Positions 1 through 64,000 of a stretch of DNA of 64,000 bases are shown here, one piece after another (the first letter of the stretch is position 1; every line of letters begins with the position of its first letter). The notes under the pieces are model-generated. The model saw nothing but the letters and a program-made list of their open reading frames with translations, was not told the DNA's origin and did no database searches. Position numbers and translations under genes: made by a program. The stretch comes from Spirochaetota bacterium (GTDB lineage: Bacteria; Spirochaetota; UBA4802; JAFGJZ01), in the NCBI GenBank assembly GCA_027858855.1, contig JAQIBV010000018.1, forward strand, positions 1-64,000, given 5' to 3'.

Positions 1-169
1 AAATATCTCTGACTATGACACCAAAGAAGAATCAGCTGTCTCAATATTCAAATACATTGACACCTATAATAATAACAGGCCTCATACCTCTATTGGAAAT
101 ATGACGCCTGTAGAATACAGAACGCTTCTAAAACATAAAGATAAGGTAAAAACAACTTTACAGTTCTAA
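1..169 (+). CDS. IS3-family transposase OrfB, C-terminal fragment
   Basis: An open frame from base 2 to the TAA at 167-169 encodes the last 55 residues of an IS3-type DDE transposase. The visible signature is YNNNRPHTSIGNMTPVEYR, the end of the integrase core domain that follows the catalytic glutamate. The protein would cut and join the ends of its own element. The N-terminal part is cut off by the window edge, so it is not known whether the gene is intact. No passenger genes follow it. Confidence 0.85.
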   Translation, partial: NISDYDTKEESAVSIFKYIDTYNNNRPHTSIGNMTPVEYRTLLKHKDKVKTTLQF

Positions 170-181
170 GGGGTCAGTCCA
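1..181 (+). mobile_element. Right end of an IS3-family insertion sequence
   Basis: The window opens inside an insertion sequence. The transposase reading frame ends at base 169. It is followed directly by GGGGTCAGTCCA at 170-181, which ends in CA as IS3-family terminal inverted repeats do and resembles the IS3-type end TGGACTGACCCC in reverse orientation. The left end lies outside the window, so neither target duplication nor element length can be judged. Confidence 0.75.
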
Positions 182-332
182 ATGTTATCAAGCAAGAGTA
201 GTTTGTAAACAAAAAAATGTTAAACAGGTGAGCACTTTAAAAACTTATTTTTGGAATGATCTCTTATCAATGTATCATGCTGTATTAATAATGGCACAGG
301 TTTTTGAAGTCGCTTGATATAAAATCTGAAAA

Positions 333-2111
333 TTATCTGTTTTGTTGGATTACATAAAGGGCAATGTCCGCAAAACGGTTTGAGTCAGTTTCGACGATTT
401 TTTCTGACTCTGTATCGATAGCAATTTTTTTGATTATAGATATTTTATTGGTTATGCACAATCTTTCAAAATCGCTAATGGAAAAGAAACGGATGTTGGG
501 AGTATTGTACCATTCATAGTGAAGTACTCCATTAGATATTGGTGCAACACCGTCTGTGTATAACATTTCACGCAGTTTATAGTACGCAAAGTTCGGGATA
601 CTGATAATGGCCTGTTTTCCGACACGAACAATTTCTGAAAGAATTTGTTCTGTATCTTTTATGGATTGCAGTGTCAGCGAAAGAATAACATAATCAAAAT
701 GGTTATCAGGAAACAGGTCTAGTTTGCTATTCAAATCAAGATGAATAACAGGAATATCGCGTTTTACGCACGAGGTGATAGCAGTAAAGTCGATGTCTAC
801 TCCCTGCAGCACCGAAGCTCCATGTTGTTTAAGACATTGAAGAAGTTCTCCGTTTCCAGAGCCCAAATCAAGAATTTTTGAACCGTTGGGAATTAGCCCT
901 GCAAAAAAAGAGAGGTCGTTGCGGCCGGGTTTAAATATATGATTATCGGAATTACTGTCACAGCATTTTATATCCGAAGATGGTGAGGGGGTAATGAATG
1001 AAGCAATGAGTTTTCCGTATTTATTGCTATCATTCTTTAGTAGAAATGCGTCATGCCCTGCGTTGCTTTCGATACAGTGGTAACTAACCGGAATATGAGA
1101 CAGTGTCAGTGCTTTTACTATCTTCATCGAATCTTCCGGTGGAAACAACCAATCGCTGCTAAAACTTATAATGAGCCATTTTGACGAAGAATTTTGTAGC
1201 TTGGTGTTAATGGACTCAGCTGTTTCGCCGAAGTCAAAGGTGTCAAGAGCCTGAGTCAGGGTAATATAGCTGTTTGCATCAAAGCGTTCAACAAACTTGT
1301 CTCCCTGGTAGCCCAGATAACTTCCGACAGAAAATAGTTTCTCAAAAGAAGTATCAACTTCAGTAGGTTTGTTACGCGATTCCTCAAATTTATGACGCAT
1401 GCCCTCAGCAGATAGATAGGTTATGTGCCCTATCATCCTCGCAATGGCAAGGCCGCTGTTAGGGGTTACCTTTTGTTCACTGTAGTTTCCTGCATGAAAG
1501 TTTTCGTCGTGACGAATAGCGTTTCGACCAACAATATCAAAAGCAAGAGCCTGGCTTGAGAGGCGTGCGCTCGAGGCGATTACGATGATTCTTGCGGTAG
1601 TTTCTGGAAAGGCTGCATCCCATGCAAGGGCTAATTGGCCTCCCATGGATCCACCGATTATGGCGTGCAGCTGTTGTATGTTCATTGAGTCGATCAGTAT
1701 TTTTTGTGCGGAGACCATATCTTCGATTTTTATGGAAGGAAAGGCTGGGCCATATACTGAGCCGGTTTTGGGATTTATACTTTCAGGTCCGGTTGAGCCA
1801 CTACAGCCACCTAAAACGTTGGCACAAATAACGAAAAATTTATTTGTATCAATGTATTTATTCGGACCAACACAGATATCCCACCAGCCGGCTCTATCTG
1901 TTTCATGGTGAGAGGCGATATGGGAATCTCCGCTTAAGGCGTGGAAGATCAGAATCGCGTTACTTTTATCAGTATTGAGCGATCCATAAGTCTCATAACA
2001 CAGGGTAAACCCATTAAGAACTTCTCCGTTTTTCAAAGTAAGAGACTCTTCTGTTGTATAGTATTGCAGATAGTCAGATTCTTTTATGTTCGCTTTTGTC
2101 TTGTTTCCCAT
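333..2111 (-). CDS. metX: Homoserine O-acyltransferase MetX fused to MetW
   Basis: A 592-residue two-domain protein. Residues 1 to about 373 are an alpha/beta-hydrolase MetX, which acylates the hydroxyl of L-homoserine in methionine synthesis. The nucleophile elbow GGSMGG gives Ser155, and the rest of the triad is Asp320 (SSDWLFPP) and His353 (NAGHDAF). Residues about 395-592 match MetW, a class I SAM-methyltransferase-like partner, with LDLGSGNGEL at 414-423, FDYVILS near 472 and the YNTPNIRFFSISDFE segment near 535. MetW is normally a separate protein encoded next to metX, so this is a natural fusion. The gene lies 156 bp downstream of metY on the same strand and is probably cotranscribed under the SAM riboswitch. 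Whether acetyl or succinyl donor is used cannot be read from the sequence. Confidence 0.93.
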   Translation of the reverse strand: MGNKTKANIKESDYLQYYTTEESLTLKNGEVLNGFTLCYETYGSLNTDKSNAILIFHALSGDSHIASHHETDRAGWWDICVGPNKYIDTNKFFVICANVLGGCSGSTGPESINPKTGSVYGPAFPSIKIEDMVSAQKILIDSMNIQQLHAIIGGSMGGQLALAWDAAFPETTARIIVIASSARLSSQALAFDIVGRNAIRHDENFHAGNYSEQKVTPNSGLAIARMIGHITYLSAEGMRHKFEESRNKPTEVDTSFEKLFSVGSYLGYQGDKFVERFDANSYITLTQALDTFDFGETAESINTKLQNSSSKWLIISFSSDWLFPPEDSMKIVKALTLSHIPVSYHCIESNAGHDAFLLKNDSNKYGKLIASFITPSPSSDIKCCDSNSDNHIFKPGRNDLSFFAGLIPNGSKILDLGSGNGELLQCLKQHGASVLQGVDIDFTAITSCVKRDIPVIHLDLNSKLDLFPDNHFDYVILSLTLQSIKDTEQILSEIVRVGKQAIISIPNFAYYKLREMLYTDGVAPISNGVLHYEWYNTPNIRFFSISDFERLCITNKISIIKKIAIDTESEKIVETDSNRFADIALYVIQQNR

Positions 2112-2214
2112 TACGCCTCAGTGTATTAAGTTTAAAGAAATTGTCAAAAATTGGTTCTAATCCGGTAACTATTGTCATCTTATAGAGTATTTATTCGGTT
2201 CAGTGGTTTTGAAT

Positions 2215-2241
2215 GGACGGCCGTAATAGAGACCGTCCATG
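2215..2241. other. Hairpin between metY and metXW
   Basis: GGACGG and CCGTCC face each other across about 12 bases in the 156-bp gap between metY and metX-metW. There is no T-tract on either side, so it is not a standard intrinsic terminator. It could tune read-through or protect the upstream mRNA. Confidence 0.4.
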
Positions 2242-2267
2242 GTAATTATCGCTGTATGAAACAGAAC

Positions 2268-3569
2268 TTATGACTCCACTGCATCAAGAGCCTGAGAAAT
2301 ATCAGCAATAATGTCATCTACATTTTCGATCCCCACACAGAGTCTTATGTATCCGGGTGTGACTCCTGCTTTTAACTGCTCCTCTTCACCAAGTTGCTGG
2401 TGAGTAGTGCTAGCTGGGTGAATGATGAGCGTTTTAGTGTCGCCAATGTTTGCCAGATGGCTAGCCAGTTGTACCTTGTCAATAACAGTAGTTCCTGCTT
2501 TCAGCCCGCCTTTAACTTCGAAGCCAACAATGGGGCTGCCAGGGTAATCCAGAGTCTTCTGCGCCGTCTGGTATGAAGGGTGATCGGAAAGTGAGGGATG
2601 ATTTATCGATTCAACTTTAGGGTGATCTGTTAAAAACCGAGCAACTTTGTTGGCATTCTCAATATGCTGTGGAATACGCAGATGCAATGTCTCGAGACCC
2701 TGTAAAAACAGAAAGGCGGCCCATGGGCTTAAACAGGCGCCGGTGTCACGAAGCCAGTGTGTCCTGATGTGAATAATATAGGCAATGTTTCCGATTGGAG
2801 CAAGGGCTTCTGTGAAAATTATTCCATGGTATGACGGATCAGGTCGGCAGAATTCAGGCCATTTGTCAGGATTATCGGCCCAGATAAAGTTTCCACTGTC
2901 GACAACTACTCCTCCAACGTGCGTTCCGTGCCCACCAAGATACTTGGTAGCTGAATAGACAACGATATCGGCACCATATTCTATAGGCCGAAACTGAGCG
3001 GGAGTTAGTACGGTGTTGTCTACTATTAGAGGGATTCCGGCTTCATGAGCGATGTTGCTGATTGCTCTGCAGTCAGGAATATCGTTTTTGGGATTACCGA
3101 TTGATTCGATAAAGACAGCTCGTGTCTTATTGTTGATTACACTCTTGAGTGAATCGGGAGATGTCGGGTCAAAGAAGTTCACCGATATGCCAAGTTTTGG
3201 CAATGTTGTAGAAAATAGAGTAACCGTACCACCATACAGACTGGTGGATGCAGCTATGTTTTCGCCCGAATGAGCGAGGGTACAAACAGCAGCAGTGATT
3301 GCAGCCATTCCGCTTGCAAAAGCAAGTGCGCCCACTCCACCATCAAGAGCAGCTATCCTCTTTTCGAAAACATCTACCGTAGGATTCCCTAATCGCGAAT
3401 AGATGTTGCCGAACTCTTTTAGTGAGAATAGGTTGGCGGCATGTTCTGTGCTGTCGAAAAGATACGAGCTGGTAGAGTAGATAGGTACAGCACGTGAGTT
3501 AGTTGTCGGGTCACCATTGTGCCCGGCATGCAGAGCAAGTGTTGCTCTGTGAAGATTTTTTTCGTTCAT
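2268..3569 (-). CDS. metY: O-acetylhomoserine sulfhydrylase (MetY)
   Basis: A 433-residue PLP enzyme of the Cys/Met-metabolism family that makes homocysteine from O-acylhomoserine and sulfide. The N-terminal TLALHAGHNGDPTTNSRAVP segment and the length favour the O-acetylhomoserine aminocarboxypropyltransferase branch over cystathionine synthase. The PLP lysine is in VYSATKYLGGHG, and the PLP-ring serine/glycine region is ALAFASGMAAITA. The ATG at 3569 has a GGAGG ribosome site seven bases upstream, and that site is enclosed in a small hairpin below a SAM-I riboswitch. With the fused MetX-MetW downstream, the operon covers homoserine to homocysteine by direct sulfhydrylation. Confidence 0.95.
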   Translation of the reverse strand: MNEKNLHRATLALHAGHNGDPTTNSRAVPIYSTSSYLFDSTEHAANLFSLKEFGNIYSRLGNPTVDVFEKRIAALDGGVGALAFASGMAAITAAVCTLAHSGENIAASTSLYGGTVTLFSTTLPKLGISVNFFDPTSPDSLKSVINNKTRAVFIESIGNPKNDIPDCRAISNIAHEAGIPLIVDNTVLTPAQFRPIEYGADIVVYSATKYLGGHGTHVGGVVVDSGNFIWADNPDKWPEFCRPDPSYHGIIFTEALAPIGNIAYIIHIRTHWLRDTGACLSPWAAFLFLQGLETLHLRIPQHIENANKVARFLTDHPKVESINHPSLSDHPSYQTAQKTLDYPGSPIVGFEVKGGLKAGTTVIDKVQLASHLANIGDTKTLIIHPASTTHQQLGEEEQLKAGVTPGYIRLCVGIENVDDIIADISQALDAVES

Positions 3570-3577
3570 TTTTGAAC

Positions 3578-3594
3578 CTCCGAAAATTCCGGAG
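3578..3594 (-). promoter_or_regulatory. Shine-Dalgarno-sequestering hairpin of metY
   Basis: On the minus strand CTCCG and CGGAG pair across seven bases (GAATTTT). The second arm contains most of the GGAGG ribosome site of metY, and the ATG follows seven bases later. There is no U-tract, so this looks like a translational expression platform rather than a transcription terminator. Its link to SAM binding is inferred from its position. Confidence 0.6.
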
Positions 3595-3637
3595 TACGTT
3601 TAGGCGGAGATACAGAAGTGGTTTGCTCTTTAACAGA

Positions 3638-3742
3638 ACCAAATCGTCCCCATATCGGGCTGGCATTGGCACCTTATCTGTTTCATGACAGGTTGCCGTG
3701 CGTCAACGGGCCAGTTCCCTTACGCACTCTCAATTATTTGAT
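3638..3742 (-). promoter_or_regulatory. SAM-I (S-box) riboswitch upstream of metY
   Basis: Read on the minus strand, the leader has the S-box core in order: AGGGAACTGGCCC, then CGGCAACC, then AAGGTGCCAA followed by CCAGC. P1 can form from CAAAT near 3736-3740 and ATTTG near 3640-3644. P2 forms from GTGCGT and ACGCAC, P3 from CTGT and ACAG around CATGAA, and P4 from the CCAGCCC/GGGG segment. This aptamer binds S-adenosylmethionine. Its position upstream of metY and metX-metW fits repression of methionine synthesis when SAM is abundant. Confidence 0.92.
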
Positions 3743-3743
3743 A

Positions 3744-3771
3744 AATATAACCATACATGTAAAAAAGTCAA
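3744..3771 (-). promoter_or_regulatory. Sigma-70-type promoter for the metY operon
   Basis: On the minus strand TTGACT (3766-3771) and TATATT (3744-3749) are separated by 16 bases, which places a transcript start near 3737, at the edge of the SAM-I aptamer. An inverted repeat GTATAATAT...ATATTATAC lies just upstream at about 3772-3802 and could be an operator. Confidence 0.55.
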
Positions 3772-3808
3772 GTATAATATCACTAGAACTGTAATATTAT
3801 ACAAGCCA

Positions 3809-3906
3809 TTAAAATTGTCCTTCAAAATAAACACTTAAACAGTGTTACCTTCTGAAATTTAGAAATTTATTCAAATTTCTTTGGTAATTCTTCGAAGTTC
3901 CCTATT
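3809..3906 (+). repeat. Dispersed TTCGAA element, copy A
   Basis: This stretch shares the order of short matches with the element at 5593-5670 on the other side of gnd: AAAATT...CCTT, then CACTTAAAC (3832 onward), then TGTTACC..TCTG, ending in GGTAATTCTTCGAAGTTCCC (3883-3902). It also contains a perfect 8-bp hairpin, AGAAATTT/AAATTTCT, at 3861-3880. Related ends occur at 33598, 58689 and 62661. Confidence 0.6.
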
Positions 3907-3978
3907 AAAAGAACTTTGGATATTATTGTTTTGAAGATATTAAGAATTATCTGTTGCTGAGCTGCTTGCACATACTTG

Positions 3979-4007
3979 TTGAAAAATTACCCGTTCGAAG
4001 TTATAGT
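3979..4007 (+). promoter_or_regulatory. Promoter of gnd
   Basis: TTGAAA (3979-3984) and TATAGT (4002-4007) are 17 bases apart, and gnd starts 40 bases after the -10 box. The promoter overlaps a further partial copy of the TTCGAA repeat (GAAAAATTACC and TTCGAAGTT at 3981-4001). Confidence 0.6.
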
Positions 4008-4047
4008 AATATACAGAAAATAAAATTAACATAAGACTGGTAGCAAA

Positions 4048-5538
4048 ATGTTTGAGGAACAAATGAAAAATAAAGCAGATATTGGATTAATTGGATTAGC
4101 TGTAATGGGGCAAAACCTGGTGCTTAACATAAGCGATCATGGTTATACTGTAGCTGTATATAATCGTACCGTAAAAAAGATCGATGTCTTTCTTGAAGGG
4201 CCGGCTGGAGGCCGGGATACTATTATGGGAGCCCGTTCAGTTGAAGAACTTGTTGGTATGCTTAGTCGGCCACGTAAGGTTATGCTAATGGTTAAGGCAG
4301 GAGATGTTGTAGATTTGTTTATCGAAACGCTTCTTCCGTTTCTTGAAACCGGCGATTGCATAATTGATGGTGGTAACTCGCATTTTAAGGACACTAACAG
4401 ACGAACAGAAGAATTACGGAAAAAAGGAATTCTTTTCATTGGTACCGGCGTGTCTGGAGGAGAAGAGGGTGCACGCAGAGGTCCTTCAATAATGCCAGGT
4501 GGTAACGTTGAAGCATGGCCGTTGGTAAAAAATATATTCCAGAGTATTTCGGCAAAGACCGATTCAGGTGAGCCCTGCTGTGACTGGGTTGGTGAAAATG
4601 GGGCGGGACATTTTGTTAAAATGGTTCACAATGGTATTGAGTACGGTGATATGCAGCTTATATGTGAGGCTTATCATTTAATGAAAGATGTGGTTGATCT
4701 TGACGCTGATGAGATGAGTAAGCTTTTTGGACAATGGAATAGCGGGCCACTTGATTCTTACCTTATTGAAATAACAAGAGACATTCTGGCTTATCGAGAT
4801 GAAAAAGGTGAGCCTCTGGTCGATAAAATTCTGGATTCTGCCGGTCAGAAGGGAACCGGAAAATGGACTGGTATAAGTTCTCTTGAACTCGGTATTCCGG
4901 TGACCCTTATAGGCGAGGCTGTTTTTGCCCGATCTTTAAGCGCGCTTAAGAATGAACGTGTTATTGCTTCAACAATTCTTGTTAGCGAAAATAGAGAGCT
5001 TACAGGTGATAAAAAAAAGCTTTTGGATGATCTTGAAAAGGCTCTTTTGGCTTCTAAGATTATTTCTTATGCACAGGGTTTTATGCTTATGCGTGAGGCT
5101 GCTAAAGAATATGGGTGGAAGCTCAATTACGGCGGAATAGCTCTTATGTGGCGTGGCGGATGTATTATCCGCTCAGCTTTTCTGGGCGAGATAAAAAAGG
5201 CCTACGATAAAAATGTTTTGCTTCAGAACCTTCTTCTGGATGATTATTTTAAGAAAGTGCTGCTTGATGCAGAAAACTCATGGCGTAATGTAGTTGGAGA
5301 GGCTGTTCGTTTTGGAATTCCAGTTCCAGCTATGGCAAGCGCTCTGACCTTCTTTGATGGTTATCGTTGTAGTCGTCTTCCCGCGAACCTTTTGCAGGCA
5401 CAACGTGACTTCTTCGGTGCACACACCTATGAACGTGTTGATAAACCGCGTGGTCAATTTTTTCACACCAACTGGTCCGGTGATGGAGGAGATGTATCTT
5501 CATCTCCATATGATGTACAGGTAACCTCTAATAATTAA
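4048..5538 (+). CDS. gnd: 6-phosphogluconate dehydrogenase, decarboxylating
   Basis: Converts 6-phosphogluconate to ribulose 5-phosphate, CO2 and reduced NAD(P) in the oxidative pentose phosphate pathway. The N-terminal Rossmann fold has GLIGLAVMGQNL with the usual NRT after the second strand. The substrate-site signature is GVSGGEEGARRGPSIMPGG near residue 135, and the catalytic segment HFVKMVHNGIEYGDMQ lies near 193. The C-terminus includes RGQFFHTNW. The length of 496 residues is slightly above the usual 470-485. An internal in-frame ATG at 4063 has GAGG five bases upstream and gives MKNKADIGLIG, so that may be the true start. It is a single-gene unit with its own promoter. Confidence 0.95.
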   Translation: MFEEQMKNKADIGLIGLAVMGQNLVLNISDHGYTVAVYNRTVKKIDVFLEGPAGGRDTIMGARSVEELVGMLSRPRKVMLMVKAGDVVDLFIETLLPFLETGDCIIDGGNSHFKDTNRRTEELRKKGILFIGTGVSGGEEGARRGPSIMPGGNVEAWPLVKNIFQSISAKTDSGEPCCDWVGENGAGHFVKMVHNGIEYGDMQLICEAYHLMKDVVDLDADEMSKLFGQWNSGPLDSYLIEITRDILAYRDEKGEPLVDKILDSAGQKGTGKWTGISSLELGIPVTLIGEAVFARSLSALKNERVIASTILVSENRELTGDKKKLLDDLEKALLASKIISYAQGFMLMREAAKEYGWKLNYGGIALMWRGGCIIRSAFLGEIKKAYDKNVLLQNLLLDDYFKKVLLDAENSWRNVVGEAVRFGIPVPAMASALTFFDGYRCSRLPANLLQAQRDFFGAHTYERVDKPRGQFFHTNWSGDGGDVSSSPYDVQVTSNN

Positions 5539-5592
5539 CTTTTCAACTAGGCCGCATATGTGAGCAGCAAGAGTCATCTTGCGACCAGCAAA

Positions 5593-5670
5593 GGAACTTA
5601 CGAAAAATTCCTTTAGAATAGGCACTTAAACGATGTTACCCTCTGGAACATTGTAATTTTTCGAAGTTCC
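5593..5670 (+). repeat. Dispersed TTCGAA element, copy B, with inverted ends
   Basis: The ends are inverted copies: GGAACTTACGAAAAATT at 5593-5609 and AATTTTTCGAAGTTCC at 5655-5670, differing by one inserted base. The core CACTTAAAC..TGTTACCCTCTGGAA matches copy A at 3809-3906. The 78-bp length, inverted ends and lack of coding capacity suggest a miniature non-autonomous element or a folded RNA repeat. No target duplication is evident. Confidence 0.6.
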
Positions 5671-5797
5671 CTATAGTGTGTTTTTTTAAAAAACGATCAA
5701 ATTTCGCAATAATGGACGGGCATTGATTGAAAGGTTCTGCTATGATTTAGATGCCATGGTTACAGTAGTTACGTAACAAAAAGACATAGGAGGCCTT

Positions 5798-6259
5798 ATG
5801 ATTAGTTTAAAAAAAACAGTTGATAGCGAAATTGATTCACTTGTTGGGATCAGTAAACGTGCTTTTTATTCGGATTTTAATATTGGTGCGCCATCTGAGG
5901 ATGTAGGACCTCCGGGGTATTATAGTCCGCAGTGGCATCATAAAATGCTTCAAGGTGCGGATGGATTCTTTTCAATTTATAATAATGAAAAACTTGCAGG
6001 AGCGGCACTGGTGTTTTGTGAAAAAAACAGGTTTAATGGGGTTTATAATCTTGGGCGGATCTGGATTGATCCTGTTTATCATCGACAGGGCATAGGGCTT
6101 ACGGCTCTGGAACTTGTTATTGAACAGTTTCCGGAAGCAATATTGTGGAAGCTGGATACTCCTGCCTGGAACAAACGTACCCGCTCATTTTATCTTAAAG
6201 CCGGCTTTACCATTTCTAAAGAGCAGGGCGGCTTTCTCTTTTTTGAAAAAGAGATATAA
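5798..6259 (+). CDS. GNAT-family N-acetyltransferase
   Basis: A 153-residue acetyl-CoA-dependent acyltransferase. The acetyl-CoA pyrophosphate-binding loop is visible as DPVYHRQGIG (motif A, around residue 95), followed by the amphipathic helix and a C-terminal YLKAGF motif B. The start has a clear AGGAGG ribosome site. The gene ends seven bases before an AraC/GyrI regulator, so the two are probably cotranscribed and the pair may deal with a small toxic or signalling molecule. The substrate cannot be predicted. Confidence 0.85.
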   Translation: MISLKKTVDSEIDSLVGISKRAFYSDFNIGAPSEDVGPPGYYSPQWHHKMLQGADGFFSIYNNEKLAGAALVFCEKNRFNGVYNLGRIWIDPVYHRQGIGLTALELVIEQFPEAILWKLDTPAWNKRTRSFYLKAGFTISKEQGGFLFFEKEI

Positions 6260-6266
6260 AGCTAAA

Positions 6267-7184
6267 ATGAGACGCATAACACAAGTTGACTGGCAGTTAC
6301 GAGTTGAAGATGCAATTAGAATGATTATTTCGGATATAGATAATCGGCTTTCTTTGACCAAACTGGCGTCTTTACTCGAATCCTCGTCCTACCATTTTCA
6401 TCGCATGTTCAAACAGTTGACCGGTGAATCTGTTTGTGGATGTATTAAACGCTTGAGACTTGAGCGAGCAGGCTTTCTTTTAAAAAACAGTGATCGCAAG
6501 ATAATCGACATTGCACTTAATTCCGGGTTTAACACTTCTGACGCGTTTACAAAGGCATTCAAACAGAGTTTTACATTAACACCGTCAAATGCCCGTAAAG
6601 TTCCGGCATGGAAGTGGCAGCTTCCTTCCAGGGCCGGCATCCATTACGGACAAAGTGAAAAAAACAAATGGTTTCTGGTTTTTCCGGGAGAAGAGAAGAT
6701 GAATACAAAGATTGTTGAATTTGTTGAGGAAGAATTTATAGGTATTAAAATGAGAGGTTCCTTCTGGCAGATGCCGGAGATCTGGGAGAAGTTCACCAGT
6801 TTGATGAATACCAAAGAGTATTACCATCCAAAAGCGAAGTATTCGGCTGTTTTTTTTGACGCAGTAAACAAAGATGTGAGTGAAGAAGATCAGCGCTGGG
6901 CTGTTGCTATGTCGGTGGGCGAGGAGGGGGCTGATATTGTTGCGAGTGATGGACTTGAACGATTCAGAACCCCCGGAGGGCTTTATCTGGTTGTAGTGCA
7001 TTTTGGGTCGCATGAATCTATAGGCGAAGTATGGAATAAACATCGCGAGCAAATCCTTGAAGAGAGCCGGTGGAAGTTTGATGTATCTCGTCCCTCTTTT
7101 GAATGGTACCAGAACGATCCGGCTACTATTTCACCGGAGCTTTTGCTTACTTTTCTCTGTGATCCGGTTGTTCAGCGTCAATGA
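6267..7184 (+). CDS. AraC-family regulator with GyrI-like effector domain
   Basis: About 305 residues counted from the ATG at 6267, which follows the acetyltransferase stop by seven bases; the frame extends further upstream but only inside the preceding gene. Residues about 8-110 form a two-helix-turn-helix AraC DNA-binding domain (SLTKLASLLESSSYHFHRMF and IIDIALNSGFNTSDAFTKAF). The C-terminal half, about residues 145-300, resembles the GyrI/Rob small-molecule binding domain, ending LLLTFLCDPV. Such proteins are ligand-responsive transcriptional activators, often for multidrug or stress genes. The natural target here could be its own operon with the GNAT gene. Confidence 0.85.
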   Translation: MRRITQVDWQLRVEDAIRMIISDIDNRLSLTKLASLLESSSYHFHRMFKQLTGESVCGCIKRLRLERAGFLLKNSDRKIIDIALNSGFNTSDAFTKAFKQSFTLTPSNARKVPAWKWQLPSRAGIHYGQSEKNKWFLVFPGEEKMNTKIVEFVEEEFIGIKMRGSFWQMPEIWEKFTSLMNTKEYYHPKAKYSAVFFDAVNKDVSEEDQRWAVAMSVGEEGADIVASDGLERFRTPGGLYLVVVHFGSHESIGEVWNKHREQILEESRWKFDVSRPSFEWYQNDPATISPELLLTFLCDPVVQRQ

Positions 7185-7226
7185 TGCTCGATGAGTTTTG
7201 GTTTTCAGCAGGAAAATAGGAAATTT

Positions 7227-7242
7227 GTGGATTGTTAGCCAC
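7227..7242 (+). repeat. 16-bp repeat GTGGATTGTTAGCCAC, copy 1
   Basis: One of four matches to GTGGATTGTTAGCCAC in the window (others at 7544-7557 and 7777-7792, and inverted at 17348-17362). The ends GTGG/CCAC are palindromic. The stop codon of the neighbouring minus-strand gene (7235-7237) lies inside it. Confidence 0.75.
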
Positions 7243-7699
7243 TTGGTATTGTTATTGTGTGATCCCTTTCCGGAACACCCCAGTAATTAGCGTAGATTAG
7301 GATGCCGTCAACTGAATCTATAATGGAACTATGGCTGGAAGGTGGATAACAATCCACCTTCTCCTTTTCCCCCAGGAGTTCTTCAAAGGACTTCATAGCC
7401 ATAGACAGCAAATAAGAGAGAGTAACACGAAAAAGAAACATAATGTTTTTTAATCTGGCGTACATGGCCGGTGATAGGGTTATGTGTGGGGACTTATATT
7501 CCAGCCCGCGTTCCTGATATTTCATGGCGCAGTATGAACTTTTTGGATTGTTAGCCATTTTATTCATCTGTTTTAGTAAAAGTAAGTTCATCACGTCGGA
7601 TGATTTAATACCTTTGTCATAGGCATAATCTTCAATAATAGTTAGAAATTGGCTTTGAACGCTGATTGTTGTTCTTATTGTGGTTTCCGATTTTGACAT
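7235..7699 (-). CDS. Hypothetical protein, possible DNA-binding regulator
   Basis: A 154-residue soluble protein of no recognised family. The N-terminus (TTIRTTISVQSQFLTIIEDYAYDKGIKSSDVMNLLL) has the strand-helix-helix pattern of small ribbon-helix-helix proteins. A second similar strand/helix stretch (SPHITLSPAMYARLKNIMFLF) follows near residue 72. That reading is an inference from pattern only. A strong AGGAGG site lies before the ATG at 7699. Copies of the 16-bp repeat lie upstream (7777), inside (7544) and across the stop codon (7227), so the protein may recognise that motif. Confidence 0.6.
   Translation of the reverse strand: MSKSETTIRTTISVQSQFLTIIEDYAYDKGIKSSDVMNLLLLKQMNKMANNPKSSYCAMKYQERGLEYKSPHITLSPAMYARLKNIMFLFRVTLSYLLSMAMKSFEELLGEKEKVDCYPPSSHSSIIDSVDGILIYANYWGVPERDHTITIPSG
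7544..7557 (+). repeat. 16-bp repeat, copy 2 (within a gene)
   Basis: TGGATTGTTAGCCA, 14 of the 16 bases of the motif, lies inside the reading frame of the 154-residue protein, where it encodes part of KMANNPKSS on the minus strand. Confidence 0.65.
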
Positions 7700-7776
7700 A
7701 GTTGATTTCCTCCTTTAACTTGTCCTATGTATTACAACGTAGAAAAGGAGAAAAAGGGTGAAATTTTTTTGGACTT

Positions 7777-7792
7777 GTGGATTGTTAGCCAC
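7777..7792 (+). repeat. 16-bp repeat, copy 3
   Basis: A perfect GTGGATTGTTAGCCAC copy in the 172-bp gap between the 154-residue protein and xth, about 80 bases upstream of that protein's start codon, flanked by T- and A-rich runs. The position would suit an operator. Confidence 0.75.
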
Positions 7793-7871
7793 TTTTTTTT
7801 AAAAAAGCAGAGATTTGTGAAAAATTGACAGAAAAACAAAACCCAGTAAAAACACAGCTCCTGATGACTAA

Positions 7872-8636
7872 CTAATCCAGTTCGATACTGACCGGGCAGT
7901 GGTCTGAACCCATTATACTGTTATGTATTGTAGCCTTTTTTACATGATTCATAAAATCGGTGTTCACACAGTGATAATCAATTCTCCATCCGGTGTTTTT
8001 ATCACGTGCCTTGAACCGGTATGACCACCAGCTGTAGTGCCCCTCCTCTCCTGGATGAAAGTGGCGAAAGGTGTCGACAAAACCGGTGGTCAGAAACTGG
8101 CTCATCCATTTACGTTCTTCGGGTAGATAGCCGGGGTTCTTTTCATTTGTTTTCGGGTTCTTTAGGTCAATCGCCTGATGTGCAATATTGTAGTCGCCAC
8201 AGAGAACAATATTCTTTCCGTTTTTAACAAGTTCGTTGCATTTTTCCAGTACTGCATTACAGAAGTTCAATTTGTAATCAAGACGCTTACCCTCGGCCTG
8301 GCTGTTTGGGAAATAGCAATTAATCAGTGTAAACTGGTCAAAGCTTGCTATAATTGTGCGCCCTTCAGAGTCAAACTCTGTAATTCCTAACCCCTCCACA
8401 AGATGTGGAGTCTCTTTTGTATACAAAGCCACACCGCTGTAACCGGCTTTTTGGGCGCTCATAAAGAAACTGGTATAACCATTGATTTCGAGCAAATCGG
8501 GTTCAAGTTGGTCAGGGCGAGCTTTTGTTTCTTGTAGTGCAAGGATATGGGGATTAGCGTCAGTAATCCACTTTCGGAGTCCTTTTTTATCAGCAGCACG
8601 TATGCCGTTCACATTCCATGAGAAAATAGTCTTCAT
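7872..8636 (-). CDS. xth: Exodeoxyribonuclease III / AP endonuclease
   Basis: A 254-residue member of the exonuclease III family, which cleaves DNA at abasic sites and removes 3'-blocking groups in base excision repair. Motifs in order: FSWNVNGIRA at the N-terminus, LQETK (metal-binding Glu near 41), CGDYNIAH (catalytic Asp/Asn), WRIDYH and GSDHCPV (catalytic His). The ATG at 8636 is preceded by AAGGA and gives the usual MKTIFSWNVNGIR start; the longer frame to 8780 overlaps corA and has no homologous sequence. It lies 31 bases downstream of corA. Confidence 0.95.
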   Translation of the reverse strand: MKTIFSWNVNGIRAADKKGLRKWITDANPHILALQETKARPDQLEPDLLEINGYTSFFMSAQKAGYSGVALYTKETPHLVEGLGITEFDSEGRTIIASFDQFTLINCYFPNSQAEGKRLDYKLNFCNAVLEKCNELVKNGKNIVLCGDYNIAHQAIDLKNPKTNEKNPGYLPEERKWMSQFLTTGFVDTFRHFHPGEEGHYSWWSYRFKARDKNTGWRIDYHCVNTDFMNHVKKATIHNSIMGSDHCPVSIELD

Positions 8637-8667
8637 GCTTTTTTCCTTATAAACTAATGTTGAGAGT

Positions 8668-9735
8668 CTATATCCAATGCTTTCGTCTGAAATAGATAAG
8701 CATTGCAATAAAAACTGCGACCATGATTCCCCAGATGCCAAAATAGGCATACTTCCAGTTAAGCTCCGGCATGTTGGCAAAATTCATGCCGTACACACCT
8801 ACAATAAATGTAAGTGGAATAAATATGGTAGCAATAATTGTTAAGGTCTTCATTATTTCGTTCATCTTGTTAGAGACACTGTTCATATACAGATCAAGCA
8901 ATCCGGAGGTTGTATCACGAAAGAGCTCAATCGTTTCAATAACTCGCACTGTGTGGTCGTATAAGTCACGTAAAAAAATGCCCATTTCAGCAGATATTAA
9001 AGTTTCATCAATTCTGCTCAGGTTGCTAATTACATCACGGGCCGGATACACTGCACGACGAATACTCAGCATCTCTTTACGGCTCCTGTGAAGATCATTC
9101 AAACTGTTTTTGTCCGGGTTTTCCAGCAGGTCGGTCTCTAGTTCGTCCAGCTTTTCGCCAATGGTTTCAAGAATAAAGAAGTACCTGTCAACTATGGAGT
9201 CAATCAGTGCATATAGCAGATAGTCGGCACCACGTTTTCGGATATAACCCTTGTTATCGTTAATACGGTTTCGAACACTTTCAAAAACGTCTCCCGATTT
9301 TTCCTGAAAGGTTATCAGTATGTTTTTCATGTAAAGAAAGCTAACCTGCTCAATATCAATAGAGTGGTCGTTGCTATCTGTATTGAGCATCTTTAAAACA
9401 ATATGCAGGTTTTCTGAATGCTCTTCAAGCTTAGGGCGCTGGTTAACACTCAGGATATCTTCAATGGTAAGTTTGTGAATTCCAAAATGAGAGCAGAGAC
9501 TTTCGATTATCTCCACATCGTGTAAACCGTCGATGTTAATCCAGATAATTCCCGAAAGTTGTTTTGTTAGTTCAATTGCCGATGCTATTCCATCTGGAGA
9601 GTGTACTTCTACGGAATCTTCTGTGTAGTTTATAATTGTAACCGAAACACTCTTCATCTTCTGTATTCCGGTAAAAACAGCGGATCCTGGAGCAAGTCCC
9701 GATTTTAAGGCAATTTTTTTGCGTTTCAGTCTCAT
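8668..9735 (-). CDS. corA: CorA-type magnesium/cobalt channel
   Basis: About 355 residues. CorA channels carry Mg2+ (and Co2+) through the inner membrane as pentamers. The large cytoplasmic N-terminal domain is followed by two C-terminal membrane segments. The signature YGMNFANMPEL sits in the loop after the first segment, and the C-terminus ends in a basic stretch (YFRRKHWI). The ATG at 9735 has GGGAG six bases upstream and is preferred over the upstream ATG at 9774. It may share a transcript with xth. No magnesium riboswitch is visible upstream. Confidence 0.93.
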   Translation of the reverse strand: MRLKRKKIALKSGLAPGSAVFTGIQKMKSVSVTIINYTEDSVEVHSPDGIASAIELTKQLSGIIWINIDGLHDVEIIESLCSHFGIHKLTIEDILSVNQRPKLEEHSENLHIVLKMLNTDSNDHSIDIEQVSFLYMKNILITFQEKSGDVFESVRNRINDNKGYIRKRGADYLLYALIDSIVDRYFFILETIGEKLDELETDLLENPDKNSLNDLHRSRKEMLSIRRAVYPARDVISNLSRIDETLISAEMGIFLRDLYDHTVRVIETIELFRDTTSGLLDLYMNSVSNKMNEIMKTLTIIATIFIPLTFIVGVYGMNFANMPELNWKYAYFGIWGIMVAVFIAMLIYFRRKHWI

Positions 9736-9816
9736 CTTATCTCCCGGCTTCTTATCTTGACATTCTAAGAACAATGTTTGGTAATTTCAACCATTAAGCA
9801 AATAATTCCGGTATCA

Positions 9817-9847
9817 TAAAAAAGGACCGGTACATATATACCGGTCC
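9817..9847 (-). terminator. Intrinsic terminator of fba
   Basis: Minus-strand hairpin with arms GGACCGGTA and TACCGGTCC followed by a run of six T residues. It lies about 30 bases past the fba stop codon. Confidence 0.9.
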
Positions 9848-9877
9848 AGCAAATAATTCAGTTGTTATGAGTCAATC

Positions 9878-10870
9878 TTAAGCCTGGTTAGCACTTCCAA
9901 GAACATTAATGTTTTTAAGCTTGTACAGCTCTTTAAGGCTATCACGTGCAGGTCCAAGATATTTTCGAGGGTCAAACTCTCCCGGAGAATCAACAAAAAC
10001 TTTGCGTACTGCTGCAGTCATTGCGATACGACCGTCAGAGTCGATATTAATTTTACAAACAGCAGATTTCGCGGCTTTCCGAAGCTGTTCTTCAGGGATA
10101 CCAACGGCGTCGGCCATTTTTCCACCATTATCATTAATAATTTTAATAAGATCCTGTGGTACTGAAGAAGAGCCATGAAGAACAATTGGAAAACCTGGAA
10201 GTCGTTTTTCGATCTCTTCAAGGATATCAAAACGGAGTGGAGGTGGAATTAATACACCGTCTGCGTTTTTTGTACACTGTGCGGGAGTGAATTTGTTTGC
10301 ACCATGAGAAGTTCCTATGGAAATAGCAAGAGAGTCAACACCTGTTTTAGCCACAAAGTCTTCTACTTCTTCAGGTTTGGTGTAGGTAGATTCTTCAGCA
10401 ACTACATCATCTTCAACGCCAGCAAGAACACCAAGTTCGCCTTCTACTGTAACGTCATGAGCATGAGCGTACTCAACAACTTTCTTGGTTACAGCAATGT
10501 TTTCTTCGTATGAATGATGAGAACCGTCAATCATTACAGAGGAAAAACCACTGTCAACACAGGCTTTACAGATTTCGAAATCTGCTCCGTGGTCAAGGTG
10601 AAGAACTATTGGAATTTCGTAGCCAAGTTCTTTTGCGTATTCAACGGCACCCTGAGCCATATATCTAAGCAGGGTCTGGTTTGCATATTTTCTGGCTCCG
10701 GCTGAAACTTGAAGAATAACCGGTGATTTTGTTTCAACACATGCCTCTATAATTGCCTGCATTTGTTCCATGTTGTTGAAGTTGTAGGCAGGAACAGCGA
10801 ATCCGCCCTTTACAGCTTTTGCGAACATCTCGCGTGAGTTCACAAGTCCAAGATCTTTATAGCTTGTCAT
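9878..10870 (-). CDS. fba: Class II fructose-bisphosphate aldolase
   Basis: A 330-residue zinc-dependent aldolase that interconverts fructose 1,6-bisphosphate with dihydroxyacetone phosphate and glyceraldehyde 3-phosphate. Motifs: PAYNFNNMEQ near residue 27, VLHLDHG with zinc ligand and catalytic Asp near 93, MIDGSHHSYEEN, EGELGVLAGVEDD, GTSHGANKF with zinc His, and VLHGSSSVP. This is the longer type of class II enzyme common in anaerobes. Single-gene unit with a strong promoter and its own terminator, as expected for an abundant glycolytic enzyme. Confidence 0.96.
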   Translation of the reverse strand: MTSYKDLGLVNSREMFAKAVKGGFAVPAYNFNNMEQMQAIIEACVETKSPVILQVSAGARKYANQTLLRYMAQGAVEYAKELGYEIPIVLHLDHGADFEICKACVDSGFSSVMIDGSHHSYEENIAVTKKVVEYAHAHDVTVEGELGVLAGVEDDVVAEESTYTKPEEVEDFVAKTGVDSLAISIGTSHGANKFTPAQCTKNADGVLIPPPLRFDILEEIEKRLPGFPIVLHGSSSVPQDLIKIINDNGGKMADAVGIPEEQLRKAAKSAVCKINIDSDGRIAMTAAVRKVFVDSPGEFDPRKYLGPARDSLKELYKLKNINVLGSANQA

Positions 10871-10892
10871 GAATGTCTCCTTATATTATTGT

Positions 10893-10921
10893 ATATTAAT
10901 TGCGCTAGCAAGTCCGGTCAA
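10893..10921 (-). promoter_or_regulatory. Strong promoter of fba
   Basis: On the minus strand TTGACC (10916-10921) and TAATAT (10893-10898) are separated by exactly 17 bases, and the start codon lies 23 bases past the -10 box. The remaining 300 bp up to 11229 hold the leader of the divergent gene and the small palindrome TGGCATGTGCCA near 11133, with nothing coding. Confidence 0.8.
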
Positions 10922-11229
10922 AAATTACATATAAAGGTATAATTGCAAGGATTTTTCCAGTGGCAGAGTTTTTGAAGGGCGGGTAATTTGGAAGAAACCC
11001 CTCTAAATTAAGATTAGTAAAAAGTTGGATGAAAATGTTCCATTCGGTGATTATAATTACCAAACAGCTTAAACATCCCAATTTTTTCTGGTTATTTTCT
11101 GGTTATAACAAAAAAAAGTGCCGATAATTATTATGTGGCATGTGCCATGCTAATACTATAAATGAGTGATTATGACCATTCATTTATAATTGTCATTTTA
11201 AAGATCAATTTTATTCAGATAAGGACACT

Positions 11230-12165
11230 ATGAAAAGAGGACTGTTTTTCATCATACTGGTAATAGGCCTTTTTACTGTTAAGATTCTGGCCGATTCAGA
11301 GCTGTCCGGGCTTGTACCCTATGTGGCTTTGAAAAAAACAACCTTTCATGATACCCGGTTTATAGAAGCCGAAGTTGTAATTGAAAATCGAGGAGACGCA
11401 CCAGCTAAATTTATGGTGTATGACAAACCCTATACAACTTTTCAACCTATTGTTTATGATATAAATGGAAGAGAGGCGCCGGTAAGGGTTGCTTATCGTC
11501 TTACAGGCCTGCGCGCAAATGATGTTCTTGGTGGTGTGAATCCACGTCAGATTCTGCTGTTGCCGGGAGAAAAGTACAGTAGTACAGTTAATTTGGCCGA
11601 CTTTTATGAGTTTGCATCCGGTCGTGAATATAAGGTGCGTCTGCTTTTTTTACGTGACGCCGCCCAAAAAGAGGCTCGGCTTGGAACTAATATTGTCCGT
11701 GTTAAGGTTTCAACTGATCGTAGTGACCGGCAGCAACCGGCAGTTGCTGTTAATGGTCGGATAAATGATGATTCAATCCGTCCTGAAGAGATTATTCATC
11801 TGTTCCTGATGGCCGAGCAGCGTGAAAATTGGCGTGATTATCTAAAGTACATCGATCTTCACCAGTATATATATTCCTTTCCTGACTATGCGAAGGTCTA
11901 TTTATCAGGCGGAGCTGCTCTAAAACAGGAGGCTCTTCAGAGTTTTTCTGATTATCTCATCGAAAGCAGGCCCGACACCATAGTAGATTACGAAGTCTTA
12001 TCTGAAACAATAAGCGATAATAGTTCCACGGTTACCGTTCGTGTTAAACGGGCAGCGGCCGGACGACCTTTTACCTATAATTATACTTATTCTCTTGAAA
12101 AAAAGAGGGCGGCCTGGATGATTACCGGAGTAACAGCTTCGGTTGCGAGGGATATAAGACAATGA
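11230..12165 (+). CDS. Secreted protein of unknown function, coupled to fliM
   Basis: A 311-residue protein with an N-terminal signal peptide (MKRGLFFIILVIGLFTVKILA, predicted cleavage just before DSE). The first half (about 30-165) looks like an Ig-like beta domain. The second half (about 185-305), beginning PEEIIHLFLMAEQRENWRDY, resembles NTF2/DUF4878-type folds by pattern only. It should act in the periplasm. Its TGA overlaps the fliM ATG by four bases, so translation of the two is coupled. A role at the periplasmic flagellum is possible from context but unproven. Confidence 0.75.
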   Translation: MKRGLFFIILVIGLFTVKILADSELSGLVPYVALKKTTFHDTRFIEAEVVIENRGDAPAKFMVYDKPYTTFQPIVYDINGREAPVRVAYRLTGLRANDVLGGVNPRQILLLPGEKYSSTVNLADFYEFASGREYKVRLLFLRDAAQKEARLGTNIVRVKVSTDRSDRQQPAVAVNGRINDDSIRPEEIIHLFLMAEQRENWRDYLKYIDLHQYIYSFPDYAKVYLSGGAALKQEALQSFSDYLIESRPDTIVDYEVLSETISDNSSTVTVRVKRAAAGRPFTYNYTYSLEKKRAAWMITGVTASVARDIRQ

Positions 12166-13187
12166 CAGAAATATTATCACAAGATGAGATAGATTCCCTT
12201 TTAACGGCGATATCGACCGGTGAACACGAGATGGAAGACGTTGCGCCTACTGAGCAGCGAAAAGTTAAGCTTTATGACTTCCGTCGTCCCGATAAATTCT
12301 CTAAAGACCAGATTCGAACACTTCAGATGATGCACGAGACCTTTGCTCGTCTTACAACTACGGCACTTTCGGCACAGTTGCGTGCACTCGTAAGTGTGCA
12401 CGTGGCTTCGGTTGATCAGTTAACCTACGAAGAGTTTGTTCGATCAATTCCGAACCCAACGACTCTGGCAGTTGTAAACATGGATCCATTAAAGGGTTCT
12501 GCTGTTCTTGAAATTGACCCGTCAATTACTTTTACCATTATTGACAAGCTGTTTGGTGGTGAAGGTGAGGCGACAAAGATTTCTCGCGAATTAACAGATA
12601 TAGAGCTTTCGGTTATGGAGGGAATTGTAGTTCGAATTCTTGGCAACCTCCGTGAAGCCTGGTCAAATGTAATTGATCTGCGCCCCCGTTTGGGAAATAT
12701 TGAGACTAACCCGCAGTTTGCACAGATCGTCCCTCCGAATGAGATGGTGGTACTTATTACTCTCGAAACAAAGGTCGGAGAGGTTGAGGGTATGACCAAC
12801 CTTTGTCTTCCTTATATTACAATAGAGCCCGTAATTTCCAAACTTTCGGCGCAGTACTGGTTTTCCAGTATTCGAAAGGGCGCAACCGATGAAAACCTGC
12901 AGATAATTCAGAATCGTCTGGAAAATGTAACACTCGATGTAGTTGCTGAAATAGGTGATGTCGAGGTCTCGATGCAAGAGGTGTTGAATCTGTCACTTGG
13001 TGATGTTCTTAAGCTATCGCAAACCAAAACAGATACCGACATGACACTTAAAATCGAGGGGCGCCGTAAATTCAAGTGCCGCCCGGGGCTTGTTGGCAAC
13101 AGGGTATCGGTTCAGGTTGGAGAACGCATCGAAGAGGTGCCAGATGAACTGCTTATCACTAAAAAAGAAGAAGATGAGATGATGTGA
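12162..13187 (+). CDS. fliM: Flagellar motor switch protein FliM
   Basis: A 341-residue C-ring protein that binds phospho-CheY and sets the direction of flagellar rotation. The N-terminal CheY-binding peptide is LSQDEIDSLLTAI. The middle domain carries the GGEG loop (LFGGEGEATK) and EGIVVRILGNLREAW. The C-terminal SpoA/SPOA domain begins near residue 250 (VEVSMQEVLNLSLGDVLKL). All three parts are present, so it looks functional. No other flagellar gene lies nearby, which is unusual because spirochaete fliM normally sits in a long fli/flh operon. It may be a relocated or second copy. Confidence 0.95.
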   Translation: MTEILSQDEIDSLLTAISTGEHEMEDVAPTEQRKVKLYDFRRPDKFSKDQIRTLQMMHETFARLTTTALSAQLRALVSVHVASVDQLTYEEFVRSIPNPTTLAVVNMDPLKGSAVLEIDPSITFTIIDKLFGGEGEATKISRELTDIELSVMEGIVVRILGNLREAWSNVIDLRPRLGNIETNPQFAQIVPPNEMVVLITLETKVGEVEGMTNLCLPYITIEPVISKLSAQYWFSSIRKGATDENLQIIQNRLENVTLDVVAEIGDVEVSMQEVLNLSLGDVLKLSQTKTDTDMTLKIEGRRKFKCRPGLVGNRVSVQVGERIEEVPDELLITKKEEDEMM

Positions 13188-13540
13188 TTTTTTTCTCGAC
13201 GACTTCCGCGATTCCTGTGTGAAACATCTTTTCGCAAGTCTCCTGCATTCGCCCGAACGCCGGCAAAGGCCTACTACTTTTCGGAAGTCGCAAGTCGGCT
13301 GCTCCATTCGGTTCCGGTTTGTCAGTTTAACCCTAGCAAGCTGACAAACCTGTCGCAAAGTGATTTTCAAACAGTGTGGAGTTCCTCCCAAGGCCAGTTC
13401 CATGCGTCAGTGGGTCAGATCAGGTCCAGGTTGCTGGGCCGAATGGGAAGTTTTGCCAAGCGCGTTCTACATCGGAGACATTCTTCGAGTCTGTTTTCAG
13501 CGTTCCGTCTCATAGGCTTCATGTGTAGTGTTATTAGCAC
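13188..13540. other. Long intergenic region with strong dyad, no recognised gene
   Basis: More than 350 bp richer in G+C than the flanks. It contains a 10-bp stem GGTTTGTCAG/CTGACAAACC at about 13314-13348 and no convincing terminator after fliM. A minus-strand frame (13014-13403) runs through it but overlaps fliM antisense and lacks a ribosome site. I do not recognise tmRNA, SRP RNA, RNase P RNA or 6S RNA here. A dispersed repeat or an unclassified RNA are both possible. Confidence 0.4.
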
Positions 13541-13569
13541 TTGACGTTCATAACGCCCTTTTGTAAAAT
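13541..13569 (+). promoter_or_regulatory. Promoter of the xseA operon
   Basis: TTGACG (13541-13546) and TAAAAT (13564-13569) are 17 bases apart, 43 bases before the xseA start. A short hairpin TCGGTT/AACCGA lies in the predicted leader. Confidence 0.75.
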
Positions 13570-13612
13570 CGGTTACCATCAGTGAACCGACAAAATTCTA
13601 AAAAAGGGCTCT

Positions 13613-14911
13613 ATGAACACTACTCCGCTTTCCATAACAGAACTCTCCTCCGTAATCAAGCAGACAATTGAAGGCAATGTTCTGCTTTCAAATGTCGCTG
13701 TTATTGGTGAAGTATCAAATATTACACGCCATTCGTCAGGACATATCTATTTTACAATGAAAGATGCAGGCGCTGTTATAAGCGCAGCCTTTTTTAAGTA
13801 CGCGAACCGCGGCTGCAAAGTGCGATTGAACGAGGGCATGAAGGTAATTGCCATAGGCTCGGTAACCGTTTACGAAAAAAGGGGCAGCTATCAGCTTATT
13901 GTTAAGTCCCTGGTTGAAGATGGAATCGGTGAGCTGCAACGGCAGATTCAACAGCTTAAAGAGAGGCTTTTAAAAGAGGGGCTCTTTGATCAGGAGCGAA
14001 AACGCCCCTTGCCTTTTTTGCCACAGCGCGTTGGCATAGTTACATCACCCACGGGGGCGGCTTTTCGGGATATTCTGAAAGTTCTGTTGCGACGGTTTCC
14101 TACCATAGAAATAATTTTAGCTCCGGCTAAAGTGCAGGGCTCCGACGCGTCGGTATCGATTGTGCGCGCGATTGAGGAGCTAAATAAAGAACCGTACAAA
14201 ATAGATCTTATTATCGCGGGGCGTGGCGGAGGTTCGTTTGAAGATTTGATGCCCTTTAATGAAGAGCCGGCAGTCCGTGCTTTTGCCGAATCGCGTGTAC
14301 CTATAATCTCGGCTGTGGGTCACCAGGTCGATCACCCCCTGACTGACGATGTTGCTGATGTAGCCGCACCCACACCTTCGGCCGCGGCCGAAATAGCCGT
14401 GCCCATCAAGTCCGAGCTTGAAGATGACCTTCGTTATTATAACCGCGCGCTCGCGGGCAATCTTGAAAAACTTGTTGAACGATACCGTATGCGAATTAAT
14501 TCTGTAACCGATCGACGCATATTTCAAAACCCTCTTGATATGATCAGCCTGCGTCAGGTAAATGTAGAAGAGCTTACGGGGCGCATGAGTTATTCGCTGC
14601 GCTCCCTTTTGCATCTTAAAATCGGGCAGCTGCGTCAGATCGGCGATTTGAACGAGCTGGTTCAAATTTCGGTCATGAAACGGCGTCATTCATTTCTACT
14701 TGCCCTTCAGGCCATCGACCAGCTTTCGCCTATTAAGGTGATGTCACGGGGGTATGCCGTTGTTCGGGACAACGCGCAAAGCTTTGTAAAGAGCATTTCG
14801 GCCGTCACATCGGGTGAAACTCTCCGAATCTTTTTCAACGACGGAAGTGCCGGTTGTGAAGTAAAAACAGTACAAAAAGGAGACACCCTTGGAAAAGAAA
14901 AAAAGCAGTAA
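13613..14911 (+). CDS. xseA: Exodeoxyribonuclease VII large subunit
   Basis: A 432-residue catalytic subunit of exonuclease VII, which degrades single-stranded DNA in both directions. The N-terminal OB fold (residues 1-105) contains GEVSNITRHSSGHIYFTMKD. The nuclease core has GIVTSPTGAAFRDI near 142, LIIAGRGGGSFEDLMPFN near 200 and the downstream VGHQVDHPLTDDVADVAAPTPSAAAE. It overlaps the start of xseB by 23 bases. The downstream xseB and lipoprotein genes follow without gaps, giving a three-gene operon. Confidence 0.96.
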   Translation: MNTTPLSITELSSVIKQTIEGNVLLSNVAVIGEVSNITRHSSGHIYFTMKDAGAVISAAFFKYANRGCKVRLNEGMKVIAIGSVTVYEKRGSYQLIVKSLVEDGIGELQRQIQQLKERLLKEGLFDQERKRPLPFLPQRVGIVTSPTGAAFRDILKVLLRRFPTIEIILAPAKVQGSDASVSIVRAIEELNKEPYKIDLIIAGRGGGSFEDLMPFNEEPAVRAFAESRVPIISAVGHQVDHPLTDDVADVAAPTPSAAAEIAVPIKSELEDDLRYYNRALAGNLEKLVERYRMRINSVTDRRIFQNPLDMISLRQVNVEELTGRMSYSLRSLLHLKIGQLRQIGDLNELVQISVMKRRHSFLLALQAIDQLSPIKVMSRGYAVVRDNAQSFVKSISAVTSGETLRIFFNDGSAGCEVKTVQKGDTLGKEKKQ

Positions 14912-15185
14912 GTCTGCATCATTAACCTTCGATAAGGCTCTTGTGCAGCTTGAAGAGATAGCCCGCCAACTCGATTCAGGAGAGTTGGGCCTGGAAGAGT
15001 CCATAGAGCGCTATGAAGAGGGGATGCGACTCTCTAAATTCTGTCAGGAAAGCCTTGAAAAGGCCGAACGAAAAATAGTTCTGTTGCAAAAAAAAGGTGA
15101 TAAGGTGCAGCAAACCGAGGTTGCCGTAACGGAGGATACCGGTGAAATTGAAAACGATGATGAAGTACAGGGTTCGCTGCTTTAA
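14889..15185 (+). CDS. xseB: Exodeoxyribonuclease VII small subunit
   Basis: A 98-residue helical partner of XseA. The recognisable core is LTFDKALVQLEEIARQLDSG followed by LEESIERYEEGMRL. The best start is the TTG at 14889, with AGGAG six bases upstream inside the end of xseA; no ATG is available ahead of the conserved core. An acidic tail of about 30 residues extends past the family core. The gene overlaps both neighbours. Confidence 0.92.
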   Translation: MEKKKSSKSASLTFDKALVQLEEIARQLDSGELGLEESIERYEEGMRLSKFCQESLEKAERKIVLLQKKGDKVQQTEVAVTEDTGEIENDDEVQGSLL

Positions 15186-15555
15186 AACTGCGGTTCTGCT
15201 CATTTTTATATTTGTAGTGGCATCCTGCAGCAGCAAAGGCTCTATGCAATTCTGTGTTGTTCCCGTAGAGGGCGATAAAGCCACAGAATGCGGTACCACC
15301 TTTACAACCGGGGAGTTTCGTGTTCTGCTTAATTCAAAAGAGCCATTTGGTCAGGAACGCATACTCTTTTCACTTGCCGTTAATGACGGAAAGAACTCAG
15401 AGCCCGAAGCCGCCGTGTCGGTAGATGTCGATCCGGCAGCAACAGAAACTTTCGCCGACATCGAGGTGTATAACCCTGGTACTTACCTTATAAGTGCAAC
15501 AACTCCAGACGGAGAGCAAATTGCAGGTGGGAAAATCATCCTGGTTGATCAGTAA
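15142..15555 (+). CDS. Small putative lipoprotein
   Basis: A 137-residue protein with a basic N-terminus, a hydrophobic segment (TAVLLIFIFVVA) and a lipobox-like VASC at about residues 26-29, so it is probably lipid-anchored. The GTG start at 15142 has GGAGG upstream, and the gene begins 44 bases before the end of xseB. The mature part looks like an all-beta domain with two Cys (FCVVP, TECGTT). I do not recognise the family. Its coupling to exonuclease VII genes is probably organisational rather than functional. Confidence 0.75.
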   Translation: MKLKTMMKYRVRCFKTAVLLIFIFVVASCSSKGSMQFCVVPVEGDKATECGTTFTTGEFRVLLNSKEPFGQERILFSLAVNDGKNSEPEAAVSVDVDPAATETFADIEVYNPGTYLISATTPDGEQIAGGKIILVDQ

Positions 15556-15605
15556 AAAAACCGTATGGACGGTATGTGCGTTTTGTCTAAATATTCTATT
15601 AATAG

Positions 15606-15632
15606 TTGACAAACCGCAAATTGTTTTATAGT
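15606..15632 (+). promoter_or_regulatory. Promoter of the 154-residue lipoprotein gene
   Basis: A perfect TTGACA (15606-15611) with TATAGT (15627-15632), spaced 15 bases. The spacing is short of optimal. Confidence 0.5.
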
Positions 15633-15668
15633 TTCTTGTTAAATTAAATTAAACATGGAGAAAATCTC

Positions 15669-16133
15669 ATGAAAAAAATACTTATGATGCTTTTAGCCGC
15701 ACTACTCGTTTTTTCTTTCGTAGCATGTGAAGATGAAGAAGAAGAAGCAAAAAAAGCTGCCGTTGTAGTAATCACACCGGGAAAAGCATTTAGTGTAACC
15801 GAGGAAAACTTTGCTTCTGGGTACGCCCGTTTTAAAATGAGTGTAGTTGAGGATACAACCTATACAATAACAGTAACATCTCTTGATGCTGATGGTAATG
15901 TTGATACTGCTGCTGATTTTAATGTAGCGACTTATAGTACAGAAGAAGATATGCTTGCAAATGAGACTTGGATTTCTGATAATACAGCTGCAAGCGGTGT
16001 TTGTGTTGTAAATGCTGATGGTAATGATTTTTATGGACCGGATACTGAAGCTGGAATGGGTTTTGCTTTTTTTGATATTCTTGAAACTACTGGTAATAAG
16101 ACCTATACAATTCTTACTGCCGCTGCAAAATAA
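15669..16133 (+). CDS. Small acidic putative lipoprotein
   Basis: A 154-residue protein with signal sequence MKKILMMLLAALLVFSFVAC, where FVAC is a lipobox, followed by the acidic run EDEEEE. The mature domain is rich in Thr, Asp and aromatic residues and looks like a beta-sandwich. No known family is recognised. It has a good ribosome site, its own promoter and a strong terminator, so it is probably a single, well-expressed surface or periplasmic lipoprotein. Confidence 0.8.
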   Translation: MKKILMMLLAALLVFSFVACEDEEEEAKKAAVVVITPGKAFSVTEENFASGYARFKMSVVEDTTYTITVTSLDADGNVDTAADFNVATYSTEEDMLANETWISDNTAASGVCVVNADGNDFYGPDTEAGMGFAFFDILETTGNKTYTILTAAAK

Positions 16134-16164
16134 TTTCTTTTTCAAAAATTTGAAATTAAAAATT

Positions 16165-16191
16165 AAGAGCCGGTTAATTCCGGCTCTTTTT
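16165..16191 (+). terminator. Intrinsic terminator after the 154-residue lipoprotein gene
   Basis: Arms AAGAGCCGG and CCGGCTCTT flank the six-base loop TTAATT, followed by a T-run. Confidence 0.92.
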
Positions 16192-16602
16192 GATTAATAC
16201 TGTAAAAAAAATATCTGTTCATCCGTTTGTTCCGGCTAAAGCTCACCTCTTTTTTCCGTCAACAGTCTGCCTGTTTCCCGGCTCCATTCTGGTTGATTAT
16301 ATCCATTTAGGCCTCTGTAGTAATTCATTTTTCCCTGTCTACTAATGAAAATAAAAACAAGAAGATGATTATGTATACATTTACCCAAAGCTATAACCCG
16401 GCACGCGTGCTACGGATGCACACGATCGCGATTCGATCAGGACGTTCGATCGAGCGACCTGGGGGTCCCGGGGTTTCGCCTGCCCTCGTTTGTTTGCTTT
16501 TCAAAAGTAAAACTACCATAAGTGATTATGGCACAAAACCTATGGTTTCTGAATATTTGTTGACTTGCTTGAAAATTAGTTAAGAGTGAAGCTTAAGAGG
16601 AA
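16192..16602. other. Intergenic region with a GC-rich palindromic patch
   Basis: About 410 bp without a convincing gene. The stretch 16398-16490 is much richer in G+C than its flanks and contains repeated GATCG-type words (CGATCGCG, CGTTCGATCG) and GGGGGTCCCGGGG. A 72-codon frame at 16365-16583 covers it but has no homologous pattern or good start. It may be a remnant of transferred DNA or a folded RNA. Confidence 0.4.
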
Positions 16603-16608
16603 TTGAAA

Positions 16609-17028
16609 ATGAATGACGATATTCGCTGGCTTCAGCGGTTTGAGAATTATAAAAAAGTGTTACTCAATTTGAATATGGCTGTTGATCTTGCCGGCAAACG
16701 TGAATTATCAGACCTGGAAAAACAGGGTGTTATTCAGTCCTTCGAATTCACCTATGAATTTGCCTGGAACGTGTTAAAGGACTATTACGAAGCAAAGGGG
16801 GAGGTCGGTATTCAAGGCAGTGTAGATGCATTCCGGCTTGCCTTTAACAGGGGGCTTGTCTCGATGGGAGAAGTTCTTTTAAATACTGTAAAAAGCAGAC
16901 GTCTATCGAGCCACAGTTATAATGAAGAAGTTGCCGAAGAAATTTTCAATTTGATTGTCGGTTCGTATATCCATGCTTTCAATGAGCTGCAGGCATGTCT
17001 TATTAAAGAAGCTGGGAAAGAGATATAA
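16609..17028 (+). CDS. HEPN-family protein, HepT/HI0074-like
   Basis: About 139 residues, all helical, of the HI0074 nucleotidyltransferase-substrate-binding family. The segment RRLSSHSY fits the HEPN motif R-x4-H-x-Y, the RNase active site of HepT toxins and also the site that MntA-type antitoxins modify by AMPylation. The ATG at 16609 has AGAGG at good spacing and is preferred over the TTG two codons upstream. The gene is two bases upstream of a minimal nucleotidyltransferase gene, the classical toxin-antitoxin order. Confidence 0.85.
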   Translation: MNDDIRWLQRFENYKKVLLNLNMAVDLAGKRELSDLEKQGVIQSFEFTYEFAWNVLKDYYEAKGEVGIQGSVDAFRLAFNRGLVSMGEVLLNTVKSRRLSSHSYNEEVAEEIFNLIVGSYIHAFNELQACLIKEAGKEI

Positions 17029-17030
17029 AT

Positions 17031-17342
17031 ATGTTGTATGGTCTTAGCGATGAGGTAATTAAAAAACTTATAACTGTTTTTTCTAAATTCAGGAATATTG
17101 AGAAAGTAATAATTTATGGTTCTCGTGCAAAAGATACTTTTAAAGCCGGTTCCGATATTGATCTTACTCTTGTTGGGAAACAGCTGACTCTTTCGAACTG
17201 TCTCTATCCTGTCATTGATGAAATTGAAGTACTCCTTTTGCCTTACATTGTTGATCTCTCTATTTATTCACAAGTTAATAATCCGGATCTAATTGAGCAT
17301 ATTGATAGAGTCGGAAAAATTATATATCAGCGATCAGAGTAG
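17031..17342 (+). CDS. Minimal nucleotidyltransferase, MntA-like antitoxin
   Basis: A 103-residue MNT-fold protein. It contains the signature G-S-x10-D-x-D (YGSRAKDTFKAGSDIDLTLV, residues about 26-45), complete in both metal-binding Asp residues. In HepT/MntA systems this enzyme adds AMP to the tyrosine of the HEPN toxin and silences it. The pair is followed six bases later by an inverted copy of the 16-bp repeat also found around 7.2-7.8 kb. Confidence 0.87.
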   Translation: MLYGLSDEVIKKLITVFSKFRNIEKVIIYGSRAKDTFKAGSDIDLTLVGKQLTLSNCLYPVIDEIEVLLLPYIVDLSIYSQVNNPDLIEHIDRVGKIIYQRSE

Positions 17343-17347
17343 CAGAT

Positions 17348-17362
17348 GTGGCTAACAATCCA
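17348..17362 (-). repeat. 16-bp repeat, copy 4 (inverted)
   Basis: GTGGCTAACAATCCA, the reverse complement of 15 bases of the motif seen at 7227, 7544 and 7777. It lies immediately after the MntA-like gene. Confidence 0.7.
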
Positions 17363-17439
17363 TGGTTTTTGTATAAAGAGGGTTCTTTTGCATCTTAAAG
17401 TGTTTTTTAGTAATGAATTATCACATTTTGGCGTGTCCA

Positions 17440-18174
17440 TTATTTAAAGCCAAAGGTCTCCCATAGTCTTTGAACCACGCTTTTGCCAACCGGGTCGTTG
17501 AAGCCTCTGAAGTCAGGCTTCAGTCGTTTTTTCTTTGTATTGTAGATGTCAACAATGCCGCTGCGGTTTTTACCACTTCCTATTTCTACACGGGCGTACA
17601 TATTGTTAAAAACACCTCCGTACAGTCCGTCAATTCCTTCACACTGCAAAAAGGTGGCGAAATCTATTGCTGTTTGTTCGGCTTCTGCAACAAGGGCTTC
17701 GGTATCATCTTTTCCTGGTGATTTTGTTACAGGTATGGTTTCTGTATCATAAATAACTCCATCATCTGCTTTGGCTCCGCAACCGTTTTTGGCCAGACGA
17801 TCGGCCTCTTCGTTCATCATGTCACCGGAATGCGCCTTCACCTTTGTCCATCTTACTTTTACAGCAGTTCTCTGCATTTCGTTGTAATAGTTGCTTGTAA
17901 GTTCCGTGTTGCGCTTCCACTCTCCTGTTGCCCAGCTCTGGACGCCCTGATAGTCAAAACATATTTCGCATTTTATAATACTGTTGCTTGTGCACCACTG
18001 TATGGCTTTCAATACTGCCATTACTTCGCCGGCAACCTGTCGATGCTTCAGGTATTTCTCATCGGTAACAGATCCCGACAGGCGATCCACGATCTCTTTA
18101 CCACTGTTTGTAATTACTGCACCGTATCCGCAACGTCCGTCGATGAAAGATCCGTCAGTATAAATCTTAATCAT
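17440..18174 (-). CDS. RNase HI-like protein with C-terminal extension
   Basis: A 244-residue protein. The first 135 residues form a type 1 RNase H domain that cuts RNA in RNA-DNA hybrids. Active-site residues are visible: Asp7 (YTDGS), Glu50 (AGEVMA), Asp74 (FDYQG), His115 (KAHSGD) and Asp125 (EEADRLA). The last 100 residues, after an acidic linker, include an unrecognised domain (TEALVAEAEQTAIDFATFLQ) ending VVQRLWETFGFK. The 3' end of tyrA overlaps its start by eight bases, so they are cotranscribed. Whether it is the main RNase HI of the cell is unknown. Confidence 0.85.
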   Translation of the reverse strand: MIKIYTDGSFIDGRCGYGAVITNSGKEIVDRLSGSVTDEKYLKHRQVAGEVMAVLKAIQWCTSNSIIKCEICFDYQGVQSWATGEWKRNTELTSNYYNEMQRTAVKVRWTKVKAHSGDMMNEEADRLAKNGCGAKADDGVIYDTETIPVTKSPGKDDTEALVAEAEQTAIDFATFLQCEGIDGLYGGVFNNMYARVEIGSGKNRSGIVDIYNTKKKRLKPDFRGFNDPVGKSVVQRLWETFGFK

Positions 18175-19021
18175 TTTTCCCAGCCGAAAGTGATGCTACA
18201 AAGTCAATTATGCTGTTGGTCTTCTGTTCCGCTATGTTCTTGTAGTCACCAACATATTCTGATGCTGCGTTAAATTCGTTTATAAAGCCGGCACGATCAC
18301 CCTGTTTTACGATTTGCAGCAATTCGGAGCATGATTCGATATATTTCTGTAAAATAGAGACAGTTTCCGGGTTATGAAGTTCAATATCGGCATATAATTC
18401 CGGGTTCTGGTTCAAAATACGACTGGCAAAGTCGTTACGAACCCGATAAACTGGAGAAGAGAACTCGTTAAACTGGTCTGAGGGCATGCCGGTTTTCATC
18501 AGTGTCTTCATCAATGTTATAGAGGTAAAGTGCATAAGTCCCTGAACTACGGCCATGATGCGGTCGTGCTCTTCGGGTGTCGAAATCTTGACTTCTGCCC
18601 GCTCTTTTCGTAGTAAATCTGTCAGAAAGTCGATCCAGCGGTCACCGCGTGCCGGGGTAAGAACGACAACCTGTTTTTCAAAAGAGGATACCGACGGGCC
18701 GAATACCGGGTGACATCCGATTACGTCGCAGCTGCTGTATTCCAGCATGCAGGCAACTTCCCGTTTTTTAAGAGATGTTAAATCCATTAAAAGGCCATCC
18801 TCTTTAACCAGGGGGGCAATCTTCTTAATTGTGTCAATGGTACTTGCGATTGGTACAGTTATGATAACAATGTCGTTGCGCGATGCACACTCTTCAACTG
18901 AAAGCTTTGTTGAACGAGACGCAGCCTCACATTGGATGCCGTGTCTTTCGAAGAAGTTAATAAAGAGTTTTCCCATGCCGCCTGTGCCGCCTATAATACC
19001 GACACTGATTTTATTAGACAT
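18167..19021 (-). CDS. tyrA: Prephenate dehydrogenase-type protein (TyrA)
   Basis: A 284-residue member of the TyrA/prephenate dehydrogenase family, which oxidatively decarboxylates prephenate (or arogenate) toward tyrosine. It has the nucleotide-binding GIIGGTGGMGKLF at the N-terminus, ITVPIAST near 55, DLTSLKK near 80, the GCHPVFGPS active-site segment near 102 and a helical dimerisation domain. There is no chorismate mutase or ACT domain. It overlaps the RNase H gene. Substrate preference cannot be read from the sequence. Confidence 0.88.
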   Translation of the reverse strand: MSNKISVGIIGGTGGMGKLFINFFERHGIQCEAASRSTKLSVEECASRNDIVIITVPIASTIDTIKKIAPLVKEDGLLMDLTSLKKREVACMLEYSSCDVIGCHPVFGPSVSSFEKQVVVLTPARGDRWIDFLTDLLRKERAEVKISTPEEHDRIMAVVQGLMHFTSITLMKTLMKTGMPSDQFNEFSSPVYRVRNDFASRILNQNPELYADIELHNPETVSILQKYIESCSELLQIVKQGDRAGFINEFNAASEYVGDYKNIAEQKTNSIIDFVASLSAGKND

Positions 19022-19379
19022 CTTACTTTCCTTTTAGTATTATTTTGTTATCATGCATCCTGCTTATATAATCCAGAACAGAGGAGTATGTGTAAGATAA
19101 CGGTTTTTATTGTATGTTAACCCGCCTGTGCGGTTTAACTGCTTGTTAGGAAGCTTTTTAGGGCATCTCACTTTTATAATGCCCTTCTTTCAAGAAAAAT
19201 AATTGATTTATTAAACGCTTTTTTGTACCGATAGTTAAATAGAATACAGGGATTTATACAAATTTCTAATTTAGAATATTATGGTCTGTCATCTTATCTC
19301 TTTTTGTTGTGACAGGGTCCGTTTTTTTTAAAATAGTCAGTTGTACTAAAGTGCCCAACAGAAAGATTATGGAGTAACT
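19022..19379. other. Intergenic region between divergent tyrA and the cfpA locus
   Basis: 358 bp, AT-rich, holding the leaders of two divergent units. The one notable structure is a hairpin with arms GTTAACCCGC and GCGGTTTAAC (one mismatch) at about 19114-19138, without a T-run. I see no small gene. Confidence 0.5.
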
Positions 19380-20138
19380 ATGTTTCAGCCCTATTTTGCC
19401 CGACTCGAGAAGCACCTGATCAAAATCTATCAAGCACAAGGCAAGAAGACAGCAAAAAAGAGCGCTAAGAGTGCCAAGACTGCTAAAAAGAGCACCGAGA
19501 AGAGTCTTGTAAAGGCCTCTTCAAAAGGTGATGGCGACTATGATGATCTGATTAAAGCAATTAATGGAATGCTGCCTGAGGGAAATATTATTACCCGCAG
19601 CAAAATATGCGATTCTTCAGACATTTCTGTTGATACTGCCGACTTTGTTGTGGCCGAAAAGCGATTCAAGGGAATGGAGCTTATTTTTCCCGATGAGATT
19701 CCGGTTGAACTTATCAGAGGGTCATTTGCTGTTTGTAAAACAATTAATCGCAAGCAGTTGGTTGATACCCTTATCAACGTAGCCAACTGTAAAAAAGTCG
19801 GTCAGTACGAGAAAAAAAATGAACCACCTTTTCATGCGTCGTTTGTAATCGCCTTCGATTCAACATATAAGATGGATGAACTGAAAAAGGCTATAAAAGA
19901 GATATACAGTGAAAATAGTGTCGATCCCCGGTTTGAGTTTGACTTGATGATAATATTGGGAAAGGGGATAGTTATTAAGGACTGGAGCAGCAAGGGTAAC
20001 TATATAGCTTTGGATACCGGCGAAGACAGCCTTATGTGGTTTTATATTATTATGAATGAATACCTGTCTTTAACAACTAGTCAGGAGTTCGATCTCAGAA
20101 ATTATATTCGAAATCCCAAGGTATATGATGAGTTTTAG
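19380..20138 (+). CDS. Conserved spirochaete protein of the cfpA locus with Lys/Ala-rich tail
   Basis: A 252-residue soluble protein. Residues about 20-45 form a histone H1-like run of Lys, Ala, Ser and Thr (KKTAKKSAKSAKTAKKS). The remainder is a mixed alpha/beta domain with LPEGNIITRSKICDSSD and TADFVVAEKRFKG, a pattern that loosely resembles DUF6602-type nuclease-like folds (weak inference). It is the first gene of the block leading to cfpA and by order corresponds to the hypothetical gene beside T. pallidum cfpA. The basic tail may bind nucleic acid or acidic filaments. Confidence 0.7.
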   Translation: MFQPYFARLEKHLIKIYQAQGKKTAKKSAKSAKTAKKSTEKSLVKASSKGDGDYDDLIKAINGMLPEGNIITRSKICDSSDISVDTADFVVAEKRFKGMELIFPDEIPVELIRGSFAVCKTINRKQLVDTLINVANCKKVGQYEKKNEPPFHASFVIAFDSTYKMDELKKAIKEIYSENSVDPRFEFDLMIILGKGIVIKDWSSKGNYIALDTGEDSLMWFYIIMNEYLSLTTSQEFDLRNYIRNPKVYDEF

Positions 20139-20344
20139 AATTTTAAAAGTATATGGTTTTGTCTACAGAGATTGCCATCGGTTTTAGTAATATGTCGTAT
20201 AATGTGCCGCGGTTAGTCTCATTTAGCTGCTATCGGTAAATTGTTATTGACATACGGGGGTTTCGGGTTATCATTCGGGAACGCCCTCCGGCGCATAGTT
20301 GTTGTTGCCGCATAAAGTCTATTTATATTAAGTTGAGGCATTGT

Positions 20345-21523
20345 ATGAAAATCAAAATTTTATCTTCATTTCTATCTTTTCTGCTGCTCTCGTCTGTAAT
20401 GGTTTCCTGTTCCAGTGAGCCTGCGGCCGAAGACAATAAGCCGAGTCCGAATAATGATATTATTCTTGTTCTGGATACATCCCTTTCCATGGTTGGAAAG
20501 GCTTCAGATGCGAAAAATATTATGCCTCAGGTTAAGGATCGTCTATCGCGCTTTATTGAAACAGCCCGAGTGGGTGATACTTTCACTTTTATTACTTTTG
20601 ATACCACATCTAGGGTCTATCCTACTATTGAAATCCGTAACGAGAGTGATATCAATGTTATAAAGAGTTTTATCTCTCAGGTTGAGGCCGAGGGGATGTG
20701 GACCTATACAATGGAGATGTTGCGTGACGTCTTAAAAAAGGCCGATGATATTCGTTTTGCTAATCAGAGTGCAATGGCAAAAGCCGAAGAGGAAAAGAGG
20801 GATGTAGTCGAGCGCAAACAGGTTATTGTGATTCTTACCGATGCGCTTGATGATCCTCCGCCATCAGATAAAAACAAACGACTTTCCATTGAGGATGTAG
20901 CAAGTGAACATTCGGGAGAGGATTGGTTTGTCTATTTTGTTAGCCTTGGTGAACTGACCGATAATGAGAAGATAATGGCTCTTCAGAGTGATCTGGATTC
21001 AAATATACTTGCCGAGTCTGAGGTTATTGATGCCTCTGGGGATATAGACGGTGGGGTAACTGCTGTTGAAGAGAGTGTTGAAACTATTCCGACAACAAGG
21101 CGGCATGGCCGTCCGGTTTATCAGGCAGCCTGGTTTTATCTGATTCTCATATTTCTGGTGATTCTGATAATAGGAATAATCTATGCTGTTCATACTGCAA
21201 AAATAAAGTTGGCCGGTATTCTTGAGTATCGAAATAAGGTAGTTCTGGGGTCAAAATACCAGAAGACTAATCTTGAGAGATACGATGCTCGACGTATAAC
21301 TATCGGAAAGGACAGTCTCTGTGAATTGCGAATAGCCGACTTTGAGTCACATCTTCCTATTTGTCTTGAGGCGGCCTTGGTTAAAGGCGAGCTGTTTATA
21401 TTTGTAAATACTGATCGGGGTATTAAAGTTCAGATTACTGAAGGGAAAGGAGATTCATTTCTTTCTGATGGAGCTGTATTCGAAGCAGGGGGGTATGTTT
21501 TTAGGTACATCGCCCGAAAATAA
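20345..21523 (+). CDS. Lipoprotein with von Willebrand A domain, TM segment and FHA-like tail
   Basis: About 392 residues from the ATG at 20345, which has GAGG six bases upstream. The signal ends in a lipobox with Cys22 (VMVSC). Residues about 38-230 are a von Willebrand A domain with the metal site DTSLS (44-48) and a later ILTDALDD. A single transmembrane segment spans about 262-284. The C-terminal 100 residues, ending in a beta-rich region around RITIGKDSLCELRI, resemble a divergent FHA fold. The layout places the vWA domain outside and the tail inside the cytoplasmic membrane. In T. pallidum the vWA protein TP0750 occupies a similar place near cfpA. Confidence 0.82.
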   Translation: MKIKILSSFLSFLLLSSVMVSCSSEPAAEDNKPSPNNDIILVLDTSLSMVGKASDAKNIMPQVKDRLSRFIETARVGDTFTFITFDTTSRVYPTIEIRNESDINVIKSFISQVEAEGMWTYTMEMLRDVLKKADDIRFANQSAMAKAEEEKRDVVERKQVIVILTDALDDPPPSDKNKRLSIEDVASEHSGEDWFVYFVSLGELTDNEKIMALQSDLDSNILAESEVIDASGDIDGGVTAVEESVETIPTTRRHGRPVYQAAWFYLILIFLVILIIGIIYAVHTAKIKLAGILEYRNKVVLGSKYQKTNLERYDARRITIGKDSLCELRIADFESHLPICLEAALVKGELFIFVNTDRGIKVQITEGKGDSFLSDGAVFEAGGYVFRYIARK

Positions 21524-21575
21524 CGACCGATAAATTGTCAAATTACTAATTTTGTCTTCAAAATCGATTAATAGC

Positions 21576-21603
21576 TTGACAGTCCGTTGTTATAAATTAA
21601 ATT
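21576..21603 (+). promoter_or_regulatory. Promoter of cfpA
   Basis: A perfect TTGACA (21576-21581) with TAAATT (21598-21603) at 16-base spacing. A long A/T-rich leader of about 75 bases with AGGAGG precedes cfpA. Confidence 0.65.
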
Positions 21604-21683
21604 TTATGCGAATGCGTTGTGTTTAATTGTTGAATGAAATTATAGTTATTTTGCTTTTTTTCAAAAAATAAGGAGGATTATAC

Positions 21684-23633
21684 ATGTCAATTACAAGTTT
21701 TCCGCAGAGTCCTAATAAAGTTCACCCAGAGATCCCTAATGCGGTTGGTTCTCGTAACTCTTTAGCTCAGGAAGGGCGTGATAAGATAAACGAGGCGGTT
21801 ACTATACTTGATGAAACTACTGATAAAGTAATGAACCATATAGAACATAAACTTCCGGAAGAAGTTCTTGTTAAGATGGATATTACTGGTGGTATCAGAG
21901 AGAAACTGTATAACTACATTAACCAGACATATGTGAATATGTTTAACCGTTACACAGTAACAATGGAAGATGAGTTTGTTAAAAAAGTTCGTGATTTTGT
22001 TGACCGTGAAGAGTCAAAGGGGCTTGCCCGTTATACTCCACGTGAAATGACCGAGCTTCTCGATAAGATAGGTGGTGCTGACAAGTTCAATACCGGAGAG
22101 GTCGAGAAATCGATGATTAACATGTATGGTCACTTACAGGGTCACATTCAGCGTGGAATGAATGATCTTGAGAATGAGACCAATGCAATTCTTCGTCAAA
22201 AAACTGATGTTGGAGCCTTTATCCGTGGTGAAAACGCTTATGCTATTTTAAAATGTGTTATTAAAGACAATGAAATGCGTCCGAAATATGTTAATGATGT
22301 TAAACTTTCTCTTAACATCTTGGATTCTGAACTTATCTCTCCAATTTACCACTATCAGGTAACGGTCGAGGCACTTCTTAAAGATGCGATTCAAAAGCAT
22401 ATTCAGGATCTTGTAGATCGTCAGATTGATGAACTGAAAGAGGAGTTGGTTGATCAGGGTAATTCTGAGATGACCGGTTCCGAGATTATGTTCGAAAAAG
22501 TGAAACGTGTCGAGAATTTTACGGATGATGAAGCCGAAGACGAAAAATCCCGTCGTTACACTATTCTTGCAAAGAAATTCTTGGACAAGATTGAAGGTCT
22601 TCGTGCTGAAATTGATATAGAAGATTATGATCCTCTTAACATTCGTGAGAATATCAAGTTTGTTATTGATGAAGAGAATATTCGTAATCGTGGATATAAC
22701 ACCACAATCAACGCAATTACTTCCATTCTTGATACCTCTAAACTTGGTTATCAGGTATGTGATAACATGAAAAACGCACGTGTATGTTTTATTAAAGAGT
22801 ACGAAGAGCTCGACAAAACAATACTTCCTGATGAGCGTTATGATATTAAACTTTGTTACATGGATCAGAATCAGATCCGTGAGGCTTGTAAAGAGTTTGA
22901 CCGTCAGATGGATGCTTTCACACGTGAGATACAGCTTCTAACTGATGTTACCGATGCTCATTATCAGTCTACTAAACGTTTCCGAGCTTTGAAAGACTTT
23001 GATGATCTTGCAAAACGTTTAATGAGTCGTGAATGGTTGCGTCGTCGTGAAGCTGAAAGACAGGATCCGGCTTATGTTCACCCTGATGATGTTGGAATGC
23101 TCTATTGTGAAAACTCGTTTGTTGAGAAGAATAACCGAACTTATGAAGACCGAATCAAGTATCTTAAAAACAAACTTCGTCATCTTAGAGAGCATCTGAA
23201 CAAGATTCACGGTTATCAGAATCCGGTTGAGCGTGTAATCCTTGACGATAAAATACTTTTCATTACCAAGAAGTTTAACGAATTTACATATGAGGTTAAT
23301 CCTCATCATATTCAGCCTGGTCTTACTCTTGACCTTAATGTAACAACCATAAAACGTAAGCAGTTTATGCTTAAGAATATGGCAAACGTGCTTAATGAGT
23401 TTCTTTATGGTGTATCAAAAGGATTCCAGGATGCGGCTTTTGCTCAATTCAAGCGTCGTCGTTCAACTATCCGTACGGATATTGATCAGTCGTTTGTCAC
23501 AGAAGAAGATAGCGATAGTATTTTTCAGATGGCATATGGAGCTGCAAACGCTGCATCTGCTGCTGCTGATGTTGCTGGCACTGCTGATCTTACTCCAAAG
23601 AAAGGCCGTGGATCAGGACTTAAAGAACTGTAA
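21684..23633 (+). CDS. cfpA: Cytoplasmic filament protein A
   Basis: A 649-residue protein that closely fits treponemal CfpA from its first residues (MSITSFPQSPNKVHPEIPNAVGSRN) onward. CfpA polymerises into the ribbon of cytoplasmic filaments that runs along the cell beneath the periplasmic flagella. Its loss in Treponema disturbs cell division and chromosome partition. The sequence is helical and highly charged without signal or membrane segments, ending in an Ala-rich stretch and a basic tail. It is a single transcript with strong promoter and terminator, and codons such as CGT are frequent, as expected for an abundant structural protein. This gene is the best evidence that the DNA is spirochaetal. 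Confidence 0.97.
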   Translation: MSITSFPQSPNKVHPEIPNAVGSRNSLAQEGRDKINEAVTILDETTDKVMNHIEHKLPEEVLVKMDITGGIREKLYNYINQTYVNMFNRYTVTMEDEFVKKVRDFVDREESKGLARYTPREMTELLDKIGGADKFNTGEVEKSMINMYGHLQGHIQRGMNDLENETNAILRQKTDVGAFIRGENAYAILKCVIKDNEMRPKYVNDVKLSLNILDSELISPIYHYQVTVEALLKDAIQKHIQDLVDRQIDELKEELVDQGNSEMTGSEIMFEKVKRVENFTDDEAEDEKSRRYTILAKKFLDKIEGLRAEIDIEDYDPLNIRENIKFVIDEENIRNRGYNTTINAITSILDTSKLGYQVCDNMKNARVCFIKEYEELDKTILPDERYDIKLCYMDQNQIREACKEFDRQMDAFTREIQLLTDVTDAHYQSTKRFRALKDFDDLAKRLMSREWLRRREAERQDPAYVHPDDVGMLYCENSFVEKNNRTYEDRIKYLKNKLRHLREHLNKIHGYQNPVERVILDDKILFITKKFNEFTYEVNPHHIQPGLTLDLNVTTIKRKQFMLKNMANVLNEFLYGVSKGFQDAAFAQFKRRRSTIRTDIDQSFVTEEDSDSIFQMAYGAANAASAAADVAGTADLTPKKGRGSGLKEL

Positions 23634-23654
23634 AACAAAAAAGTTAAGAATACA

Positions 23655-23687
23655 AAAAAGGGAGTGCATCTGCACTCCCTTTTTTTG
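23655..23687 (+). terminator. Intrinsic terminator of cfpA
   Basis: Arms GGGAGTGCA and TGCACTCCC flank a two-base loop, preceded by A residues and followed by eight T residues. Confidence 0.95.
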
Positions 23688-23808
23688 TTGTAGAAAAAAT
23701 AGCGCTATAATTTTAAAATTTAATAAGCATCAAACAAAGTACTTGCAAAATTATATCACATCTATTAAGTTAATTTGTATTTAAATCAGTGTGGGGGGAG
23801 AATTTATT

Positions 23809-24741
23809 ATGATAAATTCAACGTTTTTTGCGCTTGGTTCAAAAGCTTCTTTCAATCAGGCTTTGCGCCACTTCTATAAAGTAAATGATCTTATAGACGA
23901 TATGGAATCACGTCAGAATATTGCGGATCTTATAAACGAGCAGCTTGATGAAGAGGATATTTTGATGGATCAGGTTCTTCCTGTTATCGGATCAATTGTT
24001 AGAGATAAATATCAGTATACATTCCATTCTTTTGACATTCCATTTGCAATTAATGATTTTAAGAAGATTACGGATGAAACTAATAAATGGACTGCGCTTG
24101 ACATAGTTATGGTCTATTATAATCCGAATGGACAGATATATGTGATCAATCCTAAAAATGAAGACGGATGGGAGAGGGTTCGCGAACTTGCATGTGATCA
24201 TCTTCTTGTTATTTATGCAAAATATCTAAAAGGTGATGGAGATCCTAAAATTGAACAGGAAGCAATTACTGCTATTGAAGAGATGATTGCTGGTAAGGAC
24301 GTATATATCAATAAAGATTTTGCCGACTCGTCAATTGCTCCTCGCAAGGTAGTTAAGCCTAAACCACAGCCTCAATCAGCGGCCAGTGGCGCTGTAAAGC
24401 CAACCGGCAAACGTCGCGCTACGCCAAAATACTCTGTTCAGGTTACTAACGAACTTTTTCACAATGGCAATGTTGAAGCATGGAAAAAAATAATTCAGAG
24501 CTTTAAGGCAAAACATCCTGATCTTGAAGTGGTGATTTTTTATGAGGGAGAACTCATAAACGATATTAATGCCCTTTTTAAATGGGGAAAGGTCAAACAT
24601 CACGGATTGATCATGTTTCAGGTAGTTGGTGAAAATATTCGTAGTGTATCCAAGCTTCAGAAGTATCTTTTTGAGGGTGCAAGCCAGCGTTTTGAACAGT
24701 TTTTAAAAGGTCAGGTGGGGCAGGTCCTTAATCTTTTTTAG
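23809..24741 (+). CDS. Conserved spirochaete protein next to cfpA
   Basis: About 310 residues from the ATG at 23809, which has a GGGGGGAG site at good spacing; the GTG at 23791 is part of that site. There is no signal or membrane segment. Two globular parts are joined by a basic, Pro-rich linker (about 170-205, KPKPQPQSAAS). The C-terminal part has YSVQVTNELFHNGNVEAWKK and ends in an amphipathic helix. The family is not recognised, but its place between cfpA and a PPDK-like gene matches the gene order recalled for T. pallidum TP0746-TP0748. A role in filament assembly or attachment is an inference from that conservation. Confidence 0.72.
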   Translation: MINSTFFALGSKASFNQALRHFYKVNDLIDDMESRQNIADLINEQLDEEDILMDQVLPVIGSIVRDKYQYTFHSFDIPFAINDFKKITDETNKWTALDIVMVYYNPNGQIYVINPKNEDGWERVRELACDHLLVIYAKYLKGDGDPKIEQEAITAIEEMIAGKDVYINKDFADSSIAPRKVVKPKPQPQSAASGAVKPTGKRRATPKYSVQVTNELFHNGNVEAWKKIIQSFKAKHPDLEVVIFYEGELINDINALFKWGKVKHHGLIMFQVVGENIRSVSKLQKYLFEGASQRFEQFLKGQVGQVLNLF

Positions 24742-24847
24742 GAATACGCTAAAACTGAATCAGTTCTTATGTCTTCGTTATATTTACGATGTTTTAGAAG
24801 TTTCCTTATAACATTTACCGGAAAAACCGGTTATTCTGGAGGAATAG

Positions 24848-27451
24848 ATGAGCAATAATGTGATTTTTTTTAATAAAAATATTACACCTGTCGAGGATGA
24901 GGTTCGTGACAGGCTGGGAATTCGTGGACGGCGCGCTATTGATTTAGCGCATGTTGGTTTACCAATTGTGCCGGGCTTTGTTATAGATTCAGAGTTAACA
25001 AAAAAACTTCCTGATGTGAATATTAAACAAGTCATTAAAACCAACGTTGGTCTTATTGAAAAGGAGATGAAGAAGGTCTATGGAGACCCAGAAAATCCTC
25101 TTCTATTGAAGGTTGTACTCAGTTCGGATCTTAATGTCCCGTTTTTTCCATCGTTTCATAATATTGGACTGAATGATGAGACTGTAAAGGGATTTGCGAA
25201 ACAAACTAGTGACGAGAAATTTGCCTATGGTGAATACGCCTATATGCTTCGCGGTCTTGGTATTAAGTTGTGTGATGCGGATGGATCTGGTTTTTCAGCA
25301 TCTAAGAAAGATACAGGTAAATTTAGTGTTGAAAAAGCTCAGAAAGAGATTGATGAAGACAAAAAGCACCTCGATTATCTTCTTGAGGGTGATATATATG
25401 ATCAGCTTGTATCTATTTTAAAAATATCCTCTGAAAAATTATGTGATTCGGATATTGATGTAGAAAATTCCATGTCCATAATGGTTCAGGCGATGGTTTA
25501 TGGTAATCTGGGAGAGAATTCGTATTCCGGTAGTTACTATACGCGTGACATTATCAATGGAGATAGTGCAATTTCAGGATCTTTTTTACAGAATGAGTTT
25601 GATATTTTTCACAAGAAGCCTAAAGAAATAAATAAAATTGGTAAAGAGTACTACTCCACTCTTCAGGAAATAGGACAGAAAATAGAGGAGCAGTTTAAAG
25701 AAATTCGCTCTATCAAGTTTACAATAGAAGAGGGTAATCTTTGGTTAATTGAGCAGCGTGAAGTTGACGAAAATTCTACTCAGTCACACCTTATCATGCT
25801 GTTGGAGCTTCAAAAGAAGGGTGTTATTGATAAAGATTATCTTGTTAAACATGTTCAGCCTGCGCAGCTTAATGAGTTATTGCATCCTGTTATTGATAAT
25901 TCTACAGTAAAAACCATGAAAAATGTACGAAGTGGTATTTCAGGTTCAACGGGTGCTGCTATTGGAAGGGTCTTCTTTTCTACCGAACGACTGCTTGAAG
26001 AGCATAAACGTGCCATTATGCATGGTAAAGAGACTAACTTCATTCTTTGTATGGAGGCTACCTATGCGGAGGATGTTAAGGCTATTGAGGTTGCACAGGG
26101 GGTTATCTCTACCGAGGGTGGTTATTCCTCGCATGCTCCTGTTGTTGCCCGTTCTCTGGGTAAGGTGGCAATGGTTCAACCTCAAATGAAAATTAGAGGA
26201 AACAGCTTTACTATTGGAAATGTAACTGTCAAAGAGGGGGCATATGTTTCGTTAAATGTTCCCTATTATGAAGAACCAACTATCTATTTCGGAAGAGCAG
26301 GCCTAATAGAACCCGACTTTGAAAAGAATGGTTTGCTTGTTTTTGTAAATATTCTTCAGGAATATATAACTGACTTTGATGTCCGTGCTAATGCGGATCA
26401 GCCACGGGAAACAAAGCTTTCACGTAATTTCCTGGCACAGGGCATAGGTTTATGCCGTACTGAACATATGTTCTTTAATGAAAAGCGTATTATGAAGTTT
26501 CGTGAAATGATTCTTTCTTCAACCGAAGCTGGTCGAAGAAAGGTTCTTAAACAGTTACAGCCAATGCAACGTTCGGACTTTTACGAACTGTTTAAGATAA
26601 TGAAAGGGTTTCCGGTAACTATAAGGTTGCTTGATGCGCCACTCCATGAGTTTTTACCACGAACCAGTGATTCTATGAAAGAGTTTATAAAATATATGCA
26701 GGCAAAGGATAAGTCTGTGAAAGCTTCTGAAATTGAAGCAATATGCTCAGATTTATCCGAAATGAATCCAATGCTAGGGCATCGCGGTTGCAGAGTCGCG
26801 GTAACATATCCTGAAATCTACGAAATGCAGTGTCGCGCTATCTTTGAAGCGGTTTGCATGTTGAAGAAAGAGGGGATTGAGGCTATACCCGAGATAATGA
26901 TTCCAGTTGTTATGACAGAGACTGAGTTTAAGTTCGTAAAAAATGGTAAAAAGATTGAAGGAACAACCGTAAAAGGAATCCGTGACATCAAAGATGAAGT
27001 TCTGGAAGAGTACGGAGTCGATGATATTAAGTATTGCGTGGGTTCAATGGTCGAACTTCCCGCTGCAGCATTCAGAGCCGGTAAGATTGCTCAGTATGCC
27101 GAATTCTTTAGTTTTGGTACAAATGATTTGACACAAACAACTTATGGATTATCTCGTGACGATGTAAACTCTTTCTTTCCAAGTTATACCCTGTACGATT
27201 TGATGAAAAACAATCCGTTTCAGGTGTTGGGTGAAGAAGTAAAAGAGATAATTGGAATTGCTACCCAACGAGGACGACTTACTCGGCCTAATTTAAAACT
27301 TGGTTTGTGTGGCGAACATGGTGCTGATCCTGAGAATATTGAATTCTGTAAAAAAATAGGGCTCAATTATGTCTCAACTTCTCCATATTCAATACCATTG
27401 GCAAAATTGGCAATAGCTCAGCTTAATCTTGCAGAAAGGGAAGAGGAGTAA
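24848..27451 (+). CDS. PPDK-like protein with an altered nucleotide-binding domain
   Basis: An 867-residue protein with the full domain order of pyruvate phosphate dikinase. The phosphohistidine domain is well kept (EGGYSSHAPVVARS, His429), as is the C-terminal PEP/pyruvate barrel (GLCRTEHMFF, NPMLGHRGCRV, FFSFGTNDLTQTTYG, GLCGEHGADP). The N-terminal ATP-grasp part is not: compared from memory with the Clostridium symbiosum enzyme, the GGKG lysine is Arg, the RSGA arginine is replaced within LLLKVVLSSDLN, Glu323 becomes Lys290 and Gln335 becomes Glu302. ATP-driven chemistry is therefore doubtful, though phosphotransfer between PEP and His429 may remain. It is annotated as PPDK in treponemes and lies beside cfpA there too. 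Confidence 0.85.
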   Translation: MSNNVIFFNKNITPVEDEVRDRLGIRGRRAIDLAHVGLPIVPGFVIDSELTKKLPDVNIKQVIKTNVGLIEKEMKKVYGDPENPLLLKVVLSSDLNVPFFPSFHNIGLNDETVKGFAKQTSDEKFAYGEYAYMLRGLGIKLCDADGSGFSASKKDTGKFSVEKAQKEIDEDKKHLDYLLEGDIYDQLVSILKISSEKLCDSDIDVENSMSIMVQAMVYGNLGENSYSGSYYTRDIINGDSAISGSFLQNEFDIFHKKPKEINKIGKEYYSTLQEIGQKIEEQFKEIRSIKFTIEEGNLWLIEQREVDENSTQSHLIMLLELQKKGVIDKDYLVKHVQPAQLNELLHPVIDNSTVKTMKNVRSGISGSTGAAIGRVFFSTERLLEEHKRAIMHGKETNFILCMEATYAEDVKAIEVAQGVISTEGGYSSHAPVVARSLGKVAMVQPQMKIRGNSFTIGNVTVKEGAYVSLNVPYYEEPTIYFGRAGLIEPDFEKNGLLVFVNILQEYITDFDVRANADQPRETKLSRNFLAQGIGLCRTEHMFFNEKRIMKFREMILSSTEAGRRKVLKQLQPMQRSDFYELFKIMKGFPVTIRLLDAPLHEFLPRTSDSMKEFIKYMQAKDKSVKASEIEAICSDLSEMNPMLGHRGCRVAVTYPEIYEMQCRAIFEAVCMLKKEGIEAIPEIMIPVVMTETEFKFVKNGKKIEGTTVKGIRDIKDEVLEEYGVDDIKYCVGSMVELPAAAFRAGKIAQYAEFFSFGTNDLTQTTYGLSRDDVNSFFPSYTLYDLMKNNPFQVLGEEVKEIIGIATQRGRLTRPNLKLGLCGEHGADPENIEFCKKIGLNYVSTSPYSIPLAKLAIAQLNLAEREEE

Positions 27452-27473
27452 TTTTTTAATCGGAGAGTGATAC

Positions 27474-27671
27474 ATGGCTGAAATAACAAAGGATATGACT
27501 TTCGGTGATCTGCTTCAGCAGAAGCCGGAGGTTGCGGAAATTCTTTCATCTTACGGTTTGCATTGTATTGGTTGCCACATTGCTGTTTTTGAAACAATAG
27601 AACAGGGTGCAAAGGCACATGGTTTGACAGATGAGCAAGTCGACGAGATGATGAAAAAGATAACTGCATAA
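27474..27671 (+). CDS. DUF1858-domain protein
   Basis: A 65-residue protein of the DUF1858 family, small helical domains related to the N-terminus of ScdA/RIC iron-sulfur repair proteins. The conserved CIGCH pair (Cys near 31 and 34) is present and suggests metal or redox function. Start with GGAGAG upstream; 22 bases downstream of the PPDK-like gene, so the two may share a transcript ending at the terminator at 27674-27707. Confidence 0.85.
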   Translation: MAEITKDMTFGDLLQQKPEVAEILSSYGLHCIGCHIAVFETIEQGAKAHGLTDEQVDEMMKKITA

Positions 27672-27673
27672 TA

Positions 27674-27707
27674 AAAAAAGCCGGTTCATTATGAACCGGC
27701 TTTTTTT
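27674..27707 (+). terminator. Intrinsic terminator
   Basis: A symmetric hairpin AAGCCGGTTC/GAACCGGCTT with an A-run before and a T-run after. It can serve the DUF1858 gene on the plus strand and the convergent tRNA pair on the minus strand. Confidence 0.95.
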
Positions 27708-27709
27708 AT

Positions 27710-27791
27710 TGGTGAGAGAAGGATTCGAACCTTCGAAGGCGACGCCGACAGATTTACAGTCTGTTCCCTTTGGCCACTCGGGAACCTCACC
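27710..27791 (-). tRNA. tRNA-Tyr(GTA)
   Basis: A class II tRNA of 82 bases with long variable arm. Acceptor arms GGTGAGG and TCTCACC pair with one wobble, the T-loop is GGTTCGAATCC, and the anticodon loop CTGTAAA carries GTA. No CCA is encoded. Confidence 0.95.
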
Positions 27792-27800
27792 GTTTCAATG

Positions 27801-27873
27801 AGCTGGTGAGAGGACTTGAACCCCCAACCTATTGATTACAAATCAATTGCTCTACCAGTTGAGCTACACCAGC
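27801..27873 (-). tRNA. tRNA-Thr(TGT)
   Basis: 73 bases. Acceptor arms GCTGGTG and CACCAGC pair fully, the D-arm is AGCTCAACTGGTAGAGC, the anticodon loop TTTGTAA carries TGT, and the T-loop is GGTTCAAGTCC. It lies nine bases upstream of tRNA-Tyr, so the two are cotranscribed in the order Thr-Tyr. Confidence 0.95.
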
Positions 27874-27889
27874 AATCATTGATATCACA

Positions 27890-27916
27890 TATCTATTGTG
27901 AGCGTTGAAGTGTCAA
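27890..27916 (-). promoter_or_regulatory. Promoter of the tRNA-Thr/tRNA-Tyr unit
   Basis: On the minus strand a perfect TTGACA (27911-27916) and TAGATA (27890-27895), spaced 15 bases, 17 bases before tRNA-Thr. The tRNA-Ser unit at 52 kb has a similar TTGACA/TAGATT pair. Confidence 0.6.
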
Positions 27917-28015
27917 GAAAAATCCCGACAAAAGATAAAAAATGTCCGTAATTGTGTTTGACACTCATTAAATTATCCTTAGAAGTGACAATAGTTCAAT
28001 GAGGTTATCCATCAT

Positions 28016-29359
28016 ATGAAAAATAAACTGTTGCTGGTTTTACTGCTTGCTCCATTTTCACTATTTGCAGTGGAAGAGGATTCGCAGCTGCTTTCTTTAA
28101 ACCGATGTCTTGAAATAGCAATGCAAAATCACTCTGATCTTCAGGTACTTAATGAAGATGAAATAATTGACTATGCCAATTACAGGATAGTCAATGCCCA
28201 AAAGAAGCCGTCACTTTCTCTTGGAATTACTACTAAAGAGATTAAAAACGACGGGCTTGAATCCGGTGAGTTGCCTATTCCGGGAAGGGATACTCGTTAT
28301 GGCGTCGTGGCCGGTTTAACCGCTACTTACGATCTCTATAAACCGGGGCGTTCTGAGAGTTTGCGTATTAGTAAAAAGAACCTTGAACAAAGCTCTATTG
28401 AAAGAATTGCTAAAATTGAAAACATCCGGCATAAAGTCAAGAGTTCATATTATAATTATATTCTTGCGTATGAATCAAGGCGTCTTCAGGATTTGACTTT
28501 TAAACGTTATTCCAGAATTTTCAGAAAAATTACAATTGAGTCTCAAGCTGGGATTATCGGGCCGGTGCAGTTGAGTGATTGGCAGATAAAGATGTCGACG
28601 GCCGAGCTTGATTATGAAGAGGCACAGCAAGATCTTGAGCGGTCAAGGACGGATCTGTTTCTTTCGATGGGTTTAGCTGAGGATGTTAATGCAAATATCG
28701 AAGTAGTACAGATGGAAAGTGTTCCGGATCTGATCATCAATGAAGAGCAGCTTATTCAGATTGCTCAGAATAACTCATCTGTAATTCTTCTAAACAATAT
28801 TGCAGTTGATGTTGCCCGTAACAATTATTTGATTTCACGTTCAAAGAGGTATCCGGTTTTTACTCTTTTCAGTACCTTGGGGTATACAAATAATGAATTT
28901 CTGAATACTGCGATGGATCCTGTAGACAGAGTTGTTGAATCAGATAATTGGGAACCATCATGGACTGGAGGCGTCCGCGCATCAATGCCGATTTATACAG
29001 GCGGGGCAATTCCGGCAAATATTCAGAAGGCAGGGTCTGAGTATAAGAAACAGCTGTTTTCCAAAAATTCTGCTGAATTAGATGTACGCATGTCTGTTCG
29101 CAAAATTTACAGGCGGTTGATCTCTTTAAAAAAGCAGATTGATATTTCTAAGGCTGCGGTTATTAATGCACAGACTAATTTGCGTATTGTTGAGCGCAGT
29201 TATGATAGTGGGCTGGTTGAGCAGGGTAGTATAAGCGATGCCTCAGAGGACGTGTATTCTGTGGAAATTATTCTTTTGAAAAATAAAATTGAGTATATGA
29301 CATTGTTGTCTGAACTGTCAAACCTTGTTGGAATTCAAGAGGAGTTAATATGTCGCTAA
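28016..29359 (+). CDS. TolC-family outer-membrane efflux protein
   Basis: A 447-residue outer-membrane channel subunit. The signal peptide is MKNKLLLVLLLAPFSLFA, and two long helical repeats follow with the typical opening LSLNRCLEIAMQNHSDLQVLNE. Such trimeric proteins carry substrates from an inner-membrane pump across the periplasm and outer membrane. Its end overlaps the HlyD-type adaptor gene by ten bases, and an ABC ATPase follows. It supplies the exit duct of a tripartite exporter. Confidence 0.88.
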   Translation: MKNKLLLVLLLAPFSLFAVEEDSQLLSLNRCLEIAMQNHSDLQVLNEDEIIDYANYRIVNAQKKPSLSLGITTKEIKNDGLESGELPIPGRDTRYGVVAGLTATYDLYKPGRSESLRISKKNLEQSSIERIAKIENIRHKVKSSYYNYILAYESRRLQDLTFKRYSRIFRKITIESQAGIIGPVQLSDWQIKMSTAELDYEEAQQDLERSRTDLFLSMGLAEDVNANIEVVQMESVPDLIINEEQLIQIAQNNSSVILLNNIAVDVARNNYLISRSKRYPVFTLFSTLGYTNNEFLNTAMDPVDRVVESDNWEPSWTGGVRASMPIYTGGAIPANIQKAGSEYKKQLFSKNSAELDVRMSVRKIYRRLISLKKQIDISKAAVINAQTNLRIVERSYDSGLVEQGSISDASEDVYSVEIILLKNKIEYMTLLSELSNLVGIQEELICR

Positions 29360-30453
29360 TGCCGGGATTTTTGAACAAGAAAAGTATAATCGTCATTCTG
29401 ATTGCTGTTGCAGCCTTATTGAGTGTAATGGCTTTCAGATCCTGCGATAAAGAAAGTGTTGTAAAATATAGCTTTTCAGAGGTTAATAAGGGAGATGTTT
29501 TTCGAACTGTAAATATTAATGGTTCTCTTGAGCTTTATAGTGTTGAAAATGTTCGCAGCCTTGTTGGTGGTGAAGTATCAGTGATTCATAAAAGATATAA
29601 TGATGTCGTGGCAGTCGGTGATCTTTTAATGGAAATTTATTCTGAGTCAGCTGTTGAGTCTTATGAGCAGTATGTTGATACATATCGGTTTGCCCGGATT
29701 GATTTGCAAAACTCGCGTGATCTTTTTCTTACCAAGAAAAAGCTCTTTGAGGAAGAATTAATCTCATCCATGGAGTATGAAAATGCCCGTTTGGCTTATC
29801 AGAAGCAGCTTTCAAATTTTAAGCGGGTCGAAAAAACATATCTTCAACGAAAAGAATTACTGGATGGTCGTATGGTTCATTCTCCATCTGGGGGGTTAAT
29901 AGTTAAGTCGTACAGAGAAGAAGGGGGTGAAATTTCTTCAGGATCGGTTTTATATCAAATTGCCCCAACTCTTGAAAAGATGCGCCTTTCTATGAACATC
30001 GATGAGAGTGATGTCGGTGTGGTTAAGAAAGATCAAAAAGTCTCTTTTACAGTAAGTGCCTACCCTGAAGAGGTTTTTTACGGCGAACTTGATCTTGTAA
30101 CTATGAGCCCTGAAACTATTGATAATGTAGTTACCTATGAAGCCCTGGCGACAGTTAGAAATAAGAATAATTATTTAAAACCTGGAATGACCGCATCTGC
30201 TACTATACATGTTGCAGAATCTAAAAAAGTAATGAGGGTTCCTAATCAGGCCTTTCTGGTGACTCCAAAAGAGATAGAGACCAAGCCGGGTGAAAAAGTT
30301 ATTTGGAAGAAGATTTCTGCCGCCGATGATCAAATGCCGGTAGCTCCAGTCTCAATCAAAGTCGGTGTTTCTGGAGATGCCTACACGGAAATCATCTCTG
30401 ATGAAATTGAAGTCGGTGATGAAATTCTAGTCGGTATAGTGATAGAGAAATAA
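29350..30453 (+). CDS. HlyD/MacA-type periplasmic adaptor
   Basis: A 367-residue membrane-fusion protein. It has an N-terminal anchor (KSIIVILIAVAALLSVMAF), a lipoyl/barrel-sandwich region split by a coiled-coil hairpin (about residues 85-165) and a beta-barrel domain (MSMNIDESDVGVVKKDQKVSF-like region near 215). It links an inner-membrane transporter to a TolC channel. It overlaps the TolC gene and is three bases from the ATPase gene, so all three are translated together. Confidence 0.88.
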   Translation: MSLMPGFLNKKSIIVILIAVAALLSVMAFRSCDKESVVKYSFSEVNKGDVFRTVNINGSLELYSVENVRSLVGGEVSVIHKRYNDVVAVGDLLMEIYSESAVESYEQYVDTYRFARIDLQNSRDLFLTKKKLFEEELISSMEYENARLAYQKQLSNFKRVEKTYLQRKELLDGRMVHSPSGGLIVKSYREEGGEISSGSVLYQIAPTLEKMRLSMNIDESDVGVVKKDQKVSFTVSAYPEEVFYGELDLVTMSPETIDNVVTYEALATVRNKNNYLKPGMTASATIHVAESKKVMRVPNQAFLVTPKEIETKPGEKVIWKKISAADDQMPVAPVSIKVGVSGDAYTEIISDEIEVGDEILVGIVIEK

Positions 30454-30456
30454 TCG

Positions 30457-31263
30457 ATGGCATCTGAAAAAAAAATAAAGACAGATTCAAAGCCAAAAGC
30501 GAAAACCGCAGTGTCAAAAAAAACAAAGACATCAAAAATTATCGAGATTAAGAATCTTAGTAAAGTTTATGATGTAACAGAAGAGATAAAGGTGCATGCT
30601 CTTCGTGATGTGGATGTCGACGTCTATAAGTCTGAGTTTATTTCAATTATGGGACCTTCTGGTTCAGGAAAGTCTACTTTCATGAATGTTCTTGGCTTTC
30701 TGGATACACCTACAATAGGAACCTATATTCTTGATGGATTTGCTTCACGAGATCTGAGTGATGATCAGAAGGCTGAGATACGTAATTTGAAAATTGGGTT
30801 CGTTTTTCAGGGATTTAACCTTCTTGCACGTACAACAGCCCTTGAAAATGTTGAAATTCCACTTTTTTACCGCGGTGGGTATAACATGAAGCATGCTCAG
30901 CAAAAAGCAATGGAGATGCTTGATCTTGTTGGACTTGCCGACCGTGCACATCATACTCCTGCTGAACTTTCGGGGGGGCAGCAGCAGAGGGTTGCAATTG
31001 CAAGAGCCCTGGTTAATGATCCGGCTATTATACTTGCGGATGAGCCAACAGGAAACCTTGATACTAAAACAACAAATGATATTTTAAACCTGTTTTCAGA
31101 TCTGAATAACAACATAGGAATAACGATTCTGATTGTTACACACGAGCCCGATGTCGCAGATTTCACCAAAAGAAAGATTATTTTTCGTGACGGACGCGTT
31201 GTTGAGGACAGCTCGATTAAGAAAAGACGAAAAGTTGGATATAACAGAGAGATATATGTTTAG
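30457..31263 (+). CDS. MacB/LolD-type ABC transporter ATPase
   Basis: A 268-residue ATPase. Walker A is GPSGSGKST, the signature LSGGQQQRVAIARAL and Walker B IILADEPTGNLD; the closest class is the LolD/MacB/FtsE type that powers FtsX-like permeases. The first 28 residues form an unusual Lys/Thr/Ser-rich extension before the domain starts at IIEIKNLSKVYDV. No permease gene follows: 181 bp downstream lies a Xer recombinase. The membrane partner must be encoded elsewhere, or the system has lost it. Confidence 0.9.
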   Translation: MASEKKIKTDSKPKAKTAVSKKTKTSKIIEIKNLSKVYDVTEEIKVHALRDVDVDVYKSEFISIMGPSGSGKSTFMNVLGFLDTPTIGTYILDGFASRDLSDDQKAEIRNLKIGFVFQGFNLLARTTALENVEIPLFYRGGYNMKHAQQKAMEMLDLVGLADRAHHTPAELSGGQQQRVAIARALVNDPAIILADEPTGNLDTKTTNDILNLFSDLNNNIGITILIVTHEPDVADFTKRKIIFRDGRVVEDSSIKKRRKVGYNREIYV

Positions 31264-31444
31264 ATTTATCCTAAATAATCTCTAATATGGGTCTATGTAA
31301 TAAAAAAACATGCAGAAATGGTTTTTTTTTATGTTCCATAAGAAAATTATGTCTTACTCTATAAAGCGTTTTTGCTCGTAAGGCCGATAATATAAATGGT
31401 AGCAGTTATTGATGCCAATTTAAGTTATCGTTAGGAGCACTACG

Positions 31445-32338
31445 TTGGAAGAGAATAAAGAAATTTTAAAATTTAAAAGGTTTTTAAAAGTTGAAAAAGG
31501 ATTATCTCAGAATAGTATCTATTCGTATTCGTATGATTTAAAGAAATTTAACGAGTTTCTCCACAACTCAAATAAATCTATTCTGAATGCCGATAGTGAT
31601 GATGTTAAGAGGTTTCTCTCCTTTCAACAACAGAAAAAAAATAATTCATCCCGAACTCTTGCACGATCGCTTGCCGCTATTCGGCAATTTTATAATTTCA
31701 TCTCCAGCACCGATCTTGATGTCTCTAATCCAACAGTTAAAATCGAGACTCCTCAGATACGAAAATCATTACCGGATTTCTTGTCTATAGAAGAAGTTGA
31801 TAATTTATTCAATTCCATTTCTGAAGGTGACCCCTATGAGCTTAGGGATAAAACAATTTTTGAGCTTTTATATTCCTGTGGTTTAAGAATTTCTGAAGCA
31901 ATTGAATTGAAATTTTTTGATATAGATTTCGAAGACAAGTTGATTAAAGTTCTGGGCAAAGGAAACAAAGAGCGGTTTGTGCCAGTTGGTGCAAGAGCAG
32001 TTCGACTGATGAAGCTGTATATGCAAAACTCACGCAGCATGATTCTTGGCTCAAGAGAAAGTGAATACCTGTTTATCAGTAAGAAAGGTTCAATGCTTAA
32101 TCGTAAATCTGTATGGAGATTGCTGAAAGGCTATGTGTCACGTACAGATATCAAAAAAAATATAACTCCGCACACACTGCGACATTCTTTTGCGACACAT
32201 CTTATTGAAAACGGTGCGGATCTTCGTTCAGTCCAGGAGTTACTTGGACATATTGATATTTCAACTACACAAATTTACACTCATCTTGCTCAAAAGAAAT
32301 TGCAGAAAATTCATGCAAAATATCATCCAAAAGGGTAA
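31445..32338 (+). CDS. xerD: Tyrosine recombinase XerC/XerD
   Basis: A 297-residue site-specific recombinase that resolves chromosome dimers at dif sites. The N-terminal SAM-like core-binding domain begins with LKVEKGLSQNSIYSYSYDLK. Catalytic residues are visible in CGLRISEAIEL (Arg), HTLRHSFATH (His, Arg), LGHIDISTT (His) and IYTHL (Tyr). The start is a TTG at 31445 with AGGAG upstream. Length and sequence fit the housekeeping Xer type rather than a phage integrase; C versus D cannot be settled alone. A SpoIID-like lipoprotein gene begins six bases after it. Confidence 0.92.
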   Translation: MEENKEILKFKRFLKVEKGLSQNSIYSYSYDLKKFNEFLHNSNKSILNADSDDVKRFLSFQQQKKNNSSRTLARSLAAIRQFYNFISSTDLDVSNPTVKIETPQIRKSLPDFLSIEEVDNLFNSISEGDPYELRDKTIFELLYSCGLRISEAIELKFFDIDFEDKLIKVLGKGNKERFVPVGARAVRLMKLYMQNSRSMILGSRESEYLFISKKGSMLNRKSVWRLLKGYVSRTDIKKNITPHTLRHSFATHLIENGADLRSVQELLGHIDISTTQIYTHLAQKKLQKIHAKYHPKG

Positions 32339-32343
32339 TTCAT

Positions 32344-33471
32344 ATGCGTTATGTAGTTTTTTGCAAAGTTATAGCACTCATTCTTTTAATTACGGCTTGT
32401 ACGCCATCCAAAAAGTATCTGGAACAGCGTGGTGAGTTAATAACTGATAAGTCTTCATTTATCCGCGTACTTCTGCTTAAAACTGATGCTCCGATAACTG
32501 TTGGTTCTGTAAAACGTATGAAAGTTAAAAACCTGAAATCCGGTAAGTTACTAATGGATGGTAACGGAAAAAAAGTAAAATTTTTTGCTGATAAATTAAC
32601 CACGCCCGTGATAATAGAATCATGGAGCGCACCGCTTGTTGTTAACAATAAGCCTTATCGTGGAATGATCGAATTACATAATGTGACTGGTAAGATATAT
32701 GTGATCAATGTTGTTAAAATGGAATCTTATATTATGGGTGTTGTCTCTTCCGAGATGTCTCCATCATGGCATACAGAGGCTATCAAGGCGCAAGCCGTTG
32801 CTGCTCGAACCTACGCATTCTATACCTTATCCAATAAAAAAACAGTCTCATTGTACGATCTGGACGCAACGACTAAATTTCAGGTCTATAAAGGTATGAG
32901 TGCTGAATCTGAAAACAGTAATAATGCTGTGAAAGAAACTACTGGGCAGATACTATCATATAATAATAAACCTATTCTTGCCCTTTTTCATTCTACAAGT
33001 GGTGGGCGGATAATAAATAATAAATATGTCTGGAATGGAGAAGACCTGCCATATTTAGTAGACAAGGCTGTTCCATATGGAAAATCGTCACCTCATTACT
33101 CGTGGAGTACACAGATTGGTCTGTATGAAATAAGAAAGCTTCTAGACTCGCGATATACAAATGTTGGTGCAGTTACCGGTCTTTCTTTTAAAAAACATCA
33201 AGGACGCGTTGTTGAAATTATTATAACTCATAAAAATGGACGTGTCAAGATGAGTGGAAATGAATTTCGTATGATGTTTCCAGGAGGCAAGATAAAGAGT
33301 CAGTTTTTTACTGCAAAAAGAACTAAAGACGGTTTGCATCTTGATGGTCATGGCTGGGGTCATGGTGTTGGTATGTGTCAATACAGTGCAAAAGAAATGG
33401 CTGAACTTGGTAAATCGTATAAGGATATTCTTAACTTTTTTTATGAAGGAATAACAATAACCACTTTTTAG
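32344..33471 (+). CDS. SpoIID/LytB-domain lipoprotein
   Basis: A 375-residue protein with lipobox (LLITACTPS) and a SpoIID/LytB peptidoglycan-acting domain. Visible landmarks are VVKMESYIMGVVSSEMSPSW near residue 120, EAIKAQAVAARTYAFY, FHSTSGG, and the C-terminal HGWGHGVGMCQYSA near 335. SpoIID proteins are lytic transglycosylases that cut glycan strands lacking stem peptides. In a non-sporulating diderm it probably trims peptidoglycan during division or growth. It is translated right after xerD. Confidence 0.9.
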   Translation: MRYVVFCKVIALILLITACTPSKKYLEQRGELITDKSSFIRVLLLKTDAPITVGSVKRMKVKNLKSGKLLMDGNGKKVKFFADKLTTPVIIESWSAPLVVNNKPYRGMIELHNVTGKIYVINVVKMESYIMGVVSSEMSPSWHTEAIKAQAVAARTYAFYTLSNKKTVSLYDLDATTKFQVYKGMSAESENSNNAVKETTGQILSYNNKPILALFHSTSGGRIINNKYVWNGEDLPYLVDKAVPYGKSSPHYSWSTQIGLYEIRKLLDSRYTNVGAVTGLSFKKHQGRVVEIIITHKNGRVKMSGNEFRMMFPGGKIKSQFFTAKRTKDGLHLDGHGWGHGVGMCQYSAKEMAELGKSYKDILNFFYEGITITTF

Positions 33472-33597
33472 TATAAATCATAGTTAACGAAACATAATGG
33501 ATTATTTGTTGAGTTTGCCGAATCTTTTGATGTATTCTGATATACTATATTTTTTTTGTAATTAAAGGAAATATGTCGTTGTACTCATGTTGAAAAC

Positions 33598-33625
33598 TTA
33601 ATTTTCCGAGGTTACCTATACTGTG
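33598..33625 (+). repeat. Dispersed TTCGAA-family repeat end at the queA start
   Basis: TTAATTTTCCGAGGTTACC followed by TATACTGTG matches the end of copy B (5653-5680) at most positions. Here it supplies the GAGG ribosome site and the GTG start of queA, so the repeat may have been recruited as a translation signal. Confidence 0.45.
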
Positions 33626-34648
33626 TATACAATCGATGATTATGATTTTACTCTTCCTGATGCCCTGATTGCACAATTCCCTTCGCCAAATAGAGACGAC
33701 TCCCGTCTTTTTGTTCTGGATCGTGAAGCCGGTCAAACGAGTCATGATATGTTTAAAAATATCTGTGATCATCTAACGGAAGGAGATGTTCTTGTATTTA
33801 ATGATGCGCGTGTTATTCCGGCGCGTTTGTATTTTCAACGATCCAGTGGCGCTTCAGTTGAAGTTGTGCTTGCAAGAATGAAAGATGAATCTAATTGGCT
33901 GGTTGTTACAAACAGAACTAAAAAACTTAAACCGGGAGAAGTAATAACCTCAATAGTCGATCCTGATCTGACATTGACAATAACCTCGCGACAGGATGAT
34001 TATCTAGCAGTTCACAGTTCTCTGCCATTAACGGATCTTCTATTGATACGTGTTGGAACCATCCCCCTGCCTCCCTACATACAACGTGAAGTTTCAGAAG
34101 AAGATACGAAGAGATATCAGACTGTTTATGCACAAAAAAGCGGAGCCGTTGCTGCACCTACAGCAGGGCTACATTTTACACAGTCAATTCTTGACAAGCT
34201 GAAAGCCAAAGGAGTGCAGCTGGAATATTTGACACTCTATGTTTCATGGGGTACTTTTAGTCCGGTGAGGGTAAAAAATATTGCTGAACATAAAATGCAT
34301 AGTGAGTATTATGATCTGAGTGAAAATGTTGCTGCTTCTGTTAATGCGGCACGCCGTGAGAACCGACGAGTAATTGCAGTAGGAACAACTGCTCTTCGTG
34401 TGCTTGAGAGTACGTTTGTTGATGGTGAAAATCGTGCGGGAAGTGGAGATACAGATATTTATATTTATCCACCTAAGAAAATTAAGTCAATTGATGCACT
34501 TATAACAAACTTTCATACTCCCAAATCGACATTGCTTATGTTAGTTGCAGCTTTTGCCGGATATGAGACAATAATGAGCGCCTATAATGAGGCTGTCGAA
34601 AAGGAATATCGCTTTTTTTCTTACGGAGATTCCATGCTTATAAAATAG
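33623..34648 (+). CDS. queA: tRNA ribosyltransferase-isomerase QueA
   Basis: A 341-residue enzyme that transfers the ribosyl group of SAM to 7-aminomethyl-7-deazaguanine in tRNA, forming epoxyqueuosine. Motifs: YDFTLPDALIAQFP and DSRLFVLDR at the N-terminus, NDARVIPARL near 60, TAGLHFT near 176 and NFHTPKSTLLMLVAAFAG near 292. The GTG at 33623 gives the expected MYTIDDYDF start. It stands alone, without tgt or other queuosine genes near it. Confidence 0.95.
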   Translation: MYTIDDYDFTLPDALIAQFPSPNRDDSRLFVLDREAGQTSHDMFKNICDHLTEGDVLVFNDARVIPARLYFQRSSGASVEVVLARMKDESNWLVVTNRTKKLKPGEVITSIVDPDLTLTITSRQDDYLAVHSSLPLTDLLLIRVGTIPLPPYIQREVSEEDTKRYQTVYAQKSGAVAAPTAGLHFTQSILDKLKAKGVQLEYLTLYVSWGTFSPVRVKNIAEHKMHSEYYDLSENVAASVNAARRENRRVIAVGTTALRVLESTFVDGENRAGSGDTDIYIYPPKKIKSIDALITNFHTPKSTLLMLVAAFAGYETIMSAYNEAVEKEYRFFSYGDSMLIK

Positions 34649-34814
34649 AATGCTTACTTGGGTTGTCGTAGCTATACTTCTCAGGATTAGCTTGAATTTA
34701 TTTTTTATGTATCCCCGCGAGTGGTTTAAAAAGTGGTAATTTCATTTCATTCCCGTAATTTAGACCCCATATACCGATATGAAAAAAATTGATTATGACT
34801 AATAAGGAGGCTAT

Positions 34815-35621
34815 ATGAAAGTACGAACAATTCTGGAGTTTTTCAGGTCACGGTATCCGGAAAATCTTCAGGAACCTTATGATAATTCGGGTGAACAGTA
34901 CTGTCTTTTAGATGATGAACTTTCCGGATTGATGTTGGCGTTAGATGTCAATGAGGCAGTGGTTGATCAGGCTTTGGAAAAGGGCTGCAACCTAATCGTA
35001 ACACACCATCCACTAATTTTCAAACCTATAAAAAAAATCTCTTCTGAATCAGTTACTGACCGTATTATCTGTTCATTGATAAAAAATGATATTTCACTCT
35101 ATTCACTCCATACAAATCTTGACTGTGTTTATTGGGAGAAGTCGGCGCAGATGTTAGGGCTTGAAAACCGGCAGGTGCTAATTCCACAAAAGGATAGTGA
35201 TTATGGATTTGGTGCACTTGGCACCTTGCCTGGGGCTATGAAGATGTCAGAAGTTCTTGATTTAGTGGTAAAAACTTATGGTAACGAGTATTTGCAATAT
35301 GTTGGAGATAGCAATACTGAGGTTTTTACAGTGGCCGTACTTGCCGGAAGTGGTAGTTCTTTAATTGGAGAAATGAGTAATCGTAAAATTGATCTATTTA
35401 TTACTGGTGATATAAAATATCACGATGCATATGAGGCCAAATTAGCAGGACTAAATCTTATAGATTTCGGACATTTTAACAGCGAGATTCATTATATTCG
35501 CTTTTTAGCCTCCCAGATACAAGATTACTTGACAAATGCCGGAGATAAAACGGGTATTAATGTATACCATTCTGGAAAAAGTCCGTTTAAAATTTTCAGG
35601 ATTGAGAATGAAGGTTTGTAA
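34815..35621 (+). CDS. Nif3-like dinuclear metal centre protein
   Basis: A 268-residue member of the Nif3/YbgI/DUF34 family, a widely conserved metal-binding fold linked to GTP cyclohydrolase I (FolE-like) function in some work. Metal ligands appear in VTHHPLIFK, SLHTNLDC and DFGHFNSE. An AGGAGG site precedes the ATG. Its stop overlaps the next start (TAATG), and the next gene is a C4 zinc-ribbon protein, a pairing common in many bacteria. Confidence 0.9.
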   Translation: MKVRTILEFFRSRYPENLQEPYDNSGEQYCLLDDELSGLMLALDVNEAVVDQALEKGCNLIVTHHPLIFKPIKKISSESVTDRIICSLIKNDISLYSLHTNLDCVYWEKSAQMLGLENRQVLIPQKDSDYGFGALGTLPGAMKMSEVLDLVVKTYGNEYLQYVGDSNTEVFTVAVLAGSGSSLIGEMSNRKIDLFITGDIKYHDAYEAKLAGLNLIDFGHFNSEIHYIRFLASQIQDYLTNAGDKTGINVYHSGKSPFKIFRIENEGL

Positions 35622-36322
35622 TGAATAAAGAAATTACGAAAATGGAAGAACTTCAGCGCTATATTGATGCTCTTCTGCGTGAAAAAAGTGAAATTGACAC
35701 TGCGCAAAATAGTATTAAAAGAATGAAAGCTGATCATGAAACAGCTTCTGAGGCTCTTGCTATCCGGGATAAGAGTTTGAAACAATTAAAAAAATTGACT
35801 TCTATTCTCGAAATGAAGCTTAAAGAGCTTGATGCTTCGGTGGCTCATATTTCTGAAAAATTACATAGTGCACAAAATGAGAAAGAGTTGAATGCCGGTA
35901 CAAACGAGCTCGCGGGTGTTAATAAAGAAAAGGGTGACGTTGAAGAAGAGATTCTTTTGAATTTTGAAAGTATCAGTGCTGAAGAGAAGTCCTTGGCTTC
36001 AGATAAAGATGCCTCTGTTAATCAGAACGAAGTCGATAAGCTTAAAATTGAAGAACTTACCGAACGAATCGCGCGATTAGAAGCATTTATAAAAGAGAAA
36101 GAAGAGAAATTCAAGACGGGTTTACTTGATCTTTCTCCACCGGTAAGATCACGTTTTTCGAAATTGGTTCAGTCAAAAGACGGAAAAGCCTTGGTGAAGA
36201 TCGATCACGGTGTTTGTCTCGGGTGTAATAATAATGTGCCTCCTCACGAGGTGTCGCAGGTTAATGCCGGCGTCGTTACGACCTGTACCAATTGTGGAAA
36301 GTACCTATATAGTGGATCCTGA
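35621..36322 (+). CDS. Zinc-ribbon coiled-coil protein, CT398-like
   Basis: A 233-residue protein: residues 1 to about 175 form a long coiled coil, and the C-terminus carries a C4 zinc ribbon (CLGCNNNVPP and CTNCGKYLY). The family, typified by chlamydial CT398 and H. pylori HP0958/FlgZ, includes proteins that bind sigma-54 or flagellar mRNA. It is translationally coupled to the Nif3-like gene. A regulatory role linked to flagella is possible but not shown by the sequence. Confidence 0.85.
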   Translation: MNKEITKMEELQRYIDALLREKSEIDTAQNSIKRMKADHETASEALAIRDKSLKQLKKLTSILEMKLKELDASVAHISEKLHSAQNEKELNAGTNELAGVNKEKGDVEEEILLNFESISAEEKSLASDKDASVNQNEVDKLKIEELTERIARLEAFIKEKEEKFKTGLLDLSPPVRSRFSKLVQSKDGKALVKIDHGVCLGCNNNVPPHEVSQVNAGVVTTCTNCGKYLYSGS

Positions 36323-36389
36323 TGCTTTCCGATGGTTTACAAGCAGATTCAAAAGTTTTTTAACAACAAAGTATTAGGAAAATAATAAT

Positions 36390-37040
36390 ATGATGCTCAG
36401 TATTGATAAGGTTCTTTCTCTAATTGAAGATGGCAAAAATGTAGAAAAAATTGCAGAATTGGCTGATAGTTCGGTTTCGGATGTTGTTTCGTTGATTCGT
36501 GAAGCACGAAAAATTGTTTCAGTTAAAGATCCGCAAAAATCCCGAAAAAAAGTAAAATTTAAGAAAAAAAACGAACAAAATAATAATTCCGACGTTAGTA
36601 ATATATTAGAGGCTGATATTTTTAAAGGAGCCGATTTATCGGTAGTTCCTATAGAAAATACCTTAACATTTTACTGTGCTGTTTCTGCGGCACAAGGTGC
36701 TGTTTCTGTAGCTGTAATAATTCAGGATAGTGAAAGTAGGCGAGTGGGAAAGATGCAATATCGTGATAATACTACATTCGAACGGGCTGCTTTGCTCAAG
36801 TCTCTTTTAAAATGTGAAAAAATCGCTCTTTATTTTAAATCAAAAAAGACTCACTTGCGTTTTGATGATGAATATCTTTACAGACAGATTCTTGGGGAAA
36901 ATACTCTTATTGAAAGAAATCTTGAAAAGGATTTGGTTACCCTGCGTAATGTGCTTGAGTCACGAAAAAATGAGATATCCATCGAATTGATAGAATCATA
37001 TCAAAATGAGAAAGCGCATTTTTTAACGGAGAATCAATGA
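36390..37040 (+). CDS. Hypothetical protein with HTH-like N-terminus, coupled to recJ
   Basis: A 216-residue protein of no recognised family. Residues 1-45 (KVLSLIEDGKNVEKIAELADSSVSDVVSLI) look like a small helix-turn-helix. A very basic linker (KKVKFKKK) follows. The rest, with LTFYCAVSAAQGAVSVAVII and FERAALLKSLLKC, has the strand order of an RNase H-like fold but I cannot find all acidic active-site residues. Its end overlaps recJ by four bases, so a role in nucleic-acid metabolism is plausible. Confidence 0.65.
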   Translation: MMLSIDKVLSLIEDGKNVEKIAELADSSVSDVVSLIREARKIVSVKDPQKSRKKVKFKKKNEQNNNSDVSNILEADIFKGADLSVVPIENTLTFYCAVSAAQGAVSVAVIIQDSESRRVGKMQYRDNTTFERAALLKSLLKCEKIALYFKSKKTHLRFDDEYLYRQILGENTLIERNLEKDLVTLRNVLESRKNEISIELIESYQNEKAHFLTENQ

Positions 37041-39058
37041 AAGAAAACTGGTTAATCAAGCCGGTAGATTCTGAACGAATATCTCAGCTTTCGCAACAAT
37101 GTCTTCTTGATCCTGCTATTGTTACCTTGTTGTACAGACGTGGATATACAGAAGAGCCAGAGATTCTCCACTTCATTAACCCATCCTACGCTTCACTTCA
37201 TTCTCCCTTTTTAATGCTTAATATGTATGATGCAGTAGAGCTTTTAAGAGCAGCTGTTGCTGGAAATAAAAAAATAGGCATTTTTTCAGACTCGGATCTT
37301 GACGGGCTTACTTCACTCTATATAGTAAAGTACCTATTAGATAAAATGGGGATCGACATTTTTTATTACTACCCGAATAAAGACCATTCTGATTACGGGC
37401 TTACAAATGATGTGGTACAGATATTCATCGACCAGAAGATAGATCTATTGATAACTCTTGATTGTGGCATACGTGATGTCGAACCTGTTGCGACACTAAG
37501 AACAAATAATATAGATGTACTGGTTTGTGATCATCATGAACCGGATGCTCAATTACCTGATGCAGTTATTGTAAATCCTAAACAACATGAATGTCCTTAT
37601 CCGTTTAATGAGCTGGCAGGAGTGGGAGTTGCCTTTAAACTTTGTCAGGCTTTTTTACTTTCATATTTGCCTGTATTTGGTAAACGGTCGGCACTATTGA
37701 TGAACCTTGATGATAAATATATTATTCGTTTTTTTGTTGATGGCATCGAACTTGCTGATGAAAGAGTCTGCTTTTATTATATTCAGGAGATGAAACGTTA
37801 CACGGCAGAAGATGATATAGTTTTTCATTATAACCTTAACGAACAGGAACGTGGAGAGCTTGATGGACGCATCTGTCATAGATTAGAGGATGTAGTAATT
37901 CAGGCATATGGAACAAACAAATGGCAACAGAAATTTCGTGATCATTTTACACTGCACCGGAATTCAAAAGATGGTGCCGAGAATGCACTCGTAAATCTTT
38001 TTAAAGAGTCACTATTTCTGATACCTGCAAAGGTTGGAGATTTTATTAATAATGTTATGCCTTATATAGCTTTGGGTAGCATTGCTGATGTTGTTCCTTT
38101 ACAAAATGAAAATAGAGTTTTGACAGCAAAGGGAATCGAGCAATTTAATATATGTGAAAGCAGTACTTTTAAACAGCTAAAACAGTATTGTAACAGTATC
38201 ATAACATCTAAGGTTATAGGTTGGCAGGTAGCTCCACTTCTGAACAGTCCTGGACGTTTTGGTAAAACCGGTTTAACTGCCGGCTTCATTCTGGGAACCG
38301 ATAATAACCAGACCTTACTGACAGAAATTACATCGTTAAACGAATATCGTAAAGAGTATGTTAAGACGATCTACTCAGATATATTAAAAAATAGTCATAG
38401 AGCGTTTTACGATGATGCAGTTGTTTATGTAGTTTGCGAGTCTATAGAAGAGGGGGTAAGCGGTCTTCTTGCGTCTAGACTTGTCGACCACTATCAGAAA
38501 CCTGCTATTGTAGTAGTAAAAACAGCAGAGGGGTTTTATAAGGGTTCTGGGAGAAGTCCTGTTAGTGGGTTTTATTCGCTACTTGAGCCTTATTGCGAAA
38601 TTTTCGAACGTTTTGGCGGTCATGATCAGGCTCTTGGGTTTACCATTCAGAAAGAGAAGCTTGATAAATTTGAATCAATCGTTAGAGGCTTAAAGCTGAA
38701 TGAAGATCAAAAAAACAGGGCACTATTAATAGATCTAGAGATTGATATTTCAGATGTAGATTTTGACTATATTAAACGATTTAACTGTCTCGAACCATTT
38801 GGATCCGATCATCAATTGCCGGTTTATTTATCCCGGGAAGTGTATTTTACCGGGATAAAGATCTTTGGCAGGGGAAGAGAACATGGTAAATTGCTGACAG
38901 ATAATAAAAATGTTGAAATACTCAGCTGGAATGGAGCTCAGAGTATACAGCAGTTATATGATGCCGGATCTGCTGATATTGTCTACAATATGGAATTAAA
39001 TAGCTACCTTGGGGCACAATCTATACGAATGATGCTCCTTGATTCGAAATTTGTTTGA
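37037..39058 (+). CDS. recJ: Single-strand-specific exonuclease RecJ
   Basis: A 673-residue DHH-family 5'-3' nuclease for recombination and repair. Motif I is FSDSDLDGL (Asp85, 87, 89), motif II LDCG (Asp142), and motif III is DHH (165-167), followed by GVGVAFKL and, after a gap, ALGSIADVVPLQNENR. The DHHA1 part carries GSGRSPVSGF and ERFGGHDQALGFT. Between residues about 208 and 338 lies an insertion of about 130 residues that most RecJ proteins lack. The gene is coupled to the unknown upstream protein. Confidence 0.92.
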   Translation: MKENWLIKPVDSERISQLSQQCLLDPAIVTLLYRRGYTEEPEILHFINPSYASLHSPFLMLNMYDAVELLRAAVAGNKKIGIFSDSDLDGLTSLYIVKYLLDKMGIDIFYYYPNKDHSDYGLTNDVVQIFIDQKIDLLITLDCGIRDVEPVATLRTNNIDVLVCDHHEPDAQLPDAVIVNPKQHECPYPFNELAGVGVAFKLCQAFLLSYLPVFGKRSALLMNLDDKYIIRFFVDGIELADERVCFYYIQEMKRYTAEDDIVFHYNLNEQERGELDGRICHRLEDVVIQAYGTNKWQQKFRDHFTLHRNSKDGAENALVNLFKESLFLIPAKVGDFINNVMPYIALGSIADVVPLQNENRVLTAKGIEQFNICESSTFKQLKQYCNSIITSKVIGWQVAPLLNSPGRFGKTGLTAGFILGTDNNQTLLTEITSLNEYRKEYVKTIYSDILKNSHRAFYDDAVVYVVCESIEEGVSGLLASRLVDHYQKPAIVVVKTAEGFYKGSGRSPVSGFYSLLEPYCEIFERFGGHDQALGFTIQKEKLDKFESIVRGLKLNEDQKNRALLIDLEIDISDVDFDYIKRFNCLEPFGSDHQLPVYLSREVYFTGIKIFGRGREHGKLLTDNKNVEILSWNGAQSIQQLYDAGSADIVYNMELNSYLGAQSIRMMLLDSKFV

Positions 39059-39141
39059 CATTATTTAATTAGTAGATATTATTAAAGTTAATCGTAACAT
39101 GTGTTCAGATTTGCTACTATTATCAGAAAAGAGGGTCATTA

Positions 39142-39441
39142 ATGGATATTACAGTCACGGAAAAAGAAAATGTTGTTTTGGTTAAAGTTGTTGGCGATAT
39201 AGAAATGATGACAATTAAAGAATTTAAGGATCAACTTCTTTTACTTGGTAAAGATTCTGATAAAAATATCGAACTGGATATGGGTGAAGTTAACTATATA
39301 GATTCTTCCGGTGTTGGTGTTTTAATAAGTTTATTAAAACTGCAAAAAAAGAAAGACAGGGGTGTCACAATAACTGAAGTAAGCGATAAGGTCTTAAATG
39401 TATTAAAACTCAGTTCACTGGCTGATGTTTTTGATCTATGA
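39142..39441 (+). CDS. STAS-domain anti-sigma factor antagonist
   Basis: A 99-residue SpoIIAA/RsbV-type protein. The phosphorylation motif is intact in YIDSSGVGVLISL, residues 52-64. Such proteins bind an anti-sigma kinase or another partner when unphosphorylated. No kinase or phosphatase gene is next to it; ispF overlaps its end by four bases. It may belong to a partner-switching system encoded elsewhere. Confidence 0.9.
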   Translation: MDITVTEKENVVLVKVVGDIEMMTIKEFKDQLLLLGKDSDKNIELDMGEVNYIDSSGVGVLISLLKLQKKKDRGVTITEVSDKVLNVLKLSSLADVFDL

Positions 39442-39923
39442 TACATTCTTTACGAACCGGAATCGGGTTCGATGCTCATCGCTTTTGTGAAGGTCGAGAT
39501 CTTGTTTTGGGAGGGGTTCTTATACCGTTCAAGTTCGGTTTGTACGGTCATTCAGATGCTGATGTTCTGATTCATGCTATTATGGATGCTGTTTTAGGTG
39601 CCGCTGGCTCCGGAGACATTGGAACACTCTTCCCCGACACTGATTCTTCATACCACAATATTCGAAGTACTGAGTTACTTAAAAAGGTCAAAGATCATCT
39701 TGACTTTATTGGATTTGGAATAATAAACATAGATTCAATTGTCATATGTGAAAAACCTAAGATTATGCCCTATGTCGATTCTATGCGGGCTATTCTGTCT
39801 GATATTCTCTCCTTGCCGCCCGATGCTGTTGGAATTAAGGCTACTACTACAGAAAAGATGGGTTTTACCGGTCGTGAAGAAGGGGTTGCTTCTCAGGCAG
39901 TTGCTCTTCTTTACAAAAAATAA
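39438..39923 (+). CDS. ispF: 2-C-methyl-D-erythritol 2,4-cyclodiphosphate synthase
   Basis: A 161-residue trimeric enzyme of the non-mevalonate isoprenoid pathway. Zinc ligands and active-site segments are present: GIGFDAHRF (Asp, His), LYGHSDADVLIHAIMDAVLGA, DIGTLFPDTD and ATTTEKMGFTGR. It begins inside the stop region of the STAS gene. ispD is not adjacent, although in many bacteria the two are neighbours. Confidence 0.96.
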   Translation: MIHSLRTGIGFDAHRFCEGRDLVLGGVLIPFKFGLYGHSDADVLIHAIMDAVLGAAGSGDIGTLFPDTDSSYHNIRSTELLKKVKDHLDFIGFGIINIDSIVICEKPKIMPYVDSMRAILSDILSLPPDAVGIKATTTEKMGFTGREEGVASQAVALLYKK

Positions 39924-40120
39924 TTGACGGTTACTCCCTCTCAAATACTAATCAAAAGAGCTTGTTAAAACCTACTAATAATTGGTATGTAAGTTGAAAA
40001 AGCTTTATTTAAGTAAAGTTTTAGGAAGTGACTTTATTTAGTAATCCCCGAACTTTTACACGATCTGAATGTCGGTAACAATTGGTTCCGGCTGTACTCA
40101 TATGAATAATTGGAGCTATA

Positions 40121-41335
40121 ATGATTAAAAACGACCCTGAACTTTTAAAACGAGGTATTGAAGAGGTTCTCCCAGAAGAGGATTTTGATAAAAAGATACA
40201 GAATTCTGAATCTAAACAGAAGCCTCTTATTATTAAAGCGGGTTTTGACCCAACAGCCCCAGACATCCATTTGGGGCATACAGTTTTAATACGTAAGATG
40301 CGCCATTTTCAACAGATGGGGCACACTGTTGTATTTTTAATTGGTGATTTTACTGCTATGATTGGTGACCCAACAGGTAAATCTGAAACTCGTAAAAAAC
40401 TTAGTCGTGAAGAGGTTCTGATAAACGCTGAGACTTATAAGAAGCAGGTTTTCAAAATTCTTGATCCAGCTAAAACTGTTATAGAGTTCAATTCACGCTG
40501 GTGTTCAGGAATGGATTTTGCGGATGTTCTTGAGCTGACCTCTCACTATAATGTTGCTCGTATGCTTGAGCGTGATGACTTTTCCAAACGCTATAAGAGC
40601 GGAAAGTCAATATCAATAATCGAATTCATGTATCCACTGGTTCAGGGATACGATTCAGTAGCCCTGAAGGCAGATGTAGAGCTGGGGGGAACCGATCAGA
40701 AGTTTAATCTTTTAGTAGGGCGTGACCTTCAAAGAGAGTATGGTCTTGAACCACAGACTATAATGACTCTTCCTCTTCTTGTTGGACTTGACGGTGTCCA
40801 GAAAATGAGCAAGTCGCTGGGTAATTATATTGGTATTGATGAAAAACCTGCCGATATTTTTGGAAAGGTAATGTCCATTTCGGATGAACTGATGTTTACC
40901 TACTTCAATCTGGTTACGGATATTCCGTTTGCCGAAATTGAAGAGATCAAAAGGTCGTTGAAAGAGGGTACTGTTCACCCGCGAGATGTTAAAGTTCGCC
41001 TGGCGAAAGATATCTGTTCTCAATTTTATGATGAGGATATTGCTAACGAAGCTGAGCAGCAGTTTAATACTGTTTTTGTCAAAAAAGATGTCCCAGATGA
41101 TATTGCAGAATTTAAATTACCCGAAAATGAAACTACAAATGGAAAAATCTGGATCGTTAAACTGCTTGTACTTAGTTCTCTTGCGAAGTCTAATGGTGAA
41201 GCACGCCGGCTGATACAGGGCGGTGGTGTGTCGATTGATGGAGATAAGATTTCTGATCCGGACTTTGAATTAACAGTACCGTGTTCATCGATCCTTAAAG
41301 TAGGTAAAAGACGTTTTATCAAAGTTGTGTGCTAA
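40121..41335 (+). CDS. tyrS: Tyrosyl-tRNA synthetase
   Basis: A 404-residue class I synthetase. The HIGH motif reads DIHLGHTVL, the KMSKS loop is [11 protein letters not shown], and the tyrosine site [10 protein letters not shown] is present. The C-terminal S4 RNA-binding domain begins near residue 338 ([21 protein letters not shown]). This is the long-branch TyrS type (TyrZ-like) found in many anaerobes. The ECF sigma factor gene follows within 30 bases. No T-box is visible upstream. Confidence 0.96.
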
Positions 41336-41361
41336 AAAAATGTAACTAACCGGTAGTGTGT

Positions 41362-41934
41362 ATGTCTGAGATTACAGAAGATGAAATAATAGATCGGGTA
41401 AAAGATGGTGAAACAGAATTACTCGGAATTTTAATAAAAAAATATCAGGACAAAGTTTTTCGTTATACCTATTCGAATCTTGGTAATTATGATGATGCTT
41501 TGGAGGCAACACAGGATATTTTTGTAAGTGTTTTCCGATCTATTGGAAAGTTTAGAGGTGAGTCTAAATTCTCGACCTGGCTTTACAGCATAACCTCCAA
41601 TTATTGTAAGAATTATAAGCGGAAACGAGGCCGGGTTAACATTGTTTCTCTATTCCGATCAGATGATGAAGAGTATGGTGAATTACCAATAGAGGATGAG
41701 CGCGAAGACCTTGAAAAGCAGTTTGAAATGTCAAATGCTATGGAAATGGCAACTGATGAGTTAAATAAGCTGCCCGATGATTATCGTTCCATTCTGATAC
41801 TTCGTGAAATTGAAGAGCTTTCTTATGAAGAGATATCAGAGGTGCTTAATATATCGCTTTCGAATGTGAAGGTGCGGATACACAGAGGGCGTGCCATGTT
41901 AAAACAGAGGCTTGTTGAGAGAGGAGTTGTATGA
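41362..41934 (+). CDS. ECF-type RNA polymerase sigma factor
   Basis: About 190 residues. Region 2 has YSNLGNYDDALEATQDIFVSVFRS and FSTWLYSITSNYCKN; region 4 has LPDDYRSILILREIEELSYEEISEVLNISLSNVKVRIHRGR. The ATG at 41362 is preferred over the GTG six bases earlier. A membrane protein gene overlaps its end by four bases and is the probable anti-sigma factor. The regulon and signal cannot be derived from the sequence; an acidic insert (SDDEEYGELPIEDERED) lies between regions 2 and 4. Confidence 0.92.
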   Translation: MSEITEDEIIDRVKDGETELLGILIKKYQDKVFRYTYSNLGNYDDALEATQDIFVSVFRSIGKFRGESKFSTWLYSITSNYCKNYKRKRGRVNIVSLFRSDDEEYGELPIEDEREDLEKQFEMSNAMEMATDELNKLPDDYRSILILREIEELSYEEISEVLNISLSNVKVRIHRGRAMLKQRLVERGVV

Positions 41935-42605
41935 GTGCAAAAAAGTGTAATGATGAAAAACTTTCAGAAGTTTATGATCGCTGTTTGAGTGATAAATCTG
42001 GCAGTTATTTAGGTCAACTAACAAAATTCGAAATGGTTGAATATGAGCGTCTTGCAAAGGCACTTAAACTTTTGCATAGTTTGAAAACGGTACATATAGC
42101 TCATGCAGATAAATTTACAAACCAGACAATGAAACGTTGTATTAACTGTAGTAAACGTTCATATTTTTTCAAAAATGGCACTGGAATTAGTACTCACAAT
42201 AAGTATTTTATTTCTGGTGCAGTGGCAGCTCTATTCGTGGCTGCTGTAACCTTCACTTTCACAACAGGTGGCTTTGACCAGGGATATCAGGTTGCAGGTG
42301 AAGCAATACACACCTCTGAGGAATTTGTTATTGAATCGGTTTATGAAAAGAATAAAGACAAATTGATAAATATTGCAAGCTCATTAGGTGGGACTATAGT
42401 GCCGACTGATGATGGTTCTGTTCAGGTCCGGGCAACTATTTCTGATTATATAGCGATAAAAAAAGAGCTAACATTGTCTGCGGAGGATAAGATTTTTTTG
42501 AAAAACAATAGTCGTCTTCGTTCTGCAAGCACATCATCTGCAAAACTCAGTTCAAAATACATCGAAGAAGTTATTACTTTCACTATTGTTCCAAAGCAGA
42601 AATAA
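41931..42605 (+). CDS. Putative membrane-bound anti-sigma factor
   Basis: A 224-residue protein with a single transmembrane segment (YFISGAVAALFVAAVTFTF, about residues 88-106). The cytoplasmic N-terminus contains several Cys (KKCNDE, DRCLSD, KRCINCSK) but not the classical H-x3-C-x2-C zinc anti-sigma motif. The outer domain of about 115 residues has alternating charged strands and no recognised family. Assignment rests on its four-base overlap with the ECF sigma gene and on topology. Confidence 0.65.
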   Translation: MSAKKCNDEKLSEVYDRCLSDKSGSYLGQLTKFEMVEYERLAKALKLLHSLKTVHIAHADKFTNQTMKRCINCSKRSYFFKNGTGISTHNKYFISGAVAALFVAAVTFTFTTGGFDQGYQVAGEAIHTSEEFVIESVYEKNKDKLINIASSLGGTIVPTDDGSVQVRATISDYIAIKKELTLSAEDKIFLKNNSRLRSASTSSAKLSSKYIEEVITFTIVPKQK

Positions 42606-42614
42606 ATATTTTTC

Positions 42615-43574
42615 TTAGAAGTTTATATATATTTCTTCAGGGTGCCGTTTAAGGTATTCCAGCATGCAGGCTTCCATTGCTAAAGGAGACTTTTCCTTTT
42701 TTATGGCGGTAAAGAGGGTATGGCCGAAATGAAAGTTATTGCAGAAATAGCTGTAAAACCGCACACACCGTAACCTTAAAATCTCGTTTGGTAATAACTT
42801 ATAACTTTTCCTAGTAAAGAGCTTTGTAAATTCTCTCAGGTCGATAGTGACATCTTTTTTTTCCCCATTTAATTCTGCTTCAATCATTCCGAAAATCCAT
42901 GGTCTGCGAACAGCTTCTCGGCCGATCATTATCGAATCAGAAAAGCCATCAAGAAGTTTTACCGCATCATTAGTATCTGTTATATCACCGTTAAAGACAA
43001 GCGGAATTTTACAGACAGCCTTTATTTCAGAAAAGAGATTTCGGTTAGCCTTATGTTTAAACCCTTCATGAGCGTTGCGAGGATGAAGGGTTACGTAGTC
43101 CACACCACATGATTCAAAAAGCTCAAGGTATCGTATGACAAATGATGCGCTGCTTTCAAGAATACCGGTTCTCATCTTAACCGAAAGCCTGCATGTACAT
43201 TTTTTCCGAACTTCTTCAACGATATCTGCTGTATTAGTGAAATCTTTTAAAAGATATGAACCCAAACCTTTTTTTCGTAAATCAGGTGCAGAGCAGCCCA
43301 TGTTGATATCAATGGCAAAGGGGTTATATCTGTTAAGAAGTTGTGTTGCTTGTGCCATTTGATGGGCGTTGTTGCCTATAAGCTGAAAGGCGAAAGGCGG
43401 GTCAGAATCATATATGGCGGTTTTACTATCATTAAAAATCCCACCATGCAGAAGTGCTGCGGCACTGATCATTTCAGAATGAACAAGCGTTGATTTTGAC
43501 GTGGTGCGAATAAGATGCCGTAAAACACCCGTAGTTATATCGGCAAGCGGTGCGCATAGTAATTTGGGAACCAT
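42615..43574 (-). CDS. dus: tRNA-dihydrouridine synthase
   Basis: A 319-residue flavoenzyme that reduces uridines in tRNA D-loops. The barrel carries the catalytic-Cys segment INMGCSAPDLRKKG near residue 97, VKMRTG near 150, TLHPRNAHEGF near 176, and VFNGDITD and IMIGREAVRRPW of the FMN phosphate site. Class DusB/Dus1-like cannot be fixed. Its start is immediately next to the upstream secreted-protein gene, the last step of the gltX-led operon. Confidence 0.92.
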   Translation of the reverse strand: MVPKLLCAPLADITTGVLRHLIRTTSKSTLVHSEMISAAALLHGGIFNDSKTAIYDSDPPFAFQLIGNNAHQMAQATQLLNRYNPFAIDINMGCSAPDLRKKGLGSYLLKDFTNTADIVEEVRKKCTCRLSVKMRTGILESSASFVIRYLELFESCGVDYVTLHPRNAHEGFKHKANRNLFSEIKAVCKIPLVFNGDITDTNDAVKLLDGFSDSIMIGREAVRRPWIFGMIEAELNGEKKDVTIDLREFTKLFTRKSYKLLPNEILRLRCVRFYSYFCNNFHFGHTLFTAIKKEKSPLAMEACMLEYLKRHPEEIYINF

Positions 43575-44281
43575 TATTGTAAAACAAACTCAACAGATCG
43601 ATTATCTATATTAAATTTAAATAGAAATACAATTCCTTTAGAATCACAAAATATTTCCATGATAATCTTTTTTTCCCCTGACTTGAGGTTTATGAAAAAA
43701 GTAATATGGTTCAATAATTTTTCAGTTTCAGAAATCATTACAGGTACAGAGGGGTTTACATATGCACTTAAACGTAAAATTTTCCGTGAGTTAACCGAAG
43801 GGTCATATAGAATATAAGAGAAAGTCTCTCTTTTAAAACCAGATTTTATCGCACGATCTAAAAATTTATTGGTGCCGAAGACGAGGTCACTCTTTAGTTT
43901 AAGAAGAGTGTCTTTTTTGTTCTCTGTAACAATTATATATTCTTTTGCAATTTTGGCGGATATTTCTGTGCGATTGATATCGTTGTTGGTTATTAATGTT
44001 GCTTTAGATGAGTATTGAATAGGGTTGAAAGCCATGGTTTCTCGTATTGTCTCATCTGATATTATTATGGTAGATACGCTCTTCAGATTCATTGAAGACG
44101 TTGTAGTAAGCACTCCATCTGTTTCCATGCGTCGGACTGTTATGTTTCCATTTAAGGTGTCGCCCGTAACTGTGTAGTGCCATTGTCCCTGCGGTAATTT
44201 AGAATCGGCAATAATTGGTTGATAGATAATGAGTGAAAGTAACACTATTTTCATTAAATATATTAGTATAGGTTTTATCAT
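43574..44281 (-). CDS. Secreted protein of unknown function
   Basis: A 235-residue protein with an N-terminal hydrophobic signal (IYLMKIVLLSLIIYQPIIA, cleavage probably before DSK). The mature part is beta-rich (GQWHYTVTGDTLNGNITVRRM) and resembles DUF3108/DUF6134-like periplasmic proteins in pattern only. It overlaps both neighbours by a few bases and so is part of the gltX operon. Its function is unknown. Confidence 0.65.
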   Translation of the reverse strand: MIKPILIYLMKIVLLSLIIYQPIIADSKLPQGQWHYTVTGDTLNGNITVRRMETDGVLTTTSSMNLKSVSTIIISDETIRETMAFNPIQYSSKATLITNNDINRTEISAKIAKEYIIVTENKKDTLLKLKSDLVFGTNKFLDRAIKSGFKRETFSYILYDPSVNSRKILRLSAYVNPSVPVMISETEKLLNHITFFINLKSGEKKIIMEIFCDSKGIVFLFKFNIDNRSVEFVLQ

Positions 44282-45258
44282 AGAAGTGGAGAGTTCTGGT
44301 TAGAAAATTGAATAATTTTTTTATTAAAAGAAAGACATATCGACTGTTCTTTTTTATTAGATATGGTTTCAAATATTTTTCCAATAGGTGTGATTGGAAT
44401 TGTTTCAAACAACTCCTGTTCGTGATCAGTTTTGGAAATGAAGAGCAGTTCACCTTCACTTCCGTGTTTAAGTAGATGATTAAATAAATCTGTAATATTG
44501 TTTTTATCAATTTCCGGTATTACCGGGAATGTGTCCAGCTCAAGCAGGCAGTTCTTACCGTTTTTTTTGCAGAATTCTAAGGTATTAATTAGCGGGGTGT
44601 TAGTAGAATTGAAATAGTAGGGATTATATTTATGCATTATGAAAGAGAGTAGGTCTTTCTGTTTGTCATTTGTTAAAAGTATAGGATCATAGTCTGTTGA
44701 TGGTACATTCGATGAATTAAGAAAATTATTTATATAGAATCCTCGGCCTCCCAAACCGATTGTGTATATTGTTGATGGTGTCTGTACCGATTCATTCGAA
44801 AGAAATTGTTTTCCTGGAGCCTCTCCATAGGCGTAAAGCGAAATGGATATCTGCGTATTTTTGGATTTTTCGAATGTTCCACCAACTACTGTCGATCCAA
44901 TTGTTTCTGCAGAAGAGCTGATTAATGAGTTGATTTGAGAAATGGTATCTTCACTTGTCTTCGCAGGAAAAGTGATTACCGGAAAAAAATAGAGAGGGCA
45001 GGCGTTGACTGAGTTGAGTTGCGAAATGAGTTGTGACATCGCATGCTTAATCATTATTTTAGTCAGATGTTTTTTTTTGCGGATTATTGGAATATTTTCA
45101 ACAGAAGTTTCCGTGACAATGCCACACCTGTTATGCGAAATAATAAAAAACGATATGTTTTTATCTGTAATTTTTTTCAGTTTTGTAGTGGGTGATACGC
45201 CAAAGTAGGCCAGTGTTGTTAAAAAACTGTTAAATGATATTTTTTTTTGTTTCGGCAT
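44278..45258 (-). CDS. Unknown protein, distant resemblance to PurM/ThiL fold
   Basis: A 326-residue soluble protein. Its start abuts the gltX stop. The segments SAETIGSTVVGGTFEKS, TIYTIGLGGRGFYINNF and ITPIGKIFETI recall, in order, the substrate loop, glycine-rich strand and C-terminal motif of AIR synthase-type ATP-binding proteins (PurM, ThiL, SelD, HypE). The usual N-terminal Asp-rich metal motif is not evident. It could be a divergent, possibly inactive member. This is a weak inference. Confidence 0.45.
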   Translation of the reverse strand: MPKQKKISFNSFLTTLAYFGVSPTTKLKKITDKNISFFIISHNRCGIVTETSVENIPIIRKKKHLTKIMIKHAMSQLISQLNSVNACPLYFFPVITFPAKTSEDTISQINSLISSSAETIGSTVVGGTFEKSKNTQISISLYAYGEAPGKQFLSNESVQTPSTIYTIGLGGRGFYINNFLNSSNVPSTDYDPILLTNDKQKDLLSFIMHKYNPYYFNSTNTPLINTLEFCKKNGKNCLLELDTFPVIPEIDKNNITDLFNHLLKHGSEGELLFISKTDHEQELFETIPITPIGKIFETISNKKEQSICLSFNKKIIQFSNQNSPLL

Positions 45259-46698
45259 CTATACCTGTTTTAAGTTATAAGCGGTATTTGCCCGGATTTT
45301 ACATTTTCCAAAATCGTATAGTTTCATAGTTTCGGCTAAATCCGGTCCATGAATTGAACCTGTCATGATGGATCGGCATGGCATAAAAAGATTTTTTCCT
45401 TTAGCGCCTGTTTTTTCTTTTACAAGGTTTATGTAATCAGAATAAAAGTTGTCAGAAGTAAGTTTCGAATCGAAAAGTTCTTTGGTTGTTTCGACTATTT
45501 TCCAACCATCTTCAGATAAAAGTAATTCCTTAATTTCATCTGTATATACTATGTCATCTGATAAAAAGTGTGAAATTTGTGTGTTAATGTCAGATAGAAG
45601 TTCGCAATAAGGGGTTAGAAATGTGATAACAGCAATAAGCCATCCGTCGCTATACGATTTTAAGTCATACTCCTTAGAAAGAAATGGATACATTAGTTTT
45701 AAAAGTTTAGCACCCTCTGTTGAACGGATATAGTTTCCATTCATCCAGCGAAGTTTTTTAAAATCAAAAACTGCAGAACTCGCACCAATTTTAGTCAGTT
45801 CAAATTGTTTAATAATTTCAGATATCGGTAAAATCTCTTCTTCGTCATCTGAAGCCCAGCCTAGCATAGAAATATAGTTTACTAATGCTTCGGGCAGGTA
45901 CCCCTCTTCCCGATAGAGGTTAACCGAGGTTATTCCATGGCGTTTGCTTAATTTTTTTTTATCTTCGCCCATAACCAGTGGGAGATGTGCATATTCAGGG
46001 GTGTCGAATCCCAGAGCTTGTGAAATAAGTAATTGTTTAGGCGTATTGGAGAGATGATCTTCGCCACGTATCACATGAGATATTTTCATTAACGCATCAT
46101 CTATTACAACAATGTAATTATAAACCGGTATTCCATCTGAACGAACGATAATAAAATCACCGCCAATGTTTGAGCTGTTGAAGCTGACACTTCCCTTTAT
46201 GGTGTCGTTGAAAGAGATATCTTTGTCGGGGTTAACGTGAAATCTGATAGTCGGCTTCCGGCCTTCCTGTTCTAGTCGTGTTTTTTGTTCGCTGGTCAGA
46301 TTGCGACAATTGCCGTTATATGTTTCATTGCGACCCGATGCCTGTGCCTCTTTTCTCATCTGTTCTGTTTCTTCGGCAGAGCAGTAGCAGTAGTAGGCTT
46401 TCCCTTCGGATAATAATTTTTCTGTATATTCTTTGTAAATGTCGAATCGTTCTGATTGACGATATGGACCATAATCACCGCCACAGTCCGGTCCTTCGGT
46501 CCATTGAATGCCAAGCCATGAAAGATCTTTCATAATAGAATCTTCAGATTCTTTACTGCTTCTTTCCATGTCGGTATCTTCGATACGAAGAACCAGCGAA
46601 GCGTTATGTTTTTGTGAAAGGAGGTTGTTTATTATTGCAGTTCGTGCATTGCCAATGTGGAGAAATCCTGTAGGGCTTGGTGCAAAACGGAGTCTCAT
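45259..46698 (-). CDS. gltX: Glutamyl-tRNA synthetase
   Basis: A 479-residue class I synthetase. HIGH-type motif SPTGFLHIGNART, glutamate-site region RIEDTDMERS, and the KMSKS-equivalent KLSKRHG at about residue 255. The start at 46698 has AGAGGA upstream and fits the family N-terminus (MRLRFAPSPTG). Discrimination between Glu-only and Glu/Gln charging is not possible from the window. It is the first gene of a four-gene minus-strand operon. Confidence 0.96.
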   Translation of the reverse strand: MRLRFAPSPTGFLHIGNARTAIINNLLSQKHNASLVLRIEDTDMERSSKESEDSIMKDLSWLGIQWTEGPDCGGDYGPYRQSERFDIYKEYTEKLLSEGKAYYCYCSAEETEQMRKEAQASGRNETYNGNCRNLTSEQKTRLEQEGRKPTIRFHVNPDKDISFNDTIKGSVSFNSSNIGGDFIIVRSDGIPVYNYIVVIDDALMKISHVIRGEDHLSNTPKQLLISQALGFDTPEYAHLPLVMGEDKKKLSKRHGITSVNLYREEGYLPEALVNYISMLGWASDDEEEILPISEIIKQFELTKIGASSAVFDFKKLRWMNGNYIRSTEGAKLLKLMYPFLSKEYDLKSYSDGWLIAVITFLTPYCELLSDINTQISHFLSDDIVYTDEIKELLLSEDGWKIVETTKELFDSKLTSDNFYSDYINLVKEKTGAKGKNLFMPCRSIMTGSIHGPDLAETMKLYDFGKCKIRANTAYNLKQV

Positions 46699-46775
46699 AA
46701 TTATCCTCTTAATTTTAACTTAATGCAGGTTTCCCATGCTTACTTATCTTCTAAGATGCGCCAAAGATATGCCAA

Positions 46776-46811
46776 AAAATATGCGCTTATAGTACAGCGC
46801 ATATTTTTTTA
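46776..46811 (-). terminator. Terminator after the YgiT-like gene
   Basis: Hairpin AAAATATGCGC/GCGCATATTTT with A- and T-runs on either side. It sits between the YgiT-like gene and gltX and can act on the minus strand for the former. Confidence 0.85.
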
Positions 46812-47045
46812 GTAGTCATAGAGATTAGCTGATACTTTGTTATGAACAATTTCGCAGCTCTCTTTTTTAATTCTGCGAACCAATTTCTGAATTTTGCTAA
46901 CGGTCTCGTCGGTAAAAAGAACTTTTTTGCACCTTTCACACTGATAGGCTGGAATGTCTTCTAAAATAAAGGTGAACTCATCCTCTGAAGTGCTGTAAGA
47001 ACTTTTACCCTGAATGAGAACTCCTCCGCAGTTGCTGCAGTTCAC
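46809..47045 (-). CDS. YgiT-type zinc-finger protein
   Basis: A 78-residue protein of the YgiT/MqsA N-terminal zinc-finger type. Two CxxC pairs bind zinc: MNCSNCGG and YQCERCKK. After them comes a helix (ETVSKIQKLVRRI) and a short tail. In toxin-antitoxin pairs this domain accompanies a DUF4258 or MqsR toxin and usually a C-terminal HTH. Here there is no HTH and no toxin gene within reach. Confidence 0.82.
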   Translation of the reverse strand: MNCSNCGGVLIQGKSSYSTSEDEFTFILEDIPAYQCERCKKVLFTDETVSKIQKLVRRIKKESCEIVHNKVSANLYDY

Positions 47046-47084
47046 GATGTTTCTCCTGCTTTTTTGTTAGGCTTTGTTGTTTAA

Positions 47085-48473
47085 CTAAAAATAGATATCA
47101 CCGGCAAAATAGATAAAATCATTTTTGTCATAACGACCCATAAAACCATTCTCATTACCGAATTTATGAAACATCCAGTAGCCGGTTTTAATAACATACA
47201 TATTTTCAGGTTTCAGTCCAAGCTCAAACTGAGAGCCAAGATCTTTATCTTCTAGAGAGTAAATTGAGCAATTCAGAATGTAGGCCTTTTTCTTGGCAAA
47301 TTTAATCTGAATCTCGCTGATGAACCTGTTTCTATACTGTTCTTCCTCCATAGCCTTTCTATGGTCAATAATAATATTCTGATTGTATTCTAAATTTATT
47401 AAAAATGTCGAGTTTGTGCTATCTTTAACCAGCTCCAATCCCACGATATAGTCAACTAAAGGTGATTGAAGATATCCATTTTTTCCGTTTGCTACATTTT
47501 CTGCAAGATCTGCATCTTTGACGGAGAAGGTTTTTCCGGTATGATAATAGGCAAGCTCTCCTTTCAAGTTGATGTCCCAAGCCATATTAGCCATAAAGTC
47601 AAGACCACTCATGGTTAATTGGCGGTATTCTGCTTCGATTGAGGGCTCTGTTTCAAGATTTTTTATTGTGTAGGTAGGTGAATGGTCGTATCCTCGATAG
47701 TACATAAAGTGTCCCTGAAAAGTTGTGAAGTGTAGTCCTGCGCGCGCACCGTATGATGCCTGTCTGAGTGAAGCTTCCGGCTGCTTTTCTCCATAAAACG
47801 AAGCATCATAGTTTGAAACTAGATCCATAAAATGGCTGGTATTTTCATTAAGAAACGAAGATGAAAATTCATTATCAGCTTCAAATATTGGGTTGATAAA
47901 CCCATCCATGGAAAAATGGCGGGAAAAATATATAGTTGGATAGATAGCGTAGACTCCCCGTTTTCGTTTTATAGACGTGTTCATAATATGAAAGGAGTAA
48001 TCCTGGGGGTTAATGATGTCGACAGGGTTGAAAAATTCTGTATAACCCCATTTCGTGATCAGTTTTCCTGCCCTGAGCGAAAATGAGTCAAAAATGGTAA
48101 GATTTTGAATTAGAAAATCCTGATTAATATAGGCTTGTCGTATGAAAATATCTGTCTGTTTTTTTTGGTTTTCTGAATTTATAAAGCTGCTGTTAATTGA
48201 TTCATTATCAGCTGAGTATCCCGGCCCGAAAAGTGAGCGAATGGCAGATGTGCCTTGAGCGGTGTCGTAATCGGCTTGGATGTCGACCATTACGGTTGTT
48301 TTGTTCATTGCCTTTTGAAAAACCAGGTTTGAATTAATAGCATTTCTGTAGAAATCTGTCTTCGTTGAATCAAAGCCTGAATAAAATTCCAGAGATCCAC
48401 TCAAGGGAACTTCTGCATTTATTGACGAAATAATAAAAAGAGATGAAATGACAAAAAGAATGCTTTTTTTCAT
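47085..48473 (-). CDS. Outer-membrane beta-barrel protein, DUF1302-like
   Basis: A 462-residue secreted protein with signal peptide MKKSILFVISSLFIISSINA. The mature part shows alternating amphipathic strands rich in aromatic residues and ends in Phe (FAGDIYF), as outer-membrane barrels do. The stretch SLRAGKLITKWGYTEFFNPVDIINPQD matches the DUF1302-type barrel signature. Function is not known; substrate uptake or an outer-membrane structural role is likely. A TATAAT -10 box lies upstream on the minus strand (48527-48532), though its -35 region is weak. Confidence 0.8.
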   Translation of the reverse strand: MKKSILFVISSLFIISSINAEVPLSGSLEFYSGFDSTKTDFYRNAINSNLVFQKAMNKTTVMVDIQADYDTAQGTSAIRSLFGPGYSADNESINSSFINSENQKKQTDIFIRQAYINQDFLIQNLTIFDSFSLRAGKLITKWGYTEFFNPVDIINPQDYSFHIMNTSIKRKRGVYAIYPTIYFSRHFSMDGFINPIFEADNEFSSSFLNENTSHFMDLVSNYDASFYGEKQPEASLRQASYGARAGLHFTTFQGHFMYYRGYDHSPTYTIKNLETEPSIEAEYRQLTMSGLDFMANMAWDINLKGELAYYHTGKTFSVKDADLAENVANGKNGYLQSPLVDYIVGLELVKDSTNSTFLINLEYNQNIIIDHRKAMEEEQYRNRFISEIQIKFAKKKAYILNCSIYSLEDKDLGSQFELGLKPENMYVIKTGYWMFHKFGNENGFMGRYDKNDFIYFAGDIYF

Positions 48474-48815
48474 TGATTTTACCTTTTGGTGCTTGTTTTA
48501 TATATTATGCATGAATTTTGGTGCCTATTATACTATCGGAACGGATAAAAAAAAACTATAGAACGCTTCTCTTATGCTGGTATGGTGATTATAACATTTG
48601 CCATACACAGACCATATTGTCTTATTTGCAAGCATTTGCTTGAGGATAAGAAAGTTGAGAATACAAAATATATAAATTGAAGTTCAATTTAGTTAAAAAT
48701 CCCATCCTGCATTCGTACTGGTGTGTACAATTCAATAATGTGAGACGGGATTGTTGCTGTGAATAAAATTGTTAAGCTGTTTATCGGCAATTTATTAAAT
48801 TAAACAGGGGGTAAC
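48474..48815. other. Divergent promoter region
   Basis: 342 bp between divergent genes. It holds the TATAAT box for the minus-strand gene at 48527-48532, short GGGATT/AATCCC dyads around 48700-48752, and no small gene that I can support. Confidence 0.45.
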
Positions 48816-49913
48816 ATGAAAATAGAAGAATATCTACAGGAACTTTTGAGCGATACTATTTTCTCTTCTATTACAGAGTTAGAGCTTCTCGGGTTGAATA
48901 TTTTTAATCTGGTACTTTTTGCCGCAATTTTTGTTCTATTACTATTTGTTTTTACAGTTATTCGTAAGATTGCATTGTATAGGATCTCTGTTCTTGCAGA
49001 GAGATCAACGTCTCCTTTGAAAGGGGCGATTGCTCAGATATTCAGGGATGTAAATTACCTGTTTTTTGTAGTATTCTCGTTTTATATTGCTTCATATCTG
49101 GTTAATATAGGCGGTCCATTCAATAAGATTGTTCATTATGTGTTTGTTATTGTACTGGGTTTTAATATCATTATATTTATTCAAAATATTGCAATTTACG
49201 CCATACACTCCTATTGGGGCGCGGAGGATCCAGAAGAAAATGAGAATGCAACTGTTGTAAACGCAATATCACTTTTTATGAGGATTGCACTATGGGTTGT
49301 AGGTCTAATCATTCTTCTTTCAAACCTGGGTGTTGAAATATCAGCCTTGGTGGCTTCCCTTGGTATATCATCAATCGCAATTGCCTTTGCTCTTCAAAAT
49401 ATTCTATCAGATGTGTTCAGCTCTTTTTCAATTTATTTAGATCGTCCTTTTGAGGTTGGAGATTTTATTATAGTTGGTGATGATAATGGTATTGTAAAAA
49501 AAGTTGGAATAAAGTCGACACGGATACAGACTCTTCAAGGGCAGTTGCTGGTGATATCAAATCATGAATTAACTAGCGTGCGGATAAACAATTATAAACA
49601 GATGGAAAGCCGAAGGGTTGTCTTTTCGATTGGTGTCATTTATGGAACACCTGTTGAGAAGTTACGTAAGATTCCTCAAATAGTTAAAGATATAATTGAT
49701 GCGCAGGATCTGGCTACCTTTGACCGGACGCACTTCAGTGAAATAGGTAGTCACAGTTTGAATTTTGAAATAGTATACTATGTAAATAGTGCAGATTATT
49801 TAGTTTACCGGGATACTCATCAGTCAGTCTGCCTGGGGATTTACGAGACTTTTGAGAGTGAAGAACTTGAGTTTGCTTTCCCAACCCAGACACTCCTCGT
49901 ACAGAATACTTAA
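48816..49913 (+). CDS. MscS-family mechanosensitive channel
   Basis: A 365-residue inner-membrane protein that opens under membrane tension to release solutes. Several N-terminal helices precede the pore helix and channel domain: EISALVASLGISSIAIAFALQNILSD, then the conserved SIYLDRPFEVGDFIIVGDDNGIVKKVGIKSTRIQT beta domain. The C-terminal domain ends in FAFPTQTLLV, a typical MscS ending. GGGGG precedes the start. It is followed directly by a strong terminator. Confidence 0.93.
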   Translation: MKIEEYLQELLSDTIFSSITELELLGLNIFNLVLFAAIFVLLLFVFTVIRKIALYRISVLAERSTSPLKGAIAQIFRDVNYLFFVVFSFYIASYLVNIGGPFNKIVHYVFVIVLGFNIIIFIQNIAIYAIHSYWGAEDPEENENATVVNAISLFMRIALWVVGLIILLSNLGVEISALVASLGISSIAIAFALQNILSDVFSSFSIYLDRPFEVGDFIIVGDDNGIVKKVGIKSTRIQTLQGQLLVISNHELTSVRINNYKQMESRRVVFSIGVIYGTPVEKLRKIPQIVKDIIDAQDLATFDRTHFSEIGSHSLNFEIVYYVNSADYLVYRDTHQSVCLGIYETFESEELEFAFPTQTLLVQNT

Positions 49914-49959
49914 AAAGCAGATATTGATCTGTCCTCAAAGATCAATATCTGCTTTTTTT
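49912..49959 (+). terminator. Intrinsic terminator of the MscS gene
   Basis: Arms AGCAGATATTGATCT and AGATCAATATCTGCT (15 bp, perfect) with an 8-base loop, then seven T residues. Confidence 0.95.
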
Positions 49960-50006
49960 CGAGCTCTGCGAGAAAAACTCTCCTTAATATCCCAACTGTA
50001 ATATTT

Positions 50007-50043
50007 AAAAAAAAGATTTCCGGATGTTTTCGGAAATCTTTTT
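50007..50043 (-). terminator. Intrinsic terminator of the isomerase gene
   Basis: Minus-strand arms AAAGATTTCCG and CGGAAATCTTT followed by a T-run, about 30 bases past the stop codon. Confidence 0.9.
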
Positions 50044-50073
50044 AATAATTTTCTAATTCTTTAATGCTAAATT

Positions 50074-51552
50074 CTAAAAAGGATTTTCATCATTGTACAG
50101 CATTCCGGCCGGTCTGTTGAAGTCAATTTCATCAACACCAAGTAGTTTTGTAGCAGCAAAAAGTGTTTTACCCGTATGGCCGAATGCCACCCCTGCATGA
50201 TGCGGGAAGTGCTTTCCAATAAGGATATGCCGGTAAAAACGCCCCATCTCTTTTATGGCGAAGACTGCAATTGATCCGAAAGATTGTGGGTCTACGTTTA
50301 AGATCTCGCCATCAGCAACATAGGCTCGTAGCTTTGTGTCGGCAGTAGACTGTAGGCGAAATAGAGTTACGTCTCCCGGTTTTATTGTGCCTTCAAGAGT
50401 TCCTCGCGTAATATCAGGCTCCTTGCCGGGTTCCATTAGTGAGTGCATGATTTTCTGAAATTTTAGCTCACAGCTTCCCATGCATTCTGATGATGTATTT
50501 CCGCAATGAAAGCCCATGAAAAGATCTTTCAGTGTGTAGTCTTTAATGATTTTTTTGTTAGAGTCAAACATATCTTTTGGCACAGAGTTATTTATGTCAA
50601 GCAACGTAGCGGGGGTCTCAGTCGCACAGGTTATCATATACTCAGTTACAGCGCCGTAAATATCAACTTCACAGGCAACGGGAATACCCTTTGCTGCCAA
50701 TCGAGAGTTAACATAGCATGGAACAAATCCGAAAAACTTTTCGAAAGATGGCCAGCATTTGTTAGCAAAGACGCCATACTCGCAGGATCCAAGATTGTTA
50801 TTGTAAAAATCGGTAAGGGCAACTTCGTACTGGGCAAGTTTATCAAGAATATTCGGATAGTTGTTTCCACCTTTCAATTCGGCTTCCATTTCAGCTTTAA
50901 TTTCTGCGATCCGAGGGTCACCTGCGGCTTCATTATAGATATCAAGCAGATCAAGCTCAGAGTTTTCCATAATTTCGATTCCCAGGTCAAACAATGGTTT
51001 GATAGGCGCATTACAGGCATAAAAGTCTTGAGGGCGCGGGCCGAAAGAGAAAACTTTAAGTTTTCTGACTCCTGTTAGTATGCGAGCTATTGGGTAAAAC
51101 TCTTTGATCATTTGTGCTATTTCAGCGGAAGTTCCAACAGGGTACTCTGGAATATAGGGCTTAATTTTTCTCAAATCAGCGCTGATAGATGCATTCAACA
51201 TACCGCAATATGCATCTCCACGGCCGTCCTGAAGCCCTGAGGAGGCCTCTTCTGCGGCTGCACAGAACATTACAGGTCCATTGAACCGTTGAGCCATTAT
51301 AGATAGAGGACCTTCCGGTCCGAAGTTACCAAGAAATACAACCAGGGCGTTAATACCGGCTTCAGAGGCCTCGTTAAGAGCCTGTAGTGCGTCGTTTTCA
51401 TTTTCAACTGTTGTCGTAAGTTCGGTTATTTCGATGTTGCTTTTTCGGCATGCTTCGACTACCGCAGTTCTTCTCTTTTGTGATAGTTCAATTGGAAAGC
51501 AGTCCCGACTGACGGCGACTATTGCCATCTTAATTTTTGGAATGTTTTTCAT
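50074..51552 (-). CDS. L-fucose/L-arabinose isomerase-family protein
   Basis: About 492 residues from the ATG at 51552, which has AGGAG upstream; the longer start at 51579 is less likely. The protein belongs to the fucose/arabinose isomerase-like superfamily: an N-terminal Rossmann-like region (VSRDCFPIELSQ), a middle domain with GPRPQDFYACNAPI and CEVDIYGAVTEYM, and a C-terminal domain with FHCGNTSSECM and FPHHAGVAFGH. A metal-dependent aldose-ketose isomerase is expected. The sugar is unknown, and no kinase, aldolase or transporter genes accompany it. Confidence 0.85.
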   Translation of the reverse strand: MKNIPKIKMAIVAVSRDCFPIELSQKRRTAVVEACRKSNIEITELTTTVENENDALQALNEASEAGINALVVFLGNFGPEGPLSIMAQRFNGPVMFCAAAEEASSGLQDGRGDAYCGMLNASISADLRKIKPYIPEYPVGTSAEIAQMIKEFYPIARILTGVRKLKVFSFGPRPQDFYACNAPIKPLFDLGIEIMENSELDLLDIYNEAAGDPRIAEIKAEMEAELKGGNNYPNILDKLAQYEVALTDFYNNNLGSCEYGVFANKCWPSFEKFFGFVPCYVNSRLAAKGIPVACEVDIYGAVTEYMITCATETPATLLDINNSVPKDMFDSNKKIIKDYTLKDLFMGFHCGNTSSECMGSCELKFQKIMHSLMEPGKEPDITRGTLEGTIKPGDVTLFRLQSTADTKLRAYVADGEILNVDPQSFGSIAVFAIKEMGRFYRHILIGKHFPHHAGVAFGHTGKTLFAATKLLGVDEIDFNRPAGMLYNDENPF

Positions 51553-51648
51553 TGGAATCTCCTTTTTGTTTGTGAACAATATACTTTATGTATCTGTATT
51601 TGACCTATTAAAAGCTCATATCCCTTAGTATTTGTTTTTATAAGATAT

Positions 51649-51680
51649 AAAAAAGACCGCCCCTGTAAAAGGCGGTCTTT
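51649..51680 (-). terminator. Terminator of the tRNA-Arg unit
   Basis: Arms AAAGACCGCC and GGCGGTCTTT, followed on the minus strand by a T-run, starting within two bases of the tRNA-Arg 3' end. Confidence 0.9.
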
Positions 51681-51681
51681 G

Positions 51682-51755
51682 CGCGTCTAACAGGATTCGA
51701 ACCTGTGACCTTTCGATTCGTAGTCGAACACTCTATCCAGCTGAGCTATAGACGC
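51682..51755 (-). tRNA. tRNA-Arg(ACG)
   Basis: 74 bases. Acceptor arms GCGTCTA and TAGACGC pair fully, the D-arm is AGCTCAGCTGGATAGAGT, the anticodon loop CTACGAA carries ACG, and the T-loop is GGTTCGAATCC. The first anticodon A is expected to be deaminated to inosine by TadA. Confidence 0.95.
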
Positions 51756-51756
51756 A

Positions 51757-52104
51757 TTATATGTTAAGCTTTTCAGCAAAACTGCTAACCATTGGAATTG
51801 TGATTACCCGTTGTCTGTATGCTAAAAATGCAGCACACAGTGAAAACAAAAAATAGACTGATAAAAGCACATATTGAATTGTGCTTAGAATAAAGAAAAT
51901 AATAATGTATGTTGATGGCGAAAAGAAATCAACAATCGTTATAATGATGGATGTTGTAATAACGCCAACAGAAATAATAAATGATACTTTCGCGTTTTTT
52001 TGATCAATATCATTTTGCCTGTTAAGGTACAGCGGAAAAAGCCATCCAATAAAGGGTAAAAAACCAATAGCAGAAATGAACTTGGAGAAATTAAAAGGTA
52101 TCAT
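51757..52104 (-). CDS. Small membrane protein embedded in a tRNA operon
   Basis: A 115-residue hydrophobic protein with about three membrane segments (ISAIGFLPFIGWLFPLYL, FIISVGVITTSIIITIVDF, IIIFFILSTIQYVLLSVYFLF). No family is recognised beyond a likeness to small DUF4870-type proteins. It lies between tRNA-Ser(GCT) and tRNA-Arg(ACG) with only 20 bases upstream and one base downstream, so it is almost certainly released from a mixed transcript by tRNA processing enzymes. Confidence 0.75.
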   Translation of the reverse strand: MIPFNFSKFISAIGFLPFIGWLFPLYLNRQNDIDQKNAKVSFIISVGVITTSIIITIVDFFSPSTYIIIFFILSTIQYVLLSVYFLFSLCAAFLAYRQRVITIPMVSSFAEKLNI

Positions 52105-52124
52105 TTTATATCCGCTTATTTATT

Positions 52125-52209
52125 CGGAGAGAGAGGGATTCGAACCCTCGGAACCTTGCAGTTCCACGATTTAGCAAACCGTTCCCTTCGGCCACTCGGG
52201 CATCTCTCC
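52125..52209 (-). tRNA. tRNA-Ser(GCT)
   Basis: 85 bases with long variable arm. Acceptor arms GGAGAGA and TCTCTCC pair, the anticodon loop TTGCTAA carries GCT, and the T-loop is GGTTCGAATCC. Confidence 0.95.
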
Positions 52210-52219
52210 GTAAAAAATT

Positions 52220-52302
52220 CGGAAGGTGAGAGATTCGAACTCTCGGAACTTGCGTTCAACGGTTTTCAAGACCGTCACCATCGACCACTCGGACAACCTT
52301 CC
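52220..52302 (-). tRNA. tRNA-Ser(TGA)
   Basis: 83 bases with long variable arm. Acceptor arms GGAAGGT and ACCTTCC pair, the anticodon loop CTTGAAA carries TGA, and the T-loop is AGTTCGAATCT. It lies 10 bases upstream of tRNA-Ser(GCT). Confidence 0.95.
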
Positions 52303-52309
52303 GAGAGCA

Positions 52310-52337
52310 AATCTATTTATAGAGCAACTGTTGTCAA
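52310..52337 (-). promoter_or_regulatory. Promoter of the Ser/Ser/Arg tRNA unit
   Basis: On the minus strand a perfect TTGACA (52332-52337) and TAGATT (52310-52315) at 16-base spacing, immediately before tRNA-Ser(TGA). Confidence 0.65.
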
Positions 52338-52429
52338 TTAAAAAAGTAAAAATTTTTTTTATAAGACGGAATTGTCAGTTTTAAATCTATCGAAAGGTAT
52401 GATTTAGCGAATTGCCATGTTTGAAAATT

Positions 52430-53140
52430 TCAGAAAGTTGTTACAGGTGTTACGGAAATGCGGGATGATATGTCGGTAGTGTATCGAATACAGTCGAAAA
52501 AGGATAGCCAGCGTATAATGCTGAAGTCGAAGAAAGAGATGAAAAGGAGTTCATTCCGATAATTAAGTTCAGTAGATAGCATGTAGTCAATGGCAACGCT
52601 GTCTACATAGAAGTTACGTTTCTTGCTGTTAAACAGAGACTGAATATGAGAGCGATGAGTCTGCATATGAGCTGCTATTGATGGCATCGAAGGGAAAAGA
52701 AGAGCCCATGAGCTCTTATTCCAGAATGTATCAAAGAGCCGATCGTTAAGACTTACGCCAAGATTTGTACGTGTATATTCTGCAATGTTGTATGAACAGT
52801 TTCTGTTTTGAATGATTCCAGCATTTTTAAGAAGAATTAATGTTTGTAGTATGTATATACGAAGAAAATCTGTTTCAATACCATGTTTTTTCCTAAAATA
52901 ATCAATATGCGACATAACACAGGAGTCAATAAATCTTTCATCAGTAACTCCATCGATGGAGCAGGAGGGATTTTTCTCGGCAATTTCCCAAAGGATTGTC
53001 TGTGCTAGCTCTGAAGCTGTTGTGTTAACAGTATCTGTAATGGCGACAGGAGAGGGGGCGTAGCGCGAAACAGGGCAGGATTTCAAACCAACTGTAGATA
53101 AATTCGGTGCTGGTTGTTTTTTATCTATTAGTAGTTGCAT
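52430..53140 (-). CDS. Hypothetical protein
   Basis: A 236-residue soluble protein of no recognised family. The N-terminus is Pro-rich with two Cys (KSCPVSRY, NPSCSIDG). The middle (FRKKHGIETDFLRIYILQTLILLKNAGIIQN) is helical and could include a winged-helix-like region. The C-terminus has aromatic-rich hydrophobic stretches (LLFISFFDFSIIRWLSFFD) that are not clear membrane spans. Divergent from radC with a hairpin between them. The frame has normal codon use, so it is probably real, possibly lineage-specific. Confidence 0.6.
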   Translation of the reverse strand: MQLLIDKKQPAPNLSTVGLKSCPVSRYAPSPVAITDTVNTTASELAQTILWEIAEKNPSCSIDGVTDERFIDSCVMSHIDYFRKKHGIETDFLRIYILQTLILLKNAGIIQNRNCSYNIAEYTRTNLGVSLNDRLFDTFWNKSSWALLFPSMPSIAAHMQTHRSHIQSLFNSKKRNFYVDSVAIDYMLSTELNYRNELLFISFFDFSIIRWLSFFDCIRYTTDISSRISVTPVTTF

Positions 53141-53180
53141 CCTTAGCGGGTTCCCCTTAAAAAAGTTAGATTAATTGGAA

Positions 53181-53204
53181 CAACATCTCTGTTCAGAGAT
53201 GTTG
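53181..53204. promoter_or_regulatory. Perfect hairpin between divergent genes upstream of radC
   Basis: CAACATCTCT and AGAGATGTTG flank GTTC. It lies 41 bases from the minus-strand start and 108 bases from radC. It may be an operator, or a terminator for a short transcript on the plus strand (T-rich downstream). Confidence 0.45.
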
Positions 53205-53311
53205 ATTTGTTTTTTCGTTTCACTCAATAAGATACATATCTATGAAAATTAATTTGACGTCAATAACAAAAAAAATTTTTAAAAAAATAATTTTATTACG
53301 TTATATATAGT

Positions 53312-53977
53312 ATGAATGTAAAAGAGATTTATCCAATACAGAAGTGCATTAATGGACATAATGTCCGGGATCTTTCGGATGTAGAGCTCCTTTCGATCGC
53401 AATTGGCGCTGGATGCAAGGGGGAGTCTGTATACTCCCTCGCATCCAGGATTTATTATGATTTATCAGGCTTGCGGGGCATTTATAGTGCCGGAGTTCAC
53501 AAACTCTCGCAAATTAGGGGTATCGGCGAGACTAAATCGATACGAATTCTTTCTGCTTTAGAGATGGGGAGGCGTATTGTCTCCAGGGAGATATCTTCGT
53601 TTGAAGTTAATAATCCGGAAAAGGTCTGGCGATGTGTTCTGTCTGATATTACTGGAATTGGTCATGAGATATTCATAGTAATCGTGTTGAATAGCAAGAA
53701 TCGTGTTCTTCGTAAGAGTATAGTCAGTAGCGGAACAGTTTCCGAGACTCTTGTGCATCCTCGTGAGGTATTTAGGATGGCCATAACGGAAAACGGATCG
53801 TCTATAATAATTTGCCACAATCATCCTTCCGGTAATACAGAGCCATCGCAAAATGACATCAATATTACCGATCGACTGCTCGAGGCGTCGAGGATTATCG
53901 GAATCGAGTTACTAGATCACCTTATAGTAACCGAGAAAGGTTTTTACAGTTTGAGAGAGGGGGGCTATTTTGGATGA
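53312..53977 (+). CDS. radC: RadC-family JAB/MPN protein
   Basis: A 221-residue protein with an N-terminal helix-hairpin-helix region (LSQIRGIGETKSIRIL) and a C-terminal JAB1/MPN-like metalloprotease-type domain. The metal motif is visible as CHNHPSGNTEPSQNDI near residue 170, with an upstream Glu. RadC proteins are widespread; despite the name, a direct DNA-repair role is not established. A long hairpin follows its stop. Confidence 0.92.
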   Translation: MNVKEIYPIQKCINGHNVRDLSDVELLSIAIGAGCKGESVYSLASRIYYDLSGLRGIYSAGVHKLSQIRGIGETKSIRILSALEMGRRIVSREISSFEVNNPEKVWRCVLSDITGIGHEIFIVIVLNSKNRVLRKSIVSSGTVSETLVHPREVFRMAITENGSSIIICHNHPSGNTEPSQNDINITDRLLEASRIIGIELLDHLIVTEKGFYSLREGGYFG

Positions 53978-54011
53978 ATTATAGGGAGGCGTAAGCGCCA
54001 CCCTATAATTC
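53976..54011. terminator. Hairpin between convergent radC and lysA
   Basis: Arms GAATTATAGGG and CCCTATAATTC plus an inner GGCG/CGCC stem after a mismatch. It covers the end of both genes, including the lysA stop. The T-run is weak, so efficiency is uncertain, but position and symmetry suit a bidirectional terminator. Confidence 0.65.
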
Positions 54012-55247
54012 TATGTCCAGTGTAGCAAAGTAGTCCTCGAGTGTCTCTGCACGCCTTATAAGCTGAGCACTCTTATCTGCTTTCAAAAGTAGTTCGGCAG
54101 ATCGGAGTTTCCCGTTGTAGTTAAAACCCATGGCGTGTCCATGAGCTCCTGTATCGTGAATGACGATGATGTCGCCCGAATTTATACCGGGAAGGGATCG
54201 TCCGATAGCGAATTTGTCATTGTTTTCACAAAGAGAGCCTGCAACGTCATAGATAATATCATGCGGCGAGTTCTCCCTGCCCATTACTGTTATGTGATGG
54301 TAAGCTCCGTATAATGCTGGCCTCATCAGATTGGCCATGCAGGCGTCGACACCAATATAGTTTTTATAAATTTCTTTTTTGTGAAGAGCTCGTGTAACGA
54401 GATAACCGTAAGGGCCTGTAATCATTCGTCCGTTTTCCATGAACAATTTAACGGGTTTAAGATTGTTATCTTCTATTAGCTTGTTGTATTGTTTGCTGAT
54501 CTCATCAGCAATATAGTTCAGGTCTACCGGTTTATCATCGGGTCGGTAGGGTATTCCAATACCTCCGCCAATATTGACAAATTCCATGTCGATATTCAGT
54601 TCCTTTTTAATTTCAACGCATAACTCAAAAAGCATTCGGGCTGTTTCAACGAAAAAGGACTCAGTCAGCTCATTTGATGCTATCATTGTATGCAGACCGA
54701 AGCGTGTGACTCCTTTTTCTTTTAAAATACTATATCCCTCAAACAGTTGCTTTCTTGTGAAACCATATTTAGATTCTTCAGGAGAACCGATTATTGTATT
54801 TCCTTCACGAAGCGGGCCGGGGTTATATCTGAAGCTTAAAAGATCAGGAAGAGAGGCATGTTCTTCCAGAAAGGAAATGTGGGTAATGTCATCAAGATTG
54901 ATGATGGCTCCCAGTTCAATGGCTCTGCGATATTCGTCGGCTGGGGTATTGTTTGATGAGAACATAATCTCTTCGCCTGTAATACCGGATTTTTCTGCAA
55001 GAATTAATTCCGGTAGCGAGCTACAGTCGGCTCCGAAACCGGAATCCTTCAGCAGAGACAGAATATGGTTGTTCGGGGTTGCTTTTACTGCAAAGTACTC
55101 TTTAAAACCATGCATAGAGCCAAAGGTTCTGGTAAGGTTCTCAGCATTATTTTTTATAGCCTCTTCGTCGTACAGGTGAAACGGAGTAGGGTACTTTTCG
55201 ATAATTTTTTCGATTTCATTTTTAGTAAATGGAACAGATTTAATCAT
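54003..55247 (-). CDS. lysA: Diaminopimelate decarboxylase-family PLP enzyme
   Basis: A 414-residue alanine-racemase-fold decarboxylase. The PLP lysine is Lys55 (YFAVKATPN). The glycine-rich phosphate loop is VNIGGGIGIPYRP near 225, and the second-subunit segment VGVDACMANLMRPALYGAYH and later CENNDKFA contain the substrate-site Cys and Glu. It converts meso-diaminopimelate to L-lysine. It is the last gene of an ileS-lspA-lysA operon. Related decarboxylases with other substrates (for example carboxynorspermidine) look less likely. Confidence 0.88.
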   Translation of the reverse strand: MIKSVPFTKNEIEKIIEKYPTPFHLYDEEAIKNNAENLTRTFGSMHGFKEYFAVKATPNNHILSLLKDSGFGADCSSLPELILAEKSGITGEEIMFSSNNTPADEYRRAIELGAIINLDDITHISFLEEHASLPDLLSFRYNPGPLREGNTIIGSPEESKYGFTRKQLFEGYSILKEKGVTRFGLHTMIASNELTESFFVETARMLFELCVEIKKELNIDMEFVNIGGGIGIPYRPDDKPVDLNYIADEISKQYNKLIEDNNLKPVKLFMENGRMITGPYGYLVTRALHKKEIYKNYIGVDACMANLMRPALYGAYHHITVMGRENSPHDIIYDVAGSLCENNDKFAIGRSLPGINSGDIIVIHDTGAHGHAMGFNYNGKLRSAELLLKADKSAQLIRRAETLEDYFATLDIEL

Positions 55248-55275
55248 TGGATATTTCCTTTTCGGTTTACAGATT

Positions 55276-55767
55276 TTAATTTGCTTTTTGCTTTTTTTCG
55301 TTCATCCAGAAGAAAGTTGCCAGTCCAATGGCACCGCATACAATGCACATATCCGCAATGTTAAAGGCGGGCCACATGAAAACATCTTCGACTCCTATAT
55401 AGATGAAGTCAACGACTCCCGGTTTGCCAAGTATACGGTCGGTAATATTGCCTATTGCTCCTGAAAATACCAGAGCCATCATGATGGAAAAAAAGGTGCT
55501 CGAGACCCTATTATAAACAGTTTCATAAAGGTAATAACCCATCAGTATTATAAAAACCACAACGGAAAGAGTCAGAAAAACATACTGATGTCCCTGGCCA
55601 ATGCCAAATACTCCCCCCCGGTTGTAAATCTTGATGATTTGAAAAAAACCACCTAAATAACGGATGCGTTCACCCTCTTCAAAATGCAGATCAATGAAAT
55701 ACTTGGTAACAAAATCAAGAACAAACATCAAGCTGAAAAGAGCTCCCGCATAAATATGTTTTTTCAT
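55276..55767 (-). CDS. lspA: Lipoprotein signal peptidase (signal peptidase II)
   Basis: A 163-residue inner-membrane aspartic protease with four membrane spans. It cleaves prolipoprotein signal peptides before the lipidated Cys. The catalytic Asp residues lie in GAIGNITDRIL and WPAFNIADMCIV. It would process the several lipoproteins seen in this window. The ileS-lspA order is a common bacterial arrangement. Confidence 0.96.
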   Translation of the reverse strand: MKKHIYAGALFSLMFVLDFVTKYFIDLHFEEGERIRYLGGFFQIIKIYNRGGVFGIGQGHQYVFLTLSVVVFIILMGYYLYETVYNRVSSTFFSIMMALVFSGAIGNITDRILGKPGVVDFIYIGVEDVFMWPAFNIADMCIVCGAIGLATFFWMNEKKQKAN

Positions 55768-55813
55768 ATGACTTTTTTCTCCGGTTATTGAAATTCTCTC
55801 AAAATTTTTCTAT

Positions 55814-58585
55814 TTAAACGATTCCTTTCACAGCAGAGGCACATCTGTCACACAATTCTGGATGTTCAGCGTCACTTCCTAAATTTTCAAAGTAGTTCCA
55901 GCAACGAACACATTTTTCACCATTAAATTGAGTTATTGCGATTTTCAAGTTATCCATTTCATAGAAGGTGTCATTCGCTTCTGTAGTAATCGTAACCTGA
56001 GCAACTTGTAAAAAGCTTTTTAATTCGTCAGATTTTTGAGCAATTGTGTTATAATCACTTTTTTCTGAAAGATATATTTCTACCGCAGCTTCCTGTGACT
56101 TAGCTATAATTTTTTCGTTGCGAGCTCGTTCAAGCGCTTTTAGCATCTCTTTTTTGATAGAAACAATTACACCAAAGTTTTTTTCAATCTCTTTGTTGTT
56201 GAACTCTTCTGGAACCTCACGGTAGGTGTGAGTATGAACACTGCCCTCGTTATTTACGAAAGTCCAGATCTCTTCAGATGTAAAGGCAAGGATTGGCGCA
56301 ATTAGTGTAATTAATGTTTTAAATATCTCATTAATCGCAGTCTGTGTCGATCGTCTTTTCTTGGAGTCTCGAGCTTCGATGTAGAGAATGTCTTTTGAAA
56401 CATCAAAATACAGCGAAGAGAGCTCTACAGCACAGAAGTTCAGAATTCTTCGGTATACAAGGTGAAACTCGAATTTTTCATAAGAGGCAATTGTCTGATT
56501 AAAGAGCTGATACAGTTTAAGAAGAATCCATTTGTCCATATCGGCCAGCTCGTTGTAAGGTACTGTATCTTTGTTCTCATCAAAGTCTGAAAGATTTCCA
56601 ATCAGAAATTTGAATGAGTTGCGGATTTTACGATACGAATCGGCAACCTGTTTGAGCATGTCATGACCGATTTTGAGATCGTTGCGATAGTCTTCAGATG
56701 TAACCCAGAGACGCAGAATGTCGGCGCCATATTTTTTGATAATATCTTCTGGAGGTATAACATTACCTACCGATTTACTCATCGCCTTGCCTTTTTCATC
56801 AAGAATGAATCCATGTGTAAGGACCGTGTTGTATGGGGCACGTCCTTTAAGCGCCAGTGCCGGCCATAGTGATGATTGAAACCATCCTCTATGTTGATCG
56901 CTTCCCTCGAGGTAGAGATCAGCTGGCCATCTTAAACCTTCACGATATGGACTTTCGAGAACTGCAAAATGAGATACACCGGAGTCAAACCAGACATCCA
57001 GAATGTCGTTCTCTTTGGTAAAAGATTCGGAACCGCATTCGCAACGGGTATTTTCGGGAATCAGTTCGATTATGTCTTTTGTGTACCAGATGTCAATTCC
57101 TTCCTGACGGGCAAGTTTAGAGAAGTGTTTCAATGATGCGGTATTAGTCATGTTTTTGCCACATTGTGTACATGCGAACGATGGAATTGGAACGCCCCAC
57201 GATCGCTGCCGTGACAGACACCAATCTGGGCGCTGTTCAACCATTGAACGAAAGCGGGACTCTCCCCAGGATGGAACCCACTGGGTCTCCTGAACTACCT
57301 GAAGAGCTTTTTTGCGAAGATCATGAATGTCAATACCCATGAACCACTGTTCGGTTGCCCTGAAAATCAATGGTTTTTTGCAACGCCAGCAGTGAGGGTA
57401 TGAGTGTTCGATCTGGTTTTGACTAATAAGTGTATTGTTTCCCTTAATAATTTCAAGAACCTTATCATTAGCATCCCAAACGAGAACGCCCTTCATGTCT
57501 GAGTACTCGTCGGTAAAACGGCCCTGGTGGTCTACCGGACAGAAGACGTCAAGTCCATGCTGTAATCCAACTATATAGTCTTCCGCGCCGTGTCCCGGAG
57601 CAGTATGCACAATGCCTGTTCCCTGCTCGAGTGTAACATGATGGCCGAATATTATCTTTGATTCACGTTCGATAAAGGGGTGTTGTACCGATAGCTCTTC
57701 TATCTGAGAACGATTTATGGGGAAGTGTGCCTCTGACTTCAGTTCGGTGACCGCCTCAAACTGCTCAATTAGACCGTCCGCTAGCAGAAGATACTCTGAA
57801 CCGAATTTATAGATAGAGTAGGGAAAATCTGGGTGAAAACAGACTGCAAGGTTTGCCGGCAGAGTCCATGGGGTTGTGGTCCAGATTACGACATGGCAGT
57901 TCGATGTATCAACTCCATCAAGCTTGAGAGTGGAGGGCGAGATTTTGAATTTTACGAAGATGGACTGAGAGGTGTGCATCTCATATTCTACTTCCGCCTC
58001 TGCGAGCGCAGTTTCACAACTTGGGCACCAGTATATTGGTTTTTTACCTTTGAATACATATCCCTTCTCGAATAATTCTGCGAATTTTTCAGTTATTGTT
58101 GCCTCGTAGTCTTTTGTCATGGTTTTATAGGGATTTTTGTAGTCAGCAAAAATACCAAGTCTTTTAAATTCGTCACGCTGAATGTTGATGAAACCTGTCG
58201 CATAATCACGACATAAGTTTCGAATATCGATTTTTTCCATTTCACGCGATTTATTACCAAGTTTTTGTGTTACTTTCAGTTCAATTGGTAGGCCATGACA
58301 GTCCCATCCCGGTATATAGGGAGTCTTGAATCCCATCATGGATTTATGTTTAAGAATTACATCTTTCAGAATTTTGTTTAAAGCATGCCCCATGTGAATA
58401 TGGCCGTTTGCGTATGGAGGTCCGTCATGAAGTATATAGAGCTTATCATCAGACCGTTCAGAAAGAATTTTGGCGTATATACCCTCTTTTTCCCATCTTT
58501 TAAGAATTTCCGGTTCACGCTGTGGAAGATTTGCTCGCATTGGGAAGTCGGTTTCTGGTAAATTGACGGTTTTTGAATAGTCCAT
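55814..58585 (-). CDS. ileS: Isoleucyl-tRNA synthetase
   Basis: A 923-residue class I synthetase. The HIGH motif is NGHIHMGHALNK, the editing domain has the TTTPWTLPAN segment, and KMSKS is KAMSKSVGN near residue 600. The C-terminal zinc-binding region is CVRCW and LCDRC. Length and C-terminal zinc finger fit the standard bacterial (mupirocin-sensitive type) enzyme. It starts an operon with lspA and lysA; no T-box is apparent in the 270-bp upstream region. Confidence 0.96.
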   Translation of the reverse strand: MDYSKTVNLPETDFPMRANLPQREPEILKRWEKEGIYAKILSERSDDKLYILHDGPPYANGHIHMGHALNKILKDVILKHKSMMGFKTPYIPGWDCHGLPIELKVTQKLGNKSREMEKIDIRNLCRDYATGFINIQRDEFKRLGIFADYKNPYKTMTKDYEATITEKFAELFEKGYVFKGKKPIYWCPSCETALAEAEVEYEMHTSQSIFVKFKISPSTLKLDGVDTSNCHVVIWTTTPWTLPANLAVCFHPDFPYSIYKFGSEYLLLADGLIEQFEAVTELKSEAHFPINRSQIEELSVQHPFIERESKIIFGHHVTLEQGTGIVHTAPGHGAEDYIVGLQHGLDVFCPVDHQGRFTDEYSDMKGVLVWDANDKVLEIIKGNNTLISQNQIEHSYPHCWRCKKPLIFRATEQWFMGIDIHDLRKKALQVVQETQWVPSWGESRFRSMVEQRPDWCLSRQRSWGVPIPSFACTQCGKNMTNTASLKHFSKLARQEGIDIWYTKDIIELIPENTRCECGSESFTKENDILDVWFDSGVSHFAVLESPYREGLRWPADLYLEGSDQHRGWFQSSLWPALALKGRAPYNTVLTHGFILDEKGKAMSKSVGNVIPPEDIIKKYGADILRLWVTSEDYRNDLKIGHDMLKQVADSYRKIRNSFKFLIGNLSDFDENKDTVPYNELADMDKWILLKLYQLFNQTIASYEKFEFHLVYRRILNFCAVELSSLYFDVSKDILYIEARDSKKRRSTQTAINEIFKTLITLIAPILAFTSEEIWTFVNNEGSVHTHTYREVPEEFNNKEIEKNFGVIVSIKKEMLKALERARNEKIIAKSQEAAVEIYLSEKSDYNTIAQKSDELKSFLQVAQVTITTEANDTFYEMDNLKIAITQFNGEKCVRCWNYFENLGSDAEHPELCDRCASAVKGIV

Positions 58586-58688
58586 GAAGGCCTCACTTTG
58601 TATTTAAGTTTGAATTAAAAAATTTTCTACATGGGTTTTTTGTCAACCAGTTTTTAAATAGTTCACAAATAGCCTGAATTCAGGTGAA

Positions 58689-58702
58689 TTCGAAGAATTA
58701 CC
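58689..58702 (-). repeat. TTCGAA-family repeat end, minus strand
   Basis: On the minus strand GGTAATTCTTCGAA matches 14 bases of copy A (3883-3896). Only this end is preserved. It lies in the 273-bp region between divergent ileS and the SpoU methyltransferase gene. Confidence 0.4.
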
Positions 58703-58858
58703 ATGCAGAAATGAATTAACACCGTACGGATGTTTTATTGACAACTATTCTGTAAGTGGTGTTTACTGTAAATTAGTAATTCATATTCTTTCAGGACGCC
58801 CTCTACCTGATATTCTATTAGTTTGCAGGTAATTATCAAATTGGTGGTTTTATAATAA

Positions 58859-59389
58859 ATGAGAAAGTTGTATCATGATGAAATATTAAATCTTCAACAG
58901 ATTCAATGTGAAAAGAAGAGGCGTTTTCCTGTTTCGGCAATCCTTGAAAACATCAGAAGCCTGTATAATGTTGGTTCGATGTTCAGAACGGCCGATGGTG
59001 CAGGATTACAAAAGCTCTATCTCTGTGGATATACAGCTTCGCCTCCACGCCCTGAAATTGAGAAAAGTGCGCTTGGTAGCACGCAAAATGTTTCATGGGA
59101 GCGGTTTGAAGAGACCTTGACATTGATTCGTTATTTGAAAAGTCAAGGCGAGCAGATTGTGGTTTTTGAACATTGTGAAAATTCAAAACCATACAATCAG
59201 ATAGAGTATCACTCTCCATGTACTCTGGTTTTTGGAAACGAAGTTAACGGTGTTTCTGCTGAAGTTTGTGCTCTTGCTGATGAAATAGTGTTAATACCGA
59301 TGTATGGGATAAAGCAGTCATTAAATGTTTCGGTCTCTTTCGGAATTGGCGTATATAATGCGACAGCACTTCTAAATCGAGGGGAATAA
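58859..59389 (+). CDS. SpoU/TrmH-family RNA methyltransferase
   Basis: A 176-residue SPOUT methyltransferase that 2'-O-methylates ribose in tRNA or rRNA using SAM. Motif 1 is LENIRSLYNVGSMFRTADGAG near residue 29, motif 2 LVFGNEVNGVS, and motif 3 IPMYGIKQSLNVSVSFGIGVYN. There is no extra RNA-binding domain, as in TrmL/TrmH-short types. The target RNA cannot be predicted. It is a single gene. Confidence 0.92.
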   Translation: MRKLYHDEILNLQQIQCEKKRRFPVSAILENIRSLYNVGSMFRTADGAGLQKLYLCGYTASPPRPEIEKSALGSTQNVSWERFEETLTLIRYLKSQGEQIVVFEHCENSKPYNQIEYHSPCTLVFGNEVNGVSAEVCALADEIVLIPMYGIKQSLNVSVSFGIGVYNATALLNRGE

Positions 59390-59417
59390 TCGATATTCAG
59401 TAAAGCATATCCCTGAA

Positions 59418-59978
59418 TCAGAAAACTGTGGTACCGTCATGTTTGATGTGGAATTCAGTTTTACATCCGGGGCAAATGTAGTCCCCCGGTCGGTAGACCC
59501 TGACTAATGCTCCACACGAAGAGCATTCAATTACTAGTGGAGATGCAAAGTCGGTTGCTGATTCACCTGTAATCTCGATACGTGATTCGTCAATTCCGGC
59601 TGTATCCTCAGCGGAAAAGGCGGCCGGCGAAGTATGCGGAAACATGCTGTTTTTTATTGCGTCTACGGCATCTGTTTTATTAGGATAAATTGCTAAAAAT
59701 CGGGTTATCTTTAAAACAGAAAAGAGTGAGCCTATCTCTTTGTTGACCTGGACTAGAGCCAGAACACCTCCTGCCTCTTTAATTTTGCCAGTCCATGAAA
59801 GCAGAAAGCTGATTCCTCCGGATGTGACAAAATCAAGGTTGCTGCATTCCAGAATAATCTGATTCTTTCCGCTACTCAATAACGATGTCAGGTTGGCTTC
59901 AAGAGCAACGGCAGTCTCGCCGTTCAGTTTACCTTCAATATCAATAACAATTACATGTGCACTTGCTGGTTGGTTCAT
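59418..59978 (-). CDS. STAS domain protein with C-terminal zinc ribbon
   Basis: About 186 residues from the ATG at 59978, which fits the domain start (HVIVIDIEGKLNGE). Residues 5-110 are a STAS anti-sigma-antagonist domain with LDFVTSGGISFLLSW at the usual phosphorylation site. The C-terminus has a zinc ribbon (CSSCGA and CPGCKTEF). The combination is unusual. It begins four bases after a membrane sensor-like gene, suggesting that the two form a signalling pair. Confidence 0.83.
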   Translation of the reverse strand: MNQPASAHVIVIDIEGKLNGETAVALEANLTSLLSSGKNQIILECSNLDFVTSGGISFLLSWTGKIKEAGGVLALVQVNKEIGSLFSVLKITRFLAIYPNKTDAVDAIKNSMFPHTSPAAFSAEDTAGIDESRIEITGESATDFASPLVIECSSCGALVRVYRPGDYICPGCKTEFHIKHDGTTVF

Positions 59979-59982
59979 TGTG

Positions 59983-60864
59983 TCAGCTTCCTCTTTTTTT
60001 AATTGGAATTGCGTCAAGAATAACAGGTTGTACTGAACTCTGTTGTGTTTGGAATACGGGTTCGCGGTATGAAGCTGGTTTTGCAACGGTGAGTTCCGGA
60101 TGAAGAGCAGATTCACGTACGATGTCTGCGGAACTGCTTGTTAAAGCTGGCTGCTTGCCCCTCAATACAATAAAGAGAATTGTTGCAAGAAGCGTATTGA
60201 TGAGAAACGACATTCCGAAAATAATGTATCTGATATTTGATAGTTTTCGTAGCTGTTCCTTGATATGTGTGTAAACCCCTTTTTTTGTGGAAATAATGGA
60301 GATAACACCTTCCCCCCTGTCTGAGCTTTGGAATCTTCTGCTTAATAGTGTTCCATTCTTGTCGATATCATGAGTCGTATAGTGCTTTAACTTGCGAAGC
60401 TCGTTATCAGAAAAAGGCGGTTTGTAATCTACAATATAATAGTCAGATTGAAATGTAGAATTAAGGTTGATCTTTAAAGGGTGAAGAATCAGGTCAAGAT
60501 TGTAGGCAAACTCATCGGCTGCTATATTACCTGAAAGCCTTTCAGATTCAGTTTTGCTTGAGTGGCCAATTAGAGTGCCATTTTTCAATACGATAAAAGA
60601 GTATTTTGCCTGTGATGGCGCTTTTCCCAGGAGTGACTCGGCTTTTTTTTGAATTTCTGCAAATGAACGTCTGTTGACTGCGCTATAAACAGAATTTATA
60701 AAGTTTTCTGTATCAATTGAGTTTTGTCTTTCCAACGTATCGAGGGCAAGTCGCAAAGAGTTCAAACTATTAAGTTCGTAAATTTTATAAACCGCAAATC
60801 CGCTGATTAAAAACAGCGTGGTTGAAGCTAATAACGAAATAAGAATTGCCTTTGATTTCTGCAT
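59983..60864 (-). CDS. Membrane sensor-like protein, partner of the STAS protein
   Basis: A 293-residue protein with two membrane segments (AILISLLASTTLFLISGFAVY near 6-26 and YIIFGMSFLINTLLATILFIVL near 213-234) enclosing a periplasmic domain of about 185 residues. That domain (KYSFIVLKNGTLIGHSS) recalls a dCACHE/PAS-like extracytoplasmic sensor. The cytoplasmic tail of about 55 residues is Pro/Ser-rich with no output domain. The downstream STAS protein may be its output. No kinase is visible. Confidence 0.68.
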   Translation of the reverse strand: MQKSKAILISLLASTTLFLISGFAVYKIYELNSLNSLRLALDTLERQNSIDTENFINSVYSAVNRRSFAEIQKKAESLLGKAPSQAKYSFIVLKNGTLIGHSSKTESERLSGNIAADEFAYNLDLILHPLKINLNSTFQSDYYIVDYKPPFSDNELRKLKHYTTHDIDKNGTLLSRRFQSSDRGEGVISIISTKKGVYTHIKEQLRKLSNIRYIIFGMSFLINTLLATILFIVLRGKQPALTSSSADIVRESALHPELTVAKPASYREPVFQTQQSSVQPVILDAIPIKKRGS

Positions 60865-60995
60865 AATTTCATTCTTTTATAAAATATTCCGGTATTTCTG
60901 ATTATTTTGCAGAGCCCGGTACAGTGCTGTTATAAGTATCGTCTTACTGCATAATGAACACAATAACTTTTCGAAGAAAAGTGCATTAACCTTCC

Positions 60996-61514
60996 TCAAA
61001 TAAATGAAGAAAATTTCTCAGCTTTTGTGTCTGTATTATAATAAAATTGTGAATTTTGGCGATCGAAACTTACACCAATAGTTTTGTAAAAATGGCGGAT
61101 AGTTGTTATAGAGGATGAGAAGATGGCTGAATAAAATGATCCTGCACTCAAAAAAAGTACTCCATGTCGTAAAGGGTCATTAGCTACCTGTTTCCAGAAA
61201 AGGGGTTGGCATCGATCAATAAGAGCCTTCAATTGCGAGGGTAGGGAGCTGAAGTAGACAGGGGCGCTTGTTAAAATAAGTGAACTTGTTGTTAACAGCG
61301 TGTAGAGTTTTTGCATATCGTCTTTGATGACGCAGCTACCTGTTTTTTTACAGCTATTACAGCCGGTGCAGGGGAGGATTGAGTAGTCTTTAATGAAGCA
61401 ATAGGTTACATCGTTCAATTGGTGCTTTTTGATATAGTTTTCGAGAAGAGAGCCCGAAAAGGACTCTCTTCTCGGGCTTCCATATAGCGCAAGAACTCTA
61501 CTGTTCTGAGTCAT
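60996..61514 (-). CDS. NAD(P)H-dependent flavin reductase, flavodoxin-like
   Basis: A 172-residue protein of the NADPH-dependent FMN reductase type. The FMN phosphate loop is [15 protein letters not shown] at the N-terminus, and [18 protein letters not shown] near residue 50 is the Cys-rich loop of iron-sulfur flavoproteins; here three Cys are close together. [20 protein letters not shown] follows. The protein is probably FMN-binding and perhaps carries a [4Fe-4S] cluster. It overlaps the PIN/TRAM gene by 17 bases. Confidence 0.85.
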
Positions 61515-62508
61515 CTTTTATTCGTGCAAAAATCATTCTTCCAGCTGTTGTTTGTAATACAGATGTTACCAATACATCGATCTCTTCGTTCATGTGTTTA
61601 CGACCATTTTCCACAACTATCATGGTTCCATCATCCAGATAACCAATAGCCTGATTCTGATCTTTTCCCTCTTTTATTAGAGCAACATGCATCTGCTCGC
61701 CGGGTAATACGATCGGTTTCAATGAGTTTGAAAGCTGGTTAATATTCAGCACCGAAACTCCGTGGAATTCAGCAACCTTATTCAGGTTGAAGTCGTTGGT
61801 AACTACTTTTGCTTTCATCACTTTTGCCAGTTTCACCAGTTTAGCGTCGACTTCATGAATATCATGAAAGTCCATATCGGAAATTTTTACTTTAATCGAG
61901 TGATCCTTCTGCATTTTGTTAAGTATATCGAGACCACGTCTGCCTCGGTTACGTTTTATGCTGTCGGCCGAATCGGCAATCATTTGCAATTCATTCAAAA
62001 CGAAATTAGGAATAACCAGTATTCCTTCAAGAAAGCCTGTGTCGCAAATGTCAGAAATACGGCCGTCAATAATGACACTTGTGTCCAGAATTTTATACGA
62101 AACAAGTCCGTCGTTCTTGTCGGTATCTGCTGGAATAATCTTGTCGAAAAAAGGTATGTCTTCGTTGTTGATGACAATTATCATCATGATAAAAAAGCCG
62201 GTGAAGTGATAAAGAAGGGCTTTCATAAGTGTAATATGAGGAAATATTGTCTCGAGTTGAAGCATCGAAATGCCAAAAACAATGATCATGGCCGTTAAAA
62301 AGCCGGTCAAAAGACCTGTGATTGCAGAGATAAGTGTTCTGGTGTTACAGGTGTGAGAGATATACTCAATAAAAATGAGAACAGGGATTGATAAAAAAAG
62401 CCCGACTCCTCCGGCGATAAGGGAGTGGTTGAGTGATGAACTAATAAAAAACAGCGACGGAACCAGAGTGCTGATAATAATAAAAAGAATTCTTAAAAAT
62501 AATATCAT
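61498..62508 (-). CDS. PIN/TRAM-domain membrane protein (YacL-like)
   Basis: About 336 residues from the ATG at 62508, which has GAGG six bases upstream; the longer frame to 62640 is not supported. Four membrane helices come first. A PIN ribonuclease-type domain starts at [17 protein letters not shown] and includes the acidic residues of GRRGLDIL and [18 protein letters not shown]-binding domain ends the protein ([30 protein letters not shown]). In many bacteria this gene follows carD and precedes ispD-ispF, as it follows carD here. Confidence 0.9.
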
Positions 62509-62660
62509 GATAACCTCAAATAATAAAATATAAAATAGAGAAAAAAGCTTCCAGTTTTGTGTTTGGTTATTAAGTACCAGAAACCAGGGTTTGTTACTTA
62601 TGAGTATCTGCTTAATGTGCGATTTTATCAGTTGAAACAATATTTTTCGTTATTAAATAA

Positions 62661-62686
62661 TAGGTAACGTCGAAAAATTACCAAAG
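62661..62686 (-). repeat. TTCGAA-family repeat end before the PIN/TRAM gene
   Basis: On the minus strand CTTTGGTAATTTTTCGACG followed by TTACCTA matches copy A (3879-3904) at most positions. It abuts the palindrome at 62684-62731. Confidence 0.5.
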
Positions 62687-62731
62687 TTATCCGTGGGATT
62701 ATTCTGCTAAGAATAATCCCACGGATAACTT
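62684..62731. repeat. 48-bp near-perfect palindrome
   Basis: AAGTTATCCGTGGGATTATT and its reverse complement flank a CTGCTAAG centre, giving a 22-bp uninterrupted stem with a four-base loop. It lies in the 457-bp gap between carD and the PIN/TRAM gene. No T-run follows on either strand. Confidence 0.85.
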
Positions 62732-62893
62732 CCTCTGCTGGTCATTCAGCACAACTTTGAAAAAACTAAGTGGCGCTAGATTAGTTTAATCAAGGGTTAG
62801 GTCATATTGCAATTAATAAAACTACAGAGAGGAAAAAAAATCGGAATAGCAACGAAGAGCATTGATTATTCATTTTATATGTTAGGTTTTGAC

Positions 62894-62943
62894 CCCTGAA
62901 CGAAGAAGAGGCGTATAGATATACGCCTCTTCTTCGTTCAGGG
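62894..62943. repeat. 50-bp perfect palindrome downstream of carD
   Basis: CCCTGAACGAAGAAGAGGCG onward is self-complementary across 24 base pairs with GA at the centre. It starts 23 bases past the carD stop codon. It may be a terminator or processing hairpin, but it is longer than needed and lacks a T-run. Confidence 0.88.
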
Positions 62944-62965
62944 ATAGACAGCTGTGACAGATATT

Positions 62966-63448
62966 TCAACTCTCAGAGAGTGCTTCAGAGACTAAATCAC
63001 CAGCCTCTTCGATGCCGACACTTTTGGTCAAAGCTACTTCATGCATTACAAGGTTATAGGCATTCTCGTACAGCTTGCGTTCCATAATAGAGAGCTCTTT
63101 TTCCCGTCCGCGTCGAAAAAGATCACGTGCAACTTCCGCAACCTGGAAAATTGATCCACTCTTTACTTTATTGATATTGTTCTGGTATCGAAGCTTCCAG
63201 TCGTTCTCTTTTATTGTTTCGCCGGTGTTAAGGTGAGATAGAGCCTTTTTCACATCGGATTTGGATATGATTTTCCGTAAACCGACCTCTTCAGCCTTTT
63301 CGACAGGAATCATTACTTTCATTCCACTGTTTATTATTTTAATAATGTAGTATTTAGTTAATTGCCCTAAAACTTCTTTGTCCTCAATTTCATCAATCAG
63401 ACCTACACCGTGCATAGGATACACAACCTTTTCGCCTTTTTTGAACAT
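62966..63448 (-). CDS. carD: CarD-family transcriptional regulator
   Basis: A 160-residue RNA-polymerase-binding regulator. The N-terminal RNAP-interaction domain has [17 protein letters not shown], and the C-terminal helical domain (about 60-150) includes [31 protein letters not shown] and [12 protein letters not shown]. CarD proteins stabilise open complexes, notably at rRNA promoters. It stands before the PIN/TRAM gene in the common order, separated here by palindromes. Confidence 0.93.
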
Positions 63449-63679
63449 TCAGTTCTCCCTTGTCTGTGCTACGTGAAATATGGGTTAAAATAAAACATGA
63501 GCGCTATTAAATCTTAGAAACGCTCTTTTAATAAGTCTCTTGTTAATACAGAAGATATTCTTTCACAAGCTAACTGGTGAGCTTACCAGTGAAAATAATT
63601 ATTAAATTACCATTATATAAAAAGGCCTTCAAAAATCAAGGTATTCATTAAAAAGAGTCAAAATAATTTAAATAAATTG

Positions 63680-64000
63680 CTATTCATCTTTGTAATCGTC
63701 GAATATTGATTCCATTTTCATTCGTGAGCCTCCACCGGATCCGTGTGTACCTTTAATATAGTAGAGATCACCATTTTTGTACACATTTTCAGGAGCAGGC
63801 GGGAAGGTTGGTCTTGGCATGCCATTATAAACATCTTTCATGTATTTAGCCCAGATTGGAGCGGCAACTACTCCTCCTGCTTGGTGTTTACCCAGTGATA
63901 AAAATGGTTTATCATAACCAACCCATATAACAGTGACGATGTCCGGTGTGAAGCCGCAAAACCAGGCGTCAGTCCAATTGGACGTTGTTCCAGTCTTTCC
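63680..64000 (-). CDS. Class A penicillin-binding protein, C-terminal fragment
   Basis: The last 106 residues of a bifunctional peptidoglycan synthase, running off the window end in frame. The active-site KTG motif is at the edge (GKTGTTSNWTDAWFCGFTPD), followed by VIWVGYDKP and GVVAAPIWAKYMKDVYNG, as in PBP1A. A Gly/Ser stretch and acidic tail (DDYKDE) end the protein. The glycosyltransferase and most of the transpeptidase domain lie outside the window. Confidence 0.92.
   Translation of the reverse strand, partial: GKTGTTSNWTDAWFCGFTPDIVTVIWVGYDKPFLSLGKHQAGGVVAAPIWAKYMKDVYNGMPRPTFPPAPENVYKNGDLYYIKGTHGSGGGSRMKMESIFDDYKDE

Follow-up and report, generated by a model that had tools for sequence, protein, structure and literature searches.

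A pyruvate phosphate dikinase paralogue with a replaced nucleotide site is encoded in a conserved module with cfpA in Spirochaetota

PPDL compared with described systems

Pyruvate phosphate dikinase (PPDK, EC 2.7.9.1; structures 1kbl and 1dik), Enzyme I and HPr of the phosphotransferase system (PTS), the mycobacterial protein VadK and the cytoplasmic filament of treponemes are the systems against which we compare a protein of 867 residues that is encoded, with an ATG start, at positions 24,848 to 27,451 of a Spirochaetota genome fragment of 64,000 nucleotides (GCA_027858855.1, contig JAQIBV010000018.1, positions 1 to 64,000), referred to as the window; all coding features given below lie on its forward strand. 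This protein, and the family of PPDK paralogues to which it belongs, is termed PPDL. With PPDK it shares the three-domain layout, the phosphohistidine motif and the PEP/pyruvate site including Cys831; it differs in that the nucleotide- and Mg-binding residues and the NAQGED stretch are replaced, in a GK.IEG insert, in its position in a separate clade and in its location in a filament-linked gene module. The likeness to the PTS lies in the charging of a histidine on a swivelling domain by PEP and in the adjacent gene for Orf3, a histidine-bearing protein that is HPr-like in a structural model. On the other hand, PPDL has a degenerate ATP-grasp domain where Enzyme I has its HPr-binding domain, Orf3 is devoid of the H-x-R-P motif, no EII is encoded nearby and an EI-like protein as well as a real HPr are present elsewhere in the window genome.

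A precedent for the conversion of a PPDK into a regulatory phosphohistidine protein is provided by VadK (Rv1127c) from Mycobacterium tuberculosis, which is described as a PPDK-derived histidine kinase that still autophosphorylates (PMC13400623). PPDL, in contrast, is left with the PEP half after loss of the ATP half, and VadK has no described connection with a filament. With the CfpA filament of treponemes the likeness is one of shared gene module, PPDL being co-regulated and co-fractionated with CfpA in Treponema denticola. This filament has been described as consisting of a single protein, and its loss in T. denticola leads to chromosome condensation, cell filamentation and loss of infectivity (PMC3398590). 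In the literature searched, neither PPDL nor Orf3 has been proposed as a part of it.

The assignment of the window protein is based on its open reading frame, Pfam and NCBIfam profiles, alignments and a structural model. Pfam families PF01326, PF00391 and PF02896 are matched in the domain order of PPDK (ATP-grasp, phosphohistidine, PEP), the degenerate nucleotide domain (residues 1–340; 24,848 to 25,867) scoring 29.8 bits with PF01326. The PPDK equivalog profile TIGR01828 yielded 687.8 bits, which is below its cut-off of 843.45, and the partial match to TIGR01417 for PTS Enzyme I (104.4 bits) did not reach the curated cut-off of 341.7. The model (pLDDT 89.6, pTM 0.86) predicts a PPDK fold with confidence: the best Foldseek matches were all PPDK, end to end, PPDK also gave the best phmmer matches, and Foldseek further links the model to PTS Enzyme I. 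The pyruvate kinase barrel, PF00224, is absent from the Pfam matches. A pyruvate kinase-like enzyme, one of the options raised by an earlier reading of the sequence alone, would moreover depend on an ADP site, and two real pyruvate kinases, in addition to a canonical PPDK of 900 amino acids, are encoded elsewhere in the genome; this option is therefore not supported.

The cfpA-Orf3-PPDL module

In the window, PPDL is preceded directly by Orf3 (23,809 to 24,741; 310 amino acids, TP0747/TDE0843 family) and this in turn by the gene for cytoplasmic filament protein A, cfpA (21,684 to 23,633; 649 amino acids; NF040882, 869.6 bits vs. a cut-off of 500). Between cfpA and Orf3 a 14-bp hairpin with A6/T6 flanks (23,654 to 23,685), terminator-like in both directions as judged by consensus match only, may uncouple the abundant cfpA from transcription of Orf3 and PPDL. 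A promoter scan gave matches no more numerous than expected by chance. Immediately 3' of PPDL lies an open reading frame for 65 amino acids with a CIGC motif (27,474 to 27,671), which presumably resembles DUF1858-type proteins.

The sequence-only reading had pointed to a conserved linkage with cfpA, and the distribution of the genes bears this out. Among 392 Spirochaetota genomes, 127 contain both PPDL and cfpA and 260 neither of them, PPDL occurs by itself in one and cfpA in four, i.e., 127 genomes with both genes stand against five with only one (p = 2e-97, a value that takes no account of relatedness). In the single PPDL-only genome the gene is located at a contig edge; one of the four cfpA-only genomes carries a divergent, frameshifted PPDL adjoining cfpA, and another, G203, a truncated PPDL. 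Orf3 was detected in nearly the same set of genomes (129 of 392) and directly precedes PPDL in 72 of 79 loci with a median gap of 16 bp, and cfpA is found no more than 3 kb away from PPDL in 63 of 71 loci; families f31, f32 and f6 have cfpA that does not adjoin PPDL. Comparison of gene content and order thus establishes the PPDL gene as a member of a conserved module, cfpA-Orf3-PPDL. A very divergent cfpA (28% identity, 803 amino acids) was noted in genome G286 (locus L140, 3896 to 6307), which yielded no Orf3 and no PPDL; joint loss of the two is possible.

Orf3 itself matches nothing in Pfam or among PDB sequences beyond a weak hint at the N-terminal domain of NusA, to which its N-terminal half (residues ~1–165) shows a weak profile match (E 0.01). 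Its AlphaFold model (mean pLDDT 86) contains a C-terminal domain (residues ~206–300; 24,424 to 24,708) with the element order b-aA-b-b-aB-b-aC, as in HPr, and Foldseek retrieved many HPr chains from several organisms with probabilities up to 0.99 and target-normalised TM scores of about 0.5–0.70, at whole-query E-values of 0.04–0.5. His218 (24,460 to 24,462), invariant in 43 of 43 members, precedes the first modelled helix of this domain (residues 219–235), which is longer than that of HPr, and would be its N-cap, the place of the phosphohistidine in HPr. The HPr profile PF00381 matched none of the 43 Orf3 members, FHNGN is present instead of the HPr motif H-x-R-P, and the P value of 0.013 obtained with hhalign for Orf3 against HPr was just ahead of the decoys and not significant. 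An HPr-like fold of the C-terminal domain is supported by the model; to regard Orf3 as an HPr homologue or a phosphocarrier is a speculative extension of that predicted fold.

Replacement of the nucleotide site and conservation of the PEP half

Residues of PPDK are numbered according to the Clostridium symbiosum enzyme (1dik/1kbl), and 66 spirochaete PPDLs were aligned with 21 canonical spirochaete PPDKs, one of them from the window genome. Each of five substitutions in the nucleotide site that had been named from the sequence alone was found in the alignment with the C. symbiosum enzyme. Lys22 corresponds to Arg26 in a GIRG motif (24,923 to 24,925), which is arginine in 66/66 PPDLs and in 0/21 canonical PPDKs; Arg92 to Val90 (25,115 to 25,117; valine in 64 and isoleucine in two of the 66); Asp321 and Glu323 to Ser288 and Lys290 (25,709 to 25,717), with lysine or arginine at position 323 in 64/66 and a variable residue at 321; and Gln335, in an ungapped register, to Glu302 (25,751 to 25,753; E, D or N in 66/66). 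Arg135 is also gone, being Tyr132 in the window protein and Phe or Tyr throughout the family, and the glycine loop NAQGEDVVAG (positions 276–285) is replaced across the 66 PPDLs, consistent with the reported loss of its NAQGED part. The site is kept in all 21 ordinary PPDKs, including that of the window genome. When named genomes were added (111 PPDLs vs. 49 canonical PPDKs), arginine took the place of Lys22 in 111/111 PPDLs, and Lys22, Arg92, Asp321, Glu323 and Gln335 were kept in all 49 canonical sequences, from which one further row labelled canonical had been left out as a non-orthologous open reading frame with 23% identity.

In the second alignment a gap of one residue sets the invariant Gln303 against Gln335, so that the register is ambiguous by one residue. 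In the model, strands 287–294 and 297–305 form a hairpin with an EEG turn, and counted without gaps from this turn Gln335 falls on Glu302, which favours the ungapped register; the other four losses are independent of it. A shift of ATP-binding residues was considered: only Gln303 could be such a case, as a shifted Gln335, and this is disfavoured by the register of the hairpin. An artefact, a sequencing error or a local mutation was ruled out because the loss is family-wide (66/66 and 111/111). In the PPDK of Flaveria, Arg95 and Glu324 bind ATP directly and their mutation would likely abolish activity (PMC5507339); by position they are the counterparts of Arg92 and Glu323. PDB also holds entries for K22A and R337A mutants of PPDK. 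At the level of the aligned sequences, the nucleotide/Mg site of PPDL is gone and different invariant residues have taken its place.

This replacement is accompanied by an uneven rate of change along the protein. Mean identity in the N-terminal domain is 43% among PPDLs vs. 67% among canonical PPDKs, and in the PEP domain it is 64% in both. Arg26, Lys88, Ser92, Arg287, Glu294 and Gln303 occur in 66/66 PPDLs, unlike in canonical PPDK, and R26, K88, V90, K/R290, R287, E294 and Q303 make up a new residue set in and around the old ATP site. A further PPDL-specific trait is the insert GKKIEG in the PEP domain (residues 700–705; 26,945 to 26,962), in which G700, K701, E704 and G705 are present in 66/66 and I703 in 65/66 sequences, and which is absent from canonical PPDK. 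As the new residues are invariant within a fast-evolving domain, PPDL appears to have been repurposed and not to have decayed. Decay to a pseudogene was rejected, since nearly all genomes have an undisrupted reading frame and the replacement residues are invariant.

The phosphohistidine, His429 in the window (26,132 to 26,134; His455 in C. symbiosum), is histidine in 111/111 sequences, and the acid/base residue of the PEP site, Cys821 (27,308 to 27,310; Cys831), is cysteine in 66/66. Arg537, Arg593, Glu736 and Asn759 are likewise kept in the window protein, and all six positions (His455, Arg561, Arg617, Glu745, Asn768 and Cys831) are invariant in the 66 spirochaete PPDLs, which stem from many families. 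In agreement with the sequence-only reading, the residues of the phosphohistidine and PEP/pyruvate sites are therefore intact in all spirochaete PPDLs examined. What that reading had missed are the invariant new residue set, the HPr-like Orf3 between cfpA and PPDL and the co-existing canonical PPDK, which occurs in the window genome and in most PPDL genomes. PPDLs form one clade (SH-aLRT 100).

Natural variants delimit what is conserved. In G203, presumably Treponema primitia ZAS-2, PPDL comprises 586 amino acids, is devoid of the entire ATP domain, keeps the His and PEP sites and overlaps the upstream Orf3 by 4 bp. The module is also present on contigs labelled SAR324/Deltaproteobacteria (L193, L194 and L198), where PPDL is followed by cfpA; in L194 and L198 another copy of cfpA precedes PPDL. 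These three non-spirochaete PPDLs lack residues of the PEP site (Arg561, Asn768 or Asp769, in some cases also Arg617 and Cys831); His455 is kept in 3/3, and so is the Orf3 histidine in both Orf3 sequences aligned. Judged from these sequences, one lineage can do without the ATP domain and another probably without PEP catalysis; association with CfpA and Orf3 appears to persist across the variants. The conserved function of PPDL thus need not be PEP catalysis.

Treponemal homologues and the possible function of PPDL

In Treponema pallidum, the coordinates of PPDL and cfpA as well as residues A869, P655 and E501 agree with TP0746 as published (PMC10013896; PMC3373638). TP0746 is a PPDL, with Arg28, Val92, Arg303 and Glu315 at ATP-site positions, so that the loss of this site in homologues of TP0746, for which an alignment had been suggested earlier, extends across the PPDLs including that of T. 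pallidum. TP0746 has been stated to make pyruvate and ATP (PMC10013896), and the main text of the paper on the metabolic model iTP251 makes no mention of PPDK. Neither a canonical PPDK nor a pyruvate kinase was found in the T. pallidum genome, which encodes a GTP-dependent PEP carboxykinase and the beta subunit of a Na+-transporting oxaloacetate decarboxylase (loci L269 and L273); a route from PEP via oxaloacetate to pyruvate is possible as another outlet for PEP. Single-nucleotide variants A869T and P655S have been described for TP0746, the former at 77–83% in some in vitro cultures (PMC10013896). In culture, selection may act on this gene for reasons unrelated to glycolysis.

The genome that we take to be that of T. 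denticola ATCC 35405 contains reading frames of 682, 341 and 935 amino acids in the order cfpA-Orf3-PPDL, matching TDE0842–0844, and the 935-residue protein at the position of TDE0844 is a PPDL that has lost the ATP site. By mass spectrometry of the T. denticola envelope fraction, TDE0844, named ‘pyruvate phosphate dikinase’, and the CfpA protein TDE0842 were among the 16 major proteins, and the occurrence of CfpA there was ascribed to anchoring at the inner membrane (PMC3931704); TDE0842–0844 were jointly repressed in co-culture (PMC3914990). Presence in the envelope fraction, an indirect indication of binding to CfpA, would be unusual for a soluble enzyme of glycolysis but is what a filament partner should show. 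PPDL of Treponema vincentii OMZ 806 (L208, 5995 to 8675) is split into two overlapping reading frames, as by a frameshift that may reflect a sequencing error or a real loss.

Taken together, we consider it somewhat more probable than not (roughly 0.55) that PPDL is a PPDK paralogue which has acquired a new function and is no longer a dikinase: it would take up phosphate from PEP on His429 without forming ATP and act on the filament, in a PEP-dependent manner, as a regulator or scaffold. Like PPDK and PTS Enzyme I, PPDL would be phosphorylated by PEP, on His429, with release of pyruvate; AMP and PPi could not accept the phosphate, and PPDL would be located on or beside the CfpA filament, its phosphorylation state reporting the PEP/pyruvate ratio and controlling assembly, bridging or anchoring. 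In Escherichia coli, PEP and pyruvate levels affect cell shape, albeit by an unrelated route (PMC13426487). Orf3, via the invariant His218 at what would be the position of the HPr phosphohistidine, is tentatively put forward as the likeliest acceptor, and the domain that once bound ATP would then serve for docking or as a sensor. A complete PTS-like relay, from PEP via His429 of PPDL and His218 of Orf3 to CfpA or membrane anchors, with the ATP domain for docking or sensing, would couple the glycolytic state to filament structure and is doubtful as a whole. Of the roles suggested by the sequence-only reading, that of a regulatory protein or of a structural partner to the filament is the best-supported class; of that interpretation, the loss of the ATP site, its extension to TP0746 homologues and the linkage to cfpA stand along with this class, and only the pyruvate kinase-like option lacks support.

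The main rival to a PEP-charged switch is a PPDL that bridges or anchors the filament purely as a structural pseudoenzyme, its PEP and His sites serving folding or ligand sensing. Tomography by Izard in 2004 reportedly revealed components that bridge and anchor treponemal filaments, and the three non-spirochaete cassettes that have lost PEP-site residues yet keep cfpA, Orf3 and PPDL fit such a role, as does the presence of PPDL beside CfpA among the major T. denticola envelope proteins (PMC3931704). A pure scaffold, however, should not need the six His and PEP residues that are invariant in 66 spirochaete PPDLs and kept even where the ATP domain is absent, and we regard this explanation as rather unlikely.

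A working dikinase with a rebuilt site for a nucleotide or another phosphate, catalysing the ATP-forming glycolytic step from PEP to pyruvate, is assumed by annotation and the T. pallidum literature (PMC10013896) and would agree with the want of any other PPDK or pyruvate kinase in that organism, with the intact fold and His/PEP sites and with the conservative nature of the exchange of Lys22 for Arg. It is nevertheless improbable, given the non-conservative exchanges of Arg92 for Val, Glu323 for Lys/Arg and Arg135 for Phe/Tyr, the first two at positions whose Flaveria counterparts bind ATP (PMC5507339), the TIGR01828 score below the cut-off, the canonical PPDK in most PPDL genomes, the PPDL without an ATP domain and the PEP carboxykinase and oxaloacetate decarboxylase subunit of T. 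pallidum. More far-fetched still is a metabolic enzyme that turns PEP into pyruvate and Pi or transfers phosphate to another small molecule in a basic, remodelled pocket, with the cfpA linkage as a historical relic: the old ATP site carries basic residues, Arg26, Lys88 and Lys/Arg290, that are invariant or nearly so and could bind an anion, but strict co-occurrence with cfpA and Orf3, co-regulation, co-fractionation and PEP-site loss outside the spirochaetes all point to the filament.

As far as the sequences tell, the ATP pocket has been lost from PPDL across most filament-bearing spirochaetes, T. pallidum included. TP0746, which the literature treats as the ATP-forming last step of glycolysis in T. 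pallidum, is thus very probably not a dikinase, and this bears on how the organism makes energy. PPDL and Orf3 emerge as new candidate partners of the treponemal cytoplasmic filament and, if the PEP half of PPDL is active, it would provide a direct link from a central metabolite to a bacterial filament.
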